Origin: Longibacter salinarum
GTDB taxonomy: Bacteria; Bacteroidota; Rhodothermia; Rhodothermales; Salinibacteraceae
Assembly: GCF_002554795.1 (NCBI RefSeq)
Contig: NZ_PDEQ01000002.1
Span: 62,001 to 126,000 of the forward strand
DNA: 64,000 nt
Reading direction: 5' to 3'
In this document: one piece after another, positions 1-64,000 of the stretch
How the letters are laid out: each line of letters opens with the position of its first letter
Position numbering within the stretch: position 1 is the stretch's first letter
Program-made: the position numbers and the translations under genes
The notes under the pieces: generated by a model
The model's database searches: none
What the model was told of the DNA's origin: nothing
Seen by the model: only the letters and a program-made list of their open reading frames with translations

Positions 1-1
1 A

Positions 2-931
2 CGCCTCATCGATAGCATCCGACCGTGGACCTGGGCGAAGACCGCTGCCCACCTCGCGCGCTTGAAGCCTGACGCCGTGATTTTTCAGTACTGGATGCCG
101 TTTTTTGCTCCAGCATACGGGCTGATCGCACGGTGGCTTAGGCGAAAAGGGATTCCGTCCCTCGCCCTCGTGCACAACGCTCTTCCGCACGAGCGCCATC
201 TGTTCGACGCGCAGTTCAGCCGATTCTTTCTCGCTGCATGCGACAGCTACGTCGTCATGTCCGATGCGGTGGCTGCAGATGTACGATCGCTCTGTGGCGA
301 GGACGCTGTGATCGAGCAGATCGAGCACCCCGTGTACGAACGGTTCGGTGAGCCGGTCGACCAGGCGGACGCCCGCCGGCAGCTACATCTGCCCGACGAG
401 GCGCCGGTCCTTCTATTCTTTGGCTTCATCCGCGAGTACAAAGGTCTCCACATTCTGCTCGAAGCGATGCCGCGGATTCGTGACGCGGTGCCGGAGGTGC
501 GACTTGTCATCGCAGGAGAGGTATATGATGACCCGGAGCGCTACCGCGCACTCATACGGAAGCATGAACTGGAGGAGGCGGTAGACTGGCACAATGGATA
601 CATTCCGGGCGATGAGGTGCCCGTCTTCTTCGGGGCTGCAGATCTTGTCGTCCAGCCGTATGTCTCCGCGACGCAGAGCGGGGTGGCGCAAATCGCGTTT
701 CACTTCGAGACGCCGATGGTCGTGACGGATGTTGGCGGCCTTGCGGAAATCGTTCCTGATGGGGAAGCCGGCCTGGTGGTCCCCCCGGAAAATCCCGACG
801 CTCTAGCAGATGCCGTCATTCGCTTCGTTCAGGAGGACCTCTCGATGCCTCTCCAGGTGGGGGCCCGGCGTCAGAAGCAGAAGCACGCCCCGGATCGCCT
901 CGGCGAAGCTGTCGAGCGACTCCTGAACTGA
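2..931 (+). CDS. Glycosyltransferase family 4 (GT-B), 5' truncated by window edge
   Basis: The reading frame is open from base 2, so the true start lies outside the window. About 309 residues are visible. The C-terminal half has the GT4 donor-binding layout: the FFGFIREYKG segment, a VRLVIAGEV strand, a Q-P-Y-x5-S-G-V-A-Q segment where the EX7E region normally sits, and GGLAEIV followed by GLVVPPENPDALADA. This family transfers a sugar from a nucleotide donor in the cytoplasm, usually for cell-surface polysaccharides. The acceptor cannot be read from the sequence. An in-frame TTG at 62 is not a credible start because conserved-looking sequence continues upstream of it. Confidence 0.85.
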   Translation, partial: RLIDSIRPWTWAKTAAHLARLKPDAVIFQYWMPFFAPAYGLIARWLRRKGIPSLALVHNALPHERHLFDAQFSRFFLAACDSYVVMSDAVAADVRSLCGEDAVIEQIEHPVYERFGEPVDQADARRQLHLPDEAPVLLFFGFIREYKGLHILLEAMPRIRDAVPEVRLVIAGEVYDDPERYRALIRKHELEEAVDWHNGYIPGDEVPVFFGAADLVVQPYVSATQSGVAQIAFHFETPMVVTDVGGLAEIVPDGEAGLVVPPENPDALADAVIRFVQEDLSMPLQVGARRQKQKHAPDRLGEAVERLLN

Positions 932-986
932 TCCTGTGTCGTTCACTCCGTGTGGAGTTTTTGCGAGGAAACGGCCAATCTGCTTT

Positions 987-1030
987 TTGAAACAGACATT
1001 CTGGGTGCGTTATTTTAGAATGAGTCTAAA
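987..1030 (+). promoter_or_regulatory. Promoter with overlapping 17-bp palindromic operator (candidate metal-regulator box)
   Basis: A TTGAAA -35 (987-992), an 18-bp spacer and a TATTTT -10 (1011-1016) precede the iron-binding lipoprotein gene. The palindrome TTTAGA-ATGAG-TCTAAA (1014-1030) overlaps the -10 and ends 20 bases before the start codon, a repressor-type position. A very similar 17-bp site lies before the ATPase gene of the same transporter (3945-3961). Assigning it to a DtxR- or Fur-type iron repressor is an inference from the target genes. Confidence 0.55.
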
Positions 1031-1049
1031 CAAGTCACCCATCGATCGA

Positions 1050-2141
1050 ATGTCTGCTATGATACGTACTCTCGCCACTGTTTTTTCCGCCTTGCTTCTG
1101 GTGTTCAGCCTCAGCGCGTGCCAGTCGGGTGGAGAAGAGGAGAACAAGGAGCTTATCGTATACTCCGGCCGCAGCCAGGCCCTCGTCGACTCTCTTGTTG
1201 AGAAGTACCGTGCGCAGTCGGACGTAAACGTGCAGATTCGCTACGGCACCGACTCGCAGCTATTGGCGGCGCTGCAGGAAGAAGGAGACCAGAGCTCGGC
1301 TGACGTCTTCTGGGCGAACACCGCGGGTGCTCTCGGCAATGCCGTGAATAACAACCTGCTTGCGGACCTGCCGGACACCTTGAACGCGATGCCGGACCGT
1401 TTTGCGTCGGCCAGTGGCAAGTGGACGCCGGTAACGGCCCGCTTCCGTGTTCTCGCGTACAACACAGACCAGGTCGACAGCACCGCTCTCCCGGCCTCAA
1501 TCACCGATCTGCCGAATGCGGACGAGTTCGAAGGACGCATCGGTTGGACGCCCGCCTACTCCAGCTTCCAGGACTTCGTTACGGCGCTGCGCGTCACGAA
1601 AGGCGACTCGACGGCCCGCGCATGGCTGGAGAGCATGAAGGAGCTGAACCCGAAGAGCTACACCTCTAACACCCCGATGATTCGGGCGCTTGCAGCAGGC
1701 GAAATCGATATCGCCCTGACGAACCACTACTACGTGCTCCGTATCACGAATCCGGCGCCGGAGGGTGAGTACGAAGAAGAAGAGCATGAAGAAGAGGAAG
1801 AAGGAGAAGAAGAGTCGATTGCTGCTTCGGCCCCGGTCGCCACGTATCACTTCGAAGATGGGGACGTCGGAAACCTTGCTCTTGTGACGGGAGCGGGCGT
1901 GCTGCAGACGACGGATCAGTCGGCCGCTGCACAGGACTTCATTCGTTTCCTTCTCTCGGAAGAAGCACAGGCCTACGGTGCGCAGACCGTGCACGAGTAT
2001 CCCGTCATCAATGGAACGGAGGTGCCTTCGTACATGATGGATGCGGATCGTGCGTTGCTCCTCAGCCCGGACTTTGAGCTGGAGCGTCTGCGGGAGATCG
2101 ACGAAACGCTCAACATGCTGCGTGACGCCGACCTGTTGTAA
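1050..2141 (+). CDS. Iron(III) ABC transporter substrate-binding lipoprotein (FbpA/FutA-like)
   Basis: Captures ferric iron outside the inner membrane and delivers it to the permease encoded just downstream. The start at 1050 gives a lipoprotein signal peptide with lipobox LSAC and the lipidated Cys at residue 24; 1059 is an alternative ATG. The mature protein begins with ELIVYSGRSQ, typical of extracellular solute-binding family 1 iron proteins, and carries the NHYY tyrosine pair that family members use to hold iron. An unusual Glu-rich insertion with one His (EYEEEEHEEEEEGEEE, encoded at about 1767-1815) follows the tyrosine region and is not part of the usual fold. The protein is 363 residues long. 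The gene follows a promoter with a palindromic operator. Confidence 0.85.
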   Translation: MSAMIRTLATVFSALLLVFSLSACQSGGEEENKELIVYSGRSQALVDSLVEKYRAQSDVNVQIRYGTDSQLLAALQEEGDQSSADVFWANTAGALGNAVNNNLLADLPDTLNAMPDRFASASGKWTPVTARFRVLAYNTDQVDSTALPASITDLPNADEFEGRIGWTPAYSSFQDFVTALRVTKGDSTARAWLESMKELNPKSYTSNTPMIRALAAGEIDIALTNHYYVLRITNPAPEGEYEEEEHEEEEEGEEESIAASAPVATYHFEDGDVGNLALVTGAGVLQTTDQSAAAQDFIRFLLSEEAQAYGAQTVHEYPVINGTEVPSYMMDADRALLLSPDFELERLREIDETLNMLRDADLL

Positions 2142-2313
2142 CGACCGGCTCTTCGCGCGAACGACGGACCGTTCGCGTCCTGTTCGACGTACAGAACTGC
2201 GCCGTTGACCTGCGGCCTGGACATGCCATTGCGGCGTGCTCCGGGCCGCGGGCATTTCGGTCCGCTAGTGACGCTGCTCCCTGGGATCGGCGTTTCCCGT
2301 TTTACTGAAGTGG

Positions 2314-3942
2314 ATGTTTTCCTCTGTGAATCTGATCGATCGCATTCCGCCCTCTCTTCGCCGGTGGTACGTGGCGCCACCCGTGATTATCGTGGCGCTC
2401 GGCGTCGTCATTCCGCTCGGCTATCTCTTCGTGCGCGCCGGGCAGGCGGAGTGGAGCCTGTTGTCGGATCTGGTGTTTCGCTGGAGAAACGTTCGGCTGC
2501 TGTGGAATACGGTCTCGCTCACAGGAGGTGTTCTTGTAGGGACGATCGTACTGGCCTTCCCACTGGCCTGGCTGACGACGAAAACGTCGATCCGAGGAAA
2601 AGGTGTTCTCACGCTGCTCGGAGTGCTCCCGCTGGCCGTGCCCGGCTACGTGATGGCGTACGTTCTGCTGTCCACGACGGGCGCGTACGGGACGCTCGCC
2701 CAGATCGCGGATATCGTGCTGCCGCGCCTGTCGGGGTACGAGGGGGCGCTGATAGCGCTCAGCCTGGGCACGTATCCCTACCTTTTTCTGAACCTGCGGA
2801 CGGCGCTTCTGGGACTCGATCCCGCCCTCGAAGAGTCGGCGCAGGCGCTTGGTTACGGCCGATGGCAGGTGTTCACACGCGTCATCCTCCCGCAACTGCG
2901 CCCGGCGTTCCTCTCGGGCGGACTCCTCGTCGTCCTCCACGTTCTGGGAGATTTCGGCGTTGTCTCGCTGATGCGATTCGAGACGTTCAGTTACGCGCTG
3001 TACCTGCAGTATCAGGCGGCCTACGACCGAGTGTACGCCGCCTGTCTGGCGCTTATGCTACTCGCCCTGACGATAGGCATTCTGTTCCTGGAGGCCCGAT
3101 TGCTTCGCGGCCTGCTGCTTCATCGAACGGGAAGTGGCGCAAGCCGAAATACGCGTCGGGTCGGGCTCGGGAAATGGACGACTCCGGCCTACATCTTTGC
3201 CGCAGTGGTCGGGCTCGTGTCCGTTGCCTTGCCCGTACTCACGGTGGCGTTCTGGATGACGGACTCGGCCGTGAGTGGTCTGCCGTGGGCGTCCCTGGGC
3301 GAATCGCTGTGGGCCTCCGTTTCGGCGTCTGCCCCGGCCGCGGTTCTCGCTGCACTCCTGGCCTTGCCGGTCGCCTACGTCGGTGTCCGCGAGCCGTCCC
3401 GGGCGACTCGCATCATCGAGCGCGTGGCGTATCTCGGCTATGCGACACCGCCGCTGGCCTTCGCGCTGGCGTTGATTGTGTTCACGCTCGCGGGATTCCC
3501 GATCGTCTATCAGACGCTTGCGCTACTCGTGTTCGCGTATGCGCTTCACTTTATGGCCGAGGCGATCGGACCGATCCGGAGTGCACTCTATCAGGCCCCG
3601 CCAAATCTTGAGGAAGCCGCCCGGTCGCTTGGCCGGACGCCCGCGCAGGCGTTTTTCTCCGTCACCGTTCCGCTGCTCCGGCGCGGGCTGCTGGTCAGTG
3701 TCGCCTTCGTCTTCCTGTCGGCGATGAAAGAGTTGCCGATCACGTTCCTCCTTTCGCCTCCAGGCTTCGAGTCGCTGGCGATGAAAACCTGGAGCGCGGC
3801 CAATGAGGCGATGTTCGATTCCGCAGCTCCCTACGCACTCGCGATCATGTTTTTCTCCGCCGCCTTCGTCGGACTCCTGCTCGTTCAAGAAAAATCACGA
3901 AGAACCGAACATACGGGACGAAAACCTGAGGCGCGTGCGTAG
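2314..3942 (+). CDS. Iron(III) ABC transporter permease, fused two-domain (FbpB-like)
   Basis: An inner-membrane channel for iron import. The 542 residues contain two tandem permease domains, each with about six membrane helices and its own EAA loop that contacts the ATPase: EESAQALGYGRWQVF in the first half and EEAARSLGRTPAQAF in the second. This duplicated arrangement is the normal FbpB/SfuB form. The gene lies between the binding-protein gene (172 nt upstream) and the ATPase gene (about 105 nt downstream). The ATG at 2314 is the first that keeps the N-terminal helix. The 172-nt gap before it holds no clear terminator. Confidence 0.88.
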   Translation: MFSSVNLIDRIPPSLRRWYVAPPVIIVALGVVIPLGYLFVRAGQAEWSLLSDLVFRWRNVRLLWNTVSLTGGVLVGTIVLAFPLAWLTTKTSIRGKGVLTLLGVLPLAVPGYVMAYVLLSTTGAYGTLAQIADIVLPRLSGYEGALIALSLGTYPYLFLNLRTALLGLDPALEESAQALGYGRWQVFTRVILPQLRPAFLSGGLLVVLHVLGDFGVVSLMRFETFSYALYLQYQAAYDRVYAACLALMLLALTIGILFLEARLLRGLLLHRTGSGASRNTRRVGLGKWTTPAYIFAAVVGLVSVALPVLTVAFWMTDSAVSGLPWASLGESLWASVSASAPAAVLAALLALPVAYVGVREPSRATRIIERVAYLGYATPPLAFALALIVFTLAGFPIVYQTLALLVFAYALHFMAEAIGPIRSALYQAPPNLEEAARSLGRTPAQAFFSVTVPLLRRGLLVSVAFVFLSAMKELPITFLLSPPGFESLAMKTWSAANEAMFDSAAPYALAIMFFSAAFVGLLLVQEKSRRTEHTGRKPEARA

Positions 3943-3944
3943 TA

Positions 3945-3961
3945 TACAGACACAGTCTAAA
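3945..3961 (+). promoter_or_regulatory. Second 17-bp operator-like site before the iron-transporter ATPase gene
   Basis: TACAGA-CACAG-TCTAAA has the same length and spacing as the palindrome at 1014-1030 and the same right half (AGTCTAAA). Its left arm differs at two positions (TACAGA versus TTTAGA). It lies between the permease stop and the ATPase start, suggesting that the ATPase gene can be separately controlled by the same regulator. Confidence 0.45.
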
Positions 3962-4047
3962 TTGAAGAGACTGCCTGAATCCGGCTCGCTTCGCGCGGAG
4001 CGAGGTCGGGTCTCCCCCGACGCGTTCTTCTCGTGCCTTCCCCAGCT

Positions 4048-5148
4048 ATGAGCACCGAGATTCTTTCCGTTAACAAACTGTCGAAGCGTTTCACGCCCGA
4101 CGCCCCTCTCGTCGTGCGCGACGTGTCGTTCGACGTGCGGGACAACGAGATCTTCGCCGTGCTCGGCCCGAGCGGCTGTGGAAAGACGACGATGCTTCGG
4201 TGCATTGCCGGCTTCGAGCGAGCGTCTTCCGGCACCGTCTGTATGCGCGATCGGATGCTCGAAGGACCCGGTGTCCACGTACCGCCAGAAGAGCGCGGGG
4301 TTGGACTCGTATTTCAGGATTACGCGCTGTTTCCGCACCTGACGGTTCTGGAAAACGTCGTGTTCGGTCTTAAGAACGTGCCGAAGGCGGAGCGGGAGAC
4401 TCAGGCGCGGGAGGCGCTGAAAATGGTGGGCCTGAACGGATTCGAGAATCGAACGCCGCATCACCTGTCGGGCGGCCAGCAGCAGCGGGTGGCCCTCGCC
4501 CGCACACTCGCTCCCTGCCCAGAGCTGATCCTGCTCGACGAACCGTTTTCGAACCTCGATGCCCTTCTTCGTGAAGGCACACGGCAGGAAGTGCGTGGCC
4601 TACTGAAGGAGAGAGGCATGAGCGCCGTTCTCGTGACGCATGATCAGGAGGAGGCACTCTCCTTTGCCGATCGCGTCGCCGTCATGCGCGGGGGCCAGAT
4701 CGAGCAGGTCGGGACGCCCGAAGAGGTATATTACCAGCCGCGAACGCTCTTCGTCGCGCAGTTTCTCGGGCGAACCAACCTGTTGTTGTCGCAGGCGCGC
4801 GGACGGCAGGCGCAAACCGCCCTCGGAGAGATCGGTCTTAACCGCGACGCGGAGGGCACCGTACTGGTATCGCTTCGCCCCGAGCACCTGACGCTCGAAC
4901 CCGGCGACACAGATGCCGGTCCGACAGGAACGGTGATCGACCGGGCGTTCAAGGGGCACGACATCACGTACCGAGTGGAGTGCGACGGGGCAGAGTACCT
5001 TGTCCACACACACAACCGGATGTCGTACCAGCCGGGCGATCACGTTTCGATCCGTCCGCAGGAGTCGGCCGTCGTACTGGAAAGTCGTTCGACCCCGATG
5101 GATACGACCAACGGGGTGACGTCCGAGGAGACCGTCGCCCAGAAATGA
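4048..5148 (+). CDS. Iron(III) ABC transporter ATP-binding protein (FbpC-like)
   Basis: Hydrolyses ATP to drive the iron permease. Visible motifs in order are Walker A GPSGCGKTT (about residues 40-48), signature LSGGQQQR, Walker B LILLDEPFSNLD and the switch region THDQEEALSFADR. A C-terminal TOBE-type domain follows (about residues 240-350). The 366-residue length is normal for the FbpC/PotA group. The ATG at 4048 is preferred over an in-frame GTG at 4033 because homology-like sequence starts at STEILSVNKLSKRF. It is the third gene of the importer and is followed by a terminator. Confidence 0.88.
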   Translation: MSTEILSVNKLSKRFTPDAPLVVRDVSFDVRDNEIFAVLGPSGCGKTTMLRCIAGFERASSGTVCMRDRMLEGPGVHVPPEERGVGLVFQDYALFPHLTVLENVVFGLKNVPKAERETQAREALKMVGLNGFENRTPHHLSGGQQQRVALARTLAPCPELILLDEPFSNLDALLREGTRQEVRGLLKERGMSAVLVTHDQEEALSFADRVAVMRGGQIEQVGTPEEVYYQPRTLFVAQFLGRTNLLLSQARGRQAQTALGEIGLNRDAEGTVLVSLRPEHLTLEPGDTDAGPTGTVIDRAFKGHDITYRVECDGAEYLVHTHNRMSYQPGDHVSIRPQESAVVLESRSTPMDTTNGVTSEETVAQK

Positions 5149-5212
5149 GGCTGCTCGATCGGGTGCAGCGTGGCCTCAGACGTAACGTCCTCTGAAGGCG
5201 GGAAACAGAGAC

Positions 5213-5243
5213 AGGGTCGGGAGTTTCGTACTCCGGCCCTTTT
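5213..5243 (+). terminator. Rho-independent terminator after the iron ABC operon
   Basis: A stem formed by AGGGTCGGGAGT and ACTCCGGCCCT (one bulged G, one G-U pair) around the loop TTCGT is followed by a short T run. It lies about 65 nt downstream of the ATPase stop. Confidence 0.7.
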
Positions 5244-5276
5244 GTCATTTATACCCAGTCTTCTACGGTTTTCGCT

Positions 5277-6752
5277 ATGGCTTCCTACGACTATGATGTT
5301 CTCGTCATCGGTGGCGGCGCGGCCGGGCTTTCAAGTGCGGGTATCGCTACAAACCTTGGCGCGAAGACGACGATGATCGAGCGCGAGGCCTTAGGAGGCG
5401 ACTGTACGTGGACCGGTTGTATTCCGAGCAAGACCTTGCTTAAGGCCGCGAAGGTCGTGCATCAGGCACGAAACGCGAGCCGATTCGGACTCACCGATCA
5501 ACGGTTTGAGGTCGACTTCGCAGGCGTCATGGAGCACGTGCGAGAGGTGCGTCAGGAGGTGTACGACGATGCCGATCGGCCGGAAATTTTCGAAGATATG
5601 GGCATCGACGTGCGAAGCGGGACCGCCCGGTTCGTCGATAATCACACCGTCAGCGTGTCGGGAGACGATGGCAGCGAGCAGCTCACGGCGCGCTTCATCG
5701 TCATTGCCGCTGGCGCGCGTGCGTTCGTCCCGCCGATCGATGGGCTCGACCGCGTTCCGGTGCTCACCAACGAGGACCTCTTCGATTTAGAGGAGCAACC
5801 GGAACGGCTCGCTATCATCGGGGCGGGGCCGATCGGGTCGGAGATGGCACAGGCCTTCTCGCGGCTCGGGACGGATGTGACCGTCCTGGACATGAGCGAT
5901 CGTATTCTACAGAACGACGACGCCCAGCTAGCGGACGAGCTTCGACAGGTGCTTGTGTCGGAAGGGGTTCGGTACATCCTGGACGCAGACATTACCTCGA
6001 TCGAACAGAAGAAGGGTGTGACGTCAATTCATGCCGATGCCGCCGGCGATGCCGTCGATGTGGAGGCCGACGCCGTCCTGCTTGCTACGGGCCGGACCGC
6101 GAATGTCGAACAACTCAATCTCGATGCGGCCGGCGTCAACGTCTCACGGAAAGGCATTACCGTCGACGACTACTGCCGGACGAGCCAGCGCCACATTTAC
6201 GCCGTGGGTGACGTGACCGGGCGCTACCAGTTCACGCACATGAGTGGTCACATGGCGAAAGTGGCCGTTACGAACGCACTTCTGAAGGTGCCGTCTAAGA
6301 TTGACGCAGCGCACGTTCCATGGGTGACGTACACCGATCCGGAGCTCGCTCACGTCGGGGCCCTCCCGGACGACCTGGATGAGCAGGGTGTCGACTACGA
6401 GACCTACAAATTCCCGTTCAGCAAGCTCGACCGTGCCATCACCGAGGGCGAAACGGCCGGCTGGATTAAGGTGCATGCGAAGAGCCTGACCGGGACGATC
6501 CTCGGAGCGAGCGTCCTGGGGGCGCATGCGGGCGAGTTGATTAGCTCTCTCGCGGTCGCCATGCGGAACGGCGTGACGCTGCGCAACATCGGGGACACGA
6601 TTCACCCATATCCGGCCTGGGGCGAAGGCGTCAAGCGGGTTGCGGACCAGTGGTACGTGCAGAAGCAGTCGTCGACGTTTACACGTGCACTGAAAACCGT
6701 CTTTGGTTACCGCGGCCCGGTGATCGAGCCCGATCCGGAGCGCATTATTTAG
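5277..6752 (+). CDS. FAD-dependent pyridine nucleotide-disulfide oxidoreductase (MerA/Lpd-like fold)
   Basis: A class I flavin disulfide reductase of 491 residues. The N-terminal FAD site is VIGGGAAGLSS. The redox pair Cys43/Cys48 lies in GGDCTWTGCIPSK. The NAD(P) site is IIGAGPIGSEMA, the second FAD contact is YAVGDVTG, and the dimer-interface His lies in HPYPAWGEG. There is no N-terminal heavy-metal-binding domain and no C-terminal Cys-Cys pair, so it is not a classical mercuric reductase. The TWTG spacing between the cysteines is typical of the uncharacterised MerA-like group found in marine bacteria. The substrate is unknown. It is a single gene between a terminator and a secreted protein gene. 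Confidence 0.85.
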   Translation: MASYDYDVLVIGGGAAGLSSAGIATNLGAKTTMIEREALGGDCTWTGCIPSKTLLKAAKVVHQARNASRFGLTDQRFEVDFAGVMEHVREVRQEVYDDADRPEIFEDMGIDVRSGTARFVDNHTVSVSGDDGSEQLTARFIVIAAGARAFVPPIDGLDRVPVLTNEDLFDLEEQPERLAIIGAGPIGSEMAQAFSRLGTDVTVLDMSDRILQNDDAQLADELRQVLVSEGVRYILDADITSIEQKKGVTSIHADAAGDAVDVEADAVLLATGRTANVEQLNLDAAGVNVSRKGITVDDYCRTSQRHIYAVGDVTGRYQFTHMSGHMAKVAVTNALLKVPSKIDAAHVPWVTYTDPELAHVGALPDDLDEQGVDYETYKFPFSKLDRAITEGETAGWIKVHAKSLTGTILGASVLGAHAGELISSLAVAMRNGVTLRNIGDTIHPYPAWGEGVKRVADQWYVQKQSSTFTRALKTVFGYRGPVIEPDPERII

Positions 6753-6921
6753 TGGACGCCAGCAGCGCAGACGTGAATTTCGAAAAGCGGTCACACCGCC
6801 GTCGCCCATGGGCCAAAATATGTTATTAACGGGACTACTGTTCATTGCTTCGACGGTGCGCGAGCCTTTTATTAAAAAGGACCTTTCCATTCTGCTCCGG
6901 CCCTCCATGTCTGAACGCGTT

Positions 6922-8904
6922 ATGACCTTTCGATCTCTCTGTCTTGCATTGCTCCTGGCCGTGGGTGGCTTCGTGACGCCCGCTCTCGGACAGTCCGTCG
7001 AAGTCGAACCCGCCGATCCGGCACTTCAGGTGGGCGATGAGATGCAGCTCGAAGCATTTTACGTGTCTCCCGATGGCGAGCGTCAGCGCGATACGACGAT
7101 TGTGTTCTACTCCCCGTCCCGCGCGGTCATCGCCACGCGGAGCGGAGTGTTGACGGCTGAAGAAGCCGGCGAACATCAGATGATCGCTCTCCGGCCCGCT
7201 CAGGACGAGCAAGAGCGTATCATTCAGCGCTTTATGGTGAAGGTGACGCCGAAGCCCGTTGACGGTGTGGCATTCGTCGAAGCCCCTGCGTCCGTTTATG
7301 CGGGCACGATGATGCCGATGACCGTCCAGGCTCAGACCGAAGACGGAACGGCGCGAGACGACGTGGCGGTGAGCGTCGAAAGCAGCGATCCGTCCGTTGC
7401 GACGGTGGATCGCCTGCATCGCGTTCACGCAAAATCTCCCGGTACCGTCACGCTGACGGCGACGGCGGAAGACTTCAAGGCCACGAAGCAGATCGAGGTG
7501 AAGGAAAATCCCGTGGTTGCGTTGGAGTTGACCGGAGGCGCCGAGTCGGCACGGACGGGTGATGTTCTCGCATTCGAGGCAACGGCGAAAAATCCCGATG
7601 GCGAAGCCGTGGAGGATGCCCCGGTTCGCTACGCCGTACGCATCGACCAGACGGAGCCGATCGCTCCCGGTGCACCAGCCGAGATCGGTGCCGACGGACG
7701 CTTCGTGGCGGAAGATGCCGGCACCTACACGGTGATAGCGACAAGTGGCTCGCACGTGGCTGAAGCGACGGTCACGATCACCGAGCGCAATCCGGAGGGC
7801 AGCATCGAACTCGTTGGTCGCGGTCAGGTGTCGAATGTTCACACCTCTGACCTCTGGGTATGGGAAGCCGCCGACGGTCGTGACTATGCCATCACCGGCA
7901 CATGGGGCGGAAACGGCGAGGCGTACTTCTGGGACGTGACCGACCCTGCCAGCCCGACGCCCGTGGACACCGTCACGGTGGATGCGCGAACCGTCAACGA
8001 CGTGAAAGTCAGTGAAGACGGTCGGACTTGCATCATCAGTCGGGAGGGAGCCTCCGACCGGAAAAACGGCATCGTTATCCTCGACTGCACCGATCCGAAC
8101 AATGTCTCGATCATCACGGAGTACACGGATCGCCTGACCGGTGGGGTGCACAACCTGTTTATCTACGAAGATCATGTCTACGCGCTCAGCGCCGGACAGC
8201 GGTACGAGATCCTGAACATTGAGGACCGCGCAAATCCGAAGCATGTCGCGACGTTCGAGCTTGACACGCCGGGCGCTTCGATCCACGATGTCTGGGTGAT
8301 GGATGGCATTGCGTACTCGTCGAACTGGGACGATGGTGTCGTCCTCGTGGACGTCGGGAATGGCGTTAAAGGAGGCTCGCCGTCGAATCCGGTCGAAATA
8401 GGCCGCTACGCCTATCCGAGCGGGTGGAACCACGCAGCCTTTCCGTATAATGACAAAGAGACGGGCAAAAAGTGGGTCATAGGCGGAGATGAGGCATTCC
8501 CGAATGGTCTCAATGTCGATAACGAGCCGACAATTCCGGCCGGCTGGTTGCACTTCATCGACTTCACGGATCCAGAGAATCCGACCGAGGATGCACGCTA
8601 CCAGGTGCCGGAAGCCGGAACGCACAACTACTGGGTCGACGGCGACCTGCTGTACGTCGCCTATTATAACGCCGGTCTCCGCGTCGTGGACCTCTCCGGT
8701 GACCTGAAGGGCGACCTCTACGCTCAGGGACGCGAGATCGCACGTTTCCGCTCGTTCGATCCGGAAGGTCGCGTCCCCAACGCACCGATGGCCTGGGGGC
8801 CGCAGCCGCACAAGGGACATGTCTTCTTTTCCGACTGGAATTCGGGCCTCTGGGTTGTGAAATTCACTCAGCCGGAGAAAGAGAAGGTCTCGGCCTCCCG
8901 GTAG
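6922..8904 (+). CDS. Secreted Ig-like plus LVIVD-repeat beta-propeller protein
   Basis: About 660 residues with a cleavable signal peptide (hydrophobic stretch LCLALLLAVGGFV, ending ALGQ). The first 280 residues look like two or three bacterial Ig-like (Big_2-type) domains, for example VESSDPSVATVDRLHRVHAKSPGTVTLTAT. The remainder is a propeller built from LVIVD-type repeats such as GLRVVDLSGDL, GIVILDCTDPNN and GVVLVDVG, often with D-P-x-x-P turns. The role is probably surface binding or scaffolding; no enzyme motif is seen. In-frame ATGs at 6808 and 6907 exist, but 6922 puts the signal peptide at the N-terminus. A second propeller gene follows 48 nt later. Confidence 0.8.
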   Translation: MTFRSLCLALLLAVGGFVTPALGQSVEVEPADPALQVGDEMQLEAFYVSPDGERQRDTTIVFYSPSRAVIATRSGVLTAEEAGEHQMIALRPAQDEQERIIQRFMVKVTPKPVDGVAFVEAPASVYAGTMMPMTVQAQTEDGTARDDVAVSVESSDPSVATVDRLHRVHAKSPGTVTLTATAEDFKATKQIEVKENPVVALELTGGAESARTGDVLAFEATAKNPDGEAVEDAPVRYAVRIDQTEPIAPGAPAEIGADGRFVAEDAGTYTVIATSGSHVAEATVTITERNPEGSIELVGRGQVSNVHTSDLWVWEAADGRDYAITGTWGGNGEAYFWDVTDPASPTPVDTVTVDARTVNDVKVSEDGRTCIISREGASDRKNGIVILDCTDPNNVSIITEYTDRLTGGVHNLFIYEDHVYALSAGQRYEILNIEDRANPKHVATFELDTPGASIHDVWVMDGIAYSSNWDDGVVLVDVGNGVKGGSPSNPVEIGRYAYPSGWNHAAFPYNDKETGKKWVIGGDEAFPNGLNVDNEPTIPAGWLHFIDFTDPENPTEDARYQVPEAGTHNYWVDGDLLYVAYYNAGLRVVDLSGDLKGDLYAQGREIARFRSFDPEGRVPNAPMAWGPQPHKGHVFFSDWNSGLWVVKFTQPEKEKVSASR

Positions 8905-8952
8905 ACCCGAAGAGCTTTTTCACTGACGCGCTGACTGCACCCGGTTTTCTAC

Positions 8953-10014
8953 ATGCGCACCGTTCAATCTCTGCTGTTCGCTTTGCTCTTGCTCGTCGTC
9001 GCGGCCGTTCCGGTTCAGGCGCAGGAGTACTACGCCTACGTGGCGTCCGAGTCCGCCGACGAAGTCGCTCTGGTTCGCTTCGATGGGACCGATGCTGTCG
9101 TCGAAGAAACGATCTCCGTCGGGCAGATACCGGTGGAGACGGAAGGCGCGCATGGGATGACTGTATCTCCGGATGGCGATCACTGGTTCGTCTCGATCGC
9201 GCACGGCAAGCCGTACGGTCGCGTCGTGAAGTACGAGACGGGCACAAACAAAAAGGTGGCGGCGGCCGAGGTCGGCCTGTTTCCTGCCACGATGCAAATC
9301 TCCGAGGTGACAGGGCTTCTCTACGTTGTGAACTTCAACCTGCACGGCGAACCAGTGCCGAGCACGGTATCGGTGGTCGAACCGGAGACGATGACGGAAA
9401 TTGAGACCGTCGAAACGGGCATTATGCCCCACGGCTCGCGCCTCAGTCCGGACGGCAGTAAGCACTACTCGGTCGGCATGATGGATGGCACCCTCTACGA
9501 GATCGATGTGATGAGTGGAAAGGTGTCTCGTACGCTGAAAACGGGTGAAGGCATGACGAAGCCAACGTGGGTTCAGCCGCATCCGTCGAAGCCGCTCGCC
9601 TACGTCGCGCACAACGGCGCGGATGAGGTCGTCGTTGTGGACCTTGAGACGTGGACCGTCACGCAGCGCTTCGATACCGGAGAGGGCACGAAGCCGTACA
9701 ATCTGGATGTAACGCCTGATGGCTCCACGCTGGTCGTTTCCTACAAGGGGTCGGGAGAAACCGGCATCTGGGACCTTGAGAGTGGTGAGCGCCGTGCGGT
9801 CGTCGAGAACACTCGAGGTGTGACGCATGGTGTCGTCGTGACGCCCGACAGCCGGTATGCATTCATGACGGCAGAAGGCGTCGGCGGCGAGCCTGGAACG
9901 GTCGACATTGTCGATCTGAAGACCGCGAAAAAGGTGGCTCACGTCGACGTTGGGCTGCAGGCTGGCGGTATTGCATTCTGGAAAATGGATACCAAGAGCG
10001 CCGCACATCGGTAG
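8953..10014 (+). CDS. Secreted YncE-like seven-bladed beta-propeller protein
   Basis: 353 residues with signal peptide (LLFALLLLVVAAVPVQAQ). The mature part is made of YVTN/YncE-type propeller blades such as YAYVASESADEVALV, GAHGMTVSPDGDHWFVS and PYNLDVTPDGSTLVVSYKG. Such proteins are periplasmic or surface-bound and often bind ligands or nucleic acid. No catalytic residue is evident. It lies 48 nt downstream of the LVIVD-repeat gene on the same strand, so the two propellers are probably co-expressed. Confidence 0.8.
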   Translation: MRTVQSLLFALLLLVVAAVPVQAQEYYAYVASESADEVALVRFDGTDAVVEETISVGQIPVETEGAHGMTVSPDGDHWFVSIAHGKPYGRVVKYETGTNKKVAAAEVGLFPATMQISEVTGLLYVVNFNLHGEPVPSTVSVVEPETMTEIETVETGIMPHGSRLSPDGSKHYSVGMMDGTLYEIDVMSGKVSRTLKTGEGMTKPTWVQPHPSKPLAYVAHNGADEVVVVDLETWTVTQRFDTGEGTKPYNLDVTPDGSTLVVSYKGSGETGIWDLESGERRAVVENTRGVTHGVVVTPDSRYAFMTAEGVGGEPGTVDIVDLKTAKKVAHVDVGLQAGGIAFWKMDTKSAAHR

Positions 10015-10076
10015 AAGGCGTCGATCCTCTCATCGCCGTCGGCCGGAAGCGGGACCCTAACGTTTCCTTCGACCCT

Positions 10077-10559
10077 ATGGCCGCAACCGGAACGTATGTG
10101 TTGCTCCTGCACGTCGACGATCGTACGTCAGTAGAAGTCGGCGCCCTCGGTGATGTTGAACTGGCGCCCGGTCGGTACGTCTACGTCGGCAGTGCCTTCG
10201 GGTCCGGTGGGCTGCGCGCACGGCTGCGACGGCACCTGCAGGTGAAGAAAGAATCGCCGCACTGGCACGTCGATTATGTGCGACAGGTCTCGCGGCTGGA
10301 AGGTGCATGGGTCTCGACCGCCAATCAACACCTCGAATGCACCTGGGCGGGCGCAGTCCGAGAGCGCCTTCCTGTTGACATCCCGCACTCGGGAGTAGGA
10401 GCGTCGGATTGCGATTGCCCAGCCCATTTTTACCGGGTATCGACCAACTGTAGCACCGAAGATATCGGCAGTGTCCTGAAGCGCGGCGCCCGGTTGTACA
10501 AGGTCGATGAACTTCGGTGTGAGGTCACACGACCGGGCGGAGCGTCCGCGTTTACATAA
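10077..10559 (+). CDS. DUF123 (GIY-YIG-type) family protein
   Basis: 160 residues. It matches the DUF123 family of GIY-YIG-like nucleases: GTYVLLLHV at the start, then GRYVYVGSAFGSGGLRARLRRHL, then HWHVDYV, and a cluster of cysteines near the end (SDCDCPAHF). In many genomes this domain is a small stand-alone protein or is fused to endonuclease III. The activity is not established for most members. The gene is 62 nt downstream of the YncE-like gene and 39 nt upstream of a hydrolase gene, probably in the same transcript. Confidence 0.8.
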   Translation: MAATGTYVLLLHVDDRTSVEVGALGDVELAPGRYVYVGSAFGSGGLRARLRRHLQVKKESPHWHVDYVRQVSRLEGAWVSTANQHLECTWAGAVRERLPVDIPHSGVGASDCDCPAHFYRVSTNCSTEDIGSVLKRGARLYKVDELRCEVTRPGGASAFT

Positions 10560-10598
10560 ATATTGCTGCCCATCATTTTCCCATCTCCTATATCCTGC

Positions 10599-11993
10599 AT
10601 GGTCCGTTTCCTGCTCGTTCTCGTTCTTGCTGTCGGTGGACTCGTCCCCTCATCGGCAGAGGCACAGCCGCTCGCGGACACGTCCATAACGGGCTCGTGG
10701 CTGGGCACATTAAAGGTCCCGGATGGTGAGTTTCGGGTCGTCTTCCATCTACGCCGCAACCAGGATAGCGAGTTAACCGGTACGATGGACAGCCCGGATC
10801 AGGGTGCCACGGGAATCCAGCTCTCGCAGGTCGTTCGGACTGCCGATACGCTGAGGATTGGCGTCCGCTCGATCTCCGGGCAATTTGCTGGCGTGATCGA
10901 TATGCAAAAGCAAACGATCGACGGGCAGTGGGCTCAGGGTCCGGCGCGACTTCCCCTCACGTTGCGCAAGACGGATGAAGCGCCATCGATCGAGCGACCG
11001 CAGCAACCACAAAAGCCGCTTCCATACCGCGTCGAGAACATTCAGTTCAGCGCTCCAGATGGTGTACCGCTCGCCGGCACCCTGACCATTCCGAGAGGCA
11101 CGGGACGGCATCCAGGTGTGCTACTCATCGCCGGGGCAGGAGCACAAGACCGCGACGCGTCTGTGGCCGGTCACCGACCCTTTCGCGTGTGGGCGGACCA
11201 GTTGACGCGCGCCGGATTCGCTGTTCTTCGCTACGACGAACGCGGGGTCGGCGCCTCGGAAGGGGAGCCACAAGGGTTGACGACCGAAGAACTATCGCGG
11301 GATGCGGAGGCGGCGCTGACGTCGCTCGCTTCGAGGACCGAGGTGAACGACGAGCCCCTCGCCGTGATCGGTCACAGTGAGGGGGGCACGATCGCAACGA
11401 TGATAGCGAACCGGGATAACCGAGTCGATGCCGTCGTGCTTCTTGCAACGCCATCCGTTCCGGGCGACGACGTGCTGAGCGATCAACTCGACATCCGGGC
11501 AGAGGCAAATAACGTCGACGATCGAACGCGTGCCATGCAGCGCGGAACGCAGGAGCGGATTTTTCGCGCGATCAAAGAGAACGCGGATTCGACGGCAATG
11601 GCGAACGAGCTACGACGCGTCCTGATCGACTCCCAGGGAATTCGTGGAGAGGAGGTGATCCAGCAAGAAATTCAGCGTCTCACCGCGCCATGGCTGCGCG
11701 CATTCCTCCGCTACGATCCGGCACCGGCCCTTCGCCGTCTTGATGAGCCGGTGCTTGCCATCTACGGCACGCGGGACACGCAACTCAAGCCGGAAAAGAA
11801 TGCACGTGCGCTGCGTGAGGCGCTCTCGGGTGGGGCGTCCTCCGACATAACCATTCGCGAGATCCACGGGCTGAACCACTTGCTTCAACCAGCCACGACA
11901 GGCCGACCGGGAGAGTACGGACGCATCGAACTGACCGTCGCGCCTCAGGTGCTCGATCTCGTCGCAACCTGGCTTGACGACCGCCTCCGCTAA
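10599..11993 (+). CDS. Secreted alpha/beta hydrolase (serine hydrolase)
   Basis: 464 residues from the ATG at 10599, which places a signal peptide (FLLVLVLAVGGLVPSSAEA) at the N-terminus. Residues about 25-120 form a beta-rich N-terminal domain found in many Bacteroidota hydrolases. The rest is an alpha/beta hydrolase with oxyanion region LLIAGAGAQDRD, nucleophile elbow GHSEGG, a likely acid in IYGTRDTQ and a His in HGLNHLLQ. It probably cleaves esters or peptides in the periplasm; the substrate is unknown. The HEPN gene starts 37 nt after it. Confidence 0.82.
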   Translation: MVRFLLVLVLAVGGLVPSSAEAQPLADTSITGSWLGTLKVPDGEFRVVFHLRRNQDSELTGTMDSPDQGATGIQLSQVVRTADTLRIGVRSISGQFAGVIDMQKQTIDGQWAQGPARLPLTLRKTDEAPSIERPQQPQKPLPYRVENIQFSAPDGVPLAGTLTIPRGTGRHPGVLLIAGAGAQDRDASVAGHRPFRVWADQLTRAGFAVLRYDERGVGASEGEPQGLTTEELSRDAEAALTSLASRTEVNDEPLAVIGHSEGGTIATMIANRDNRVDAVVLLATPSVPGDDVLSDQLDIRAEANNVDDRTRAMQRGTQERIFRAIKENADSTAMANELRRVLIDSQGIRGEEVIQQEIQRLTAPWLRAFLRYDPAPALRRLDEPVLAIYGTRDTQLKPEKNARALREALSGGASSDITIREIHGLNHLLQPATTGRPGEYGRIELTVAPQVLDLVATWLDDRLR

Positions 11994-12030
11994 TGCACCA
12001 GCACGTTCCTCCGCTCGTCTGGATTCTACT

Positions 12031-12432
12031 ATGCCGCATCGTCGTTTGTCATCGTCCGATTGGTGGGAGCAGTCCCGCCGTGACTTGCGTGCGGCGGAGC
12101 ATCTCCTGAACGAGGGCTTCAGTGCGCATGCCGTAGCTCTTGCCCACCTTGCTGTCGAGAAGTCGATGAAAGCAATTCTTCGAGATCGGAGCGGAGAAGC
12201 GCCCCCTGTGACTCACAACCTGTCGGAGCTGATGGTGCGAGTGGGAGGCGAGTGGCCGGCAGACCTTGCTCGCGCGATCGACGAACTATCCAGGCTCGAT
12301 ATCACTCTGCTCTACGAACCGGACGCCTTCTTCCGTCGTCGCCTGCCTGACCATTTTGAAAACGCTAGACACGCGGTGGCAGATGCGCGCTCGGTTGTAG
12401 AGTGGATCCAGCATCAGTTGGAATCCTCATGA
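12031..12432 (+). CDS. HEPN domain protein (orphan, no nucleotidyltransferase partner seen)
   Basis: 133 residues spanning one HEPN domain: DWWEQSRRDLRAAEHLL, then the hallmark AVALAHLAVEKSMKAIL, then THNLSELM and a terminal helix. HEPN proteins pair with MNT nucleotidyltransferases as toxin-antitoxin modules or bind nucleotides. An RxxxxH-like arrangement (RRLPDH) is present but not in the usual R-N-x-x-x-H context, so RNase activity is uncertain. The next 315 nt hold no MNT gene, and the upstream neighbour is a hydrolase. The ATG at 12031 is chosen over a TTG inside the preceding gene. Confidence 0.75.
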   Translation: MPHRRLSSSDWWEQSRRDLRAAEHLLNEGFSAHAVALAHLAVEKSMKAILRDRSGEAPPVTHNLSELMVRVGGEWPADLARAIDELSRLDITLLYEPDAFFRRRLPDHFENARHAVADARSVVEWIQHQLESS

Positions 12433-12747
12433 TCGAACGCCGGTGTTTCATCCGACGATATGTGAAACGGTGTGTATCAGCGCATGAGAGGTCCGGGTCC
12501 TAAGGTTGGTGTTCATGATCGACACGACCAGATGTAAACAACTACTTTATCATCCACATCCGGTGCGCAGATCGGCAGAACCGTCTTTTGCTCGCATATG
12601 TGCATCTTGTGTTCAAGCGAGCTAAAAACATGTAATCAGATCGTGATCCGTGCGACAAGATCACTTGAACTAGATCTTCTAGGCGTGGGCGTTGCCCCTG
12701 TTGATGGGCGCAGTTCAACATTTACCCTCAACACCCCCTACGTCTGC
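12433..12747. other. Intergenic region, 315 nt
   Basis: AT-richer than its surroundings. No convincing gene, terminator or RNA was seen. It presumably carries the promoter of the lipoprotein gene that starts at 12748. Confidence 0.5.
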
Positions 12748-14133
12748 ATGAATCGACGTACGAATCATCTTGCGACATGGACGGCCATCCCACTTTTGTT
12801 TGTGGGTCTCATCCTCACCGGCTGCGATAGCAGCGGTAGTAACGGAGACAGCGGCCCGACGAGGGCTACAATCTCCGGACAGGCTACAACATCTGCCAAA
12901 GCATCCAAGGCGAGCGTTGAGGGTGCCACGGTGACGGCGGTGAGCGTCACAAGCGACGGCGATACCGATGAACTTGAAGGCGAAACGACTACGAACGCCG
13001 ACGGGAGCTTTGAGCTCGACGTCGAAGGTACGGGCGCTCGCGGCATCGTCATTGTGACGGCGGAGAAAGCCAGTGCCGACTTCGAACAGAAGGCGATCGT
13101 GAAAGTGGACGGTCGGAGCAACGTGCAATCCGCCGTGCTCACGAACGAGACCACGGCAGAAGCCAACGTATACGTTCAGGCCGAGAACGAAGACAGTGAC
13201 GGCGAGGACGGGAACGACGGTGATGATTCCGATGGAGACTCCGACACCGAGTCTGGTGACACAGACGAAGACGCCAATGGCGAAGACGAGCAAGGCGTTA
13301 CGAGTGCTGATGTGGTAGCGCACGTCGACGCGGAACTCGCAGCCGAGATCAACAGCGGCGCAACGAGCCCACAGGCTGTTGCCAAAGCGATCGCCGGAGG
13401 CATTCTCGCGGAGGCCGAATTCTTCGCCCAGAGCCAGTCCAGCGTAGCGATGGAAACGGTGGAGGAGGAAAAAGAAGCGCTCTTCCTTCAGCTGCAGAGT
13501 GATCTGAATGCCGCTGCAAATGCCGAAGAGCGAGCGGCAGCGAAGGATGCGTTTGAAGAAAGCTACGCAAACGTCTTTGTCGCCGTGGGTGTGACAGCCG
13601 AAACGCAGGCCAAAGCGCGTCAGGCGGCAACATCGACGATCATGAAGCGGGCGACGGCACTTTCAGCAGCGGCCAAAGCAGAAGTAAAACAGAAAGCCGA
13701 GCTGTTTCAGGCCTTCGCAACCGGAGCCGCGAATGAAGCCCGTTTCCAGGCGGCCGGTGCGACGCAGGCGAGCATCACGGCACTGCAGGATGCACAGGCG
13801 GCCCTTGTCGCAGACATTCGCGCAAGTGCTACGGCTAGTGTCACGGGAATTAACAACGCGAAGGCGACGTACGAATCGGACGTGAGAACGGCCATCGAGT
13901 CGGGTTTTAGCACGACGGCCACCACAATCGCCACGGCTGAGGATGCGTTTGCTACATCGCTTCAGACGCTCCTCAGTGCGCTCGATACTGATCCGAGCAA
14001 CACGGCTAACGCCTACGTCACGTTTTACGGAAGCGCAGAGACCTCGGCAGAGACGGCCTTCAGTTCGGCCGGCGTGACCAATGCCGAAGCCGCAGGCGAT
14101 GTCCTCGTGCTCACGACTGTGGGGATGAACTAA
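12748..14133 (+). CDS. Large lipoprotein with acidic linker and Ala-rich helical region, function unknown
   Basis: 461 residues. The lipobox LTGC follows a strong hydrophobic segment (TAIPLLFVGLILTGC). Residues about 35-140 resemble a carboxypeptidase-regulatory-like beta domain (ATISGQATTS through ADGSFELDVEGTGARGIVIV). A very acidic Asp/Glu/Gly/Ser linker follows (encoded about 13186-13290), then some 270 residues of Ala-, Glu- and Gln-rich sequence likely to be long helices. I recognise no enzyme. The product is probably attached to a membrane and extended. A strong terminator follows 58 nt after the stop. Confidence 0.8.
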   Translation: MNRRTNHLATWTAIPLLFVGLILTGCDSSGSNGDSGPTRATISGQATTSAKASKASVEGATVTAVSVTSDGDTDELEGETTTNADGSFELDVEGTGARGIVIVTAEKASADFEQKAIVKVDGRSNVQSAVLTNETTAEANVYVQAENEDSDGEDGNDGDDSDGDSDTESGDTDEDANGEDEQGVTSADVVAHVDAELAAEINSGATSPQAVAKAIAGGILAEAEFFAQSQSSVAMETVEEEKEALFLQLQSDLNAAANAEERAAAKDAFEESYANVFVAVGVTAETQAKARQAATSTIMKRATALSAAAKAEVKQKAELFQAFATGAANEARFQAAGATQASITALQDAQAALVADIRASATASVTGINNAKATYESDVRTAIESGFSTTATTIATAEDAFATSLQTLLSALDTDPSNTANAYVTFYGSAETSAETAFSSAGVTNAEAAGDVLVLTTVGMN

Positions 14134-14191
14134 CACGGTTCATTTCAGCATGTACGGCACGAGCGGCATTCAATTGCAGCCGTGACGACGC

Positions 14192-14232
14192 AAGCGGCCC
14201 GACCGGGGTGATTCCGGTCGGGCCGCTTTTTT
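14192..14232 (+). terminator. Strong rho-independent terminator
   Basis: A perfect 15-bp stem AAGCGGCCCGACCGG / CCGGTCGGGCCGCTT around a 7-nt loop is followed by T residues. It terminates the lipoprotein gene ending at 14133. The reverse strand lacks a T tract, so it is directional. Confidence 0.92.
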
Positions 14233-14269
14233 CGTGATGAGAAGGACGCTAGGAAGGCTGCCGCAATGC

Positions 14270-14848
14270 CTAGTTACTTTGGACTTCAATGCGGAAGTCG
14301 ACTTCGGCTTCGATGAAGCCCTGTGTCTCGCTTGTGTTGTTCACACCGATGATCATAAACGCCTGCGCCGGCCCGGACTGAATCGTGCCCGTCAGATCCG
14401 TGTCGGCAGTGTTGAGGTTGGTCTCAAGAGTAGATTGGACAGCCTGTTCGGGAGCGATGAGCGGTCCGGACTCGCTGCCTCCGAGATGAAGTTTGATGTC
14501 TTCGACATAGTCGTAGAGCTTCGACGACGAGGCAGATCGTGTCCCCGCCGATCGACTGATCGTGATGCTCGTGACGCGGGCGGAGACGACATCGTCCCGG
14601 CTGAAACCGTACGTGCCGATGATTGAACCAAGGTTGTCGGTGCCGATAGAGGCTACACCGATCTCGCCGTTGACGGCCGTGCTTGGATCATACTCGAACT
14701 CATACGTCACGGTCGTGGGGTTCGCGGGGTCGTTGAGGGTGATGGTATCATCACCCGTCGTCGCCGTATCACAGGCAGTGAAAACGAGCAACAGGGCCGC
14801 AACCGTTAGAGCGGGTGCGATGAGCGAGCGGAGAAGACGCGTGTGCAT
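14270..14848 (-). CDS. Lipoprotein of unknown function
   Basis: 192 residues from the ATG whose complement is at 14846-14848. The signal peptide is APALTVAALLLVFTAC with lipobox FTAC. The mature protein is beta-rich (TVTYEFEYDPSTAVNGEIGVASI; then an AFMIIGVNNTSET segment near the C-terminus) and has no recognised domain. It converges on the previous lipoprotein gene, with the terminator at 14192-14232 between them. Upstream in-frame codons would add an Arg-rich stretch and are not needed. Confidence 0.72.
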   Translation of the reverse strand: MHTRLLRSLIAPALTVAALLLVFTACDTATTGDDTITLNDPANPTTVTYEFEYDPSTAVNGEIGVASIGTDNLGSIIGTYGFSRDDVVSARVTSITISRSAGTRSASSSKLYDYVEDIKLHLGGSESGPLIAPEQAVQSTLETNLNTADTDLTGTIQSGPAQAFMIIGVNNTSETQGFIEAEVDFRIEVQSN

Positions 14849-15181
14849 AGAAAGTCGAGACTTGATCGAAAAAGGCCAGAAGGGGAACGCTGTCAACGGA
14901 GAGCGGAGCGTCCGTCGAACACGTCGGACGAATCTCACGAGGTGGTGATCCAGTCCGGAAGTGAGCCGTCAGGGATCGGCCCAGTTAGAACGACCCCGTA
15001 CACGGAGATAGGCCGCGCATGACATCGCGAGGGTAACGGCCGGGCAGAGAAAACGAATGGACGCGCCCGATTCGTACCCACTCGCGCAATGAGACGTAAA
15101 GAATCCGTCGCTTAGGTACGCCGCCGCTCGCCTCACGGATTTCGATGTGCGCAAACGAGGACGTCCCGATCTGGATGCGTT
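14849..15181. other. Intergenic region, 333 nt
   Basis: Lies between a minus-strand lipoprotein start and the end of the amidase gene. Short reading frames occur but show no coding character. I see no repeat or RNA in it. Confidence 0.5.
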
Positions 15182-16540
15182 TTACCGCGACGTGGGGGTG
15201 ATGCCTTTCTCGTACGTCGCTTTGTAGTCGCGAACGGCTCGGAAGATGGCGCTTGCGAGATACGTTTGACCTCGCTCACTTTTCAGGAAACGGGCTTCGC
15301 TGGGGTTGGTCAGGAAGCCGAGTTCGACCAAAACGGCCGGCATGGACGCGCTCCACAGCACGTAAAAACCGGCCTGATGAACACCGCGACTCCGACGGCT
15401 TACCCGGTCCTCGAACTGCGATTCGATGAGCGACGCAAGTTTCTCGCTCTGTCGCATGTATGCGCTCTGGGCGAGCACCTGCCGCACGAGGGCCTGCTCG
15501 TCGTAGTCCTCGTACTTCTGCGTGTTCTCCTCAAAGCGGATGACCGAGTTCTCACGCTCCATGACCTTGCGTGCGGCCTCCGACTTATGCCGTCCGAGGA
15601 AGTAGGTCTCCGTGCCGCGAGCCGATCGCGAACGCGCTGCGTTGATGTGGATCGAAATGAATAGCTTCGCGCCCGCCCGATTGGCGATTTTGCCACGCTC
15701 CTCCAGTTCGATGAAGGTATCGTCCGTTCGCGTGTAGACGACCTCAATGCCGAGGTTGTCCTCAATATACCCGCCCAGCTTTTTCGCCACTTTCAAAACG
15801 AGATCCTTCTCCCGAAGCCCGTTTGCTGAGGCTCCCGGATCCTTTCCACCATGCCCAGCATCAATGACGACTTTGTCGAGGCGCCAGCGTTCGCGGGCCT
15901 GTTGTGATGCTCCACCCAGCATGGCAGCAGCCGCGGCATTCGATGAGCCACCGGCGGACGCCGTCGAGGAGGCCGTTCGCGTTGGAGGAGAGGACCCGTT
16001 CGAGGAGGACCGACTGGAACGGGCGTCAGCGGTCGCAGGTGTGGGTACGGGACCCGGAGCGTCGGTGCCGCCAGGGTAGGCGAGGTTCAGCAGAATGTCG
16101 TTCGACGACCGATCGCGATAGGCGTCGGGCTCGACCGTTCTGCTGAGGTCAAACCGGAGGATGATGTGCCCATCTTGCTTGTTCGTTGTGAACCCGGTGA
16201 TGGGTCCCTCGGGTGCATCATGCTGAAAAGAGGACGCCAGGTCGGTGTTATAGAGCGTCCACTTGAGTTCGTTGCTACCGACGGAACGGGGCATGCCGTA
16301 CGCCGCAATCTTCCCGGATGCCTGAACCCGGACGACATAGCCGCCGCCATCTGATCGGGCCGTAAAAGAGATGTTGGTCAGTTGTGCACGTGCCTCCACG
16401 GTTGAAGCGTCACCGCGTGTGCCGTCGGTTCCTTGTGCCTTGGGTACGGACAGCCCGAGCACACAGGCCAAGATCACGATGCAACGCAGGGCGCGATGCA
16501 TCGAGCCAGGAACGAGGGAAGACAGTGACAAAGCACTCAT
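15182..16540 (-). CDS. N-acetylmuramoyl-L-alanine amidase (AmiC-like)
   Basis: Cleaves the bond between MurNAc and the peptide stem of peptidoglycan in the periplasm, mainly in cell separation. It has 452 residues, or 439 if the second ATG at 16501 is used. A signal peptide is followed by an AMIN-like beta domain (about residues 50-145) for envelope targeting. A Ser/Pro/Thr-rich linker comes next, then the Amidase_3 domain (about 218-445). Zinc ligands and catalytic residues are visible in VVIDAGHGGKDPGA, LREKDLVL, FISIHINA and the terminal VELGFLTNPSEA. It is a single gene, divergent in orientation from nothing nearby. Confidence 0.92.
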   Translation of the reverse strand: MSALSLSSLVPGSMHRALRCIVILACVLGLSVPKAQGTDGTRGDASTVEARAQLTNISFTARSDGGGYVVRVQASGKIAAYGMPRSVGSNELKWTLYNTDLASSFQHDAPEGPITGFTTNKQDGHIILRFDLSRTVEPDAYRDRSSNDILLNLAYPGGTDAPGPVPTPATADARSSRSSSNGSSPPTRTASSTASAGGSSNAAAAAMLGGASQQARERWRLDKVVIDAGHGGKDPGASANGLREKDLVLKVAKKLGGYIEDNLGIEVVYTRTDDTFIELEERGKIANRAGAKLFISIHINAARSRSARGTETYFLGRHKSEAARKVMERENSVIRFEENTQKYEDYDEQALVRQVLAQSAYMRQSEKLASLIESQFEDRVSRRSRGVHQAGFYVLWSASMPAVLVELGFLTNPSEARFLKSERGQTYLASAIFRAVRDYKATYEKGITPTSR

Positions 16541-16691
16541 GATAGGGACGGCGATAATTCAGCAGCGTGCAGCAGGCACGAGAATGGGGTGGTTCAAGCG
16601 TAACATAAAGTATGCAATCTATGGGCCGCAAAGTAAAGGTGATGACACCAGATTTTCGGTTGAGATCGGTGTGGGCGTGTGCCATCGGCAT

Positions 16692-16724
16692 AAAAAAGCC
16701 TGCCGCGGCGTAAGCCGGGCAGGC
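16692..16724 (-). terminator. Rho-independent terminator on the minus strand
   Basis: Read on the minus strand, GCCTGCC / GGCAGGC flank a GC-rich loop and are followed by TTTTTT. It ends the sigma-factor operon whose last gene stops at 16774. Confidence 0.85.
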
Positions 16725-16773
16725 AGGGGCTGCACCTTGTAGGGGACGCCGAGTGCGTCTAGCGGAAAGCAGA

Positions 16774-17541
16774 TTATTCGTTTGCGGCTGTCTCTTCGCC
16801 AATGAGTTCTTCCAGACGACGTTGAATCATCTCGTCCCGCATGTCTTCGCGCTTCTCGAGTCGTCGTTGCAACTCATCGATTTGCCGCTGCAGTTGCTCA
16901 ATCTCGCGCCGTCGGTTGTCCTGCTTCAGGTCGAAGATCCGGTTCAGCGTTGCGCGCAGTGTGTCGATTTGCGCGTCCCGTTCCGGGCCGTCGGGGAGAA
17001 GTCGTATCGTTCGTGCAATCTCACGAGATTCCAGTTCCATGCGACGCTCGCGCATCAGCTTTTCGTACAACTCTTGGCTCCGACGCTGCATCTCCTGCAG
17101 GTATTCTTGACGAGCCACCTCCATGTTGTCGGCGCGGCGCGATACGTTCTTCTCGGCCGTCGTTCTATTTCGTCCCTGTGCCGTCGATGCCTGGGCCAGT
17201 CCGCTCGCCGGTGATTGCATCTGGGGACGCTGCAAGATGACGGACGCATCGGACTGGCGCCGGACCTCGTCTTCCGAGACGGGCTCCAGGGTGTTCGTCA
17301 CGGCATACAGCGATCCATTGATTTCGACCACAGGTTTCCGAATCCCGAGAAAGCGATATTGCGCTTCGACTCCCGAGACGTCGAGGGAAGAAGGAAGTTG
17401 GTCCTTCGAGATCGGGTTTCCGTCGACGTAGACGGTGTTGTTGTGGATCGTGAGGGTTCGCGTCTGAGTCTGCGCCGAGGCGGGCGCGACAACGAGCAGG
17501 AGTGCAATCGCGAGACCGAAAAAGGCGTTGAGTCGGCTCAT
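16774..17541 (-). CDS. Secreted protein with C-terminal coiled coil, function unknown
   Basis: 255 residues. Signal peptide FFGLAIALLLVVAPASA. A short beta-rich N-terminal region (LTIHNNTVYVDGNPIS, KPVVEINGSLYAV) is followed from about residue 110 by a long charged helix rich in Glu, Arg and Gln (EIEQLQRQIDELQRRLEKRE), a clear coiled coil. It is the third gene after the ECF sigma factor and its putative anti-sigma factor. It may be an envelope partner or regulon member, but no family name can be given. Confidence 0.75.
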   Translation of the reverse strand: MSRLNAFFGLAIALLLVVAPASAQTQTRTLTIHNNTVYVDGNPISKDQLPSSLDVSGVEAQYRFLGIRKPVVEINGSLYAVTNTLEPVSEDEVRRQSDASVILQRPQMQSPASGLAQASTAQGRNRTTAEKNVSRRADNMEVARQEYLQEMQRRSQELYEKLMRERRMELESREIARTIRLLPDGPERDAQIDTLRATLNRIFDLKQDNRRREIEQLQRQIDELQRRLEKREDMRDEMIQRRLEELIGEETAANE

Positions 17542-17620
17542 GAGATCGGGGTGCAGGAAAACAGCAGGCCGGAGGGAAGGAGAGGGAGGCAGGGACCGGG
17601 ACGTTCTGACGTGCCCATGG

Positions 17621-18196
17621 TTACGGACGACGTGATTGTGTCGGGATCAGGTCGGGGCGGTCGTTCCACGACGTCGGCGATGCGCTTCGCGCATTCACCA
17701 CCTCGAGTCTGCGATGTAGGCGGACGACATCGTCGCCTTCGTCCCAGTCAGGAAGGTCACGATTGGCGGCGGGTAGCTGCCGCTCGGTTTGCGCGCTGAT
17801 CTGAACGGATGACGCTGAATCATCCATATCGATCTGCCACCATCCGATGGCGACGAGCAGCAGGACTGCAGCAGCAACGCCGGCCTGTTGGAGGCGCCGA
17901 GAGATGCGAGACCGGTCTCGGTCTCCTCCTGACACCGGTTCACGGTCGACACGCGGACGGTCTGGGGTGTCGGACACTTCGTGAGATGCCGATGCATCTG
18001 CCGCAGCTTCCGTAATAGCGTCGAGGACGGAGGCATCGGGACGGGCCGGCTCCTTCTTGTCAAGCAGTGTTTTGACCTCGGCCAGGTCGTTGTACTCACG
18101 GGCCAGGGCCGGGTCTTCCTTCATGGCACGCTGGAGGTCCTGTGGATCAGGCTCTTCTCCGTAGAGGTGACGTATTATGCGTAGCGTCTCGTCCAT
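17621..18196 (-). CDS. Putative anti-sigma factor, single membrane segment
   Basis: 191 residues. A cytoplasmic N-terminal part of about 105 residues (RIIRHLYGEEPDPQDLQRAM onward) precedes one membrane helix (AGVAAAVLLLVAIGWW) and a short periplasmic tail. The layout, and the position 62 nt after an ECF sigma gene, fit an anti-sigma factor that holds the sigma factor at the membrane. No zinc-binding HxxxCxxC motif is present, so it is not of the ZAS type. The role is inferred from context. Confidence 0.6.
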   Translation of the reverse strand: MDETLRIIRHLYGEEPDPQDLQRAMKEDPALAREYNDLAEVKTLLDKKEPARPDASVLDAITEAAADASASHEVSDTPDRPRVDREPVSGGDRDRSRISRRLQQAGVAAAVLLLVAIGWWQIDMDDSASSVQISAQTERQLPAANRDLPDWDEGDDVVRLHRRLEVVNARSASPTSWNDRPDLIPTQSRRP

Positions 18197-18258
18197 AAGT
18201 GCGGGTGCGGGTCGTCGAACAGCAAGCGGCAGAGAATAGGCGTGGAGTCGCTGGGTGA

Positions 18259-18864
18259 TTACGAGTCCACGGTCGGGGCGAGCGACGTCTTACCCGACGC
18301 TTCGATCATCTTGCGTAAGTTTTTGAGTGCATAGCGCATCCGGCCCAGGGCCGTGTTGATCGATACGTCGGTAAGCTCAGCAATTTCTCGAAATGTCAGG
18401 TCCGTCGTCTGGCGAAGAAGCAGCACTTCTCGTTGCTCCGGTGCGAGCTGTTCGATATGTTCGTCGAGCCACTCGCGCTGCTCCGAGCGATGCAATTCTT
18501 CATCCGCAACCGGCGCATCATCCGGAAGCCGGTCCCAGAAAGAATAGCCTTCCTCCTCGTCTGAGGACACATCAGCCCACTTCTTCTGCTTCCGCATGTG
18601 ATCGATGGTCGCGTTTCTCGCAATGCGCATGACCCAGCTTTTCCAGTATCCCTGGCGGGTGTACGACCCCTGCCGGTCCTGCATCGCGTTGATCACACGC
18701 AGGAAGGTTTCCTGGAACAGGTCATTGGCAAGAGCACGATCTTTAACCATGCTCATGATATAGCCGAAAATTTGGTCCTGGTATCGTTCCACAAGCTGTC
18801 GGAAGGCACGTTCATCACCTTCCTCCAGGTAAGCGGAAACCAGTTCTTCGTCGGTGGGAGCCAT
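18259..18864 (-). CDS. ECF-family RNA polymerase sigma factor (RpoE/SigW-like)
   Basis: Directs RNA polymerase to a dedicated set of promoters. The 201 residues show region 2 (RYQDQIFGYIMSMVKDRALA, then DLFQETFLRVINAM and GYWKSWVMRIARNATIDHMR) and region 4 (LAPEQREVLLLRQ, TFREIAELTDVSINTALGRM). An acidic linker of about 45 residues joins the two. It is the first gene of a minus-strand operon with a membrane anti-sigma candidate and a coiled-coil secreted protein, so it probably responds to an envelope signal. Confidence 0.9.
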   Translation of the reverse strand: MAPTDEELVSAYLEEGDERAFRQLVERYQDQIFGYIMSMVKDRALANDLFQETFLRVINAMQDRQGSYTRQGYWKSWVMRIARNATIDHMRKQKKWADVSSDEEEGYSFWDRLPDDAPVADEELHRSEQREWLDEHIEQLAPEQREVLLLRQTTDLTFREIAELTDVSINTALGRMRYALKNLRKMIEASGKTSLAPTVDS

Positions 18865-19179
18865 GCGCGTGTGGGAAGCGCTCGTGATCGATCACCAGAC
18901 GGTGACGTCGCGTGGGATGATGCGAACGCACCGCTGTCTTCAATTATTGTACGGTCCAGAAAAAAAGATGCCTCACGCACTGGTCGTCCCGAGGTCGTGG
19001 CGTGTAGCAATAATACCAATCGCGTCTCGTCGCCCGGTGCGGTAAGAGAAACGACGGTTGGCGGACCATGTGGTTCACGTCTAATACGTAACGCCGCCAC
19101 TACTGTCCGATACGTAACACGTGCCGGAGAGGGAAGGCAGACCTCGCCGGTACGGCTGATCTTTCCCAACGTCTGCGAG
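18865..19179. other. Intergenic region upstream of the sigma-factor operon
   Basis: 315 nt. It contains a direct repeat TACGTAAC at about 19086 and 19112, spaced about 26 nt apart, which might be paired regulator sites. No gene is supported here; a long open frame through it is antisense to the sigma gene at its start. Confidence 0.35.
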
Positions 19180-20013
19180 ATGATGTCATACCTGTACGGA
19201 ATGGTCGCAACGCATCCGACTCGGGTGGACTGTGAACTGGTGGAGCGGCACGAGCAGAGAATCGCTACTGGAGAAAAGAGCGGTCGGGGTGTGCCAGCCT
19301 GGGGAACGGCTCACGTGTGCGAAGGAAATGTCACCACTCGACTTCAGCGCACACCGCAGCCCTACAGCCGGCGCACACGATCGGCTGCACAGGATGGGAT
19401 GAGCCGAACGTCACTGACATGGTGTCCGCCACCGGGGTCGGAGCGAGGCGTGCTCCAGCCCCTGGTGGAAGGCGCCTCGATGGCGGTGATTCGTGTATCC
19501 ATCGCCTCGGCAGAAGCCGTCTGCAGTGACATTCGGGGAGCACTCCGTCCGCGGCGCCGCGATGCGTTGAAGACGGATTCCCTTGCAGAGCACGTCTTTC
19601 AACTGCTGCTGGAACGGCGCGATCAGATGCCGTCACGCACGCCCATGCGGACGCTCCGGGCCGTTACGTGGAACGTGCTTCGCTGGAGTCAGCGTGCGGA
19701 TACGGACGTGTCGATCGGAGATGGCATGCAAATGCCACTGCTTCAGGTGCTCTGGAATAGTGGCACAACGGACGGACTGGTCGGATGCACCATCGGGGCA
19801 CCGCTCTGGTCGCTGCTCCGGACGGAGCCTCGCGGTTGCGGGATTTGTGGAACGGTGCACGCCGCTCGGACGCCCGAGAGAGAGTCCTACGCCGCCCGCA
19901 TTCTGGTAAGCGAGCCATTTACGGACGAAGAGTGGACGTCCGTACCGGGTGACAGCGTGTTCTCCGTCACGGCCGATGCACACATCGATCACGTCGCCAC
20001 GGCAAGTGCATGA
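19180..20013 (+). CDS. Hypothetical protein, weakly supported
   Basis: An open frame of 277 codons from ATG 19180. An internal ATG at 19480 would give 177 residues, and that part has the best codon pattern (third positions mostly G or C). The C-terminal portion (SEPFTDEEWTSVPGDSVFSV) looks protein-like, with several Cys and Trp residues. I recognise no domain and no signal peptide. It is divergent from the sigma factor. It may be a real but fast-evolving gene, or a chance frame in GC-rich DNA. Confidence 0.35.
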   Translation: MMSYLYGMVATHPTRVDCELVERHEQRIATGEKSGRGVPAWGTAHVCEGNVTTRLQRTPQPYSRRTRSAAQDGMSRTSLTWCPPPGSERGVLQPLVEGASMAVIRVSIASAEAVCSDIRGALRPRRRDALKTDSLAEHVFQLLLERRDQMPSRTPMRTLRAVTWNVLRWSQRADTDVSIGDGMQMPLLQVLWNSGTTDGLVGCTIGAPLWSLLRTEPRGCGICGTVHAARTPERESYAARILVSEPFTDEEWTSVPGDSVFSVTADAHIDHVATASA

Positions 20014-20181
20014 GGGCCGACTGCTTGCGTTGCTGGAGAATGAATCGACTCCAGTGCACCCGAAAAGCAATTTCGTCCGGCGCTGTGGAAACGGATTCGT
20101 CGTGGAATCGTCTCCTGTCTTGACAGCAGGGACTACGTTCCTGCGCGCACCTCGCTTCCCTGACGAATCGCTCCGACGGAC

Positions 20182-20655
20182 ATGTCTTTTCGCAACCGTC
20201 CTGCCCTCAGTTTTCTTATCGTTGTGCTCCTCCTGTTTGCCGGCTGTGGTGGATCGGAAGGGGACTCGAGCGCAACCGAGCAATTTGATCGCGCTCGCGC
20301 CTGGGTCGAGCAGCAATCTGCCGTCGTGAAGGATGTGGGCGAAATGATCGACGCGTACGAGCGGAACGACATGAAACGTGCCGCAGCCGAGATGGACAGT
20401 CTGCGTGGCAAGCTCAACTGGGAGGAACTGGGCAGCCCACAGATGCGCGACCGCATTCTGACGATCGGGACCGAGGTCTACGCTGCGCTCGATCGGACGG
20501 AAGACGCCGCTCGATTGATCGAGAATGCCCTGCCTCACCTCGACGGTGAACTGCGCACGCAGTGGGACGAACTCCGCGCACGCCTGGAGGATGGCTCCAT
20601 CCCCCGGACGCTGGACTCGGACGCAAGCGGCGAAGCGGTTGGGGAACGAGAGTGA
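20182..20655 (+). CDS. Small lipoprotein, function unknown
   Basis: 157 residues. The signal peptide FLIVVLLLFAGC carries a clear lipobox (FAGC). The mature part is helical and charged (FDRARAWVEQQSAVVKDVGE, RAAAEMDSLRGKLNWEEL) and looks like a short TPR-like or coiled domain. No family is recognised. The stop codon is followed within seven bases by G-rich short repeats, a pattern seen after several genes in this window. Confidence 0.75.
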   Translation: MSFRNRPALSFLIVVLLLFAGCGGSEGDSSATEQFDRARAWVEQQSAVVKDVGEMIDAYERNDMKRAAAEMDSLRGKLNWEELGSPQMRDRILTIGTEVYAALDRTEDAARLIENALPHLDGELRTQWDELRARLEDGSIPRTLDSDASGEAVGERE

Positions 20656-20722
20656 CGGAATGGGGGAGCGGGAGAAAGGGGGAGCGGGGGAAAGAGAGAA
20701 TGGGCACAGGGCAGGGGTTAAG
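20656..20722 (+). repeat. G-rich short tandem repeat directly after a stop codon
   Basis: Imperfect GGGGGAGCGGGAGAAA units follow the stop at 20653-20655. Four G runs of three to five bases lie within 20662-20690 with 3-5 nt loops, which could form a G-quadruplex in the mRNA 3' region. Confidence 0.7.
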
Positions 20723-20790
20723 AAATAGCCCTTCAACCGCGTAGCCGAGGGGACCTGTTATCCATGTCGCCACGGCGTGCCCCATGAACC

Positions 20791-21015
20791 CTGGCTACCG
20801 GACACTTTCACTGGAGCCTGCGTCACGTCCACATTCCCCGGCGCAGGTGTTCTTCGAATGCGTGGGAGTATGAGAGTATGGGAGCATGGCCGTGTGAGAG
20901 TTTGTCATTGCTCGACGCTCACGCCTTTTTTCGACATCCATAAGACCTAACGAGGTCCCTCTCTCGATGTCGCACAGAGATGATCCGGATTGAAATCAAA
21001 TCGTCCGGTAGCCAG
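20791..21015 (+). mobile_element. MITE-like element, copy A (225 bp)
   Basis: The ends are CTGGCTACCGGAC (left) and GTCCGGTAGCCAG (right), a perfect 13-bp terminal inverted repeat. The interior shares blocks with the other copies: GGGAGTATG-type short repeats, a TTTGTCATT motif, a region near GACCTAACGAGGTCC, and TGAAATCAAA before the right end. There is no coding capacity. Heptamers of type GAACCCT lie on both sides. Possible 9-bp flanks CCATGAACC and CCCGAAACC match at six positions only. Confidence 0.75.
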
Positions 21016-21130
21016 CCCGAAACCCTGAACCCTGTGGTCCCGGCAACATGGGTAACATCTCAGGACCATCCTGACTCGTCTTTTCCGGTTCGGTTCGATG
21101 ATTGGCCGTCCTTCCATTTTCGCAGGGATC

Positions 21131-21160
21131 AAGCGTCGCCCGGCCGTGCGACGCTTTTTT
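21131..21160 (+). terminator. Terminator-like hairpin in the nupC 3' intergenic region
   Basis: AAGCGTCGC / GCGACGCTT around an 8-nt loop, followed by TTTT on the plus strand. The nearest plus-strand gene ends 475 nt upstream, so either the transcript is long or an unrecognised short RNA ends here. Confidence 0.6.
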
Positions 21161-21207
21161 GTTTATTATCTCAGAGGGCATTCTCTTCAGGCTATTCGGC
21201 AGTCCGT

Positions 21208-21291
21208 CGAACCCTGAACCCTGAACCCTGAACCCTGAACCTTGAACCCTGAACCTTGAACCCTGAACCCTGAACCGTGAACCCTGAACCC
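21208..21291 (-). repeat. Heptamer array (GGGTTCA)n directly after the nupC stop codon
   Basis: About twelve imperfect copies of GAACCCT on the plus strand read as GGGTTCA on the transcribed strand. The array starts at the base next to the stop codon of the minus-strand nucleoside transporter gene. Variants include AAGGTTC and ACGGTTC. Four consecutive perfect units occur at the distal end (GGG with TTCA loops), a potential G-quadruplex. Confidence 0.9.
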
Positions 21292-22581
21292 TCAAGCCAC
21301 AAGCACGCCGGCGATGGTGGCCGTCATCCACGAGGCGAGTGCTCCACCGAGGACGGCGCGCAGTCCGAGGGCCGCGATTTCGCTGCGGCGTGACGGCGCG
21401 ATGCCGCCGATGCCGCCGATCTGAATTGCGATCGAGCTGAAGTTGGCGAAGCCGCAGAGCGCGTAGGTGCCGATGATGACCGAGCGACGGCTCATCACAT
21501 CCTTCAGGTCCTGAAGCGATGCGTACGCCACGAACTCATTGACGGCGACCTTTTCGCCAAGGAGCGTACCGAAGCTGAGGATGTCCGCCGCTTCGACGCC
21601 CATCGCCCAGGCGAGTGGGGCGAAGATGAATCCAAAGACGGCCTCGAGGGTCAGCCCTTCGAACCGCCCACCGGATGCGTTGGCGATCATTTCGTTCAAA
21701 CCGGTGATATTTCCGAATCCGCCGAGGACCCAGTTGATGACGGCGATCAGTGCAATGAACGCGAGGAGCATCGCGCCGACATTCAGCGCCAGCTTCAGGC
21801 CTTCCCCGGCGCCCGTTGCCGCCGCTTCGATGACGTTGTCATCTTCTTTCTCGACGTTCATGTCGGTCGCGCCGCGCGTTTCAGGCTCCTCCGTTTCCGG
21901 AACCAAAATCTTTGCCGTCACGATCGCAGCGGGCGCACTCATAATCGAGGCGGACAGAAGATGCTTCGCAAACAGAACCTGCTCGGCCTCGGTCTCGCCT
22001 CCGAGAAAGCTAATGTATGCCGCCAGTACACCTCCTGCGATTGTAGCCATTCCGCCGGACATTAGCGTCATGAGCTCACTGCGCGTCATTTTCTCGACGT
22101 ACGGTTCGACCACGAGGGGGGCCTCCGTCTGTCCGATGAACACGTTCGCGGCGGCCGACAGCGACTCGGCGCCGGAAATGCCGAGGGTTTTCTGCATCAA
22201 CCAGCCCATGCCCTTCACCAGCGGCTGCACGATCCCCAAGAAGTAAAGCACGCTCATCAGGGATGCGAAGAAAATAATCGTCGGCAATACCTGGAAGGCA
22301 AAATTATTGCCCATCTGGGGATTGCCGAGTTCGCCGAAGATGAACTTCGTGCCCTCGTACGTGAAGCTAAGCAGATCACGGAAGCCGGTCGCGATGGCAT
22401 CAAAGAGCAACTCACCGGGACCGGTCTTCAAGACAAGGAGAGCGAAGACCACCTGTAATCCAACCCCGGAGAGGACCAGCTTCCAGTCAATGGCTTTTCG
22501 GTTACTCGAGAAGGCAGCGGCGATTCCAATGAAAACGGCTAGCCCGATCAGGCCACGCAGCAGGGCGATGGGGAAAGACAT
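21292..22581 (-). CDS. nupC: Concentrative nucleoside transporter (NupC/CNT family)
   Basis: Imports nucleosides with Na+ or H+ across the inner membrane. The 429 residues span the CNT N-terminal, gate and C-terminal domains. Typical motifs are GNPQMGNNFAFQVLPTIIFFA, FIGQTEAPLVVEPY, MTLMSGGMATIAGGVLA, FATNEF-like VAVNEFVAYASL and LCGFANFSSIAIQIGG. The length is usual for the family. The stop codon abuts a (GGGTTCA)n array and a MITE-like element lies in the same downstream region. Another copy lies 188 nt upstream of the start. Confidence 0.93.
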   Translation of the reverse strand: MSFPIALLRGLIGLAVFIGIAAAFSSNRKAIDWKLVLSGVGLQVVFALLVLKTGPGELLFDAIATGFRDLLSFTYEGTKFIFGELGNPQMGNNFAFQVLPTIIFFASLMSVLYFLGIVQPLVKGMGWLMQKTLGISGAESLSAAANVFIGQTEAPLVVEPYVEKMTRSELMTLMSGGMATIAGGVLAAYISFLGGETEAEQVLFAKHLLSASIMSAPAAIVTAKILVPETEEPETRGATDMNVEKEDDNVIEAAATGAGEGLKLALNVGAMLLAFIALIAVINWVLGGFGNITGLNEMIANASGGRFEGLTLEAVFGFIFAPLAWAMGVEAADILSFGTLLGEKVAVNEFVAYASLQDLKDVMSRRSVIIGTYALCGFANFSSIAIQIGGIGGIAPSRRSEIAALGLRAVLGGALASWMTATIAGVLVA

Positions 22582-22768
22582 GCGGTGGGAGCGAGGTGAA
22601 GGGGGCGGAACGAGGGCAGGCGTAGCTCAGCGACACATCTACGTGTTCTAAAAATACAATCAGGCACGAGGAGGGCAAGCACAACTCGATGCTGATTCGA
22701 TGAGAGATGAAGGAAAAATCGTAATCACGCTAAGATGTCGTGAAGAGGAGGCCGTTACACCGCCAGAG

Positions 22769-22973
22769 TTACCTACCAGACACGTTCATAAGAGCGTGTG
22801 TCATTTCAGCATTTCCCGGTACGGCTGCGCCGACATGCACGGGAGTATGGGGAATGGGCGCAGGAGAGTGCATCATGTTCGACGATAGCGCTTCGTTTAC
22901 GAGACGCACGAGGTCTGCTTCCCGATGACATGCGAAGACATCCAGGTTTGAAATCAACCGGTCCGGTAGCTAG
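22769..22973 (+). mobile_element. MITE-like element, copy B (205 bp), with 9-bp target duplication
   Basis: The element is bounded by a perfect 9-bp direct repeat CCGCCAGAG (22760-22768 and 22974-22982). The left end TTACCTACCAGAC is the inverted counterpart of the right end GTCCGGTAGCTAG. The interior contains ACACGTTCATAAGAGCG, GTGTGTCATTTCAGCATT and the shared GTTCGACGATAGCGC block, closely matching copy E. No protein is encoded. The remainder of the 22582-23167 gap holds only the nupC promoter side and the M1 peptidase terminator. Confidence 0.85.
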
Positions 22974-23072
22974 CCGCCAGAGCGCAGCATATCGATTTTC
23001 TGCTCTAGGGTTGTAGACGTCCAGACATCCCGCTGTAAATGCGGTCCAGCGATTACTTCAACCGACGTAGAC

Positions 23073-23108
23073 AAAAAAATGGACGCCTCGACGGATGTCG
23101 GGGCGCCC
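23073..23108 (-). terminator. Rho-independent terminator of the M1 peptidase gene
   Basis: On the minus strand a 12-bp imperfect stem (GGGCGCCCCGAC / GTCGAGGCGTCC) with loop ATCC precedes an interrupted T run (ATTTTTTT). It lies 60 nt after the peptidase stop. Confidence 0.85.
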
Positions 23109-23167
23109 TGGATTGACTCTCTGCAGGCGAAAGAGGCCAGTCGGTGAGAATTACCTGGTCTACTGCT

Positions 23168-25186
23168 TCAGGAGTCGCTACCCGAAGACTGTGATGTCGA
23201 ACTTGCGTCCGACGCGGTCCACGTGTTGTTGCTGTGATCGATATCGGGAAGAATCTGCTGCGCGTCGATCACGACCTTTGTTACCGGGGACGTGGAATCC
23301 ACGGCGATCGTGTGGACATCGCCGGTGACGAACGCTTCGGCGGGAATACGGTGGTCTTCCGTCGTGCCGTCTTCGAACGTGACCTGCACCGGCATCGGCA
23401 TCATCAATTCGCCGCTGTTCTCGACCCGAACGAACGTCTCGTCGTTGGACTGGACGGTGACGTCAGTCACGCCAAAGTCGAGCACGTCGGTCTCGTAGAA
23501 CCAGCTCCGGACGAAGTAGTCCAGGTCCACGCCCGTTTCGTTTTCAAGCGTGCGGAAGAAGTCCGACGGCTGCGGGTGCTTGTACGCCCATCGGTCGATG
23601 TACGTCTTGAACGCTGCGTCGAAGGCGTCCGGGCCGATGATCCACTCGCGGAGCAGCAATAAACCAGTGGCCGGCTTGCGGTAGGCGAGGAAGCCGAGGG
23701 CGTTGCGCCGCATGTGATCCGCGTGCGTCGCCGACGGCTGCTGTCCGCCGATCCCTTTCATTGACGCCGTGAAGACGCGGGTCAGTCGCTGCATCTGCGT
23801 CTGGATGTCGCTGTCGTAGAATTCGATCGTCGAGTACACGTTGAGGAAGGAGTTAATGCCCTCGTCCATCCAGACGTGCCGTCGCTCGTCTGAGCCAACA
23901 ATCATTGGAAACCAGGTGTGACCGAACTCGTGGTCCGTCACGCCAAAGAGACCGCGGCCACGGGCGTCGACCGAGCAGAACATGATCTGCGGGTATTCCA
24001 TCCCACCCACGATTCCGGCGACGTTGATGGCGACGGGATACGGGTAGGACTCCCATTTTTCAGAGTAATGCTCGATGGAGTGCTTCACGTACTCCGTCGA
24101 GCGCTCCCACCCCGGATTCCCCTCTGTACCGATCCCTTCGCGCGGGTAGAGCGACATCGCAAGAATATCGCCGTCTCCCGTTTTTGCGCGGGCTGCGTCC
24201 CAGATGAACGCATCGGAGGCGGCCCAGGCCACGTCACGCACGTTTTCGGCGCGGTACTGCCAGGTCATCTCGCCGGAGCCGTCCGGACGCGTGGCGTCGG
24301 ATCCCGCTTCACTTTCTGTGATGATGTGAACGGTTTCGTCGCTGGAGCGGGCCTCATCCAGTCGATCGCGCTGCGTGGAGGTCAACACGTCCTCCGCATT
24401 CTGAAGCTCGCCGCTGGCCGTGACGACGTAGTCATGTGGGACCGTTATGCTCACGTCGAAGTCCCCATACTCCAGGTAGAATTCGCCCTGGCCGAGGTAA
24501 GGAAGCGTATTCCAGCCGTTGACGTCATCGTACACGGCCATCCGCGGGTACCACTGCGCGAACTCGTAGACTGTACCCTTCTCAACATCGAGGCGTCCGT
24601 GTCGGTCCGCACCGTACTTCGGCTGGATGAACGAGAAGTCCATTGAGAGCTTTAGCGTGCCCCCGTTCGCTTCGAGAGGCTCGTCGAGAGAGATCCGCAT
24701 GCGTGTGCCGTCGACGCGATAGGTCGCATCGCGCGAGTCGGATCCGCGATTCACCTGAATGTTCGATAGCTCGTAGCCGCCATTCTCAAACGCTCCGCTA
24801 AACCGTGCATCCGGCGGGGTGAGTCGAGCTCCGCGGCTGTCCGGGTCGAAGAGGTTCTGCTCCAGGTGGACCCAGAGATGCGTCAGATCGTGCGGTGAGT
24901 TGTTCGTGTACGTGATGGTCTCTCTCCCGGAGACGCGGTTCGTTTCCGGGTCGAGGGTCACGTCGATGACGTAGTCCGCTTCGTTTTGCCAGTATTCCGT
25001 ACCGGGACGCCCATCGCTTGCGCGAAAGACATCCGGGTTCGGAAACTCGATTGGTGCGAAGGAGGACTGGTTGAGACTCGCTGCATCGTTCGACTCGGAA
25101 TACTGAGCCGTGACAGAGGCCGGCATAGAGCCGAGAAACAGCAGCATAAGAAGTGCCGCACCAGCGGCCTGAAGGCGTGATATCAT
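23168..25186 (-). CDS. Secreted M1-family zinc metallopeptidase
   Basis: An exported aminopeptidase-type enzyme of 672 residues. The signal peptide is AAGALLMLLFLGSMPASVTA. An N-terminal beta domain (about residues 50-280) precedes the gluzincin catalytic domain with HEFGH (zinc ligands and catalytic Glu). The third zinc ligand lies in WMDEGINSFLNVYSTIEF. The exopeptidase motif appears as GGMEY in place of GxMEN, seen in several Bacteroidota M1 members. The ATG at 25186 gives the signal peptide; an upstream codon at 25252 is unlikely. It is monocistronic with its own terminator. Confidence 0.9.
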   Translation of the reverse strand: MISRLQAAGAALLMLLFLGSMPASVTAQYSESNDAASLNQSSFAPIEFPNPDVFRASDGRPGTEYWQNEADYVIDVTLDPETNRVSGRETITYTNNSPHDLTHLWVHLEQNLFDPDSRGARLTPPDARFSGAFENGGYELSNIQVNRGSDSRDATYRVDGTRMRISLDEPLEANGGTLKLSMDFSFIQPKYGADRHGRLDVEKGTVYEFAQWYPRMAVYDDVNGWNTLPYLGQGEFYLEYGDFDVSITVPHDYVVTASGELQNAEDVLTSTQRDRLDEARSSDETVHIITESEAGSDATRPDGSGEMTWQYRAENVRDVAWAASDAFIWDAARAKTGDGDILAMSLYPREGIGTEGNPGWERSTEYVKHSIEHYSEKWESYPYPVAINVAGIVGGMEYPQIMFCSVDARGRGLFGVTDHEFGHTWFPMIVGSDERRHVWMDEGINSFLNVYSTIEFYDSDIQTQMQRLTRVFTASMKGIGGQQPSATHADHMRRNALGFLAYRKPATGLLLLREWIIGPDAFDAAFKTYIDRWAYKHPQPSDFFRTLENETGVDLDYFVRSWFYETDVLDFGVTDVTVQSNDETFVRVENSGELMMPMPVQVTFEDGTTEDHRIPAEAFVTGDVHTIAVDSTSPVTKVVIDAQQILPDIDHSNNTWTASDASSTSQSSGSDS

Positions 25187-25685
25187 GGGGGAAAGGGAAA
25201 TGCGGAGTAGAAAGTGAACGTCCGTTGTCGCGCCGGGAGCGCGGACAGGCACAACATCAACGGAAGGTCGGACGAATCGTTACACTGGGCCAACTTGTTG
25301 TGTCATGTGTTGTCATTTAATCCGGCTGGGCCTCAATGGTTGCATCAACGCATGAGGCGCAGGAAAACCTTTTGTCTTTCGTCAGACGGATGCGTTTTGT
25401 TTTCGATTACCGTCACATAGACTCGTCGCAGCCAGGCTCGATGGAGGATTGTCCGTTGAAAAGAAGCGACTGGACATGTATAATATGTTTATAATATGTG
25501 TTTATGGTAGCCCATGCCCACGAATCTGTGTGTGGTGAGGCCAGATTTCGCACCGTTTCCCGCATCTTCAGCGAACGTAGCACTTTTCGCGTCGTACGGA
25601 ACGTGCATGTCTAACAGCAAGACGGCGGAGGCTTCACCTGTCCTCCCTCGTCCCGAAAGTCCCAAAGAGAGCGCCCGTTCGTTTT
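25187..25685 (+). promoter_or_regulatory. Divergent promoter region with consensus promoter before the helicase gene
   Basis: This 499-nt gap contains TTGAAA (25456-25461), a 17-bp spacer and TATAAT (25479-25484). A second AT-rich TATAAT lies 9 nt further on. It is the best sigma-70-like promoter in the window and reads toward the helicase gene, leaving a leader of about 195 nt. No gene is evident in the gap; a 90-codon frame from 25514 overlaps the helicase start in another frame and is not convincing. Confidence 0.6.
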
Positions 25686-28049
25686 ATGCGTCAGATCCCC
25701 ATTCAGAGAGAAGAGCCGACGTCCATCGACCCGGATCCGGAAGCCGAGAAGCGGATTCTGGATGGGCTCAACGAGCGGCAGCGTGAGGCCGTGAAGGCCA
25801 CCGACGGCCCGGTGATGATCATCGCGGGGCCGGGAAGCGGAAAAACGCGTACCCTGACGCACCGGATCGCATATCTTCTGGCAACGGGCAAAGCGAAGCC
25901 CCACGAGATTATCGCGCTGACCTTCACCAATAAGGCGGCGCGTGAAATGCAGGAGCGCGTGCAGAAGCTCGTCGGCGATCAAACGAAAGGCATGTGGGTC
26001 GGCACCTTTCACTCGTCGTTTGCCCGCGTCCTCCGCATTGATGGCGAAAAGATCGGATACTCGCGCGACTTTTCAATCTACGACACCGATGACTCGAAGC
26101 GGATCATCAAGCAGCAGATGAACCGCCTCAACGTGAGCACGGACGATGTGTCGCCGCGGGGCATTCAGAACCTGATTTCGGACGCGAAGAACCGAATGGT
26201 CTCGCCCGAGAAGTACGCTAGTGTCGCTCGGGGTCGGGCTCAGGACGCGGCGGCGAAGATTTACCCGGCGTACGAGAAGGCGCTGCGGAAAGCGAACGCG
26301 ATGGACTTCGACGACCTGCTCCTGCGTCCGCTTGAACTGTTCGACGAGCATCCCGATGTCCTAGAAAAGTACCAGACGCGCTGGAAGTACGTCCATATCG
26401 ACGAGTATCAGGACACGAACCACGCGCAGTACATGCTCGCGCGGAATCTCGCGGACGCTCACGACAACCTCTGCGTGGTCGGGGACGATGCACAGAGCAT
26501 CTACGCGTTCCGCGGGGCCGATATCACGAACATCCTGTCGTTCGAGAAAGACTTTCCGGACGCGACGACCGTTCGTCTCGAGCAAAACTACCGTTCGACC
26601 GGGCGTATTCTGGCGCTGGCGGACTCGATCATTAAGGAGAACGATGATCAACTCGATAAGGAGCTCTGGACGGAGAACGACGACGGCGAGTACATCGCCC
26701 TCATGGAGTCGCTATCCGAGAAGGACGAGGCGAAGAAGATCGAACGCCGCATCCGTGACCTCCACGTCCGCGAGGGGCTGTCGCACGGGGACTTCGCCGT
26801 TCTCTACCGCACCAACGCACAGAGTCGACCGATCGAGGAGGCACTCCGAAAGGAGAACGTGCCGTACCAGGTAATCGGGGGAACGCCGTTCTACCAGCGG
26901 AAGGAGATCAAGGATGCGCTGGCGTACCTTCGCCTCATCGTGAACCCGAACGACACCGCCAACATCCAGCGGGTGATCAACTACCCCACGCGGGGTATCG
27001 GGCGGAAGACGCAGGAGCGGCTGCAGAATTTTGCCAATAAGCACGGGTTCACCCTGTGGCAGGCGATCGAGCGTGTCGAAGACATCGATACGTTGTCCAC
27101 CCGTGCGAAGAATGCGGTCGAGTCGTTCCGCTTCCTGATCGCCAAGTATGCGTCGAAGGCGGAGAGTATGCCGGCGGATGAACTGGCACAGGAGATTATT
27201 CGTGAGGCCGGCCTGCTCAGCGAGCTCCGGAAGGATCACACGCGCGAGAATCTGATGCGCTGGGAGAACGTGCAAGATCTCGTCAGTGGAATCGCTGACT
27301 TTGTGGCCTCAAGCGACGATCCATCGCTCAGCGTCTTCCTGCAGGAAATTGCGCTGATGACGAGTCAGGACGAGGAGGACGACGCCGATCAGGTGACGCT
27401 GATGACGCTCCACGCGTCGAAAGGTCTGGAGTATCCGGTCGTTTTTGTGGCCGGGCTGGAGGAGGGACTTTTTCCGCTGGAGATGGCGGCGAAGGAAAAG
27501 CAGGACCTGGAGGAAGAGCGCCGCCTGTTCTACGTCGGCGCGACGCGGGCGGAGGAGTACCTTTTCCTGAGCTGGGCACGCAGCCGATACCGCTACGGCG
27601 ACCGCGAGACCAAGACGCGGAGCCGATTCCTCGACGAGATCAATTCGGATGTCGTGCGTACCGCCGGCGGTGGCGAACTCGATCAGAAAAAGAACCGCTT
27701 CAAATCAAGCAGTGACGGCGGGTCCGATTCGTCGAATTATGATGGTGTCGATCCGCATTATTACCGACGCAACCTTCGGGATGGATCCGGCTCCGGCGCG
27801 TCAAATGGGAAGGAGCGGAAGCTGAAGCGCATCGAGCAGTCGTCCGGTGGCGGGCGTCGCGTGGTGTACGACGAGGGGCAGGGAGAAATCGTCCCGGGGG
27901 TCCGCGTCGAGCACTCGAAGTTTGGCGAGGGCAAAGTTCAGGATGTCGAAGGAAGAGGCGAAAAGGCGACGGCCGTGGTGTACTTCGGGTCGGACATCGG
28001 CAATAAAAAGCTGAAGTTGAAGTACGCCCGGTTGCGCATCATCGGGTAG
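25686..28049 (+). CDS. UvrD/PcrA-family 3'-5' DNA helicase
   Basis: Unwinds DNA in repair and replication restart. The 787 residues carry all superfamily 1 motifs in order: Walker A GPGSGKT (48-54), IDEYQDTNHAQ, VGDDAQSIYAFRGAD, EQNYRSTGRIL, VTLMTLHASKGLEYPVVF and LFYVGATRAEEYLFL. A Gly/Ser-rich linker leads to the PcrA-type C-terminal Tudor-like domain (GVRVEHSKFGEGKVQDV) that contacts RNA polymerase in relatives. Length and layout are closer to PcrA than to Rep. Confidence 0.95.
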   Translation: MRQIPIQREEPTSIDPDPEAEKRILDGLNERQREAVKATDGPVMIIAGPGSGKTRTLTHRIAYLLATGKAKPHEIIALTFTNKAAREMQERVQKLVGDQTKGMWVGTFHSSFARVLRIDGEKIGYSRDFSIYDTDDSKRIIKQQMNRLNVSTDDVSPRGIQNLISDAKNRMVSPEKYASVARGRAQDAAAKIYPAYEKALRKANAMDFDDLLLRPLELFDEHPDVLEKYQTRWKYVHIDEYQDTNHAQYMLARNLADAHDNLCVVGDDAQSIYAFRGADITNILSFEKDFPDATTVRLEQNYRSTGRILALADSIIKENDDQLDKELWTENDDGEYIALMESLSEKDEAKKIERRIRDLHVREGLSHGDFAVLYRTNAQSRPIEEALRKENVPYQVIGGTPFYQRKEIKDALAYLRLIVNPNDTANIQRVINYPTRGIGRKTQERLQNFANKHGFTLWQAIERVEDIDTLSTRAKNAVESFRFLIAKYASKAESMPADELAQEIIREAGLLSELRKDHTRENLMRWENVQDLVSGIADFVASSDDPSLSVFLQEIALMTSQDEEDDADQVTLMTLHASKGLEYPVVFVAGLEEGLFPLEMAAKEKQDLEEERRLFYVGATRAEEYLFLSWARSRYRYGDRETKTRSRFLDEINSDVVRTAGGGELDQKKNRFKSSSDGGSDSSNYDGVDPHYYRRNLRDGSGSGASNGKERKLKRIEQSSGGGRRVVYDEGQGEIVPGVRVEHSKFGEGKVQDVEGRGEKATAVVYFGSDIGNKKLKLKYARLRIIG

Positions 28050-28277
28050 ATGCACACCGATGCAAGCTTATACGCCAAGGGTGCGCGTGCTTTGAGGTGG
28101 AGGGTAGAAATGAACGCATGAGCGAATGCGCCTGAAGTCCGAGACGCCTGATCCGGACGAAGATGTGGGTGGACGGATGGGACGTGTATTGTTGAGCATG
28201 GCGAGGTTTCCCCTTCCGTCGCCTGGCACGCGAAGGCGTGCCCGAAACAGCACCCATCCGACATCCGATGCGCTCCC

Positions 28278-28874
28278 ATGTCTCCACGTTCATCCGTTGC
28301 GCTCCGCGTCGTCTCCGCACTTCTCGTCATGTTGGCGCTCACAACCGCTCCAGCCTGGGCACAGGATGGCTCCGATACGGGCGGAAGCGGAAGTGACGTA
28401 TCAGGAAGTGACGTTGCCGGCGCGATATCCCAGTCATCCCGGATCGAGAATGCGACGTTCGCCAGTGACGCTGTCCAGCAGCGCGTGAACGCTATGGCCG
28501 TCGTTCTCCAGCAGCGTCTTGTCAGTGGCGCACAGCTGACATCCACAGGGTCGATCCGTATCACGGCGGCTCCGGCCCCGCTCCTTGCCGAATTGCTCTC
28601 CCGTTCGACGGATAACGAAGCGGCAATTGCATACGTCGCGGGTCAACTCGAGGCTTATGGAATCTCGGACGAGCACTCGGAGCGCCTGACGAAGGCTGTT
28701 GCCGGATTGATCGCTGGCGGTGAGGTCGAAGCCCCCGCGCTCGTCCGGGCCACGAACGCCTTTAACGAACTGGTGGATGCTGCGCCGGCGTCCTTTCTGC
28801 TCGATCCGCCCGATTCGTTTATCGTCATTCAGGACGTGTTGACATCCCTTCTCGATGCATCGTCCATGTCTTAA
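28278..28874 (+). CDS. Secreted protein of unknown function
   Basis: 198 residues. Signal peptide VVSALLVMLALTTAPAWAQ, followed by a Gly/Ser/Asp-rich segment and a mainly helical remainder (VNAMAVVLQQRLVSGAQL, LTKAVAGLIAGGEVEAPAL). No recognised domain. It is 114 nt upstream of another secreted protein gene on the same strand. Confidence 0.7.
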   Translation: MSPRSSVALRVVSALLVMLALTTAPAWAQDGSDTGGSGSDVSGSDVAGAISQSSRIENATFASDAVQQRVNAMAVVLQQRLVSGAQLTSTGSIRITAAPAPLLAELLSRSTDNEAAIAYVAGQLEAYGISDEHSERLTKAVAGLIAGGEVEAPALVRATNAFNELVDAAPASFLLDPPDSFIVIQDVLTSLLDASSMS

Positions 28875-28988
28875 TCTGACGAGGCTGACGGTATGTACCG
28901 AACGGTTCCGTTGCACCGCTGCTGACGTGTAGCCGTGCCTTCCAGGTCGATGTCTTCACCCACTCCCTCGTCCTTTTCTCGTCCTGCG

Positions 28989-29864
28989 ATGCGTGTGCTC
29001 CTGCTTTGCATCATCGTCATTGCTCTCGTCAGCCCTGCTGCCGTCGCGGCTCAGGACGCGCCCGAACGGAGCGACGAGCCGAGAGCAGATACGACGTCTG
29101 ATGATACCCTAGCGGCGCTACGTGCGACGCACAGGCTTTCCAGTCCGGTAGAGCGGGGAGGTGTCGAATTGCCGGCCGCTGTTGCCGTTCTGCCCGGCAC
29201 AACGATCAATACGCCCACGGCGTTTGGGGCGCGATGGGGACAGGTCTACGCGGGGGCATCGGTACAAGAGCGGATTCGGTACGCAGACTGGACCGATGGT
29301 GTGGTCACGATGGGGGCCGGCTTTGGGGATCCGGAAAAATGGGTCGGGTTGGACGTGACCCTGAACATCCTCGACACCTACACCGAGCTCGCGAAAGATC
29401 GATCCGTCAGCCTGAAGCTGCATCGGAGGCTTCCGGCGTCTGCGGCCATCGCCGTGGGATGGGAGAACATCTGGCACACCGAGGGGACGGACGGCGGCAG
29501 CAGTCCGTACGCCGTCGTCAGCAAATCCGCCCGACTGCACGACGGCGGGCCGTGGGTCCCGTTCGGGGTCATGGCCGCGAGCGTGGGCGTCGGAGGCGAC
29601 CGGTTTCAGTCAGAAGGGGCGTTTCTCCGTGGGGACACGGGGGCGGGCGTCTTCGGAAGCCTTGCTGTCCGCCTGCTTCGTCCCGTCCACGCGATCGCAA
29701 ACTGGACGGGTCAGGATCTGAGCCTCGGCATGTCGATTACGCCGCTACCACGCCTCCCGATCGTCATCACGCCTGCTCTGATGGATGTAACGGGTCGTGC
29801 AGGGGATGGCGTTCGATTCTCGATGAGCGCGGCGATCATCTATGATTTCAACGCGGGGTCGTAG
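28989..29864 (+). CDS. Probable outer-membrane beta-barrel protein, unknown function
   Basis: About 291 residues from ATG 28989 (ATG 28950 and GTG 28935 are alternatives). Signal peptide VLLLCIIVIALVSPAAVAAQ. The mature protein alternates short polar and hydrophobic strands with many Gly and aromatic residues (WGQVYAGASVQERIRYAD, AAIAVGWENIWHTEG) and ends in FSMSAAIIYDFNAGS. This suggests a transmembrane beta-barrel. No named family. Confidence 0.65.
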   Translation: MRVLLLCIIVIALVSPAAVAAQDAPERSDEPRADTTSDDTLAALRATHRLSSPVERGGVELPAAVAVLPGTTINTPTAFGARWGQVYAGASVQERIRYADWTDGVVTMGAGFGDPEKWVGLDVTLNILDTYTELAKDRSVSLKLHRRLPASAAIAVGWENIWHTEGTDGGSSPYAVVSKSARLHDGGPWVPFGVMAASVGVGGDRFQSEGAFLRGDTGAGVFGSLAVRLLRPVHAIANWTGQDLSLGMSITPLPRLPIVITPALMDVTGRAGDGVRFSMSAAIIYDFNAGS

Positions 29865-29892
29865 CACGATATTCGGTCGGGGCGTGGTGGAG

Positions 29893-30297
29893 TCATGCCG
29901 TTCCGGCCGCTGCTGACGCCGTGTCCAGGATCCATTTCGCCGTTTGCATGCCGATCAGAACGAGGAAAATCCCGGCGAGCGTGCTAAGCGCGATATTAGC
30001 CAGTCCGCTGACCACGTGCCCACGTTGCATTAGTTGGAGGCTTTCCAGGGCATAGGTGCTGAACGTCGTGAATGCACCGATCATTCCGGTGAAGAGGAAG
30101 AGACCGAGTGCAGGGGAGAACGACGATCGCTCGGATACGGCCCATAATGCGCCGATGAGAAAACAACCGGCCAAATTGGCTGCTAGCGTTCCCCAGGGGA
30201 AGGAGGCGGGAACGTAGCGATGGACCAGTGCCGACACGCCGTGACGCATCAGGGCGCCAATCGCGCCGCCGGCTGCGATCAGTAGAAGGGAGCGCAC
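29893..30297 (-). CDS. crcB: Fluoride ion channel/exporter CrcB (Fluc)
   Basis: Removes toxic fluoride from the cytoplasm as a dual-topology dimer. About 134 residues with four membrane helices and family motifs GGAIGALMRH, WGTLAANLAGCFLIG and TGMIGAFTTFSTYALE, where the FTTFST stretch lines the fluoride path. A GTG at 30297 is the best start: upstream sequence in the frame is not CrcB-like and overlaps the DUF1223 gene. No fluoride riboswitch is visible in the 46-nt gap. Confidence 0.9.
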   Translation of the reverse strand: MRSLLLIAAGGAIGALMRHGVSALVHRYVPASFPWGTLAANLAGCFLIGALWAVSERSSFSPALGLFLFTGMIGAFTTFSTYALESLQLMQRGHVVSGLANIALSTLAGIFLVLIGMQTAKWILDTASAAAGTA

Positions 30298-30343
30298 AGA
30301 AGGGGCGAACGTTAAGAATTGGAGGCATCGAGAGGGAATCCCC

Positions 30344-31090
30344 TTACTCGATGTTCGCCTCCGTTGCTCCGAGAACAGCAAGCGTTTTCGCATCCTGGGC
30401 GAACGAGATGACGCGCGCGGTTGATATGTCCACCAGAGGTGAGATTGTGAGGTCAACTACGATTTCTGCCTCCAGTGGGTGAGAAACGAATGCCCGAACG
30501 AGACCGTCGTGTACCGGATTGGGGTCGGCTGTGTCCGGAGTCACGAGTGCAATGTTCAGCACGGCATCGGTGAAGGTTCCGGTTGCTCGGACGTCTACGG
30601 CGATTCGACCGCCGGGTCTCGGCGTTGCGTGCGCATGGAGACGAACGGGTGCGTGTTGACGAAGCACTCTGCCAACACTTCGCCGCGCGTGAAACTCGTC
30701 GGATCCGACAAATACGTCGGTGCCATTGACGATCATTTGTGGCGAGTAAATGTGCGACCCGAGGCTCTGCGCGTATCGCCGGTGGCGCTGGGTAAAGACG
30801 TCTAGAAGTGCGCGAGGCACATCATGCCCTGTGCCCGGGTGGCCGATATGGAAATCGAGCGTGTAGACGGGGCGTCCGTGCGATTGGGCCTCCCGCTGTA
30901 TGCGCCCAAGCAGAGAATCGGCGGGGGGACAGGTGAGGCAGGACTCCGAGGTGAAGAGTTCAACGACGGCTACAGCCGTGCTTTGCACCGCATTTGCTTC
31001 CGGGGGAGCGGGCCGGGTTGCGAGAATGAGAAGTCCAAATAGCAGAAGAAACCCTACCACGGAGGCAGGGAGGATGTGATCGCGTAGCAT
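30344..31090 (-). CDS. DUF1223 (thioredoxin-like fold) membrane-anchored protein
   Basis: 248 residues. An N-terminal membrane helix (ASVVGFLLLFGLLILATRP) is followed by the DUF1223 signature VVELFTSESCLTCPPADSLL, with a C-L-T-C pair where relatives have C-S-S-C. Further motifs are YTLDFHIGHPG and SPQMIVNGTDVFVGS. It is probably an envelope redox-type protein; the function of the family is not established. The crcB gene follows 46 nt downstream in the same orientation. Confidence 0.82.
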   Translation of the reverse strand: MLRDHILPASVVGFLLLFGLLILATRPAPPEANAVQSTAVAVVELFTSESCLTCPPADSLLGRIQREAQSHGRPVYTLDFHIGHPGTGHDVPRALLDVFTQRHRRYAQSLGSHIYSPQMIVNGTDVFVGSDEFHARRSVGRVLRQHAPVRLHAHATPRPGGRIAVDVRATGTFTDAVLNIALVTPDTADPNPVHDGLVRAFVSHPLEAEIVVDLTISPLVDISTARVISFAQDAKTLAVLGATEANIE

Positions 31091-31259
31091 GGGTCAGCCA
31101 CCCGTCCGAGCAGGAGGTTATCGACGCCGCCAGGTAGCGGGACGGGCGGACACACCGTTCACCACAGCGGACTCTAGGACGTATGGCCCATGAATACCGC
31201 TGATGCGATAGAATGTCAAGAAATGACGAAGTGAGTTCGGCTGTTTACGCGGGGCGGAT

Positions 31260-31275
31260 GTCACAAATTTGTGAC
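31260..31275. promoter_or_regulatory. Perfect 16-bp palindrome, candidate operator
   Basis: GTCACAAATTTGTGAC is a complete palindrome lying 170 nt upstream of the DUF1223-crcB pair and 59 nt beyond the end of the next gene. The arms resemble Crp/Fnr half-sites in inverted order (TCACA-AATT-TGTGA), so a different regulator family is more likely. Confidence 0.4.
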
Positions 31276-31333
31276 TCGCCCCAGTTGATGGTGCGATCAC
31301 GCCACGATGGATATCGGCCAGAGGGTTTGGAAC

Positions 31334-31726
31334 TTATTCTTGTTCCTGTTCCACGTCGAGCGTCGCATGGCCGGGGCGGGCATCTAGATAATTCCTCATC
31401 GCCGTGAGGAAGGTCCGCCCGATCTGCTGACGATCGTTGGGAGCAAGATGGTTTTCTGCATCCGGTGCGTTGACCAGGACCAGCTCAAGGTTGTAGGGCT
31501 TGTCGGGGTCGGTTGCGGCGAACGCTAGATCGACGTAGCGAGGCTGTCCCCCGCGCTGGTGACGGAGGACACAGGCCTCCACCCCTTTCTCTGCCGCATA
31601 GTGTTGGGACTCGCTTTCCAAGTAATGCCAGCCGGGCGTGGCATCCGCAAAATCTTCGAGCAGTTCCAACGGCGTCGCCTTGGCGGTGGCGTCGGGCGTG
31701 AGAGCGATACGAAGGATTGTGTCCAT
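31334..31726 (-). CDS. Conserved-looking small protein, unknown function
   Basis: 130 residues from the ATG complementary to 31724-31726. No signal peptide or membrane segment. The sequence TPLELLEDFADATPGWHYLE, then HQRGGQPRYVDLAFAATDPD and a terminal helix, looks like a compact cytoplasmic alpha/beta domain. I recognise no family. It is divergent from the BlaI/M56 operon and may share its regulatory region. Confidence 0.65.
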   Translation of the reverse strand: MDTILRIALTPDATAKATPLELLEDFADATPGWHYLESESQHYAAEKGVEACVLRHQRGGQPRYVDLAFAATDPDKPYNLELVLVNAPDAENHLAPNDRQQIGRTFLTAMRNYLDARPGHATLDVEQEQE

Positions 31727-31931
31727 CGGGGCTGCGGAAATTGAAGGAAGTCGGCAGAAGACAGAAGAGAACGGGGGAGTCCGGATACGTGGGCCGTCCC
31801 CCGTACAACGTGCGATTCCGCGGAGATCAATGCAAGCGCCTGCGACCAACGATGTCACCGGCTCTAGTTCTCCAACGGTCCCGTCTTCACGAGCAGACGG
31901 GCTTCGTGTTTCTAAAAAATGGCGTCTTGAC

Positions 31932-31975
31932 TTGACATACGAAGCATTTCGTAGTATCCTACGAATGCCATCGTA
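31932..31975 (+). promoter_or_regulatory. BlaI-type promoter with two palindromic operators
   Basis: TTGACA (31932-31937), a 17-bp spacer and TATCCT (31955-31960) form the promoter. The spacer holds TACGAAGCATTTCGTA (31938-31953), with perfect arms TACGAA/TTCGTA. A second site TACGAATGCCATCGTA (31960-31975) overlaps the end of the -10 and the start region. This fits autorepression by the BlaI-like protein whose gene begins at 31997. Confidence 0.75.
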
Positions 31976-31996
31976 CTTCCCACGCCTCCCGCCCCG

Positions 31997-32398
31997 ATGT
32001 CTGATCCCAACCTTCCTCTTCCTACGGATGCGGAGCTCTCGCTGCTACGCGTACTCTGGCGCGAAGGGCCGTCCACGGTCCGTCATGTGCTTGACCACGT
32101 CGATGAGGCCGGCTATACGACGGTACTCAAGCAATTGCAGATCATGCATGAGAAAGGGCTGGTGACGCGAGACGAGTCCAGTCGTGCCCACGTGTATGCC
32201 GCCGCAGTCGAGGAACGCGCGACGGAGCGGCGTCTCGTTGACGACTTACTCGATCGTGCGTTCGGCGGCTCCGCTAGCCGGCTCGTCGCACACGCAATTT
32301 CGGGCGATCGGGTCTCCGGCGAAGAGCTCGGGGCCATCCGCGAACTTCTGGACTCTCTACAATCTGATGATGCTGACGATGGAATCGATAATCAGTGA
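31997..32398 (+). CDS. BlaI/MecI/CopY-family transcriptional repressor
   Basis: 133 residues. A winged-helix DNA-binding domain fills the first 75 residues (LPTDAELSLLRVLWREGPST, then GYTTVLKQLQIMHEKGLV). A dimerisation segment with a predicted protease-sensitive stretch follows. In BlaR1/BlaI systems the repressor is cleaved when the membrane metallopeptidase senses its signal. The gene overlaps or abuts the M56 gene and is preceded by two palindromes covering its promoter. Confidence 0.9.
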   Translation: MSDPNLPLPTDAELSLLRVLWREGPSTVRHVLDHVDEAGYTTVLKQLQIMHEKGLVTRDESSRAHVYAAAVEERATERRLVDDLLDRAFGGSASRLVAHAISGDRVSGEELGAIRELLDSLQSDDADDGIDNQ

Positions 32399-34202
32399 TA
32401 GCCCGGTGATGCTCGACGCGTTTTCACTCTGGAGCGTCTGGTCGAAAGCCGCGTCGCCTCTGGGCGACCTGCTGATTCTGGCGGTATGGCAGGGCGCCGT
32501 GGTCGCTGCTACGGCCGTCCTTCTTCTGGCGCTTCTCCGTCACGTTCGGCCGATCTGGCGCTATTCCGTGGCGGTGTCGGCGCTTGTGCTAATGCTGCTC
32601 CTGCCGGTGGTGTCGAGCGGGTTGCAGACTGCGCCTCCGGTACCGCCCGGGCCCTCCGCAAACGCACCTCCGGCGCCTGCGCCGCCGACAGCGGTCCCTC
32701 CCGCTCCGAGCCCGCCTGATAATCCCGCTCCGTTTGAGGTCGGGGCCGATCAGGCTTCGCCTACGCCCGGTGAGTCGATCGCCCCCTGGGACGTGATGCA
32801 GTCCGCCGGAGCTGTGGTCGGAGCATTCGTTCCGCCTGAGATGCTCGCGCAGTGGGAGAGCGCGATTGATCGCACGGCACCCGTGTGGGTGGCGCTCTGG
32901 CTGGCCGGAGTGAGTCTTCTGGCGCTCCGCGTGACCGGAGGCATCTGGTGGATTCGGCGTCTCCGGGCGTCGGCACGCTCTTTACCTTACGACATGCAGT
33001 CCGTTGCCGTGCAGGCTGCGCAGCGAGCCGGCTTCGACGAAGCCATCGCCGTGCGCCGGTCCAAGCGCATTGAGGTTCCGCTCGTGTGCGGATGGTATCG
33101 TCCGATGATCGTACTGCCGGAGTCCCTCATGGCTACCTGCGATCGTGAGGAGCTCGAAGCTCTTCTCGTGCACGAGTTGTCGCATGTTCACCGGCACGAC
33201 GTGATGGTCGGTTGGCTTCAGGCTGCGGCTGAGACGCTCCTGTTCTTCCATCCGGGCGTCTGGTGGTTGTCGAAGCAGGTTCGTCGTGAACGTGAGCATG
33301 TTACCGATGACCGCGTCGTCGAGTCGGGCATTGAGCCGCTGACGTATGCTCAGGCACTCACCCATGTGGCAGAGCAGGCTCTTCTCCAGCGACCGGCGCC
33401 GGGTGTGGCGCTGACACCGGCGGCCAGCGACGGGGCGCTGCTTCATCGTATTCGGCGGATGGTAACGCAAGGTCAGACGGAGCCGGTCCGTCGGTCATCT
33501 CTTCTGTGCGCTGCAGCGACACTCCTTCTGGTCCCTCTTCTTCTTGTTGCGTGCTCATCTCAGAAGCCGTCGACGGAGACAACAACGGAGGAGGTGATTA
33601 CATCGACCGTCGTGATTCCACATGGAGAGGTAGATACGATGCGCTCGGGAACGGTCGTGGTCGATTCGGTGATTGTCCGCGACAGCGACAGGGAGGAGGC
33701 ACGCCGGTTTATCATTCGAAAAGACACGTCCTGGGTGGCGCAGGTTGACTCGATCGCTCGTGCAGCAGCGCGCATCGATACAGCAGCCCTCCGCGCGCAG
33801 GTGAAGGCGTTCGATCTAGACATGGATCGTCTGCGCACGGTGATCCGCATGTCGATCGAAGAGGTGAATACAGATAGTCTCATCGAACGCAGTCTCCGAT
33901 CTCTGGAAGGCCTCGATACGCTTCAGCTCCCGCGTCTCATGCAACTCGATAGTCTGAGTGGACCCCGGATTTTTCGCTTCCAGCGTATGGGGGACTCACT
34001 CCGAGCGCTTGGAATGGAGCAGGACGTGGAGGTTCTGCGCGAACATGCAGAACACCTGCGGCGGGAGGCAAAACGAATGGAGCAACGCGCTGAGCAGATG
34101 GCTCGAGAAGCGGAAGAGGCGCAGCGCCGACGGCAGGAGGAGCAGCGCGAGCTGGAACGCGAGCGAGAGCAACAGAAGAACGATTCAAATAGCCGGAAGT
34201 AG
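32379..34202 (+). CDS. BlaR1-like M56-family membrane metallopeptidase with C-terminal charged coiled coil
   Basis: About 607 residues. ATGs at 32367, 32379 and 32409 are possible; the first two overlap the repressor gene. Two N-terminal membrane helices, a long Pro/Ala-rich loop, another helix and then the zinc protease motif HELSHVHRHD (His at about 265) form the M56 core; a further helix (LLCAAATLLLVPLLLVACS) follows. Instead of a penicillin-binding sensor domain, the C-terminus is about 200 residues of charged helical sequence ending in a Glu/Arg/Gln-rich coiled coil. The signal is therefore not obviously a beta-lactam. Confidence 0.85.
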   Translation: MESIISDSPVMLDAFSLWSVWSKAASPLGDLLILAVWQGAVVAATAVLLLALLRHVRPIWRYSVAVSALVLMLLLPVVSSGLQTAPPVPPGPSANAPPAPAPPTAVPPAPSPPDNPAPFEVGADQASPTPGESIAPWDVMQSAGAVVGAFVPPEMLAQWESAIDRTAPVWVALWLAGVSLLALRVTGGIWWIRRLRASARSLPYDMQSVAVQAAQRAGFDEAIAVRRSKRIEVPLVCGWYRPMIVLPESLMATCDREELEALLVHELSHVHRHDVMVGWLQAAAETLLFFHPGVWWLSKQVRREREHVTDDRVVESGIEPLTYAQALTHVAEQALLQRPAPGVALTPAASDGALLHRIRRMVTQGQTEPVRRSSLLCAAATLLLVPLLLVACSSQKPSTETTTEEVITSTVVIPHGEVDTMRSGTVVVDSVIVRDSDREEARRFIIRKDTSWVAQVDSIARAAARIDTAALRAQVKAFDLDMDRLRTVIRMSIEEVNTDSLIERSLRSLEGLDTLQLPRLMQLDSLSGPRIFRFQRMGDSLRALGMEQDVEVLREHAEHLRREAKRMEQRAEQMAREAEEAQRRRQEEQRELEREREQQKNDSNSRK

Positions 34203-34220
34203 GCGAGCTGCCCCTCTCGG

Positions 34221-34979
34221 TTACGGGCGGCAGTATTCCGCCGTAGAAGCTACGGCGTGGATCTCGACGGTTGCGCCGCTCCGGATCACGTACTCGCTCG
34301 TCCCGACCTCGTCCGTATTTGGATTCCAGTCATACGTATAACCGAGCCGCGTCCACGGATAGCCATTTGGCCCGTAGGACGCGGCTCGAGTCGTTTCCAT
34401 CCAGCGCACGTGCGACGTATCCACCTCGATCGCCGTGGCCGGTCGAGGAGTCGAGAGTTCACACTCTCGATCTGTAATCTCCGGGTCCGGGCAGGGACGG
34501 CGAAGGTCGTCAGGGCGAACCCACATCTCGACGAATCGCGTGTATCCGACGTCGGGTGGAAGACCAAGAACCTGCGCCAGACGCACATTCAGCGCCCGGC
34601 CCGAAAGCGCGCTCGTTCGGCAGAAGGACTGCAATTCCGGCACGAGCGTCACCCAGACGACGTCCGCCGATCGAATGGTGTCGCCGGGAGCCACGTCCCC
34701 GTATTCGGCCGTCCAGGTCGCAACGCGAACGTGAGATGGCTCGTCCCGCGTACCGGCCGGTCGTCGCCGCAATTTCGATACGTACGGCCTCACGGGTGTA
34801 AGTTCGACCGATATTTCCGATGCCTCGGCCGTTTTTGCATCCTCAATTGCGGCACGGTACTGCTTCTTGAGTTCCGCGTTATTCTCGCTCGGGCGTACGG
34901 GTGTCGTCGCGCACCCGGACACGAACAGAAGGAGGACGAGGACGGCGGCGAAACGACATGGACGGCACACTGCACACAC
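34221..34979 (-). CDS. Lipoprotein of unknown function
   Basis: 252 residues. Signal peptide AAVLVLLLFVSGC with lipobox VSGC. The mature part includes a VRVATWTAEYGDVAPGDTIR segment, a region with three Cys residues (RRPCPDPEITDRECEL) and the C-terminal LGYTYDWNPN. No domain recognised. It converges with the M56 gene and lies immediately before the small membrane protein gene in the minus direction (6-nt gap), so the pair may form an operon. Confidence 0.7.
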   Translation of the reverse strand: MCAVCRPCRFAAVLVLLLFVSGCATTPVRPSENNAELKKQYRAAIEDAKTAEASEISVELTPVRPYVSKLRRRPAGTRDEPSHVRVATWTAEYGDVAPGDTIRSADVVWVTLVPELQSFCRTSALSGRALNVRLAQVLGLPPDVGYTRFVEMWVRPDDLRRPCPDPEITDRECELSTPRPATAIEVDTSHVRWMETTRAASYGPNGYPWTRLGYTYDWNPNTDEVGTSEYVIRSGATVEIHAVASTAEYCRP

Positions 34980-34985
34980 GGAATG

Positions 34986-35303
34986 TTATCGGCCGAGGAA
35001 GAAGTAGAGGATGACGCCCAGGACGGGCATAAAGATGATGACGAGGGCCCATATGACTTTGTTGGCCGCGCTTCGGCCGCGGTCGCCGATGAGGTCCACC
35101 AGCGCGACGATGTCCAGAATAATGACGAGCGTTCCGCAAATCCCCCAGCGCGGTTGCTGGATCCGGTCGATCAGGTTCGTCCCGCAACCGGAGAGGGTCA
35201 CCATAGCGAGCACGGCCATTGACCACAGCGCGGCTTTCTGTTGCGCGAAGCGATCAAGGAAGGTGAAACGCGTCGTTGACGGAGTGGAAGTAGATTCGGT
35301 CAT
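34986..35303 (-). CDS. PLDc_N-type small membrane protein
   Basis: 105 residues with three hydrophobic segments. The C-terminal half matches the phospholipase D N-terminal-like membrane domain: LVIILDIVALVDLI, then NKVIWALVIIFMPVLGVILYFFLGR. These short proteins resemble cardiolipin synthase N-termini and bacteriocin-immunity-like families but carry no catalytic HKD motif. A possible lipobox (LSGC) lies after the first hydrophobic stretch. The lipoprotein gene follows 6 nt downstream. Confidence 0.78.
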   Translation of the reverse strand: MTESTSTPSTTRFTFLDRFAQQKAALWSMAVLAMVTLSGCGTNLIDRIQQPRWGICGTLVIILDIVALVDLIGDRGRSAANKVIWALVIIFMPVLGVILYFFLGR

Positions 35304-35522
35304 ATCTCCAGCGAAGTATGGAAGGAAGCGTCGGCGAATGTGGTAAATAGACGCTGCACGCCGGTAGAATGATACAGCCGGCTTGAAAATGTATAGATCG
35401 CAAAGAGAATCGACATCGTCTTCAGAGGATGCCGTTCGACGGAACAGGGTAAAAAGCGAATGGGTTCGCATGTCCTGCCTATCGTCAATACATCGTGTCA
35501 TCCCTCGCCGCGCCTGCAACCT

Positions 35523-36629
35523 ATGCGTATCGGCCACCTCGAATTCGGCGACCGACCTCTTTTCCTGGCTCCCATGGAGGATGTCAGTGATCCGCCGTTC
35601 CGCATTCTCTGCAAGCGGTACGGGGCGGACATGCTGTACACGGAGTTCGTGTCGTCGGCGGGCCTTCTGCATGACGTCGAGGGATCGCATCAGAAGCTCG
35701 AGATTTTTGACGAGGAGCGGCCCATCGGCGTTCAGGTTTGGGGAGGCGAAATCGACGAGGTGCGGCGAGCCACTCCGTTGGTCGACGCCGTGGATCCGGA
35801 CGTGATTGACATCAATTTTGGCTGTCCGGTCCGAAAAATCGTATCCAAGGACGGCGGCGCGGGTGTTCTCCGTTGCCTGCCAAAGATGGAGAAAATCACA
35901 GCGGCGGTCATCGAGGAGGCCAATCGGCCCGTAACGGTTAAGACGCGGCTCGGTTGGGACGAGGACTCGATTCAGATCGTAGACGTTGCTCGCATGCTGG
36001 AGGATCTGGGCATAGCCGCGCTAACGGTCCATGCGCGGACCCGGGAGCAGAAGTACAAGGGCGAAGCGCGTTGGAAGTGGCTGCGCAAGATCAAAGAGGA
36101 GGGCGTGCGCAACATCCCACTGGTCGGAAATGGCGACGGCCTCGATCCGGAGCGTATCGACAAGATGTTTGACGAGACCGGCGTTGATGCGGTCATGATC
36201 GGTCGGGGCGCCATTGGCAACCCCTGGATTTTTCGCGACGCGAAGGTCTACATGGAAACGGGAGAGGTTCCGCCTCCGCCGTCGTGGGAGGAGCGCGTAC
36301 AGGTCGTCGCGGAGCACCTGTCCATGAAGTGCGAATGGCTGGGCGAGCGTACAGGCGTGCTCGAGATGCGGAGAAACTACAGCGGCTACTTTAAGGGCTT
36401 CCGCAACGCGTCGAAGCTCCGCCACCAGCTCATGCAGCCGAAGACGAAGGAGGGCGTCCTGGAGGTCATGCTCAATTTCAAGCCGGACGCCCCGGACATT
36501 CAGATTCCTTCTGCGCGCCTGCCGGACCGTCCGACGAAAACCAAGAAGGCCACGCTTCCTTCCGGGGACGGCGCGCCTGCGTCGAAGAAGGTCGACCCGG
36601 CAGCAGCCGGACTGCCAACGTCGAGCTGA
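35523..36629 (+). CDS. dusB: tRNA-dihydrouridine synthase (DusB-like)
   Basis: Reduces specific uridines in tRNA to dihydrouridine using FMN and NADPH. The 368 residues form a TIM barrel with motifs FLAPMEDVSDPPFRILCK, DINFGCPVRKIVSKDGGAGVL (catalytic Cys), VKTRLGWDED, LTVHARTREQKYKG and MIGRGAIGNPWIF. A helical C-terminal domain follows. A Lys/Pro-rich tail of about 35 residues is extra. The ATG at 35523 fits the family N-terminus better than the upstream ATG at 35460. Confidence 0.93.
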   Translation: MRIGHLEFGDRPLFLAPMEDVSDPPFRILCKRYGADMLYTEFVSSAGLLHDVEGSHQKLEIFDEERPIGVQVWGGEIDEVRRATPLVDAVDPDVIDINFGCPVRKIVSKDGGAGVLRCLPKMEKITAAVIEEANRPVTVKTRLGWDEDSIQIVDVARMLEDLGIAALTVHARTREQKYKGEARWKWLRKIKEEGVRNIPLVGNGDGLDPERIDKMFDETGVDAVMIGRGAIGNPWIFRDAKVYMETGEVPPPPSWEERVQVVAEHLSMKCEWLGERTGVLEMRRNYSGYFKGFRNASKLRHQLMQPKTKEGVLEVMLNFKPDAPDIQIPSARLPDRPTKTKKATLPSGDGAPASKKVDPAAAGLPTSS

Positions 36630-36790
36630 GAGCCTTTGTGCTCCCTCCGTCGGAACGTTTTTCAATCACCGTCTGGGCACAACACGATCGTAACGGGTGT
36701 GGCGAACCACCGTGCGTCGCGGGTCAATTCAAGCTCATCGCATGTGATGATGAAGCTCGAATCTTATGACTCGACGACGATGTGGTCACC

Positions 36791-37342
36791 ATGAGCTCAA
36801 AGCCATCCCCGTCTGACGCGCCGGTCTCATCTGTGGCACGGAATACGGAAACGAGGCCAACCACGGACGAGCCGACGTCAAACTTTTCCCTTTCTGCCGC
36901 CGCCGTTGCCGGACTCGGTGCAGGTCTTGTCTTTCTGTTGCTCGAACTTCTGGCCAGTGCCTTGGGGGCGGGAACGCCGATCGGGCCTGCTCGCGCAACC
37001 ATCAAGGATGTTGTTGACCTTACCCCTGGGCAGTACACCACCAGAGGCTTCATTAGTACGCTCGCGATTCACTTTGCTCTCTCGCTGGCCGCAACGGCGG
37101 TTCTCGCGCGGCTCGTTCATCACTGGAAAACCTTCATAGCAATTATCATCGGTGGGGCCTTTGGTGGATTTCTCTACACGGCCAATGTGGCCTTGACGTG
37201 GACGATTGCTCCAGATATTGCGATCGGTGGTAAGTTGGCCCTCATCGCGAACTACATCATTTTTGGAGCTGCGGCCGCACTGATTTACAAGGTCCTTCAG
37301 CACCCAGATGACCGCGAGCCAGCCGACGGGACGGCATATTGA
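36791..37342 (+). CDS. Four-helix membrane protein, unknown function
   Basis: 183 residues (ATG 36791; a GTG nine bases earlier is also possible). After a polar N-terminal region of about 35 residues there are four predicted membrane helices (AAAVAGLGAGLVFLLLELLA, LAIHFALSLAATAVLARLV, FIAIIIGGAFGGFLYTANVA, LIANYIIFGAAAALIYKVL). It may belong to a group of bacterial small integral proteins with a helix-His-helix pattern, but I cannot name it. Confidence 0.65.
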   Translation: MSSKPSPSDAPVSSVARNTETRPTTDEPTSNFSLSAAAVAGLGAGLVFLLLELLASALGAGTPIGPARATIKDVVDLTPGQYTTRGFISTLAIHFALSLAATAVLARLVHHWKTFIAIIIGGAFGGFLYTANVALTWTIAPDIAIGGKLALIANYIIFGAAAALIYKVLQHPDDREPADGTAY

Positions 37343-37537
37343 TCGGCGGATTGATTTCAGTGCACGAGTGAACGGAGGTTGGTCCCGCAGAAGACCGCGA
37401 AAGGCAAGCGCCGGATTTGGAATCGTTCGTGGGCGGGTGAAATGAGCACGTCATGGCGACAACCCTTGTGAATGTCTGCATGCGGTTCGTACCATGTGCG
37501 GTCCATGCTCTCCCCGACCTACACTGCCGACCTATCG

Positions 37538-37978
37538 ATGAGTGACGCTCCCCGGTACTGGACGCCCGAGTTCGTAGAAGCCTTCGTTCAGGCAATCAAT
37601 TCGGACAACGAATTCCAGGAGACGGCCTCGGGATTCTCCAATACGATCGAACTCCGCTGCTTCGATACGCCGAGTGGCGAAGACGTCGCGGCCGCGTACA
37701 CATTCGACGACGGCAAGATCGTAGACGTGGATCTCTGGATCGACGACGCCCCGTCGAGCGACATGCGTGACGAACCGTTCGACAAATCCGTGATGATGGC
37801 CCGGGCGTCGGCCCCGTACGACATGTGGGTGAAGATGGATAAGGGAGAAATCGGAGCGATGCAGGCGCTCACGTCCCCCGATTACAACATCGACGGGTCA
37901 ACGATCAAGATCATGTCGAACATGGGCGTCTTCCGAGGGCTGAACGAGGTAGCAGCTAAGATTGACAAAACGTACTAA
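37538..37978 (+). CDS. SCP2 sterol-carrier-like domain protein
   Basis: 146 residues. The overall pattern fits a stand-alone SCP2 lipid-binding domain: RYWTPEFVEAFVQAINSD, a beta sheet including VAAAYTFDDGKIVDVDLWID, then WVKMDKGEIGAMQALTSPDY and MSNMGVFRGLNEVAAKI. Such proteins bind acyl chains or sterol-like molecules in the cytoplasm. The start is ATG 37538; ATG 37505 would add eleven residues. It sits upstream of a phasin-like gene and the WS/DGAT gene, a plausible lipid-storage neighbourhood. Confidence 0.65.
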   Translation: MSDAPRYWTPEFVEAFVQAINSDNEFQETASGFSNTIELRCFDTPSGEDVAAAYTFDDGKIVDVDLWIDDAPSSDMRDEPFDKSVMMARASAPYDMWVKMDKGEIGAMQALTSPDYNIDGSTIKIMSNMGVFRGLNEVAAKIDKTY

Positions 37979-38112
37979 AACAGGGTCAATGTGGAACCCG
38001 CGGTCGGACTGTTCGTCGATTGCGACAACCCGGCCGTGCTGATTTTCCGCCGTATCGACGGTGGACTCACACCGACTCGAACTGGTCTTATCACTGAACG
38101 GATCGACCGACG

Positions 38113-38610
38113 ATGAGCGACGACTCCAGCCCCAACATCAACATCACGCGTGGCAGCCGATCGCGCCGACGAAAATCATCGGCCAATGGCTCCTCGAAAT
38201 CGTCGTCCTCTTCTGGAACGAGCGTGAATTTCAGCGACGTTGCCACGGCGGCTGCGACAGGCGTACGGAATGCCTGGCTCGCAGGCCTAGGCGCGCTCTC
38301 ATACGCTGAAACGGTGAGTGCCCAGGTCTTCGACAGTCTTGTGCAAGAGGGGAAGACGTGGGAGCGATCACGGAGAGAGACGCAAGAGGCCGTGAAGCGG
38401 AAAGTGGACGAACTTCGACGCGGGGGAGAACAGGCCGCGGAGTCAGCACAGGAGCAGGTGCGTGACGAAGTGGGCGACGCGCTCAACCGAATGGGTGTGC
38501 CGACGCAGACCGAGATGGAAACCCTACGGTCGCAGGTCGATGATCTGAACGATAAGATCGACCGATTGACAAAAGCTCTGGAGGAGAAACAGAAAGCGGA
38601 CGACGCGTGA
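38113..38610 (+). CDS. Phasin-like (PHA-granule-associated) protein
   Basis: 165 residues. A Ser/Arg-rich N-terminal tail of about 40 residues precedes a phasin-type segment (GVRNAWLAGLGALSYAETVSA, then VFDSLVQEGKTWERSRRET). A C-terminal amphipathic coiled coil (METLRSQVDDLNDKIDRLTK) follows. Phasins coat polyhydroxyalkanoate granules. A terminator follows, and the WS/DGAT gene converges on it. No PHA synthase is present in this window. Confidence 0.78.
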   Translation: MSDDSSPNINITRGSRSRRRKSSANGSSKSSSSSGTSVNFSDVATAAATGVRNAWLAGLGALSYAETVSAQVFDSLVQEGKTWERSRRETQEAVKRKVDELRRGGEQAAESAQEQVRDEVGDALNRMGVPTQTEMETLRSQVDDLNDKIDRLTKALEEKQKADDA

Positions 38611-38640
38611 TCAGTGCGTCCTCTATTTAATGGAAACGAT

Positions 38641-38676
38641 AAGCGCCGGAGCGAACGACATCGCTCCGGCGCTTTT
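38641..38676 (+). terminator. Rho-independent terminator of the phasin gene
   Basis: A perfect 14-bp stem AAGCGCCGGAGCGA / TCGCTCCGGCGCTT around ACGACA, followed by TT-G-T. It lies 30 nt after the phasin stop. Confidence 0.88.
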
Positions 38677-38727
38677 GTATGCTGGCGACCCGGATGTGAG
38701 CTAAGTACATCTAACCATAATCGGTAC

Positions 38728-40167
38728 TCAGGTCATCCCCTCACTGTCATCAGCCGGCTCATTTTCGGGTGGCGTCGTGGAGGGAGCGGTATCGCCTCGG
38801 TTCTCACCGAAGGATTCGACGATCTGGTCGAACTCCTCTTCAAAGCCTTCGAGGATCGTTCCTGGATCTGGAATGAGTCCGTTGTCGCACGCGATGCCGA
38901 GCCGGACTTCGCCTGCGTAGCTGAAGATGCTGATGCCCAGCCCGATGTTGCCGGCTCGGGGCACCCAGGGCATGATGTGCTGTAGCCGGTGACCTTTCAT
39001 GTGGAGAATCTTGCGGGGGCCGGGCACATTTGTGAGAACTGCGCTGGCTTTGCTGCTGAAGAGGCGGACGGCCTGCTCCTCGAGCTCATTCGGGAAGTAG
39101 CCGAGGACCTCCAGTATGCCGAACGCCGCTGCCGCCTCAGAGGATGCCTTGATTTCATCCATCTGCTGTTTCACGCTAAGCACGCGCTCCGTGCGGTCCC
39201 CGAGGCCGACCGGGAGGTCAACGTAAACGAGGCCGAAGCGATTGCCAAGGTCGAAGGCATCCTCGATCGGTCGCAGGTTGACGGGAATCATTCCACGAAT
39301 TGAGATGCCGTCCGTTGGGTCGCCGTGCTGCTCCAGGTAGTGGCGAAGCGCGCCGGCGACGGCCCCCAGGAGCACATCGTTGACTTTGGCGTCGATCGCG
39401 CGACCGGTTTCCTTTACGACCTCCAAATCGATCGGCCCCGACCATGCGGCATTCTGCGCGACACCGAGGTTGCCTTTGATTCGCGTATCAGAGTCGGCCC
39501 CGATCAGAGCAAGCTTCGAGAGGGCTGCGCCGAGGCTCAGTCCCTGCTTGGCGCGGTGCGTGATTCGACTCGGGTCGACGATCGAGTGAGCGCCCTCGTT
39601 GATCAGCACGCTGGCTGCGTCCGCTGCCTTTTTGGCGGCATTGAGTGGAGCGCGAATCAGGCTGGGGAGCCGGCTGCCGGACTTCGCTTTTGGAAAGCGT
39701 GACGGATCGAAGTATTCGTCCGTCAACGACAGGAGGACCTGAACGAGTGCGATTCCATCCGCAATGCAGTGATGGATGCGAGCGATCACGGCACTGCCGC
39801 CAGCGTAATCCTCGATGAGCTCAAGGTCCCAGAGCGGCTTGTTGCGGTCCAGCGGCATGCTCATCAGCTCACTGACATGCTCTTGCAGCTCGTGCTTCCC
39901 CGCATCGCCAGGTAGGGCTGACCGACGCACGTGTTGGGTCAGGTCGAAGTGTGGGTCCAGCTCCCACTGCACGCCACTGCTCGACGGGCGAATTCGTTGG
40001 CGAAAGCGTGTGAAGCCGACGAACCGTTCTGCAACGATCTCTCGCAGTGTGGCGAGATCCATCGGGTCCTCCAGGACGAGGACCGACGTGATCGTCATCA
40101 GGTTGGTGGGCTCGTCCATGCGCAGCCAGGCGGCGTCGACGCCGGACAGCGGTTCGTAGTCTTTCAT
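38728..40167 (-). CDS. Wax ester synthase / diacylglycerol acyltransferase (WS/DGAT family)
   Basis: Esterifies acyl-CoA to fatty alcohols or diacylglycerol, producing storage lipid at the inner membrane. The 479 residues include the catalytic HHCIADG motif (HHxxxDG), WDLELIEDYAGG, the KVNDVLLGAVAGALRHYL region and VLTNVPGPRKILHMKG near the end. An acidic tail of about 25 residues is typical of halophilic proteins. ATG 40167 gives the canonical N-terminus (YEPLSGVDAAWLRMDEP). The neighbouring phasin-like and SCP2-like genes point to neutral-lipid storage. Confidence 0.92.
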   Translation of the reverse strand: MKDYEPLSGVDAAWLRMDEPTNLMTITSVLVLEDPMDLATLREIVAERFVGFTRFRQRIRPSSSGVQWELDPHFDLTQHVRRSALPGDAGKHELQEHVSELMSMPLDRNKPLWDLELIEDYAGGSAVIARIHHCIADGIALVQVLLSLTDEYFDPSRFPKAKSGSRLPSLIRAPLNAAKKAADAASVLINEGAHSIVDPSRITHRAKQGLSLGAALSKLALIGADSDTRIKGNLGVAQNAAWSGPIDLEVVKETGRAIDAKVNDVLLGAVAGALRHYLEQHGDPTDGISIRGMIPVNLRPIEDAFDLGNRFGLVYVDLPVGLGDRTERVLSVKQQMDEIKASSEAAAAFGILEVLGYFPNELEEQAVRLFSSKASAVLTNVPGPRKILHMKGHRLQHIMPWVPRAGNIGLGISIFSYAGEVRLGIACDNGLIPDPGTILEGFEEEFDQIVESFGENRGDTAPSTTPPENEPADDSEGMT

Positions 40168-40384
40168 CAGATGCGGCCGTCGAGAAGCGAGAGGCAAACG
40201 GAGAACCGGTGGGAGCCCGATTCGGAGAGGTCACACGGCGCAGACAATAAAGACCCTTATTCCCACGGTCAAGTGAATAGAAAGGTAACACGTAGCACGG
40301 ACGGACACAATCAGAGAAGGCGTGTTCGAATATGTAGCGTGGAGGACGCTGCCTGATGAATGCGGAGACGCTGTACCCAAACGC

Positions 40385-40436
40385 AAAAGAGGAGCGATCC
40401 AAGACGCCTTCAAACAGGCCGTCTCCGATCGCTCCT
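40385..40436 (-). terminator. Terminator-like hairpin after the prolyl oligopeptidase pseudogene
   Basis: Read on the minus strand, AGGAGCGATC / GATCGCTCCT with an inner AGACG / CGTCT continuation form a long stem ending in CTCTTTTG. It lies 27 nt past the pseudogene stop and is presumably its old terminator. Confidence 0.65.
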
Positions 40437-40462
40437 CCTTCTGCCGCCGGGGCGGGTGGGGC

Positions 40463-41711
40463 TTACCGGCGTGGGGGGCTCGAGGTATCGAGTGCAATGT
40501 CACCGATACGTACCTTCAAAACTCGCGCCAGAAAAGCGGAAACATCAGATTGCTCCGCGATAATCTTCGACGTCGGCTTGCAGCTACCGTGACCGGCCTT
40601 GGTTCCACGCGCAACAGAACCGGTTCATCGCCACGCTGTGCCCCTGTACACGAGCAGCGAACGTGTACGAATGCGCCGGTACGACTCGATCATCGGTGTT
40701 GGCCGTGATGATGAGCGTCGCCGGGTAGGCGGGTCCGTCCTCGACATTGTGAAGGGGAGAGTATGCGCGGAGATCGTCGAACTGCTCTGGGTCATCTGAC
40801 GAACCGTATTCGGGTACCCCTGCCCAGCCAGTGGTAAATTTGTGATACCGAAGCATGCCCAGAACGCGGTCAGAGACGATCGCAGCGCCGAAGAGGTTTA
40901 GGTTCTGGACCAGTGAGGCGCCGGTGAGCAGGCCGCCGTTCGACCCTCCGGCAATGACCAATTTCTCGCTGGAAGTGTAGTCTTCGTCAATCAAATACTG
41001 CCCGGCGGCAGGAATTTCATCGAAGCCGTTCGGCTTGTTCTCGAGCATGCTGGCTTCGTGTCAGGTCTGGCCGCACGCACCACTGCCGCGCAGATTCGTT
41101 ACGGCGTAGCCGCCTCCCATTTCTAGCCAAAGGAGCCTTCCGACGTAGAAGCTCCGGGTGAGACGTATGTTGAACTTGCCGTACGCATACATGAGCGTCG
41201 GGTTGGATCCATCCAGCTCTAGTCCCTTTCCGTGAACGATAAACATCGGGACTCGCGTGCCGTCCTTGCTGGTGTAGAATGCCGCTTTACGGCATAACGG
41301 TCGGCATCGAATCCAGAGATTTCTGGCTTGAGGAAGACCTGCTCGCTTTGCACGCTGAGATCGGCATGGTAGATCGACGTGGGGTGCGTATACGAGTCGA
41401 AACCGTAGTAGACATGATCCGACATCGGAGAGGCGGTCATGCGGGTGATGCTACCGATGGCGGGAAGCTCGACCTCTCGTTCCTGCAAGCCATCCAGGGC
41501 ATGGACGGTCACTTTCGCTTTGACGTCATCGACTGCAGGCACGACGAATTGGTCACCCGCTCCACGTTCTGCAGGACGGCGTTCGTCTCCGGAACGGGCG
41601 TCGCGATTCCTGATTCCGGTTCACGGGTGTCGAGCGAAACGAGACGCTTGTTGGGTGCACCATCGTTCGTCAGAAGCACGAACGTCGGCCCGTTCTTCCC
41701 AACGAACCCAT
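40463..41711 (-). pseudogene. Prolyl oligopeptidase (S9A) pseudogene, 5' part missing
   Basis: Fragments in several frames together read as the C-terminal 60 percent of a prolyl oligopeptidase. They include GAPNKRLVSLDTREPESG and the [19 protein letters not shown] loop, then HEASMLENKPNGFDE, nucleophile GGSNGGLL, DDRVVPAHS and the catalytic His in TKAGHG. Damage is visible: a TGG to TGA stop at 41061-41063 just before HEASMLENK; frameshifts near 41550, 41285 and 40635; and loss of one A in GTGGAACCAAG near 40610 that separates LLRVE from KAGHG. The N-terminal 40 percent is absent. A truncated MITE-like copy lies at the break (about 41712). Confidence 0.9.
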
Positions 41712-41806
41712 AGCTCGCTTCCGAGACGCATAAGACGCACGAGGTCCGTTCCTCGATGACATACAAAGACATTCCGGTTTGAAATCAACCGGTCCGGTAG
41801 CTAGCA
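41712..41806 (+). mobile_element. MITE-like element, copy C, left half missing
   Basis: The segment CTCGCTTCCGAGACGCATAA through TGAAATCAACCGGTCCGGTAGCTAG matches the right half of copies B and E. It ends with the family terminal repeat. The left terminal repeat and the short-repeat block are absent. It abuts the broken prolyl oligopeptidase gene on its left and heptamer repeats on its right. Confidence 0.75.
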
Positions 41807-41847
41807 GCGAACCGTGAACCGTGAACTGTGAACCGTGAACCCTGACC
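41807..41847 (-). repeat. Heptamer repeats directly after the DUF445 stop codon
   Basis: Five to six GAACCGT/GAACCCT variants (GGGTTCA type on the transcribed strand) fill the space between element copy C and the stop codon of the DUF445 gene. They begin at the base next to that stop. Confidence 0.85.
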
Positions 41848-43065
41848 CTATTCCCCGCCTTGCATGCGAAACAGGGCTTCGTCCATCGCCCAGACGCCTG
41901 GAACGAGAATAGCGAGTCCGATCAAGGAGGCAACGGGCGCCCAGATGACCAGTCCACCGATGACGCCGAGCACGCCGCCGAGGTACTTGATGTAATTGAG
42001 CTGTTCGTTCGTCGTGCGTTTTAGGAGGTTCTCAAGCTGACGCTCGTCGTAGGCGCGGACGTTGTCCAGAACGATCTTCTGGATATTGATCGATTCCACG
42101 AAGCGGAGCACGAGTTGGGTGAGCAGGACCTCGATCTCATCGGCGCGGCGCTCGAGTTGTTCGGGCACATGGTCGAGATACGGCATGGCCTCGTCGAGGA
42201 TGGGACCGACGGCATCCGGGAGTTGGCCAACGGCTTCATCGAGCCGCTTCTGAAAGGCTTCCTCCCCAACTGTTCGATAGACACGGAGTGCGAGGCCAGG
42301 CAGTCCCTCACCGACGTTCTTCTCGATCTGCGCTTCCGTAAAGTCCACGATGCGCTCACGCACTTCCGGAGACGAGAGAACCTCGCGGAAGTAGTCCTCC
42401 AGCAGCGTCTTGAGTTCGGCGCGAAAGACCGGGTCCTCCGTCACGTCCCGCGTGATGGAGAGGGCGAGATCCCGATAGCGCGATGTGAGATCGCTATCGT
42501 GAATCTTCTCGATGATGATCTCCTCGTTAATCAGCTCGTCGGACACGGCCTGTGCCAATCGCCAGGCTACGCGCTCACGCTGAGCAGGAATGACGCCCTG
42601 GCCCACCAGCGGACGCGGCTCCCTGGGCTGGAAGAGCATCGTGAGCGCGAGCCAGTTGGTCAGAAAACCGATCAGGCCGCTGACCGACGTGATGCGAAGC
42701 AGGCCTTCGACCGTGATCGTGTGGCCCCAGACGGTGAGTTCGGCGCCCGGGAAGTCCCAGACGAAGGAGGTACCGAACACGCCCAGTAGGATCCACGGAA
42801 CGGCGCGAAGGATCGGCAGCCAGCGAGCGTAGCTGCCCGTACGACGCGGCGGCTCCTCCACCGCTTCCGCCTCCTCGTCCGGGCGAGGCATGTGTTTCTG
42901 GACCGTTGCGACCAGCAGGCGGCGAAGGCGCCCCGTCCGCGTCGCTGGTACGGGGAACAGAGCGGAGGACGGTGCCGACGGGTCACCAGCCGTCGACTCG
43001 GAAGAGGACGCGCCCGCCTCCGAGGATGCAATATCCGGTGCCGATGATGTATCGTGATCCGCCAT
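41848..43065 (-). CDS. DUF445 family membrane protein
   Basis: 405 residues. An acidic, Ser/Ala-rich cytoplasmic N-terminal region of about 75 residues precedes a membrane helix (WLPILRAVPWILLGVFG). The DUF445 segment LIGFLTNWLALTMLFQPREP and GVIPAQRERVAWRLAQAVS follows, then a long helical domain and one or two C-terminal helices (LGGVLGVIGGLVIWAPVASL). The function is not established. The first part resembles YheB/YtpR-type proteins with the T-N-W/K-A-L-A-x-x-M-L-F-x-P signature. Downstream lie heptamer repeats. Confidence 0.85.
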   Translation of the reverse strand: MADHDTSSAPDIASSEAGASSSESTAGDPSAPSSALFPVPATRTGRLRRLLVATVQKHMPRPDEEAEAVEEPPRRTGSYARWLPILRAVPWILLGVFGTSFVWDFPGAELTVWGHTITVEGLLRITSVSGLIGFLTNWLALTMLFQPREPRPLVGQGVIPAQRERVAWRLAQAVSDELINEEIIIEKIHDSDLTSRYRDLALSITRDVTEDPVFRAELKTLLEDYFREVLSSPEVRERIVDFTEAQIEKNVGEGLPGLALRVYRTVGEEAFQKRLDEAVGQLPDAVGPILDEAMPYLDHVPEQLERRADEIEVLLTQLVLRFVESINIQKIVLDNVRAYDERQLENLLKRTTNEQLNYIKYLGGVLGVIGGLVIWAPVASLIGLAILVPGVWAMDEALFRMQGGE

Positions 43066-43103
43066 CTACGAGAAATGAGACCAAAAGAAGGGCACCGTGA
43101 ACC

Positions 43104-43332
43104 CTAGCTACCGGACGGTTTCACGGGTGCCTGCGTCGCGTCCACATCCCCCGGCGCAGATCCTCCCGAATGCGTAGGCATGTGGGCGTGTGGGGGCGTG
43201 TGGGGGCGTGTGAGGGTTTGTCATTTTTCGACGATAACGCCTTGTTTTCGAGACGGATGAGACCCTACGAGGCCCGTTTCTCAAAGTCGCCCCAAGACGT
43301 ACCGTATTAAAATCAAACGGTCCGGTAGCTAG
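43104..43332 (+). mobile_element. MITE-like element, copy D (229 bp)
   Basis: The ends are CTAGCTACCGGACGGTTTCA and the inverted TCAAACGGTCCGGTAGCTAG, a 20-bp terminal repeat with two mismatches, the longest of the family. The interior has GTGTGGGGGC tandem units, TTTGTCATTTTTCGACGATA and GAGACGGATGAGACC. The 9-bp flanks CCGTGAACC and CCTTGAACC match at eight of nine positions. Non-coding. Confidence 0.82.
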
Positions 43333-43388
43333 CCTTGAACCCTGAACTCTGAACCCTGAACTCTGAACCCTGAACCTTGAACCCTGAA
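43333..43388 (-). repeat. Heptamer array (GGGTTCA)n directly after the mlaD stop codon
   Basis: Eight units alternating GAACCCT and GAACTCT, with one GAACCTT, lie between copy D and the mlaD stop codon. The array touches the stop. Confidence 0.88.
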
Positions 43389-44339
43389 CTAAAACACTTT
43401 AACCAGTGTCATGTCGTCTAGGTACCGGTTCGGATTCTCCTGCAGATCGCGCAGGAGTTCGTTCGCCTGCACTGCGGCAGAGTCCAGTCGGTTGTATAGG
43501 CTCGGGTCGTTGATCAGGCGGCCGGCCGTGCCGTCGCCGTTATTGATCTTGTCGGTGATCTCACCCAGATTCGTCGTCGAACGCTCGAGGTTGGCGAGGT
43601 TGCGATCGAGCTTGTTGAGCGACCGGTTCAGGCGCGCCATGATTTCGCCGAGGTTGTTTTCGGACAGCGAGTCCTCGGCGGCCTGAGTCTCACCCGAGAG
43701 GCGGCGCAGATCAGCCGTTACAGCTTCCAGGTTCTCGATCGTGTTGCCGAGGGCTTCGTCGTCCGTGGCGCGCTCCAGGTTGCGGCCCGTTTGCTCGAGT
43801 GCGCTGATGAGCTGGTTCAGGTTGCTCGTCGGATTGCTGACCTTTTCGCTGAGCGCCTGCATGGCTATGCTCGCGTCGGTCAGGGTCGAGTCGGCACGCG
43901 AAACGAGGCGAGGACCGGCGTCCGATAGCTGTTCGAGGATGCCACCCTGCGGCGGGCCAGGTAGCGTGGAGCCGGGCTCGACAGGCGGGTTGCTGGCGGG
44001 GCCCGGAGTAATCGCCAGTTTCACTCCGCTGAGGGCGCTGAATCCTGATGCTTCTGCAAACGAGCCCTGCGGGACCTTCACGTCTTCCTCCACGCGGAAA
44101 ATCACGCGGACGACCTGGTCGCTGAGGTCCAGCTTTACGCTCTCGACCGTGCCGATATTCACGCCCTTCATCTGGACGGGGTTACCGGCAACGAGGCCAC
44201 CGGCATCCTGAAACTCCGTCTGCAGCGCATAGCTGCTTTTGAAGATCGGGACGTTCTGTAAAAATCGGAGTCCGACAAAGAACACGATCGCTGCGACGAC
44301 GATCGAGAGGCCGACCTTAATTTCTTTACTGTAAGTCAT
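43389..44339 (-). CDS. mlaD: MlaD-family lipid-transport protein (MCE domain)
   Basis: The substrate-binding subunit of the Mla phospholipid transporter, anchored in the inner membrane and facing the periplasm. 316 residues: one N-terminal helix (VGLSIVVAAIVFFVGLRFL), a single MCE domain (about 38-115: FQDAGGLVAGNPVQMKGVNIG, VKVPQGSFAEASGFSALSGV) and a long helical C-terminal region. The operon order is mlaE-mlaF-mlaD in the direction of transcription, a normal arrangement. No mlaB or mlaC is present here. Confidence 0.9.
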   Translation of the reverse strand: MTYSKEIKVGLSIVVAAIVFFVGLRFLQNVPIFKSSYALQTEFQDAGGLVAGNPVQMKGVNIGTVESVKLDLSDQVVRVIFRVEEDVKVPQGSFAEASGFSALSGVKLAITPGPASNPPVEPGSTLPGPPQGGILEQLSDAGPRLVSRADSTLTDASIAMQALSEKVSNPTSNLNQLISALEQTGRNLERATDDEALGNTIENLEAVTADLRRLSGETQAAEDSLSENNLGEIMARLNRSLNKLDRNLANLERSTTNLGEITDKINNGDGTAGRLINDPSLYNRLDSAAVQANELLRDLQENPNRYLDDMTLVKVF

Positions 44340-44404
44340 GCGGGAAGTCCGCGAACGAACGAGTGCGGGAGAGTCGAAGAAGGTGAGATAGCGGTACAGC
44401 CTGC

Positions 44405-45181
44405 TTATACCTGTCCACGTTGAGAGGCTGTGGCACGTAGCGGATCGCCGACGTGGTACTCGTTGGCTTTGACGAACCGGTCGAGAATCTCATCCGGCTT
44501 TTTGTGGATGTCGTCGACCGGGCCGACCCAGTGCATGTGGCAGTTGTGGAGAAACGCCGCACGATCGGCAATGGCGAAAACGGAGTGCATGTCGTGCGTC
44601 ACGACCACGCTGGTCACGTTAAGCTCGTCGGAGAGCTGAGTGATGAGCTCGTCGATCGTGTTCGACGTTTCGGGGTCAAGGCCACTCGTCGGTTCATCGT
44701 ACAGGATGTACCGCGGTTCCAGCGCGATCGCCCGGGCCAGGGCGACACGCTTACGCATGCCCCCGGACAACTCCGACGGTTTTTTGGGCCCGACATCTGG
44801 CATCCGGACCAGTTCGAGGCACTCGAGAACGCGTTCGCGAATCTCCTCGTCTGACTGCGAGGTGAAGTAGTTTAGCGGGAAGGCGATATTCTCGAATGAG
44901 GTCATCGAATCAAACAGAGCGCCGCCCTGAAAGAGTACGCCGAAATGCTTTCGGACCTCGCGGAGCTCTTCGTATGGAATGGCGCCGATATCGATGTCGT
45001 CGACGAGGACCCGGCCCTTGTCCGGCTTTAGCAGTCCGACCAGGTGCTTCATAAGGACGCTTTTCCCGGAGCCGGATCGCCCGATGATGGCGATCGTCTC
45101 ACCATCTTCGATTGTAAGGTCGACGTCCTCAAGAACGTCGAGGTCGCCGAAGCTCTTGTATAAGTTTTCTACCTCAATCAT
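44405..45181 (-). CDS. mlaF: Mla-type ABC transporter ATP-binding protein
   Basis: Powers phospholipid movement between the membranes. 258 residues with Walker A GRSGSGKSVLMKHLVGLL, signature LSGGMRKRVALARA, Walker B YILYDEPTSGLDP and switch VVTHDMHSVF. The MlaF-specific feature LVGLLKPDKGRVLVDDIDI is present. It lies between the permease gene (37-nt gap) and mlaD (65-nt gap) on the same strand. Confidence 0.92.
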   Translation of the reverse strand: MIEVENLYKSFGDLDVLEDVDLTIEDGETIAIIGRSGSGKSVLMKHLVGLLKPDKGRVLVDDIDIGAIPYEELREVRKHFGVLFQGGALFDSMTSFENIAFPLNYFTSQSDEEIRERVLECLELVRMPDVGPKKPSELSGGMRKRVALARAIALEPRYILYDEPTSGLDPETSNTIDELITQLSDELNVTSVVVTHDMHSVFAIADRAAFLHNCHMHWVGPVDDIHKKPDEILDRFVKANEYHVGDPLRATASQRGQV

Positions 45182-45218
45182 GCAGCAAGGGGTACAGCGA
45201 GCGAGAGCACGGGGAGAG

Positions 45219-45971
45219 TCAGAGAAGCGTAACAGCCAGGAAGAGATCCGCGATCAAGATAAATACACAGCTCTGGACGGCGGCCTGCGTTGTAGCGTCG
45301 CCTACACCTTCAGCGCCACCGGTTGTGTAGTACCCTTTGTAGCAGGCGATGGACGTGATAATGAAGCCGAAGGTAAAGGACTTAATTAGACCAAAGAATG
45401 GATCGAACGGCTTAAAAAATTGACGCGCGCCGTCGATGAATTCCTGAGCACTGAGAAAGCCTCCGACGTGTCCAATCATGACGCCGCCCCCGATACCGAT
45501 CAGGCAGGCCGCGACGTAGAGTACCGGGAACATGATGATACCGGCCAGCACGCGCGGAAGGATGAGAAAGCTAATCGAGTTCAGCCCCATCGCTTCCAGG
45601 GCGTCGATCTGCTCCGAGACCCGCATCGTGCCCAGTTCAGCCGCGATGCGAGCGCCGACACGACCGGCCAGGATAAACCCTGTGATCACGGCGGCGAGCT
45701 CTAGCATCATCGAAGGGACGACGATGGAGCCGATAATGGTGTTAGGAATAAAGGACGCCTCCAACTGGTAGGCGGTCTGGACGGTCAGCACCGCGCCAGA
45801 GAACGCCGCTGCCAATGCCGTAATCGGAAGCGAGTCGATCCCGATGCGCACCATCTGCGTGACCAGGTTTCCCCAGTACGTCCGAACCTCATCAAGCGAC
45901 GAAAAGGCACGGGTGAGCAGCAAAATGTAGCGCCCGAGCGTGTAGAACGGGGCAAGGAGACGATCGGCCAC
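45219..45971 (-). CDS. mlaE: Mla-type ABC transporter permease (MlaE/DUF140)
   Basis: Inner-membrane channel subunit of the lipid transporter. 250 residues with five or six membrane helices and family signatures ALAAAFSGAVLTVQTAYQLE, VVPSMMLELAAVITGFILAGRVGARIAAELGTMRVSEQIDAL and SFTFGFIITSIACYKGYYTTGGAEGVGDATTQA, the last of which contacts MlaF. It is the first gene of the operon. Confidence 0.93.
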   Translation of the reverse strand: MADRLLAPFYTLGRYILLLTRAFSSLDEVRTYWGNLVTQMVRIGIDSLPITALAAAFSGAVLTVQTAYQLEASFIPNTIIGSIVVPSMMLELAAVITGFILAGRVGARIAAELGTMRVSEQIDALEAMGLNSISFLILPRVLAGIIMFPVLYVAACLIGIGGGVMIGHVGGFLSAQEFIDGARQFFKPFDPFFGLIKSFTFGFIITSIACYKGYYTTGGAEGVGDATTQAAVQSCVFILIADLFLAVTLL

Positions 45972-46325
45972 CAGACGCGTGAGATTAAGAGCAGAAAATG
46001 AAGGGATGCCGTGCCGTCAGGCGAATGCACTTCGGCGTACAACGTACACGTTAACACGGACGGCGACTTCATCCCGTGCCGTGAATACGTTGCAAAGGTG
46101 CCGGTATGATGCGGTTGAGCTGTTACAATCGTGCGCCGATCCACCAGGCAGTGACACAACGTTGGCAGATCTGGCGCGTAGACTGACGTTGTGCGCCGGA
46201 CGTGCCCGACCAGGTTTCTTGCTTTGGCTGTGTACGGCATTCTGTATCAACTGTCACGCGAGCGTCTTGGTTCGTCATCCCAGCGCGCTCGATTTTCGTT
46301 GCTCTGATCGATCCATTCGTCAACC
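45972..46325. other. Divergent intergenic region between mlaE and radA
   Basis: 354 nt. An 8-bp perfect inverted repeat CACAACGT / ACGTTGTG lies at about 46156-46194. No gene or terminator is seen. Promoters for both directions are expected here, but no clear consensus could be assigned. Confidence 0.4.
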
Positions 46326-47738
46326 ATGGCCAAGAAATCCATTCTGTACGTCTGCCAGGAATGCGGACACGAAGCTCACAAGTGGATGGGCAAGTGTCCC
46401 GGCTGCGGGGCGTGGAATACCATGGTCGAGGAAACCCCGAAGTCGCAAGTGAAAGCCCGCGTGCCGAAAGGGGCATCAAAAAAGAAGTCCGCCGGGTCCA
46501 ATGGTTCTCGCGGAGGATGGGGGGCCAACCGGACAACCAATGCGGACATCAAGCGTCTGACGGAGATTGAGTTGACGGAGGAGGCACGCCTTCGCACGGG
46601 CATTGTGGAGTTCGACCGCGTGATGGGCGGCGGCATCATGCAGGGCTCGTTCAGCCTGATCGCCGGGGATCCCGGCATCGGAAAGTCGACGCTGATGACC
46701 GAAATGGGACGCTACCTCCCGAATCACACGATTCTGTACGTGACAGGCGAGGAGTCGAAGCGGCAGGTGAAGCTGCGGGCTCAGCGCCTTGGGGTCGACT
46801 CGGAAAATCTCCTTCTGCTTTCGGAGACGAATGTGGAGGAAATCAGCTCTGCCGTCGAAGACGTGGAGCCAGACATTCTCATTGTCGACTCGATTCAGAC
46901 GATCTACCGTCCCGATCTCTCCAGCGCGCCGGGCTCGGTCAGTCAGGTGCGCGAAAGCACCGCCTCATTGCTCAAAATCACGAAGGAACTGGAGTTCTCT
47001 ACGTTTCTCGTCGGTCACGTCACAAAGAAAGGCACGATCGCCGGCCCCCGTGTGCTTGAGCACATGGTCGACACCGTCCTGTACTTCGAGGGCGACCGGC
47101 ATCACGCGTATCGTATTCTGCGCTCGGTCAAAAACCGATTCGGCGCGGCGAACGAGATCGGCGTGTTCGAGATGCGTGAGTCCGGGCTCCGGGAGGTGCA
47201 GAACCCAAGCGAAATTTTTCTCTCGGAGCGCGGCTATGGGGTCAGCGGCTCGACCGTCGTGTGCTCGATGGAGGGGACGCGTCCTGTGCTCGTGGAAATC
47301 CAGTCGCTGGTGACACCGAGTAGCTACGGGACGCCGCAACGCACGGCCACCGGATTCGAGTACAAGCGGCTGCAGATGATTCTCGCTGTGCTGGAGAAGC
47401 GATCCGGCCTCGCCTTCAGCGATTACGACGTGTTCATCAACGTGGCGGGCGGTGTGAAACTGGACGAGCCGGCCGTTGACCTCGGCGTGGCCGTGGCCGC
47501 GGCCTCCAGCTTTAAAGACGTGCCGACGGATACGGGCAGCGTGTTAATTGGCGAGGTGGGGCTCGGTGGCGAGATTCGAACCGTCAGCCAGGTCGAACCC
47601 CGGCTTAAGGAGGCGGCAAAGCTTGGCTTCGAGCGCGCCGTTATTCCACAGAACAACCTCGACCGCATCACGGTCGACCTCGACATCGATGTTACCGGGG
47701 CGAAGACGCTTCGCGATGTCGTTGATATGGTTTTGTGA
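46326..47738 (+). CDS. radA: DNA repair protein RadA
   Basis: A DnaB-like helicase acting in homologous recombination. 470 residues: zinc finger C10-x2-C13-x10-C24-x2-C27 (CQECGHEAHKWMGKCPGC), Walker A GDPGIGKST (114 onward), the RadA-specific KNRFG motif, Walker B ILIVDSIQTIYR and a C-terminal Lon-protease-like domain (DVFINVAGGVKLDEPAVDLGVAVAAAS). An Ala/Lys/Ser-rich insert of about 25 residues follows the finger. The stop is followed by G-rich repeats. Confidence 0.96.
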   Translation: MAKKSILYVCQECGHEAHKWMGKCPGCGAWNTMVEETPKSQVKARVPKGASKKKSAGSNGSRGGWGANRTTNADIKRLTEIELTEEARLRTGIVEFDRVMGGGIMQGSFSLIAGDPGIGKSTLMTEMGRYLPNHTILYVTGEESKRQVKLRAQRLGVDSENLLLLSETNVEEISSAVEDVEPDILIVDSIQTIYRPDLSSAPGSVSQVRESTASLLKITKELEFSTFLVGHVTKKGTIAGPRVLEHMVDTVLYFEGDRHHAYRILRSVKNRFGAANEIGVFEMRESGLREVQNPSEIFLSERGYGVSGSTVVCSMEGTRPVLVEIQSLVTPSSYGTPQRTATGFEYKRLQMILAVLEKRSGLAFSDYDVFINVAGGVKLDEPAVDLGVAVAAASSFKDVPTDTGSVLIGEVGLGGEIRTVSQVEPRLKEAAKLGFERAVIPQNNLDRITVDLDIDVTGAKTLRDVVDMVL

Positions 47739-47807
47739 GGTTTGGGGTTTGAGGTGTGAGGGATGTGGGAGGGGGAAAGGGCGAGGGAGAAAGGGAGAAA
47801 GGGGGTG
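47739..47807 (+). repeat. G-rich short repeats directly after the radA stop codon
   Basis: Starting right at the stop, the sequence runs through GGTTTGGGGTTTGAGG and then AGGGAGAAAGGGAGAAAGGG-type units. Eight runs of three or more G occur within about 65 nt, compatible with G-quadruplex formation. The remainder of the gap to 48046 shows nothing identifiable. Confidence 0.75.
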
Positions 47808-48046
47808 GAATTACCGCGATTTTGTTGGCTTCGGGGCCACGGTCTGGAGGAGGCGGAGGCATGACGACTCGAGAAATCGACGCGTCACCCTGTCGTCGGC
47901 AGGACTTAGAAGTCGACAATGTGACACCGACGCAGGGGGATTTCGGAGTGCAGGTCCCGTTCAGGTCGGGCGGAATGTTGCTTGCTCCCATACTATAACT
48001 GCAAACACGCTGTGAGTGAACTGCGAATCGATCGGCTCAGAGGGTC

Positions 48047-48547
48047 ATGACGGTAGCTAACCTGGAAGACCTCTTCATCGAACAGGTTCGTGATCTCTAC
48101 AACGCGGAAACGCAGGTGCAGAAGACCTACGAGCGCTGGTCTAATGCGGCTCAGTCCCAGCAATTGAAGACGCTGCTATCTGACCGGATCGAGCAGGCGT
48201 CCCGTCGCATGAATCGGTTACAGCAGATCTGTAACGCGATGAACGTCGAGCCGACCGGCGAGAAATGCCACGGAATGGAAGGGCTCCTCAAGGAAGGGAC
48301 TGAGTACATTCAGGAGTCGGAGCCAACCGCTGTCCGCGATGCGGGGCTGATCGCCGATGCTCAGCGCGTCGAGCACTACGGAATCGCCGGGTACGGGTGT
48401 GCCCACACGTACGCGGAGCGACTCGGCATGGATGAGGCGGCACAGGCACTTGAGAACAATTTGGACGAGAGCTCGGAGATAGACCAGCGGATGACGAACC
48501 TCGCCAAGGGTCTATTGAATCCGAAGGCCGAACCCTCGACTGCATAA
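48047..48547 (+). CDS. DUF892 ferritin-like (YciE/YciF family) protein
   Basis: 166 residues forming a four-helix ferritin-like bundle. Family motifs are LEDLFIEQVRDLYNAETQV, with the likely metal ligand Glu, then KCHGMEGLLKEGTEYIQE and DAQRVEHYGIAGYGCAHTYAE carrying the second ExxH-type ligands. YciE/F proteins are induced by stress; their activity is not settled. The gene stands alone in its orientation, with G-rich repeats before it and a MITE-like element after it. Confidence 0.9.
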   Translation: MTVANLEDLFIEQVRDLYNAETQVQKTYERWSNAAQSQQLKTLLSDRIEQASRRMNRLQQICNAMNVEPTGEKCHGMEGLLKEGTEYIQESEPTAVRDAGLIADAQRVEHYGIAGYGCAHTYAERLGMDEAAQALENNLDESSEIDQRMTNLAKGLLNPKAEPSTA

Positions 48548-48647
48548 ACCGCGCGTGACGATCCTTAACCTTCGCCCGCTCCAAGCTGCTTTGCCAGCAG
48601 ACGGGGCGGGTGTTTTGAGTTCATGGTTCAAGGTTCAGGGTTCAAGG

Positions 48648-48850
48648 CTAGCTACCGCACAGTTTGACTTCATTCGTATGTCTACGAAAAACGGATCTCG
48701 TGCGTCTCATGCGTCCTGGAAACGAGACGTTATCGTCGAACATGACGCACTCACACACTCCCATACCCACATACTCCCATCCATCTCCGAGCAGCCGCGC
48801 CTAGGAATACTGAAATGACACACGCTCGAATGAACGTGTCCGGTAGGTAG
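48648..48850 (-). mobile_element. MITE-like element, copy E (203 bp), inverted
   Basis: The ends are CTAGCTACCGCAC (left) and GTGTCCGGTAGGTAG (right). In reverse complement it matches copy B over its whole length, including ACACGTTCATTCGAGCG, GTGTGTCATTTCAGTATT and GTTCGACGATAACG. The 9-bp flanks GGTTCAAGG and GGTTCAGGG match at eight of nine positions, and further GGTTCA units extend on both sides (48623-48647 and 48851-48865). Confidence 0.85.
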
Positions 48851-48865
48851 GGTTCAGGGTTCAAG

Positions 48866-48918
48866 GATACATTCACACCTTAACACCTCAATATCTTGAC
48901 ACTTCAACACCTCCAAAC
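48866..48918 (-). repeat. Octamer-like repeats directly after the LLM oxidoreductase stop codon
   Basis: On the transcribed strand the sequence after the stop contains AGGTGTTG, AAGTGTCA, AGATATTG, AGGTGTTA and AGGTGTGA, five imperfect 8-nt units. The unit differs from the heptamers at other genes, but the position is the same. Confidence 0.6.
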
Positions 48919-49971
48919 CTACACGCGTGTTTTCACGCGTTTGAGCTTGGGGATCACGTCCCGGCCGAGGCGCTGAACTTCCTCCAGCATCGGGGAGCAT
49001 TGCAGAAGCACGAGGTCGAGGCCGACATCGGCGTATTCCTGTAACCGATCCACGATCTGCTCCGGGGTGCCAACGAGGTTCGGGCGCAGGCCCCGGTTCG
49101 ACACCGAGTAGTCCTTGAGGTCGATCTCTGAATCCAGCTTCGAGTTCTCTACGAAGTCGTCGTAGCTATCGTAGCCTTCGGACTCGTAGTCGATGGTCGT
49201 GATGCGATCCAGCTCGGCCTGCGCCTCCTCTTCCGTGTCGCGGCAGATTACATACGCCGCCATTCCGAATTGCATATCATCGGAGTTGTAGCCTGCCTCC
49301 GCGCGACGTTGGCGCATGTCTTCGATGTCGCGACCGATTTTCTCGGGTGAGCCGCCGTGCATGAGATAGTGATCGCAGTGGTTGGCGATCATCGTGCGTC
49401 CCTCGTCGGACCCGCCTCCCGCATAGATCGGCACGCCGCGCGGTTGAACCGGCTTCGGCTCCAGAATCGCGTCTTCAATCGTGTAGAAGTCGCCGTCGTA
49501 CGAGAACGTGTCCTCCGTCCACAGCCCGCGCAGGATCTCGACGAACTCTCTGGACCGGTCGTAGCGATCGCCGTGCTCAAGCCAGTCGCCAACGTACATC
49601 TTCATCTCCTCCTCCCACCACGCGGAGACGAGGTTGATCTCGAACCGTCCGCCGCTGATGTGATCGATGTTGGCGGCCATCTTCGCCGTTACGGCCGGCT
49701 CCCGGAAGCCCGGACGGATGGCAGACATAAGCCGGATCCGGTCGGTGACGGCAGCCAGAGCAGAGGTCGTCGTCCAGCATTCCAGGCTCGGCGCCCGAAT
49801 TCCTTTGATGTCGTTTAGGTTCAGTTCGGCGATCAGGATCGTCGAAAAGCCGGACTCGTCTGCCGCCTGTGCGACCCGCTTGTTGTACTCGAAGGTAGGT
49901 GGCATCCCTTCGTCTTCCACGTTTCGAAGCCATCCGCCGAAGATGGGGAGCCAGATACCGAGATCGATCAT
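48919..49971 (-). CDS. LLM-class flavin-dependent monooxygenase (bacterial luciferase-like)
   Basis: A TIM-barrel flavin monooxygenase of 350 residues similar to SsuD/alkanal monooxygenase relatives. Motifs are LGIWLPIFGGWLRN at the start, GGRFEINLVSAWWEEEMKMYG-like sequence with ERYDRSREFVEIL nearby, VQPRGVPIYAGGGSDEGRTM and the C-terminal LVGTPEQIVDRLQEYADVGLDLVLLQ. The substrate is unknown. The ATP-grasp ligase gene lies 54 nt upstream on the same strand, so the two may form a small operon. Confidence 0.88.
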   Translation of the reverse strand: MIDLGIWLPIFGGWLRNVEDEGMPPTFEYNKRVAQAADESGFSTILIAELNLNDIKGIRAPSLECWTTTSALAAVTDRIRLMSAIRPGFREPAVTAKMAANIDHISGGRFEINLVSAWWEEEMKMYVGDWLEHGDRYDRSREFVEILRGLWTEDTFSYDGDFYTIEDAILEPKPVQPRGVPIYAGGGSDEGRTMIANHCDHYLMHGGSPEKIGRDIEDMRQRRAEAGYNSDDMQFGMAAYVICRDTEEEAQAELDRITTIDYESEGYDSYDDFVENSKLDSEIDLKDYSVSNRGLRPNLVGTPEQIVDRLQEYADVGLDLVLLQCSPMLEEVQRLGRDVIPKLKRVKTRV

Positions 49972-50012
49972 TGCGATTGCGAAATGCTAATTGCGAAATG
50001 CGAAATGTAGGG
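49972..50012 (-). repeat. GCATTTC heptamer repeats between the ATP-grasp and LLM genes
   Basis: On the plus strand GCGAAAT-type heptamers appear three to four times with small variants (GCTAATT, GCGATT). They occupy most of the 54-nt gap between the ligase stop and the oxidoreductase start. Confidence 0.65.
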
Positions 50013-50025
50013 TGAGCGCATGCTT

Positions 50026-50949
50026 CTATGCTGCGACCTGGAGTTCCTGGCCGAGGAGTTGGGCAACGGCGTCCCATGCGCTTTGCTCGGCTGCCGTCTC
50101 GATCTCGGGGTTGTAGTTGGTCGTTCCGTTCACGTCGTAGGTCCAGCAGCGACCCTCCGTGTCCTCGATAAACTCGATTCCCGCGACATCGACGTGCTCG
50201 GCGGCAAGGAACCGTTCGTACTGAGCAATCAGGCGGGCGGGGAGCTCCGTGCGCAGCTCGAAGAGGCTATCGTCGCCGTCGATCGTGCAACTGTCGCCCG
50301 TGCGGCAGGCCTCTGCGGGGCAGAGCTCGAAGCCTTCGCGGGTGTCAGCTGTCACGGCATAGACGAGGGTGCCACCGACGAACTCGCATCGCGTGATCTG
50401 AGGGTCGGCGGCTTCGATGTACTGCTGAAGAAGCGTGATGTGATCGGGCGATGGCACGAAATCGTCGGATCGTACGTGCGTCGCGAAGGCCTCGTGCGTT
50501 TTGAAGAGCTGGACGCCGAGTCCTTTGCCGCCGCGGTTGTGCTTCGTGACGAACGGAGCCGGCACCTCTTTGGCTGCGTCGATAAGAACCTCCGTGTCGC
50601 CGGCGACAGCGCGTGTCTCGGGTACTCGAACACCTGCTGCCGCAAGGGCCTGGTACTGCCGGACCTTGCTCATTTCAAGCTCGAATGCAGGCAACCCGTT
50701 CACGACGCGACGACCGTGCCGCTGCAGCCACGCCAGAACCTGACGCGTGTGATCGACGCTCGCGGCATGGCCACGCGTGTGCGACGACGCGCTCATCCGG
50801 TTGAAGAACACACCCTCGGGTGGGGCGGAGAGGACGTCAAAATGGCCTTCGTGGAGGAACCACTCGTCGAATGGCACGCCCGCGCGATCGAGTGCATCGC
50901 GAAGCGGAGGAAGCCAGTCGTCGTTTTCGTGGATGATCGTGACAGTCAC
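50026..50949 (-). CDS. ATP-grasp ligase (RimK-like / glutamate-ligase type)
   Basis: 307 residues. The ATP-grasp core is visible in VRQYQALAAAGVRVPETRAV, VTKHNRGGKGLGVQLFKTHEAF, LLQQYIEAADPQITRCEFVGG and the magnesium-binding VAGIEFIEDTEGRCWTYDVNGTTNYNPE. Family members attach an amino acid or amine to a carboxylate using ATP. The partner molecules are unknown. It precedes an LLM monooxygenase gene, which suggests a short modification pathway. A terminator-like hairpin sits only 31 nt upstream of its start codon. Confidence 0.87.
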   Translation of the reverse strand: MTVTIIHENDDWLPPLRDALDRAGVPFDEWFLHEGHFDVLSAPPEGVFFNRMSASSHTRGHAASVDHTRQVLAWLQRHGRRVVNGLPAFELEMSKVRQYQALAAAGVRVPETRAVAGDTEVLIDAAKEVPAPFVTKHNRGGKGLGVQLFKTHEAFATHVRSDDFVPSPDHITLLQQYIEAADPQITRCEFVGGTLVYAVTADTREGFELCPAEACRTGDSCTIDGDDSLFELRTELPARLIAQYERFLAAEHVDVAGIEFIEDTEGRCWTYDVNGTTNYNPEIETAAEQSAWDAVAQLLGQELQVAA

Positions 50950-50979
50950 GGCGGAGCAGGGTCAGTCGGGAGCAAAATG

Positions 50980-51012
50980 AAAAACGCCTTCACGGCGCAA
51001 ACCGGGAAGGCG
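50980..51012 (-). terminator. Terminator hairpin upstream of the ATP-grasp gene (possible attenuator)
   Basis: On the minus strand CGCCTTC / GAAGGCG enclose an inner CGG / CCG pair and are followed by TTTTT. It lies between a potential minus-strand leader and the ATP-grasp start at 50949. A leader frame (MPNIFQQSALLSPSRFAP) runs into it. It may act as an attenuator or end an unseen small RNA. Confidence 0.6.
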
Positions 51013-51381
51013 ACAATAGGGCAGACTGCTGAAATATGTTAGGCATTGTCGGGGCCGGGGCGCTAGACCAAAGAGCGGGGCACGCGACAACAACACATCA
51101 TGAGGACAAAGACGATGGAGTCTGTAGTAAGAGAGTGCTTACAGAATTGAAGAAGTCATCGCTGAGTTCCAGAGGACACGACCGCAGACCGGTGTGCCCT
51201 AGTCTGTATGTGTTCTTTTCTTAATATGAGATGAATAGATGGGGTGAGGGGTAATCATGGTGAATTATGAGGTGAGCACAAGATACCTTACGTATTAAAA
51301 TATGTATTCGTTGACTTGGCGTGCCGAGTTTTCATCCTCTCTGCTTGTGTGACGTAGCCCACGCTACTGACCTCTTTATAT
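51013..51381. other. Intergenic region between the ATP-grasp gene and the lipoprotein cluster
   Basis: 369 nt, notably AT-rich from 51210 to 51310. It holds a hairpin TCTGTAGTAAG / CTTACAGA (about 51118-51146) and a TTGACT at 51311 that could be the -35 for the lipoprotein gene. No coding sequence is supported. Confidence 0.4.
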
Positions 51382-52029
51382 ATGGCCTCACCTATGTCGA
51401 ATTCTCTATCCCGATGTGTTGCACTCATCGCTGCGGTTGGCCTCTTCGCAGCCTGTACGTCGGCTGAAGTTGTATCTAAAAAAGACCCAGACTACGCGGG
51501 CACCGTGGAACGTTTGCATTTGCAGACGGCCATCAGCAGTGACCTCGAAGGACTCGCGCAGCGCGCATCCGAAAAGATCCGTCTGTCTCTCGTTTCCTAC
51601 GGCATCGGGACGACGGTTCAGCATCGAGCGTACACCCCCGACAGCAAGGAAGAGAGCGAAGGAGGCCCTCGTCTTGAGAAAGAGAAGGCACTCGTCGTTC
51701 CGTACGAGAAGGCGCGGAGTGTGGACGCCTCGCACGTGCTCCTCATCGAGGAGAAAAGTCAATCAGAAAGCACAACGTACGCACCGCCGACGGGGCCAAC
51801 GGGAGGGATGGCGAGCACGACCCATCAGTCGTACGTCTTCGAGGCGAGTCTTTACGACGTAAATCTACAAAAGCGAATTTGGCGAGCCGATGTTACAGCC
51901 AAAGGGACAAAGACAACCAGCCAGTCCATGGAAGGCGAGGTGATGGCCGATAAGATGGTAGAGCGTCTCGCAGAAGACCGTCTTCTTCCCCCAATGCAGA
52001 ATGACAACGTGTCCGGCACATACCGTTAA
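51382..52029 (+). CDS. Small lipoprotein, first of three related genes
   Basis: 215 residues (ATG 51394 would shorten it by four). Signal peptide VALIAAVGLFAAC with lipobox FAAC. The mature part contains an N-terminal helical region with LSLVSYGIG, a central HVLLIEEKSQSES strand, then YVFEASLYDVNLQKRIWRAD and a terminal ADKMVERLAEDRLLP. The same order of strand, YDV..W and A-D..L blocks recurs in the next two lipoproteins (52135 and 53113), so these are probably paralogues. Function unknown. Confidence 0.75.
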   Translation: MASPMSNSLSRCVALIAAVGLFAACTSAEVVSKKDPDYAGTVERLHLQTAISSDLEGLAQRASEKIRLSLVSYGIGTTVQHRAYTPDSKEESEGGPRLEKEKALVVPYEKARSVDASHVLLIEEKSQSESTTYAPPTGPTGGMASTTHQSYVFEASLYDVNLQKRIWRADVTAKGTKTTSQSMEGEVMADKMVERLAEDRLLPPMQNDNVSGTYR

Positions 52030-52134
52030 TCGACATCGCGTTGTCTATTTCAATAGAGGAAGCGTGGGGTGTGATGTTGAATATCGCTTCCTTCTTGTCC
52101 TTTTTCTCATTGCGTTTGACTGCTTCCGCTTTCT

Positions 52135-52755
52135 ATGCTTTCGTACTCTCCTGCGAAGAAGCGAAGGTTATTGCTATCTGGTCTGCTCGGCCCTTCGTGC
52201 ACCTGGATCGTTTTTCTTTTCACGATCAATCTGACCCTGACTGCCTGCGGTCCGGGTCTACAGACGACGACGCGGTCGACCGTTGCAGACGACTTTGCTG
52301 TTCCGGTCGAGGATCTCTTCGTATCTGTAGAAGCCGCCGATCTGGTCGCCGAAGATGAACTAGCGAGGGCATTAGAAGCAGCATTCGCGGAGTACGGAGC
52401 GGCTGCGGAATGGCGGGTTTACGACAACCTTGAACTTGACGAAGCTCCGGGGCTTGACCACGCGAAGGAAAACGAGATGCCCTATGCCTTGCTGCTCACG
52501 TTCAACGAGCGCAGGATGGATTCCGATGGGATTCCCGAAAGTCAGGTTCCGATGCTAATTAACGTCGATGCCGGTCTGTACGATGTTGATACGGGACGTC
52601 GCATGTGGCGCGGGATCGTCGAAACGTTTGAAGATGAGTCCTTTCTTGCCGACCGAATTGCAAACGAACTCGTGCAGGCGATGGAAAATGACGGGGTCTT
52701 TGGTTTGGAAGAGCGGAATCGCGATGCGCTAGGAGCGGCGCGGCAGTCGCGTTGA
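52135..52755 (+). CDS. Small lipoprotein, second of three related genes
   Basis: 206 residues. A long hydrophobic leader (TWIVFLFTINLTLTAC) ends in lipobox LTAC. The mature protein is very acidic. Its second half has YALLLTFNERRMD, then INVDAGLYDVDTGRRMWRGI and LADRIANELVQAMENDGVF, which align in pattern with the neighbouring lipoproteins. No known domain. The gap to the previous gene is 105 nt and to the next is 357 nt. Confidence 0.74.
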   Translation: MLSYSPAKKRRLLLSGLLGPSCTWIVFLFTINLTLTACGPGLQTTTRSTVADDFAVPVEDLFVSVEAADLVAEDELARALEAAFAEYGAAAEWRVYDNLELDEAPGLDHAKENEMPYALLLTFNERRMDSDGIPESQVPMLINVDAGLYDVDTGRRMWRGIVETFEDESFLADRIANELVQAMENDGVFGLEERNRDALGAARQSR

Positions 52756-53112
52756 CTGCGGTTAGTTTGCACGATGCCCAGGTACTGGCCCTCCCGATGT
52801 TCGCGTTGCTCCTGTGCTGAGGAGGGCACGAGATGGACGTAACAGGATTGGGCTGATGAGCAGGACGCACTTAATCATTATACATCTGTTTGCCGGATGT
52901 ATCGCAAAGAAGTAAGCGCGGCCGTTCAGGCAGATCATGAGTCTGGCGGTGATCCGTTAGCACTGACGCAGCAGACAGAATGCACGAGATCAGCCGAGCC
53001 TCGTTTTGCGAGCTCCGCGAGGATCGACCGTAGAGCAGTCCGCACCTCCGGGTGGCCGAAGGCGATCCACCAAACACGTTCTAAACCTACTACTTGACAG
53101 CACGCTATTCGA
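52756..53112. other. Intergenic region inside the lipoprotein cluster
   Basis: 357 nt. A perfect 7-bp inverted repeat ATACATC / GATGTAT (about 52878-52900) is present. TTGACA at 53093 lies too close to the next start to be its promoter. No gene is supported. Confidence 0.4.
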
Positions 53113-53745
53113 ATGCGTCACATTTCAGCTCCCTCTTTTTTGATCGTCTGCCTTTTACTGTCCCTGATCGCCCTGGTGACGGGTTGTAGCAACAGCGCGC
53201 AGACCCATATCGATGCCGAGAAGAACTACGATTACACACAGTTCCTCAGCGACGTGTTAGTGGTAGATCAGTTTTCTGACGATCACGAAGAGGTGGGGGA
53301 GGGCCTCACCGCGCGCATGCGTTCGCGAATGGAAGAGCACGGGCGGACCATTTCGTTTCTTCAGATCTCCGATGGCGAATTCGAAGTGGAATACAAGGGT
53401 ACCCTTCTGGAGAAGGCGCTTGAGGAAGGCCGCGAGGCCAACGCCAAACAGGTTCTTGTTCTTGCCGATCCAGACAAGGAAGCATATGTCGCGGAACCAG
53501 TGATGACTCCCTCGGGACACATGATGTCACCCGGTGGAGGGATTCAGATGGTGATGTTTGCCCGCGTCTACGACGTCCAGACGGAGGAGGAGGTGTGGGT
53601 TGCGGAAATGCGACCGAGCAAGAAAGCGTTTAGCGACGAGAAGTTTGGCCGCGGCATCGCCGACGATTTGATTGCTGCACTCATCGATCACGCGCTTCTG
53701 CCGAGCTTCATGCGGCTGCCCGAGCCCGAGCGCATAACGCGCTAG
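53113..53745 (+). CDS. Small lipoprotein, third of three related genes
   Basis: 210 residues. Signal peptide FLIVCLLLSLIALVTGC with lipobox VTGC. Pattern blocks match the two upstream lipoproteins: KQVLVLADPD strand, MVMFARVYDVQTEEEVWVAE, and FGRGIADDLIAALIDHALLPS. A Met/Gly/Pro-rich loop (PSGHMMSPGGGIQM) corresponds in position to the PPTGPTGGM loop of the first. An SDR gene follows. Confidence 0.75.
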   Translation: MRHISAPSFLIVCLLLSLIALVTGCSNSAQTHIDAEKNYDYTQFLSDVLVVDQFSDDHEEVGEGLTARMRSRMEEHGRTISFLQISDGEFEVEYKGTLLEKALEEGREANAKQVLVLADPDKEAYVAEPVMTPSGHMMSPGGGIQMVMFARVYDVQTEEEVWVAEMRPSKKAFSDEKFGRGIADDLIAALIDHALLPSFMRLPEPERITR

Positions 53746-53890
53746 GGACAGCGTGTGGGACGTTCGAGGTCCATGTATGGCCCCTCTCAATCCACGTGGG
53801 GCTCCAATTTCGTATGCCGTAGTGGAACCTTCAGAAGCGCTCAGGGTGACCCGCCTGTTCATTTTCCCAAGGGAAGACTGGCTACCAGGC

Positions 53891-54676
53891 ATGAACTCTC
53901 GCGAAACGGTTCTCGTCACAGGCGCATCCTCAGGAATTGGTGCGGAGCTCGCCCGGTGCTTTGCCCGATCCGGCTCCGATGTTGCTCTTCTCGCCCGTCG
54001 CGAGGAGGCACTAAACGAGCATGCTCAGTCGCTACAGGACACGTACGGCGTCGCGGCGCACGTTCTGCCGTTTGATCTCAGCACGCCGGGCATCGGGCGC
54101 GAGGTGGTCGATCGAGTGGACGCGCTCGGCCTGACGATCGACGTGCTGGTCAACAACGCGGGGTTCGGCAACAGAGGGTCGTTTGTTGATACCGAGGATC
54201 GCGAGCAACTTGACATGATCAATGTCAACATCAGTGCGCTGACGCATCTCGCACGCTTGCTGCTGCCGGGCATGCTCGATCGGGGCCGTGGAGGCATCCT
54301 GAATGTAGGCTCCACCGCTGGATTCCAGCCGGGGCCGAACATGGCCGTCTATTATGCGACAAAGGCGTACGTACTCTCGTTTTCCGAGGCGCTCGCGCAG
54401 GAGGTGTCAGGCAGCGGCGTGACGGTGACATGCCTCGCGCCGGGGCCGACGAAAACGGACTTTGCGGATCGGGCGGAGATGCACGATACGTTGCTGTTCG
54501 AGTCTGGAGCTGCGATGTCGCCTGCCGCTGTGGCAAATTATGGCTACGATGCCTTCCGGCGGGGCGACACGCTCGCGGTACCGGGACTCCCGAACAAAGT
54601 CGGGGCTTTCGCGACGCGCTTCCTCCCTCGATCGGTTGCGAGTAAAGTCGCGGCCTACCTGCATAGGGACGGGTAG
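53891..54676 (+). CDS. SDR-family NAD(P)-dependent oxidoreductase
   Basis: 261 residues starting at ATG 53891. The Rossmann-fold glycine motif is TGASSGIGAELA; VDALGLTIDVLVNNAGFGNRG is the NNAG segment. The catalytic triad is Ser in NVGSTAGFQPG with Tyr/Lys in YYATKAYVLSFSEAL. The pattern resembles the DltE/YqjQ-type classical SDRs of Bacteroidota. Substrate unknown. It follows the lipoprotein cluster by 145 nt and precedes two DsbA-like genes. Confidence 0.88.
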   Translation: MNSRETVLVTGASSGIGAELARCFARSGSDVALLARREEALNEHAQSLQDTYGVAAHVLPFDLSTPGIGREVVDRVDALGLTIDVLVNNAGFGNRGSFVDTEDREQLDMINVNISALTHLARLLLPGMLDRGRGGILNVGSTAGFQPGPNMAVYYATKAYVLSFSEALAQEVSGSGVTVTCLAPGPTKTDFADRAEMHDTLLFESGAAMSPAAVANYGYDAFRRGDTLAVPGLPNKVGAFATRFLPRSVASKVAAYLHRDG

Positions 54677-54841
54677 CTCGGTTCTGAACCGAGTCGTTTA
54701 TTCGTTCGAAGGGTGCGCTGCGTTATGATTCCTCTTCGGCGAGTCTTTGCAACCTCGGTCGGTGCCTGTCGTTTGCCCCATGTTTTGCAGCGATGTTTCG
54801 CGTGCTGCCCCGTCGAGTTTCCGTTACCATCCAAGCGTCTC

Positions 54842-55768
54842 ATGAGTCCTTCGTCTATCCTTTCCCGCATCGGCCGCGGGATCGCGCTTGTCAGTTTCCT
54901 TGTGCTGCTCTTCCCTACGGTTACGTCCGCGCAGGACGAGGGACTGGATACGCAGCGCATCATCGATAACCTGAAAATGGAAATTCCTCAGCTTCGCCAG
55001 ACTGGTCAGGTCTCGCTGAGCTCGTTCTCGGATAGTGAGATCGACGGATTCAAGCGCGCGACGCTCACGGTAAATGGGCGTCAGATTCCCATGCTGGTAA
55101 CGCCGGACGGATCGCAGGCGCTGTTGCTCGCAGGGCCGCCGATCAACGTTAGCCGGTCGGTAGAAGAGGTACAGGACGCTCTGGCTGCGGAGTCAAGCGA
55201 ACGCGGCGCAGCCCTGGCTCGTGCGGCAAAAGGGATGCCTGTGCGCGGTCCGGCCGACGCGCCTGTGACCCTGGTCGAGTTTTCGGACTTCCAGTGCCCC
55301 TACTGCGCGCGAGCGTCGAGTCTCGTCAACGAGCTGATGTCGCGATATCCCGAGACGCTGAATGTCGTGTACATCCACTACCCGCTGCCGATGCACGAGT
55401 GGGCCCGACCCGCAGCCGTCGCATCGCAGTGCGCCGCGCGCCAGAGCGACGACGCATTCTGGACGCTACATGACGCATACTTCGACAATCAGAACGACCT
55501 CACCGAGGCAAACGTCGTGGAGAAGAGCGAGTCGTATCTCGCAGACGCGTCGATCGACATGGACGAGTGGAGGACGTGCGCACAGGACTCGGACTCAGCT
55601 GCGCACCAGGAAGTGCAGGAGACGATTGAGGCCAATATGCAGGCGGGCCGTTCGGTCAACGTCACGGGGACGCCCTCCTTCTACATCAACGGACAGAAGG
55701 TGCAGGGCGCGCGCTCGGTCGAAGCATTTGCCCGTCTGATCGACCAAGCTGCGGCGAACGCCCAGTAG
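54842..55768 (+). CDS. DsbA-family thioredoxin-fold protein, secreted (paralogue 1)
   Basis: 308 residues. Signal peptide GIALVSFLVLLFPTVTSAQ. An N-terminal domain of about 110 residues (IIDNLKMEIPQLRQTGQVSL, a predicted disulfide-independent prodomain) is followed by a DsbA/DSBA-like thioredoxin domain. Active site FSDFQCPYCARASSL (CPYC); cis-Pro region GTPSFYINGQKVQGARS. The role is probably oxidation or isomerisation of disulfides in the periplasm. Cys residues in SQCAARQ and RTCAQD could form a second pair. The next gene encodes a close relative, 53 nt downstream. Confidence 0.88.
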   Translation: MSPSSILSRIGRGIALVSFLVLLFPTVTSAQDEGLDTQRIIDNLKMEIPQLRQTGQVSLSSFSDSEIDGFKRATLTVNGRQIPMLVTPDGSQALLLAGPPINVSRSVEEVQDALAAESSERGAALARAAKGMPVRGPADAPVTLVEFSDFQCPYCARASSLVNELMSRYPETLNVVYIHYPLPMHEWARPAAVASQCAARQSDDAFWTLHDAYFDNQNDLTEANVVEKSESYLADASIDMDEWRTCAQDSDSAAHQEVQETIEANMQAGRSVNVTGTPSFYINGQKVQGARSVEAFARLIDQAAANAQ

Positions 55769-55821
55769 AGACTCGCTTCTGGACGCCTGCTTACACGGAC
55801 TCCCATTTGGCTTCGCCCGAC

Positions 55822-56730
55822 ATGTCACGTTTTGCCGTTGTTGCATTCTGCGTCGTTTTCGCTTCCAGCCTCCTCATGGGGTGCGGCGCGTCGGACTCCA
55901 GTCCCGAGGTGAATGAGCAAAAGATCCTCGCCAATCTCCGACTGGAAATTCCGCAGGTTCGCGATGCCGATTCGCTGCGCATCGACTCCCTCAAGGAAAG
56001 TCAGGTGGATGGCTTCTACCAGGGAGAGCTGGTCGTGAACAATCGGAATCGGGTCTACGTGATGATCCGGAAGGACGAGTCCGAGGCGCTGCTCCTTGCC
56101 GGCCCGCCGCTCGACATCGGGCGCACGGCCGAAGAGATGCAGGCCTCCAAGGAGGACCAGCAGCGGGAACGAGCGGATCTACTGAAGAACGCGTCGCAGG
56201 GGATGCCGGCTCTCGGGCCGGACGAAGCGCCGGTGACGATGCTTGAGTTTTCGGACTTCCAGTGCCCCTATTGCGCGCGGGCCACGTCGATGGTCGAAGA
56301 GCTGCACAACCGATATCCGGATCAGCTCCGTATCGTGTTCATGCACTTCCCGCTGTCGTCGCACGAGTGGGCGCGTCCGGCTGCCGTCGCGGCCCAGTGC
56401 GCGGCACGCCAAAGTGAGGATGCGTTCTGGACGCTCCACGACTTCTATTTCGCCAACCAGGATGTCTTCACTCCGAAAAACGTGGTTCCGCAGAGTGAGG
56501 AGCAGTTGGCAGACGCGACGATTGATCTGCAGCAGTGGAGAGCGTGCGCCACGGATCGCCAATCGGATGTGCATCGCTCCGTTGTGAAGCAGGTGAATGC
56601 CTCGCTCGAAGCCGGCAAGCAGGCCGGCGTGACAGGGACGCCATCTTTCTTCGTTAACGGCGAAAAGGTACAGGGTGCGCGCTCAGTGGACGCGCTGGCT
56701 CAGAAGATCGAAGCTGCAGCGGGGAACTGA
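55822..56730 (+). CDS. DsbA-family thioredoxin-fold lipoprotein (paralogue 2)
   Basis: 302 residues from ATG 55822. It has the same architecture as the preceding gene and is strongly similar over the whole length: FSDFQCPYCARATSM, HFPLSSHEWARPAAVAAQCA, GTPSFFVNGEKVQGARSVDA. Unlike paralogue 1 it has a lipobox (LMGC), so it is membrane-attached rather than soluble. The pair arose by tandem duplication followed by a change of export signal. The stop codon is followed by a (GGGGATT) repeat. Confidence 0.88.
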   Translation: MSRFAVVAFCVVFASSLLMGCGASDSSPEVNEQKILANLRLEIPQVRDADSLRIDSLKESQVDGFYQGELVVNNRNRVYVMIRKDESEALLLAGPPLDIGRTAEEMQASKEDQQRERADLLKNASQGMPALGPDEAPVTMLEFSDFQCPYCARATSMVEELHNRYPDQLRIVFMHFPLSSHEWARPAAVAAQCAARQSEDAFWTLHDFYFANQDVFTPKNVVPQSEEQLADATIDLQQWRACATDRQSDVHRSVVKQVNASLEAGKQAGVTGTPSFFVNGEKVQGARSVDALAQKIEAAAGN

Positions 56731-56737
56731 CGATTGA

Positions 56738-56767
56738 GGATTGGGGATTGGGGATTGGGGATTGGGT
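56738..56767 (+). repeat. (GGGGATT)n repeat directly after a stop codon
   Basis: Four G runs of three or four bases separated by ATT (56743-56766) follow the dsbA-like stop by 12 nt. This is a textbook intramolecular G-quadruplex pattern on the coding strand. Confidence 0.85.
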
Positions 56768-56870
56768 ATTGGCAATGTAGGTGGGAACGAGGACGGTTTT
56801 TGGCGAGCCTGGCAAGAATCCTTTTCTAAGAGGCTTGAATGAAGAGGGATGAGGCGGTATGTTGGCCGAT

Positions 56871-56954
56871 GCGAAGCTAGGGGTGCCCGCCTGCGCGGGC
56901 TGAGAGAGTCTCTTCGAACCTGATCCGGTTTGCACCGGCGAAGGAAAGCTTCTC
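56871..56954 (+). promoter_or_regulatory. TPP (THI-box) riboswitch aptamer
   Basis: Contains GGGGTGCCCGC, the conserved CTGAGAGAG and CGAACCTGATCCGGTTTGC blocks, and GCGAAGGAAAGC. The P1 stem is GAAGCT (56873-56878) with AGCTTC (56947-56952), and the P3 arm CCCGC/GCGGG is present. It therefore binds thiamine pyrophosphate. The gene it precedes on the plus strand is an SDR oxidoreductase (57037). Confidence 0.92.
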
Positions 56955-56992
56955 GCGACCCGATGGTGCCGATCATCCGGTCCTTGGGAACC

Positions 56993-57026
56993 GCTGGTTT
57001 CGCGTCAATCACTTTTTGAAGCCAGC
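56993..57026 (+). promoter_or_regulatory. Candidate expression-platform hairpin of the TPP riboswitch
   Basis: GCTGGTTTC (56993-57001) pairs with GAAGCCAGC (57018-57026), nine pairs including one G-U, just before the start codon at 57037. A second AGCTTC (57024-57029) inside the 3' arm could compete for the P1 strand. No T run follows, so control of translation start is more likely than termination. Confidence 0.55.
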
Positions 57027-57036
57027 TTCCATTTCT

Positions 57037-57801
57037 ATGTCGTCTCTTGACTCCCAGGTCGTCGTTATTTCCGGTGCCAGTCGTGGCCTTGGTGCTGCCA
57101 TTGCCCGCGCTGCCGCAAATGAAGGCGCTAGCGTCGTGGTCAACTATTTCCAGAGCGAGGCAAAAGCCGATGCCGTCGCGAAGGAGATCGGGGAGGCAGC
57201 TCTACCGGTTCAGGCGGACGTGCGCGATGCCGATGCCGTGCGTGACATGGTAGATGCGGCCGAGAATCATTTCGGTGCGCCGGTGACCCGTGCCGTGCAC
57301 AACGCGCTGATCGACTTTCAATTCGACGCCGAAAATCGTTCCACGCTCGAGGAGATCGACTGGGACGAGTATCAGGTGCAGACGGAAGGGGCGGTGCAGG
57401 GAGCGCTCAACCTGATGCAGGCGTGCCTGCCGTCGATGAGAGATGCCGGCGCAGGGCGTTTTGTGGCGATCGGGTCGAATCTCGTTCAGAACCCGGTGGT
57501 GCCGTATCACGACTACACCACGAGCAAGTCCGCTCTTCTCGGATTCGTGCGCAACGCTGCTCAGGAGCTGGGGCCTGAAGGCATCACGGCCAACATGGTG
57601 TCTGGAGGCCTTCTGCAGACGACCGACGCCAGTGCAGCGACATCCGACGAGGTCTTCGGAATCATCGAGCAAACGACGCCCCTACGTCGCGTCACGACCC
57701 CGGAGGAAGTGGCCGATGCGGTCCTGTTTTTCCTGTCCCCATGGGCACGTGCCGTGACCGGGCAGAACTTGATCGTCGACGGCGGATTGGTCATGAAGTA
57801 G
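57037..57801 (+). CDS. SDR-family oxidoreductase (FabG-like), under a TPP riboswitch
   Basis: 254 residues. Rossmann motif SGASRGLGAAIARAAANEGA, then AIGSNLVQNPVVPYHDYTTSKSALLGF with the catalytic Ser, Tyr and Lys. The C-terminal GGLLQTTDAS...NLIVDGGLVM resembles 3-oxoacyl-ACP reductase. The NNAG motif is replaced by AVHNALID, so the third active-site contact is unusual. The ATG at 57037 lies 11 nt after the platform hairpin. Control by TPP suggests a role in thiamine supply or a TPP-linked pathway, not fatty-acid synthesis. tsaB follows 43 nt downstream and may be cotranscribed. Confidence 0.88.
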   Translation: MSSLDSQVVVISGASRGLGAAIARAAANEGASVVVNYFQSEAKADAVAKEIGEAALPVQADVRDADAVRDMVDAAENHFGAPVTRAVHNALIDFQFDAENRSTLEEIDWDEYQVQTEGAVQGALNLMQACLPSMRDAGAGRFVAIGSNLVQNPVVPYHDYTTSKSALLGFVRNAAQELGPEGITANMVSGGLLQTTDASAATSDEVFGIIEQTTPLRRVTTPEEVADAVLFFLSPWARAVTGQNLIVDGGLVMK

Positions 57802-57844
57802 GTCGTGCACCGTCACTCTAGCGTTCGTCTCAAACCGTTTTATC

Positions 57845-58570
57845 ATGGTCCTTCTAGCGATCGAAACCGCGACGCACACCTGTGGGGCTGCGGTCTGTGT
57901 GGATGGCAACGTTGTGGCCGAGAACCACATGCACCGGCCGCGGGCTCACGCGCAGCACCTCACACCGATCATTGAGGACGTGCTGACGCGTGCTTCGGTC
58001 GATCATTCAGAGATCGACGTGGTTGCGGTATCGAAAGGGCCCGGATCATACACCGGGCTCCGCATCGGGGTCAGTACGGCGAAAGGCTGGGCGGAGGCGA
58101 CGGGGGCGGATCTCATCGGCGTGCCCACCCTCGAGGCGCTGGCTGCGACGGTGACACCCCACGCAAGTGAAGGGGAGGTTGTCTGTGCGGCGCTCGATGC
58201 GCGGCGCGACGAGGTCTTTGCCGCTGCGTACCGGATGCGCGAAGTTGTGGGGGATGGCGAGAAGACGCATCCGCACCCGTGGACGGGCCGGTTGAAGCTG
58301 CAAGCGGCCGCCTCCGCGATGAACGTAAAAGAGTTGCCGGACTGGATCGGCGTCAAGAAGGCGCGGGTGCGTGTAATCGGCACGGGTGCCGCGAAGGTCG
58401 AGCCCGTCCTCCGGTCGGTCGGCATCAAGGTGCGAGTTGTGCCGGACGTGGTCTCTCGTCCGTCGGCCGCGTGGGTGGCACGGTGTGCTCTCGAAATGGT
58501 TGGCCGTGGCCAGAAAGCGGAGCCCAAGACGTTCGAGCCCATGTATCTTAAGGCGTTTCATGTGGGCTGA
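57845..58570 (+). CDS. tsaB: tRNA threonylcarbamoyladenosine biosynthesis protein TsaB
   Basis: Partner of TsaD in making t6A at position 37 of ANN-decoding tRNAs. 241 residues with TsaB motifs: LLAIETATHTCGAAVCVDG at the N-terminus, LTPIIEDVLTRASVDHSEID, VSKGPGSYTGLRIGVSTAKGWA and ALDARRDEVFAAAYR. The length is usual. Its mRNA may begin at the riboswitch-controlled SDR gene, and it ends at a terminator (58685-58711). Confidence 0.93.
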   Translation: MVLLAIETATHTCGAAVCVDGNVVAENHMHRPRAHAQHLTPIIEDVLTRASVDHSEIDVVAVSKGPGSYTGLRIGVSTAKGWAEATGADLIGVPTLEALAATVTPHASEGEVVCAALDARRDEVFAAAYRMREVVGDGEKTHPHPWTGRLKLQAAASAMNVKELPDWIGVKKARVRVIGTGAAKVEPVLRSVGIKVRVVPDVVSRPSAAWVARCALEMVGRGQKAEPKTFEPMYLKAFHVG

Positions 58571-58684
58571 GACGTGGGAGATCCGCCCTTGTCCGGTGCC
58601 AGTGCGTGCGCGATGGAATTTCACGCGGACAGCTGCTGTGGATTTGGACATTGGATTCGGTAATCCAGATTATAGAATGTCTGT

Positions 58685-58711
58685 GGCGGATCGCTTCCGC
58701 CCCTCGTTTTT
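58685..58711 (+). terminator. Rho-independent terminator after tsaB
   Basis: GGCGGA / TCCGCC around TCGCT, then CCTCGTTTTT. Short stem but a clear T run; 115 nt after the tsaB stop. Confidence 0.6.
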
Positions 58712-58750
58712 CCTTCGCCTGTCTCCTCGTGATTCGACGACCGTTCCGTT

Positions 58751-59602
58751 ATGCCGTGGTTCAAGCGCAAGAAAGCCGGCATCCTCACCACCCGGAAAGA
58801 GCAGAATGAGGTACCGGAGGGGCAGTGGGTGAAGTGCCCGAAGACGGGGGAGATTATCAACCGGCGAGAACTGGAGGATAATCTGCTCGTCTTCCCGAGC
58901 TCGGGGTATCACTTCGGCATGAGCAGCGGGCGATACTTCAATTTCTTATTCAATGACGGCGAGTACGAACTCCACGACACCGATCTGATGAGTGTCGACC
59001 GCCTCGACTTTGAGGATCGAAAACCGTACGACCAGCGCCTGAAGAAAGCGCGGGAGAAGACGGGGCAGAACGACGCAGCTCGCTCTGCCACCGGCGAAAT
59101 GGGAAGCCACGAGGTGTCGATGGCCTGCATGGACTTCAGCTTCATTGGGGGCTCGATGGGGTCGGTGGTCGGAGAAACCATCGCGCGTGCCATCAAGCGA
59201 GCGTACACCCGCGAGATTCCGCTCGTCATCATCTCGCAGAGTGGTGGAGCGCGCATGATGGAGGGAGCCCTCAGCCTGATGCAGATGGCGAAAACGAGCG
59301 CCCACCTTGCTCGACTCGACGACGCCGGCCTTCCCTACATCTCGGTACTTACGCACCCAACGACGGGTGGCGTGACGGCATCGTTCTCCATGTTGGGAGA
59401 CATCCACATCGCCGAGCCGGAAGCGCTCATCGGATTTGCCGGGCCGCGCGTGATCCGCGAAACGATCGGGTCCGACCTGCCCGAGGGATTCCAGCGGTCG
59501 GAGTTTCTGCTCAAGCAGGGCTTCGTTGACATGGTCGTGGATCGCCGGCGTCTGCGTCAGCGCATCATCCACCTCTTCGACCTCCTGATGGACGATCGCT
59601 AG
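58751..59602 (+). CDS. accD: Acetyl-CoA carboxylase carboxyltransferase subunit beta
   Basis: Transfers carboxyl from biotin to acetyl-CoA, the first step of fatty-acid synthesis; works with AccA. 283 residues with carboxyltransferase motifs FSFIGGSMGSVVGETIARA, IISQSGGARMMEGALSLMQM, HPTTGGVTASFSMLGD and AEPEALIGFAGPRVIRET. The usual N-terminal C4 zinc ribbon is degenerate: Cys29 is kept, but positions 32, 48 and 51 are Thr, Phe and Ser. The expected C-x2-C...C-P-x-C appears as KCPKTGE...VFPSSGYHF. A terminator follows. Confidence 0.93.
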   Translation: MPWFKRKKAGILTTRKEQNEVPEGQWVKCPKTGEIINRRELEDNLLVFPSSGYHFGMSSGRYFNFLFNDGEYELHDTDLMSVDRLDFEDRKPYDQRLKKAREKTGQNDAARSATGEMGSHEVSMACMDFSFIGGSMGSVVGETIARAIKRAYTREIPLVIISQSGGARMMEGALSLMQMAKTSAHLARLDDAGLPYISVLTHPTTGGVTASFSMLGDIHIAEPEALIGFAGPRVIRETIGSDLPEGFQRSEFLLKQGFVDMVVDRRRLRQRIIHLFDLLMDDR

Positions 59603-59629
59603 ACGCGTCACCCCATTTTCGGCGGTTTC

Positions 59630-59666
59630 ACGCACGAGCTACGAATAATGGCTCGTGCGTTTCCTT
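59630..59666 (+). terminator. Rho-independent terminator after accD
   Basis: Perfect 10-bp stem ACGCACGAGC / GCTCGTGCGT, followed by TTCCTTT. It lies 28 nt after the accD stop. Confidence 0.85.
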
Positions 59667-59690
59667 TGTGAGGATGTTTTCTGTTGTCGG

Positions 59691-59713
59691 AACGCTGAAA
59701 CGTTAGCGTTTTT
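59691..59713 (+). terminator. Second terminator-like hairpin
   Basis: AACGCT / AGCGTT with an 8-nt loop and four T residues, 25 nt after the accD terminator. It could serve as a backup. Confidence 0.4.
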
Positions 59714-59718
59714 CGTCG

Positions 59719-60087
59719 TCAGGCAGCAGTGACGTTTTCGTCCGCGTCTGGCACCGTCGGCTGGATATCTATCGCATCTATGTCGACCGTGTGCGCGTCT
59801 CCCCAGAGGGGCGTGGGGCTGTCAGGCGAGGGCTTCGGGCTGGCACCGCCTCCGGGAGATGGCCCGGATGAGTCGCGGACTTCCCGGAGACTTAGGAAGA
59901 GGGGGCCAAAGATGCAGCCGGCGACGAGAAGGGGGACGAGAATGGGGATGTCCATCAACCTCAGCGATAGCACGTGGTAAATCTTTTCGGACTGTGGGTA
60001 CGACGCCGTGAAGACCCCGTTCTCACTCAGACCCCATCGTTCCGTATATGAAAAGGTGACGACGAGAGCGAGTGGCAAGGAAGTCAT
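59719..60087 (-). CDS. Small membrane protein, unknown function
   Basis: 122 residues. A probable membrane segment (LMDIPILVPLLVAGCIFGPLF) in the middle is followed by a Gly/Pro/Ser-rich stretch and an acidic C-terminus. The N-terminal 40 residues contain a second hydrophobic stretch. No domain recognised. Codon pattern is acceptable but not compelling. It converges with accD. Confidence 0.5.
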   Translation of the reverse strand: MTSLPLALVVTFSYTERWGLSENGVFTASYPQSEKIYHVLSLRLMDIPILVPLLVAGCIFGPLFLSLREVRDSSGPSPGGGASPKPSPDSPTPLWGDAHTVDIDAIDIQPTVPDADENVTAA

Positions 60088-60155
60088 TCGAGGTTGGACC
60101 GATACTGGATGCCGCTCTTAGCTGGGGAGCGAGGTGCGATGGCCCAATGCAGAGA

Positions 60156-60398
60156 CCATGAGAAGCTGTTTGGCGAACTGTCACTGGCCACCCCAAGGGC
60201 ACTCGGTCGCTACGCTCCCAGCGCTGCGACTTCGTGGCTCTCGCCCCGTGAAGCTACTGCGCTTGCCAGGTAGTTCCCCACGGGGTGACCTCCCTGCGGT
60301 CGGCCTCACTACACGGCTCGCTTGAGCGCTCCACGGGGGCTTCGTCCACTGTGTCTCGGCTGCTGAGCCATCCGCCAAACAGCTTCTGATCCGTTGAC
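60156..60398. mobile_element. Second inverted-repeat element (243 bp) with 9-bp direct flanks
   Basis: A perfect 15-bp inverted repeat AGAAGCTGTTTGGCG (60161-60175) / CGCCAAACAGCTTCT (60373-60387) encloses a structured, GC-rich interior. The interior includes a CCCCGTG / CACGGGG stem with a further GAACTAC / GTAGCTTC stem inside. The direct repeat ATGCAGAGA (60147-60155, 60399-60407) exactly bounds the 243-bp segment, although the inverted repeats begin 5 and 11 nt inside it. Unrelated in sequence to the CTAGCTACC family. Non-coding. Confidence 0.6.
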
Positions 60399-60424
60399 AT
60401 GCAGAGAAAAGAGTAGGTACACAC

Positions 60425-60552
60425 AAAAAGACGCCCCGCCGAGATATCTCGACGGGGCGTCGCATCCCCCCGGCGTCGGTCGGCTGCCTGCGCGTCCGTA
60501 AGGACACCAAGCAGGCCGTACCGAGCGCCGGTTTCACCCCCTTCGGTGAAAC
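60425..60552 (-). ncRNA. Structured RNA candidate with intrinsic terminator
   Basis: On the minus strand a GTTTCACC / GGTGAAAC hairpin (60531-60552) is followed by a nested stem: CCGGCG/CGCCGG (60470-60475 with 60526-60531), TCGGT/ACCGA, GCCTGC/GCAGGC and GTCC-GTAA-GGAC at the tip. After that comes a terminator with a near-palindromic ACGCCCCG..CGGGGCGT stem ending in TTTTTGTG (60425-60461). It matches no riboswitch or housekeeping RNA that I know. It lies about 270 nt past the pckA stop and may be processed from its 3' region or be a separate small RNA. Confidence 0.5.
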
Positions 60553-60817
60553 TCAGGTGTGATGCGCTGTGTCGGATCGGCAGGTCGTGTGAAGTGGCTG
60601 CCGAATACCGAGAGGGGCGTTTGTTTTTGTACCGCTATCAGGGTACACCAGCGCTGTGAAAGGATCTACGGATATGTAGAGCGACCGTGCGGGTACGTTC
60701 GGACGAGTAGAATATAAGCCAACGGTGCACGAAATCGTCGGTCGCCTTACACCGTACCGGAGGACCGGATTGCGCCGGTCCCCGGACGGCAATTCAACGA
60801 CTCGGGCCGACACGCAA

Positions 60818-62416
60818 CTACGCATTTGCAGGCTCCAGCGTTGGGCCGGCCTCTGCGATTTCTGCTCCGGCAACATCTTCGTACTGTTTGAAGTGGTCGC
60901 GGAAAAGTCCCACGAGCTTTTGCGCCTGTTCATCGTACGCGGCTGGGTTGTCCCAGGTCTCCCGCGGCTGCAGAATCTCTGCCGGTACGTTTGGGCAATC
61001 CAGCGGGACATCGAAGCCGAAGACCGGATCGCGCGTGGTTTCTGCTTTGGATAGCGCCCCGTCGTGAATCGCGTCGATAATGGACCGCGTATGTGGAAGC
61101 GGCATGCGGTGACCGGTTCCGTAGGGTCCTCCAGTGATGCCTGTGTTTACGATCCACGCGTTGGAGCCATGCTCGCGCATTTTCTCCGCCAGCATCTCCG
61201 CATACACGCTCGGGTGCCGGACGAGGAACGCCGCGCCGAATGCCGCACTGAATGTCGCTTTCGGCTCCGTGACCCCGACCTCCGTGCCGGCAACCTTTGC
61301 GGTGTAGCCGCTGATGAAGTGGTACATCGCCTGCTCGGGCGTCAGCTTCGCCACGGGCGGCATCACGCCGAACGCATCGTACGTAAGGAAAATAATATTC
61401 GACGGGTGATCGCCAACGGCCGGCAGCTTGGCATTCGGGATATAATTCAGTGGGTACGAGGCCCGGGTATTCTGGGTGATGGAGGTGTCGCTGTAGTCGA
61501 CCTCGCGTGATGCTTTATCCACCACGACATTCTCAAGCACGGTTCCGTAGCGGATCGCCTGGTAAATCTCCGGCTCTTTCTCGGCGGAGAGGTCAATGGC
61601 TTTTGCGTAGCAACCGCCCTCGATATTGAAGACCCCTTCGTCACTCCAGCCGTGCTCATCATCCCCGATGAGCTTACGGTTCGGATCGGCAGAGAGCGTT
61701 GTTTTCCCTGTGCCGGAAAGACCGAAGAAGAGCGATACGTCGCCGTCCTCACCTTCGTTTGCGGAGCAGTGCATCGATAGTACGCCGCGTTCGGGCATCA
61801 GGTAATGCATCACCGTGAAGATGCCTTTTTTCATTTCCCCGGCGTACTCCGTGCCGAGAATGACCATTTCGCTGTCCTCAAACGAGACGTCAACGCTCGT
61901 TTTCGATGTCATGTGCTGCGTTTGCCGGTTGGCCGGGAACGCACCGGCGTTGTAGATAACGAAGTCCGGCTCGCCGAAGTTTTCTAGCTCCTCTCGCTCC
62001 GGCCGAATGAGCATATTGTGCATGAACAACGCATGGTACGGCCGGGAGCAAATGATCCGTGCCTTCAGGCGGTGATTCGGGTCCCAGCCTGCAAAGCCGT
62101 CGATGACGTACAGCCGGTCGCAGATGTTCAGGTAGTCCTGAGCACGTTCACGGTTGATGCGAAACGTGTGCGTGTCGATCTCCATGTTGATCGGTCCCCA
62201 CCAGATTTCATCCTCGCTCTCCGGGTGGCGGACGATGCGTTTGTCGGCCGGACTACGACCGGTCTTTTCGCCGGATGCGATTCGGAGCGCACCCGATCGG
62301 GTGATCTGAGCCGAAGAGTCGACGCGAATGGCCTCTTCGTACAGCTGAGCAGGCGTAGCATTACGGAGAACGTCTTTGACGTCAATTCCGTGGGCAGAAA
62401 GATTAATGTCAGGCAT
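60818..62416 (-). CDS. pckA: Phosphoenolpyruvate carboxykinase (ATP)
   Basis: Converts oxaloacetate and ATP to PEP, CO2 and ADP, the committed step of gluconeogenesis. 532 residues with the ATP-PEPCK kinase-1a loop [13 protein letters not shown], metal-binding [24 protein letters not shown] and [12 protein letters not shown]. The N-terminal [10 protein letters not shown] and C-terminal [15 protein letters not shown] segments are typical. The length is standard. No operon partner; a structured RNA candidate follows downstream. Confidence 0.96.
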
Positions 62417-63035
62417 AGAGGCGATCCCTGTAGCCAGGGGTGTTCAGAAGAATGACGTGGATTGTGAGGTCGGGTGGAGGGCCAATATGCTGTCTGAGGA
62501 AAGATGTGGCTCGGAGAACTCAGCGTAGCCAGGCCAGACGACACATGTCAGGTAGGGTAATACATTCGGCGATGTTCGACGCTATAATCGTGCTTCGAAT
62601 GACGAACGCCAAAGCCTATTTTCATTGTAATATCCGACCTCGAAGAGAACGTTGATGTCGGTTCGGATGCGTCCTCTCCTGTGGGGGCAACTCTTACAGG
62701 GTAGAGTCTAAAACTTGACGTGAACTGTCAAGTCGAATGAATAGATGATCTGGAGTTTGATCGTGACCGAGATGGATGGACCTGGATGTTGGCTGGGGGC
62801 ATGGACCGTTCGCCACCCGAACGGTTGGACAAGGCCAGAGGCGACTTCTGTCTTTGCGTCGACCGACGCTAAGCGTTGCAGTACAGCGACATGCTGTCCT
62901 GAGGTGGACGCGTGCGGAATGATGAATCGTCAATCAGCTACTTCGACTCAGTACGGACCGGATCGATCGGAGGTTGAACCTCCGGCTGATGCTGGCCGGC
63001 TTGAGCGTGCGACACGAGAAATGGCGTTTGCGACC
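62417..63035. other. Intergenic region between pckA and the ROK kinase gene
   Basis: 619 nt that should hold the pckA promoter. Two perfect inverted repeats stand out: ACTTGAC-7-GTCAAGT (62713-62733) and CGGAGGTT-1-AACCTCCG (62968-62984). The latter lies 52 nt past the kinase stop and could be an operator or a hairpin without a T run. Short open frames here do not look coding. Confidence 0.4.
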
Positions 63036-63959
63036 TCAGTCGTGCTCCGAAAGGTGCTCGTGCGAAGGGACCTGGCTGTGTGATTCAAGTGCCTTCCGCT
63101 GCGCGAGGTGGAGGGCACCGAGCACACCGGCTCTGTCGCCGAGGTGAGGCGGCACGACATACGAATCGAGGTCGCTCGTCAGGCGGGGGAGATCGACGTA
63201 GCCTGCCAGTTCCTGTCGGAGGTGGTGACGAATGCGGGGGAACAGGTGCTTCTGCTGCATAACGCCGCCACCCAGCACGAATCGTTCGGGAGAAAGGACG
63301 TAGATCAGCGTGGCACAGGCCTGGGCGAGGTATTGCGCGTGGATGGACCAGATAGGATGATCCGAAGGGAGTTTCTCCGGTTGTGTACCGACACGTGCCT
63401 CCAGTGCGGGTCCGGATGCGAGGCCCTCCAGGCAGTCGCCATGGTACGGGCAGAGGCCGTCGAACGTGTCCTCTTCGAGCCGGCGCACGCGGAGGTGACC
63501 CATTTCCGGATGGAGCAGCCCATGGTGAGGGGTGCCATCGACGACAAATCCTCCGCCGATACCCGTGCCAATCGTCAAGTAGAGGAGGCTGTCGACATCC
63601 GTGCCGGCTCCCCAGACGTACTCGGCTAGAGCTGCGGCATTCACATCTGTATCTACAGCAACCGGACAGTTGAGGGCCTGAAAGGGCTCGATGATGTCGA
63701 CGTTCGACCAGCGTGCCTTGGGCGTGTTGAGAAGGCGACCGTACGCGGGGGAGTCCGCGTGAGGGTTGATTGGACCGAACGATCCAATGCCCAGGGCGCG
63801 AAGCGGGGAAGAATGAGCCTGGAAGAAGTCCAGGACGGCCGTCAATGTTTCGTCGGGCGCGGTCGTCGGAATGCGAGTGACTCGCTGCAGGTCATTCGGT
63901 CCGGATCCAGTGGCGCACACGAATTTGGTACCGCCTGCTTCGATGGCTCCAAATGTCAT
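63036..63959 (-). CDS. ROK-family sugar kinase (fructokinase type)
   Basis: Phosphorylates a hexose, most likely fructose, with ATP. 307 residues. N-terminal AIEAGGTKFVCATG, where the first Asp of the ROK DxGxT motif is Glu, is typical of BsFRK-like fructokinases. TDVNAAALAEYVWGAG, LYLTIGTGIGGG, HPEMGHLRV and the zinc-binding GLCPYHGDCLEGLASGPALEAR follow. The motif Cys-x-x-His-x-x-Cys is complete. The gene starts 41 nt inside the window edge, so any upstream partner is not visible. Confidence 0.92.
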   Translation of the reverse strand: MTFGAIEAGGTKFVCATGSGPNDLQRVTRIPTTAPDETLTAVLDFFQAHSSPLRALGIGSFGPINPHADSPAYGRLLNTPKARWSNVDIIEPFQALNCPVAVDTDVNAAALAEYVWGAGTDVDSLLYLTIGTGIGGGFVVDGTPHHGLLHPEMGHLRVRRLEEDTFDGLCPYHGDCLEGLASGPALEARVGTQPEKLPSDHPIWSIHAQYLAQACATLIYVLSPERFVLGGGVMQQKHLFPRIRHHLRQELAGYVDLPRLTSDLDSYVVPPHLGDRAGVLGALHLAQRKALESHSQVPSHEHLSEHD

Positions 63960-64000
63960 TTCGAGTGCGCGAGAGAAAATACAGAAGAGCAGATAGAGAG

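Follow-up and report, generated by a model that had tools for sequence, protein, structure and literature searches.

A MITE family and an IS4-family insertion sequence that shares its ends, often found at intergenic heptamer arrays of Longibacter salinarum

Do the short sequences that recur five times within 28 kb of this DNA move, and if so, what moves them and where do they land? The window (the whole stretch analysed, 64 kb) is C2:62001-126000 of a genome of 4.41 Mb in 22 contigs. A first-pass annotation had read the five as MITE-like elements, and all five were found at the places it gave, both by reading the sequence and by BLASTN. The truncated copy that it put at 41712-41806 is present as such but ends at 41804, not 41806, and the four complete copies span the 203-229 bp that it had reported. 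All window copies are intergenic. The features are as follows.

20791..21015, + strand: MITE copy A, 225 bp; degenerate duplication CCATGAACC/CCCGAAACC, 6/9 bp
21209..21292, + strand: heptamer array (GAACCCT)12, ~190 bp from copy A
22760..22768 (left) and 22974..22982 (right): perfect 9-bp target duplication of copy B, CCGCCAGAG
22769..22973, + strand: MITE copy B, 205 bp; reference copy
41713..41804, + strand: MITE copy C, right part only; left part lost in a deletion
41809..41845, + strand: heptamer array (GAACCGT)5, directly 3' of copy C
43104..43332, + strand: MITE copy D, 229 bp; duplication CCGTGAACC/CCTTGAACC, 8/9 bp, within a heptamer array
43336..43390, + strand: heptamer array (TGAACYY)n, which holds copy D
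48619..48647, - strand: heptamer array (GTTCARG)n, left of copy E; resumes right of copy E at 48851-48866
48648..48850, - strand: MITE copy E, 203 bp, inverted; duplication GGTTCAAGG/GGTTCAGGG, 8/9 bp, within a heptamer array
56869..56963, + strand: TPP riboswitch (RF00059, 64 bits), a separate observation

Copies, target duplications and empty sites

The search for further copies, which the first-pass annotation had set as a test, returned ~50 genome-wide, 38 of them delimited with both ends. BLASTN against the genome gave 47 matches with copy B as query and 55 with copy D, and most matches of the MITE copies have E values far below 1e-5 and are thus beyond chance. The density claimed for this region stands as a local cluster (five copies per 28 kb; Poisson P ~2e-5, for one chosen 28-kb stretch against the genome mean), but the family is not confined to the region. 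The 38 complete copies are non-coding, 144-577 bp long (all under the 600-bp limit applied to a MITE) and mostly 203-229 bp, with terminal inverted repeats (TIRs) of the form YTASSTACCGGAC(A)GTTT at each end; the shortest, of 144-145 bp, have lost internal sequence, and nested repeats are present in most of those of 267-577 bp. Mean pairwise identity among copies is 78%. Five copies (C1:266589, C2:8519, C2:592926, C11:106132 and C12:58913) are 98-100% identical, the mark of a recent burst and hence of recent movement. The 26 other genomes of the host family yielded no MITE matches.

Other repeats accompany these elements. A G-rich tandem repeat of period 8-10 (GAGTATG/GGGCGTGTGG) lies in MITE interiors, e.g., at window 43184-43216, and its length differs by copy. 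A second repeat family, with 32 genome-wide matches and ends resembling TGAATCCAAATGATCGT...TCATTTGGATTTGG, is nested in some long MITE copies; its sites include C13:38860-39035 (L153), C7:130784 (L154), C3:34003 (L155), C4:194240 (L156) and others. Two long copies, C1:783494-784070 (L064) and C4:179470-179904 (L045), enclose a third repeat, whose ends are AACCTGTTTGGCGGA...TCCGCCAAACAG(G/C)TTCT.

For the scoring of target duplications, the element boundary was fixed at YTAG...CTAG. Among the 38 complete MITEs, the flanking 9-mers are identical in 15, agree at 8/9 or more positions in 21 and at 7/9 or more in 28, and no perfect duplication of 4-8 or 10-13 bp was found. Copy B is bounded, as had been claimed, by the same 9-mer on both sides; other perfect examples are CCCTGCCCA, CCGGAATCA, GGCCGATGC and CTTTAATAC, as well as CATTCTGCC, GTCCGCAGG and CGTGCTATC. 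Outside the heptamer arrays, perfect 9-bp duplications flank 8 of 20 MITEs, compared with 0 of 380 mismatched flank pairs.

Empty orthologous sites, a second test set by the first-pass annotation, were found in the sole same-genus genome compared (G001, 83% complete and one of the 26 genomes above). Window 31-50.8 kb has its syntenic counterpart on contig C337 of that genome, with 69-82% identity; the gaps were inspected by eye, a MAFFT alignment of the empty sites having been uninformative. Between the aligned blocks that enclose copy D lie 278 bp in the window and 82 bp in the relative, which has a degenerate heptamer array there and no element; for copy E the figures are 398 bp and 168 bp, again without the element. 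Both sites are too diverged in the relative for the pre-insertion sequence to be rebuilt base by base. A further contig of the relative, C41, spans the gene between copies A and B without an element, and synteny stops there. At copy C, the relative has ~2.2 kb more than the window; this extra DNA includes a 349-aa gene and the N-terminal region of a prolyl oligopeptidase (Pfam Peptidase_S9_N). The alignment breaks at 41718, within the truncated element, and both facts place copy C at the edge of a deletion. In the window, 40500-41718 holds an S9 prolyl oligopeptidase remnant in short, broken ORFs that is cut at copy C; in the relative the N-terminal part of its counterpart is intact and is accompanied by the 349-aa gene, which the window lacks.

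These data bear on whether the repeats move at all. Conserved regulatory or structural intergenic repeats of the REP/BIME or ERIC type, or parts of arrays spread by recombination or slippage, would also lie between genes, as the window copies do, and would adjoin heptamer arrays, as many copies do. Such an origin is disfavoured, and we consider it very improbable: exact 9-bp duplications occur at unrelated, non-array sequences at the rate given above, the syntenic sites of the relative are without the element, arrays are found without elements, and the elements have no stable fold beyond that of shuffled sequences (z ~-1.6). A reading as structured RNA was likewise rejected on that fold score, obtained on both strands, and on an Rfam search in which no family matched at the elements. 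The evidence thus supports the repeats as copies of a non-autonomous DNA transposon, i.e., a MITE.

A resident insertion sequence with the same ends

No transposase-bearing copy of the MITE family was found in the 64-kb window, in agreement with the first-pass annotation, and an IS4-type transposase gene in the window was rejected, since matches to PF01609 lie only on C1, C10 and C12. The C1 match is not near any of the listed TIRs and was attributed to a different IS. It had also been proposed to look for an IS with matching ends and 9-bp duplications, and a candidate came from a TIR pattern search, in which CTAGCTACCGGAC was found 172-697 bases from ten contig ends and oriented toward the end. 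Two sequences occur at these contig ends, each at five of them and each starting with the 18-bp TIR CTAGCTACCGGACAGTTT; they represent the left and right termini of a multicopy IS left unspanned by the assembly, so that the resident IS is known from its two ends, split across contig ends. Contig breaks of an assembly can, in this way, expose a MITE's autonomous partner.

Among the five left ends there are 0-1 differences in 183 bp, which marks the resident IS as recent too; the right ends differ at 1-4 positions in 249 bp, except for a more diverged copy on C4 (8-11 from the others). An ORF, MSNSRRLQDSIERAI..., starts in the left end. The right end codes for the C-terminal part of a transposase (225 aa) that matches PF01609 (DDE_Tnp_1) at 36.5 bits (cut-off 23) and the NCBIfam IS4_2 model NF033591 at 85.6 bits (E=3e-24), the latter below the whole-protein cut-off because the sequence is partial. 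The Y(2)R(3)E motif is legible in it.

Full-length relatives were found by an order-level search, in other genomes of the same host family:

L101 (G018): 1216 bp; transposase 62% identical to that of the resident IS
L102 (G015): 1254 bp; 46% identity; one in-frame stop
L104 (G014): 1203 bp; broken frame

All have TIRs of the resident type, ends in CT or TT, and perfect 9-bp duplications (CCGTCCGAC, TCAAGACCA and GTTTGCGAG). The L101 transposase passes NF033591 (159.1 bits vs a cut-off of 152) and has D61D108E and Y(2)R(3)E, with Q where YREK has K, six residues after E. Salinibacter ruber plasmid pSR66 carries a fragment with 51% identity and related ends, which points to Salinibacteraceae as the probable host family. 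In GSL.Bin22, a Great Salt Lake Bacteroidetes MAG, a short element has the same TIR pair, another interior and the 9-bp duplication CGCGGACGC; several MITEs have thus apparently been built on this TIR. That element and two from Anaerolineae MAGs, picked up in a contig pattern scan, were rejected as copies of the present MITE, with related ends and other interiors. The Anaerolineae elements (L097 and L098, Chloroflexota) are short; their CTAGCTACCGGAC TIRs are long, and their duplications appear to be of 8 bp.

The MITE consensus is identical to the right end of the resident IS over 18/18 bp, and matches its left end at 92% over 25 bp and the left end of L104 at 89% over 36 bp. No homology was found deeper inside than 18-36 bp. 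The MITE therefore did not arise from the resident IS by simple deletion, and it may really descend from some other IS that shares these ends and has possibly been lost. In a rival reading, the mobiliser was a different IS4-like element of the same terminal specificity, since lost; the resident IS would then be a mere cousin and the MITE now immobile. The short reach of end homology to any IS seen would fit it, as would the age of most MITE copies implied by their mean identity. The nearly identical five-copy subfamily speaks of recent movement, however, as do the left ends of the resident IS, and the MITE and the resident IS have their target phase and duplication length in common. We regard a lost mobiliser as possible but rather unlikely, and the MITEs as very probably moved by the resident, full-size IS4-family IS with the same ends.

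Heptamer arrays at the insertion sites

The use of heptamer arrays in a fixed phase is absent from the first-pass annotation. Exact three-unit (GAACYYT)n matches number 138 in this genome, and a reversed control gave 0; among 27 genomes of the host family, three-unit arrays were found, besides this genome, only in the same-genus relative (38 matches). The four window arrays, written GAACNNT, vary mostly at two positions. Two or more heptamer units stand beside 10/10 IS junctions and 18/38 MITEs; by comparison, the fraction of window positions no more than 40 bp from a heptamer pair is 0.75%, although the window is rich in such pairs. Within arrays, the duplicated 9-mer is GGTTCANNG or its complement, always in one phase. 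All 35 MITE flank 9-mers that contain GTTCA/TGAAC have it in one phase, NGTTCANNN or NNNTGAACN, and the IS junctions, read by eye, follow the same phase: GTTCA/TGAAC is exactly placed in 9/10, and 10/10 are at most one substitution from a GGTTCARGG-type core. When the palindromic class SSYTSARSS, derived from the heptamer, was compared with 13 non-heptamer duplications from this and related genomes, the score was 5.8 vs 4.4 for random 9-mers, and 0 of 5000 draws did as well.

Are the arrays targets or products? Arrays adjoin elements at many loci, as they would if they had grown from target duplications as a by-product of the element. Among the first 100 matches listed, there are 36 arrays, ~25 of them without an element within 400 bp, which argues that the arrays are independent of the element. 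The relative has its 38 exact three-unit matches and no element, and its syntenic D site is a degenerate array with nothing inserted. Arrays that exist without the element, also in an element-free genome, look like targets rather than products, and a by-product origin seems improbable to us.

Taking the arrays as targets and the resident IS as partner, we consider the following course of events highly probable. The resident IS4-family DDE transposase would bind the shared ends in trans, excise the MITE by cut-and-paste and insert it at a 9-bp staggered cut, with a preference for symmetric, SSYTSARSS-like 9-mers. Each heptamer unit would offer such a 9-mer (GGTTCARGG), and intergenic arrays would thus serve as safe landing pads. 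We infer the mobilisation in trans, the origin of the preference in the transposase and the benefit of landing between genes. With more reserve, we favour the view that the IS and its MITEs have evolved a preference matched to the arrays, which would give an expanding family renewable safe sites, used in one fixed phase. The system is a clean case of a transposon with a short tandem repeat as its landing pad, with a countable target, an exact phase and a relative that has the arrays without the element. For annotation, it explains ~50 unlabelled repeats of this genome.

Relation to known systems

IS10 has a symmetric target, NGCTNAGCN, which shares a T-N-A core with the heptamer-derived 9-mer, and some ISs target REP/BIME sequences. 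Like ISs of repeated intergenic targets, the present elements prefer repeated intergenic DNA or a conserved site; here, that DNA consists of short heptamers in tandem, of whose seven possible phases one is used. Strong target conservation has been described for members of the IS4 subgroup and for ISRm22 (PMC2266710).

The IS4 family is defined by D(60-110)D(100-150)E and Y(2)R(3)E, with K six residues past E (YREK), a residue that is bracketed at one place in the family-defining paper (PMC2266710). Its IS10 subgroup has 5'-CT ends, 9-bp duplications and lengths of 1200-1350 bp (De Palmenaer et al. 2008, PMC2266710). The present elements resemble that subgroup in their 5'-CT ends, their 9-bp duplication, their probable preference for a symmetric target and the ~1.2-kb autonomous IS found in relatives, and L101 does so also in its DDE spacing and Y(2)R(3)E; membership of the IS10 subgroup, judged by ends, duplication length and size of the relatives, is a possibility. 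They differ in the 18-bp TIR of the partner IS, in the Q for the K of YREK, and in a target preference realised in heptamer arrays.

Bacterial MITEs such as those of Porphyromonas gingivalis (PMC4596501) and Coxiella burnetii (PMC5896051) are reportedly likewise short, non-coding and multicopy, with TIRs, target duplications and a transposase in trans, but their sequence, host and partner are other than those found here. The P. gingivalis MITE reportedly carries a minisatellite inside the element, whereas here the tandem repeat is the target. The first-pass annotation had called the present element undescribed, and this stands within the literature searched, ISfinder lying outside that search, and within Rfam: the TIR string occurs in no paper and no heptamer-targeting IS is described. 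MITEs and IS4-family elements were already known, as was target preference in IS4 relatives (PMC2266710); what is new is this pair of MITE and IS and their fixed-phase use of intergenic heptamer arrays.

Follow-up and report, generated by a model that had tools for sequence, protein, structure and literature searches.

A vitamin B1-sensing switch may control a little-studied reductase with a proposed role in rebuilding oxidised vitamin B1 precursors

Introduction

What would an SDR-family oxidoreductase do in a cell that has placed its gene directly behind a TPP riboswitch? The question is raised by a locus in a 64,000-nucleotide stretch of Longibacter salinarum DNA (contig NZ_PDEQ01000002.1; hereafter the window). 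An SDR-like gene under THI elements, oarX, was reportedly included in the thiamine regulon by Rodionov et al. in 2002, and to our knowledge no function was assigned to it there. In the open PubMed Central literature, the matches listed included no bacterial oarX, no account of a TPP riboswitch with the SDR described here, and no thiamine operon of the luxE-luxC-SDR type. The main text of one paper (PMC3766115), which counts TPP-regulated biosynthesis and transport genes, does not contain the terms short-chain, oxidoreductase or fabG. In this study, the locus was compared with related loci of other genomes and plasmids, and the results suggest that a vitamin B1-sensing switch controls a little-studied reductase helping to rebuild oxidised vitamin B1 precursors.

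Results

The riboswitch and its expression platform

A covariance scan of the window gave RF00059 as the sole Rfam match at the gathering score. The TPP aptamer proposed in a first-pass annotation, which was made from the sequence alone, was thus confirmed at full length (Table 1).

Table 1 Features of the riboswitch-SDR locus (positions in the window).
Feature	Position	Strand	Match or pairing
TPP riboswitch aptamer (THI element), RF00059	56869..56963	+	64.0 bits, gathering score 54.3; E 3e-10; model positions 1-105 of 105
P1 5' strand GCGAAGCTAG	56871..56880	+	would pair with the aptamer 3' strand if TPP is bound, and with S5 (anti-sequester) if not
S5 GCTGGTTTCGCG, shared arm	56993..57004	+	would pair with the P1 5' strand (ON) or S3 (OFF)
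S3 GAAGCCAGC, sequester arm	57018..57026	+	3' end 10 nt before the ATG of the SDR gene
SDR family oxidoreductase, NF006393 (PRK08642), 254 aa	57037..57801	+	frame opens with ATG; 408.4 bits, cut-off 292; proposed thiamine-precursor aldehyde reductase
tsaB	57845..58570	+	TIGR03725, 174 bits, cut-off 69.3; not thought to be part of the function

Downstream of the aptamer, GCTGGTTTC (56993-57001) was predicted to pair with GAAGCCAGC (57018-57026). None of 500 shuffles paired as well as this S5:S3 duplex (-16.2 kcal/mol), and the position of the predicted helix relative to the ATG bears out the hairpin that had been proposed at the start codon. S5 was also predicted to pair with the 5' strand of P1 (-15.2 kcal/mol; again 0 of 500 shuffles as good). 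In the free RNA, the P1 strand was fully paired with S5 (pair probability 1.00) and the probability of S5:S3 was 0.00; when the aptamer was masked, that of S5:S3 became 1.00. Nine leaders of the lineage were then compared, with the helices of L014 and L016, which automatic pairing missed, set by motif and with L029 excluded. Six of the eight P1:S5 pairs were standard in 9/9, and covariation was seen at position 4 (G-C to A-U) and position 7 (A-U to G-C). The predicted probabilities and this covariation describe two mutually exclusive helices. Masking the aptamer raised S5:S3 pairing in most of the nine models; S5:S3 of L018 formed with or without masking, with hardly any rise, and the rise in L028 was weak. 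A pairing search against shuffles found no platform of the P1/S5/S3 type in the L029 leader.

No clear Shine-Dalgarno sequence was visible in the SDR leader, so that control is probably exerted on how accessible the start region is. The conserved anti-sequester/sequester pair, whose second helix ends shortly ahead of the ATG, points to a switch of the translational type. When TPP is scarce, the P1 5' strand would pair with S5 and leave the start region open. When TPP is bound, P1 would close and release S5, and translation would fall as the S5:S3 helix forms just ahead of the start codon. A terminator-type switch was rejected for the window locus, because the sole terminator-like site between 56700 and 58000 lies inside the SDR gene and shuffles give as many. 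The leaders of Bacillota relatives, by contrast, carry terminator-like hairpins with T runs, as judged by eye.

Neighbours in the window

As had been described, a gap of 43 nt separates the SDR stop codon from the start of tsaB. The idea that it shares the control has found no support so far: the tsaB-accD neighbourhood occurred in only five loci, all of the window's lineage, and the proposed switch would act on translation of the SDR. From the same five loci, which keep the order SDR-tsaB-accD, one could argue that the switch works for tsaB/accD or is a relic, and that the SDR is a bystander. We regard this as hardly credible, since the TPP-SDR pair is kept across phyla and also in L121, L122, and L027, near which neither tsaB nor accD was found, and the platform by the SDR start site covaries.

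Two tandem DsbA-like thioredoxin genes (54713-56730; 51% identical) stand directly upstream of the riboswitch, and about six copies of GATTGGG lie between the second of them and the riboswitch (56732-56772).

The SDR protein and its family

Among 22 SDR hits in the same genome, only the SDR of the window exceeded the NF006393 cut-off. It missed the curated FabG cut-offs by a wide distance (TIGR01830, 132.6 of 297.75 bits; NF004198, 149.3 of 296). In an alignment of 55 family members, from which the outgroup L013 was omitted, S147 (Ser/Thr), Y160, and K164 were kept in 55/55 and Gln115 was invariant. The column of the tetrad Asn, which is Ala119 in the window's SDR, held Asn in 0/55 members and in 6/6 paralogues of the own genome; the Asn of the FabG catalytic tetrad Asn-Ser-Tyr-Lys is thus lost from the family. 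The first-pass annotation had pointed to AVHNALID in place of the usual NNAG. The motif is indeed present, but [NHS]NA[LF] replaces NNAG in all 55 members, so the replacement is a family trait and is not special to the window's gene. The altered chemistry that was suspected with it gains support from the absence of the catalytic Asn throughout the family.

The predicted fold was that of an ordinary FabG-like SDR, with generic FabG-like matches in Foldseek, and was uninformative on the substrate; the mean pLDDT of the model was 76 and the substrate loop was poor. A PDB sequence search at E 1e-30 gave no match. It is very improbable that the protein serves as a 3-oxoacyl-ACP reductase of the FabG type, made in step with TPP status. 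The database name of the family, the nearest fold, and the presence of accD two genes downstream agree with such an enzyme; however, FabG function was rejected on the missed cut-offs and the lost Asn, and thiamine genes are the neighbours elsewhere.

In a tree of 66 rows, the NF006393 family was split from the SDRs of the own genome with support 100/99 (L142 was entered from guessed coordinates with one stop stripped; L013 was omitted here too, as were L144 and L148, which repeat L143 and L147 exactly or nearly so). Ten SDRs linked to luxE-luxC fell on one side of a branch with support 95/87, termed here the LUX clade. The window's SDR was placed outside it, among solo, thiM-linked, and monooxygenase-linked copies.

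Recurrence of the riboswitch-SDR pair

NF006393 was found in 13/394 genomes of the own phylum (E limit 1e-70) and, at an E limit of 1e-80, in 6/398 of Bacillota, 12/398 of Pseudomonadota, and 8/296 of Actinomycetota, the phylum names of the surveyed sets being taken from the organisms of L034, L031, and L039. TPP sites of these genomes were located with Rfam's own model (a MAFFT alignment of 27 aptamers was out of register in several rows). A TPP site on the same strand within 5.5 kb upstream of the SDR was present in 30/39 family-bearing genomes of the four phyla, several of the matches being below the gathering score but strong by E-value. By phylum, the counts were 11/13 in the own phylum, 6/6 in Bacillota, 6/12 in Pseudomonadota, and 7/8 in Actinomycetota. 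The chance expectation of such a neighbour is estimated at about 0.2%, taking genomes of about 4 Mb with two or three TPP sites each. All ten named relatives with at least 59% identity had a TPP site, that of L029 being below the cut-off, and in two of the ten thiM-thiE-thiD stood between the site and the SDR. None of 20 control loci of other SDRs (7 in the own genome and 13 in other genomes) had one. On this sequence evidence, many bacteria have the NF006393 SDR in their thiamine regulon.

TPP control of the family is not universal, because 9/39 genomes (two of the own phylum, six of Pseudomonadota, and one actinobacterium) had no TPP site nearby and none was found for a copy of the SDR on a Caballeronia plasmid. 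The Pseudomonadota copies without a nearby site are those of L075, L076, L077, L079, L080, L081, and L138, and the genomes of the first six do carry TPP switches and ThiC.

Thiamine genes in the same operons

Searches by blastp with the thiamine genes of L031 and of the own genome identified thiM-thiE-thiD before the SDR in L025, L031, L032, L082, and L083. By blastp, thiM, thiD, and thiE follow it in L070, L088, L090, L091, and L092, and tenA follows it in L024; in L088, L090, and L092, further genes separate the SDR from the TPP site. Annotated thiM-thiE-thiD-SDR runs were also seen on Gemmobacter and Neorhizobium plasmids, among 8 of 18 records of SDR-bearing plasmids that were inspected. 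ThiW, a transporter family for thiamine precursors (thiazole), follows in L097 and its relatives. The pairing thus recurs in distant bacteria, often in salvage operons, which suggests a role of the SDR in rebuilding oxidised vitamin B1 precursors. The first-pass guess of a reductase in thiamine or pyrimidine/thiazole salvage fits this pattern.

Company of luxE-luxC and monooxygenase genes

LuxC, LuxD, and LuxE form the fatty acid reductase of bioluminescence, and the LuxE and LuxC families convert carboxylic acids to aldehydes. In L072, L073, L074, L084, and L085, a TPP site was followed by genes for a LuxE-like ligase (PF04443), a LuxC-like reductase (PF05893), and the SDR; in three of the five, an ABC transporter stood between the LuxC-like gene and the SDR. 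Seven of 27 LuxC-bearing plasmids were inspected. Those of Lactiplantibacillus and Levilactobacillus carried an SLC23 permease, luxE, luxC, and the SDR; those of Priestia and two Azospirillum carried the luxE, luxC, SDR run with an ABC transporter; and that of Pantoea carried the luxE-luxC-SDR run. The reading frames of a Niallia plasmid gave ThiW, a permease, luxE, luxC, and the SDR. Six of seven luxE-luxC-SDR plasmids had a TPP match at the gathering score, and an aptamer core was recognized by eye in the Priestia leader. On the Niallia megaplasmid, two TPP aptamers stand in tandem ahead of ThiW (L149:2642-2938).

Full-length LuxC was found in 6/42 genomes searched, each time near a TPP site; in G1366, a truncated TPP site stands at the start of the luxC contig, and the SDR has a separate one. 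Among 329 Bacillota genomes, four had LuxC, and three of these four were luxE-luxC-SDR operons. In L099, an AIR-synthase-like domain fused to ThiN is encoded behind luxE-luxC-SDR, 803-2356 after the SDR start. The window locus is not an operon of this type: the genome search detected no LuxC, and its SDR is not in the LUX clade.

Given the aldehyde that LuxE and LuxC produce, the SDR behind them most likely makes an alcohol. A gene for an FMN monooxygenase of the NtaA/DmoA type follows the SDR in L071, L078, and plasmids of Mesobacillus, Pseudochrobactrum, and Rhodococcus. Among the solved relatives of this protein are YtnJ, EDTA monooxygenase, and riboflavin lyase, enzymes that break C-S or C-N bonds. 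In L078, two divergent TPP sites (1024-1429) separate the SDR-monooxygenase pair from an opposite gene that, as judged by eye, resembles a sodium:solute symporter.

Pyrimidine or thiazole as the substrate

Besides the site in the window, two TPP sites were located in the own genome (4.4 Mb, 99.76% complete), one before tenA and the other before a gene for an NMT1/THI5-like protein; both are counted on the pyrimidine side. ThiG was present in it and ThiC was not found. Among 42 genomes, all SDR-bearing and partly related to one another, 12 had ThiG without ThiC, none had the reverse, 18 had both, and 12 had neither. The pyrimidine is favoured because ThiG without ThiC occurs in 12/42 genomes, including that of the window, and the reverse never does; the 18 genomes in which the SDR coexists with ThiC speak against it. 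SLC23 permeases carry nucleobases, and one of this type opens the lactobacillus luxE-luxC-SDR operon. In one luxE-luxC operon, the encoded NMT1/THI5-like binding protein matched the formylaminopyrimidine-binding protein 3ix1 and THI5 weakly, below two uncharacterised proteins.

The NMT1/THI5-like protein of the own genome (L005:5428-6524, C8), which lies behind a TPP switch in this genome without ThiC, had 3ix1 as its nearest solved protein. It lacks an evident signal peptide, its gene is not flanked by ABC partner genes, and a CDP-alcohol phosphatidyltransferase gene follows.

The SDR could instead be a thiazole-side enzyme that converts 4-methylthiazole-5-acetaldehyde to hydroxyethylthiazole, the substrate of ThiM. 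This reading stays alive because ThiM and ThiW occur in the same operons: most thi-linked SDR copies share their operon with thiM, and ThiW not only follows the SDR in L097 and relatives but also opens the Niallia luxE-luxC-SDR operon. We consider it unlikely, however, in view of the one-sided retention of ThiG and of the SLC23 permease and NMT1/THI5-like binding proteins that accompany luxE-luxC-SDR.

Quite improbable, in our estimation, is an action on intact oxidised thiamine, in which thiamine aldehyde derived from thiamine acetic acid would be restored to thiamine. Thiamine acetic acid is a reported metabolite in the rat, where it arises from thiamine together with formylaminopyrimidine, according to the title of Amos and Neal (1970) as referenced in PMC7575681. 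The operons that contain the SDR, however, also contain kinases for the two separate halves of thiamine, which intact thiamine would not need.

Discussion

Taken together, these findings suggest that a translational TPP switch controls an NF006393 SDR which acts as an aldehyde reductase on a thiamine precursor, and that the most likely reaction is the conversion of a pyrimidine aldehyde to HMP. We put the probability of this reading at about 0.57. The SDR would reduce the aldehyde form of the precursor to the alcohol used by the salvage kinases, and the most likely substrate would be 4-amino-2-methylpyrimidine-5-carbaldehyde, with HMP as the product that ThiD takes up. The LuxE- and LuxC-like enzymes encoded alongside the SDR in some relatives may form the aldehyde from the matching carboxylic acid, and in others it may come from the NtaA/DmoA-type FMN monooxygenase. 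At the window locus, it counts against this reading that the genome has no LuxC and that no partner gene adjoins the SDR, whose immediate neighbours are tsaB and accD.

A fuller pathway can be drawn only tentatively, and we rate it somewhat below an even chance. HMP acid or HMP aldehyde would be imported, the LuxE/LuxC relatives would activate the acid and reduce it to the aldehyde, and the NF006393 SDR would make HMP. The whole would be controlled by TPP riboswitches and would have spread between phyla and on plasmids. In this scheme, the last step would fall to the window's SDR, with the aldehyde supplied from another source.

If the proposed function is correct, a widespread gene that now bears the name of a fatty-acid enzyme would move to vitamin B1 metabolism, with a concrete guess at its substrate. 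The TPP-controlled luxE-luxC-SDR operons would represent bacterial recycling of oxidised breakdown products of vitamin B1, and such recycling might supply the vitamin in soils and fermented food in a way that has gone unrecognised.

The present system can be compared with several known ones. The window's SDR scores above the cut-off of NF006393, a family named '3-oxoacyl-ACP reductase' in the database; that name is at odds with the genomic setting, in which the family behaves as one of the thiamine regulon. The gene oarX is reportedly also an oxoacyl-reductase-like gene of the thiamine regulon, the two sequence families being compared by description only. Sequestering expression platforms are known for translational TPP switches, and the window's riboswitch resembles these in its full-length aptamer above the gathering score and its predicted sequestering platform; it differs from known TPP riboswitches in preceding an SDR gene and not a thi gene or a known transporter. 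Salvage of formylaminopyrimidine by TenA, which is TPP-controlled in the window's genome, likewise returns a damaged thiamine pyrimidine to HMP; an amine is hydrolysed there, whereas reduction of an aldehyde is proposed for the SDR. Finally, the thiamine operons share with the LuxC/LuxD/LuxE system of bioluminescence the same LuxE and LuxC families, which lead from acid to aldehyde, but here luxE-luxC stand under TPP control and beside an SDR instead of luciferase.
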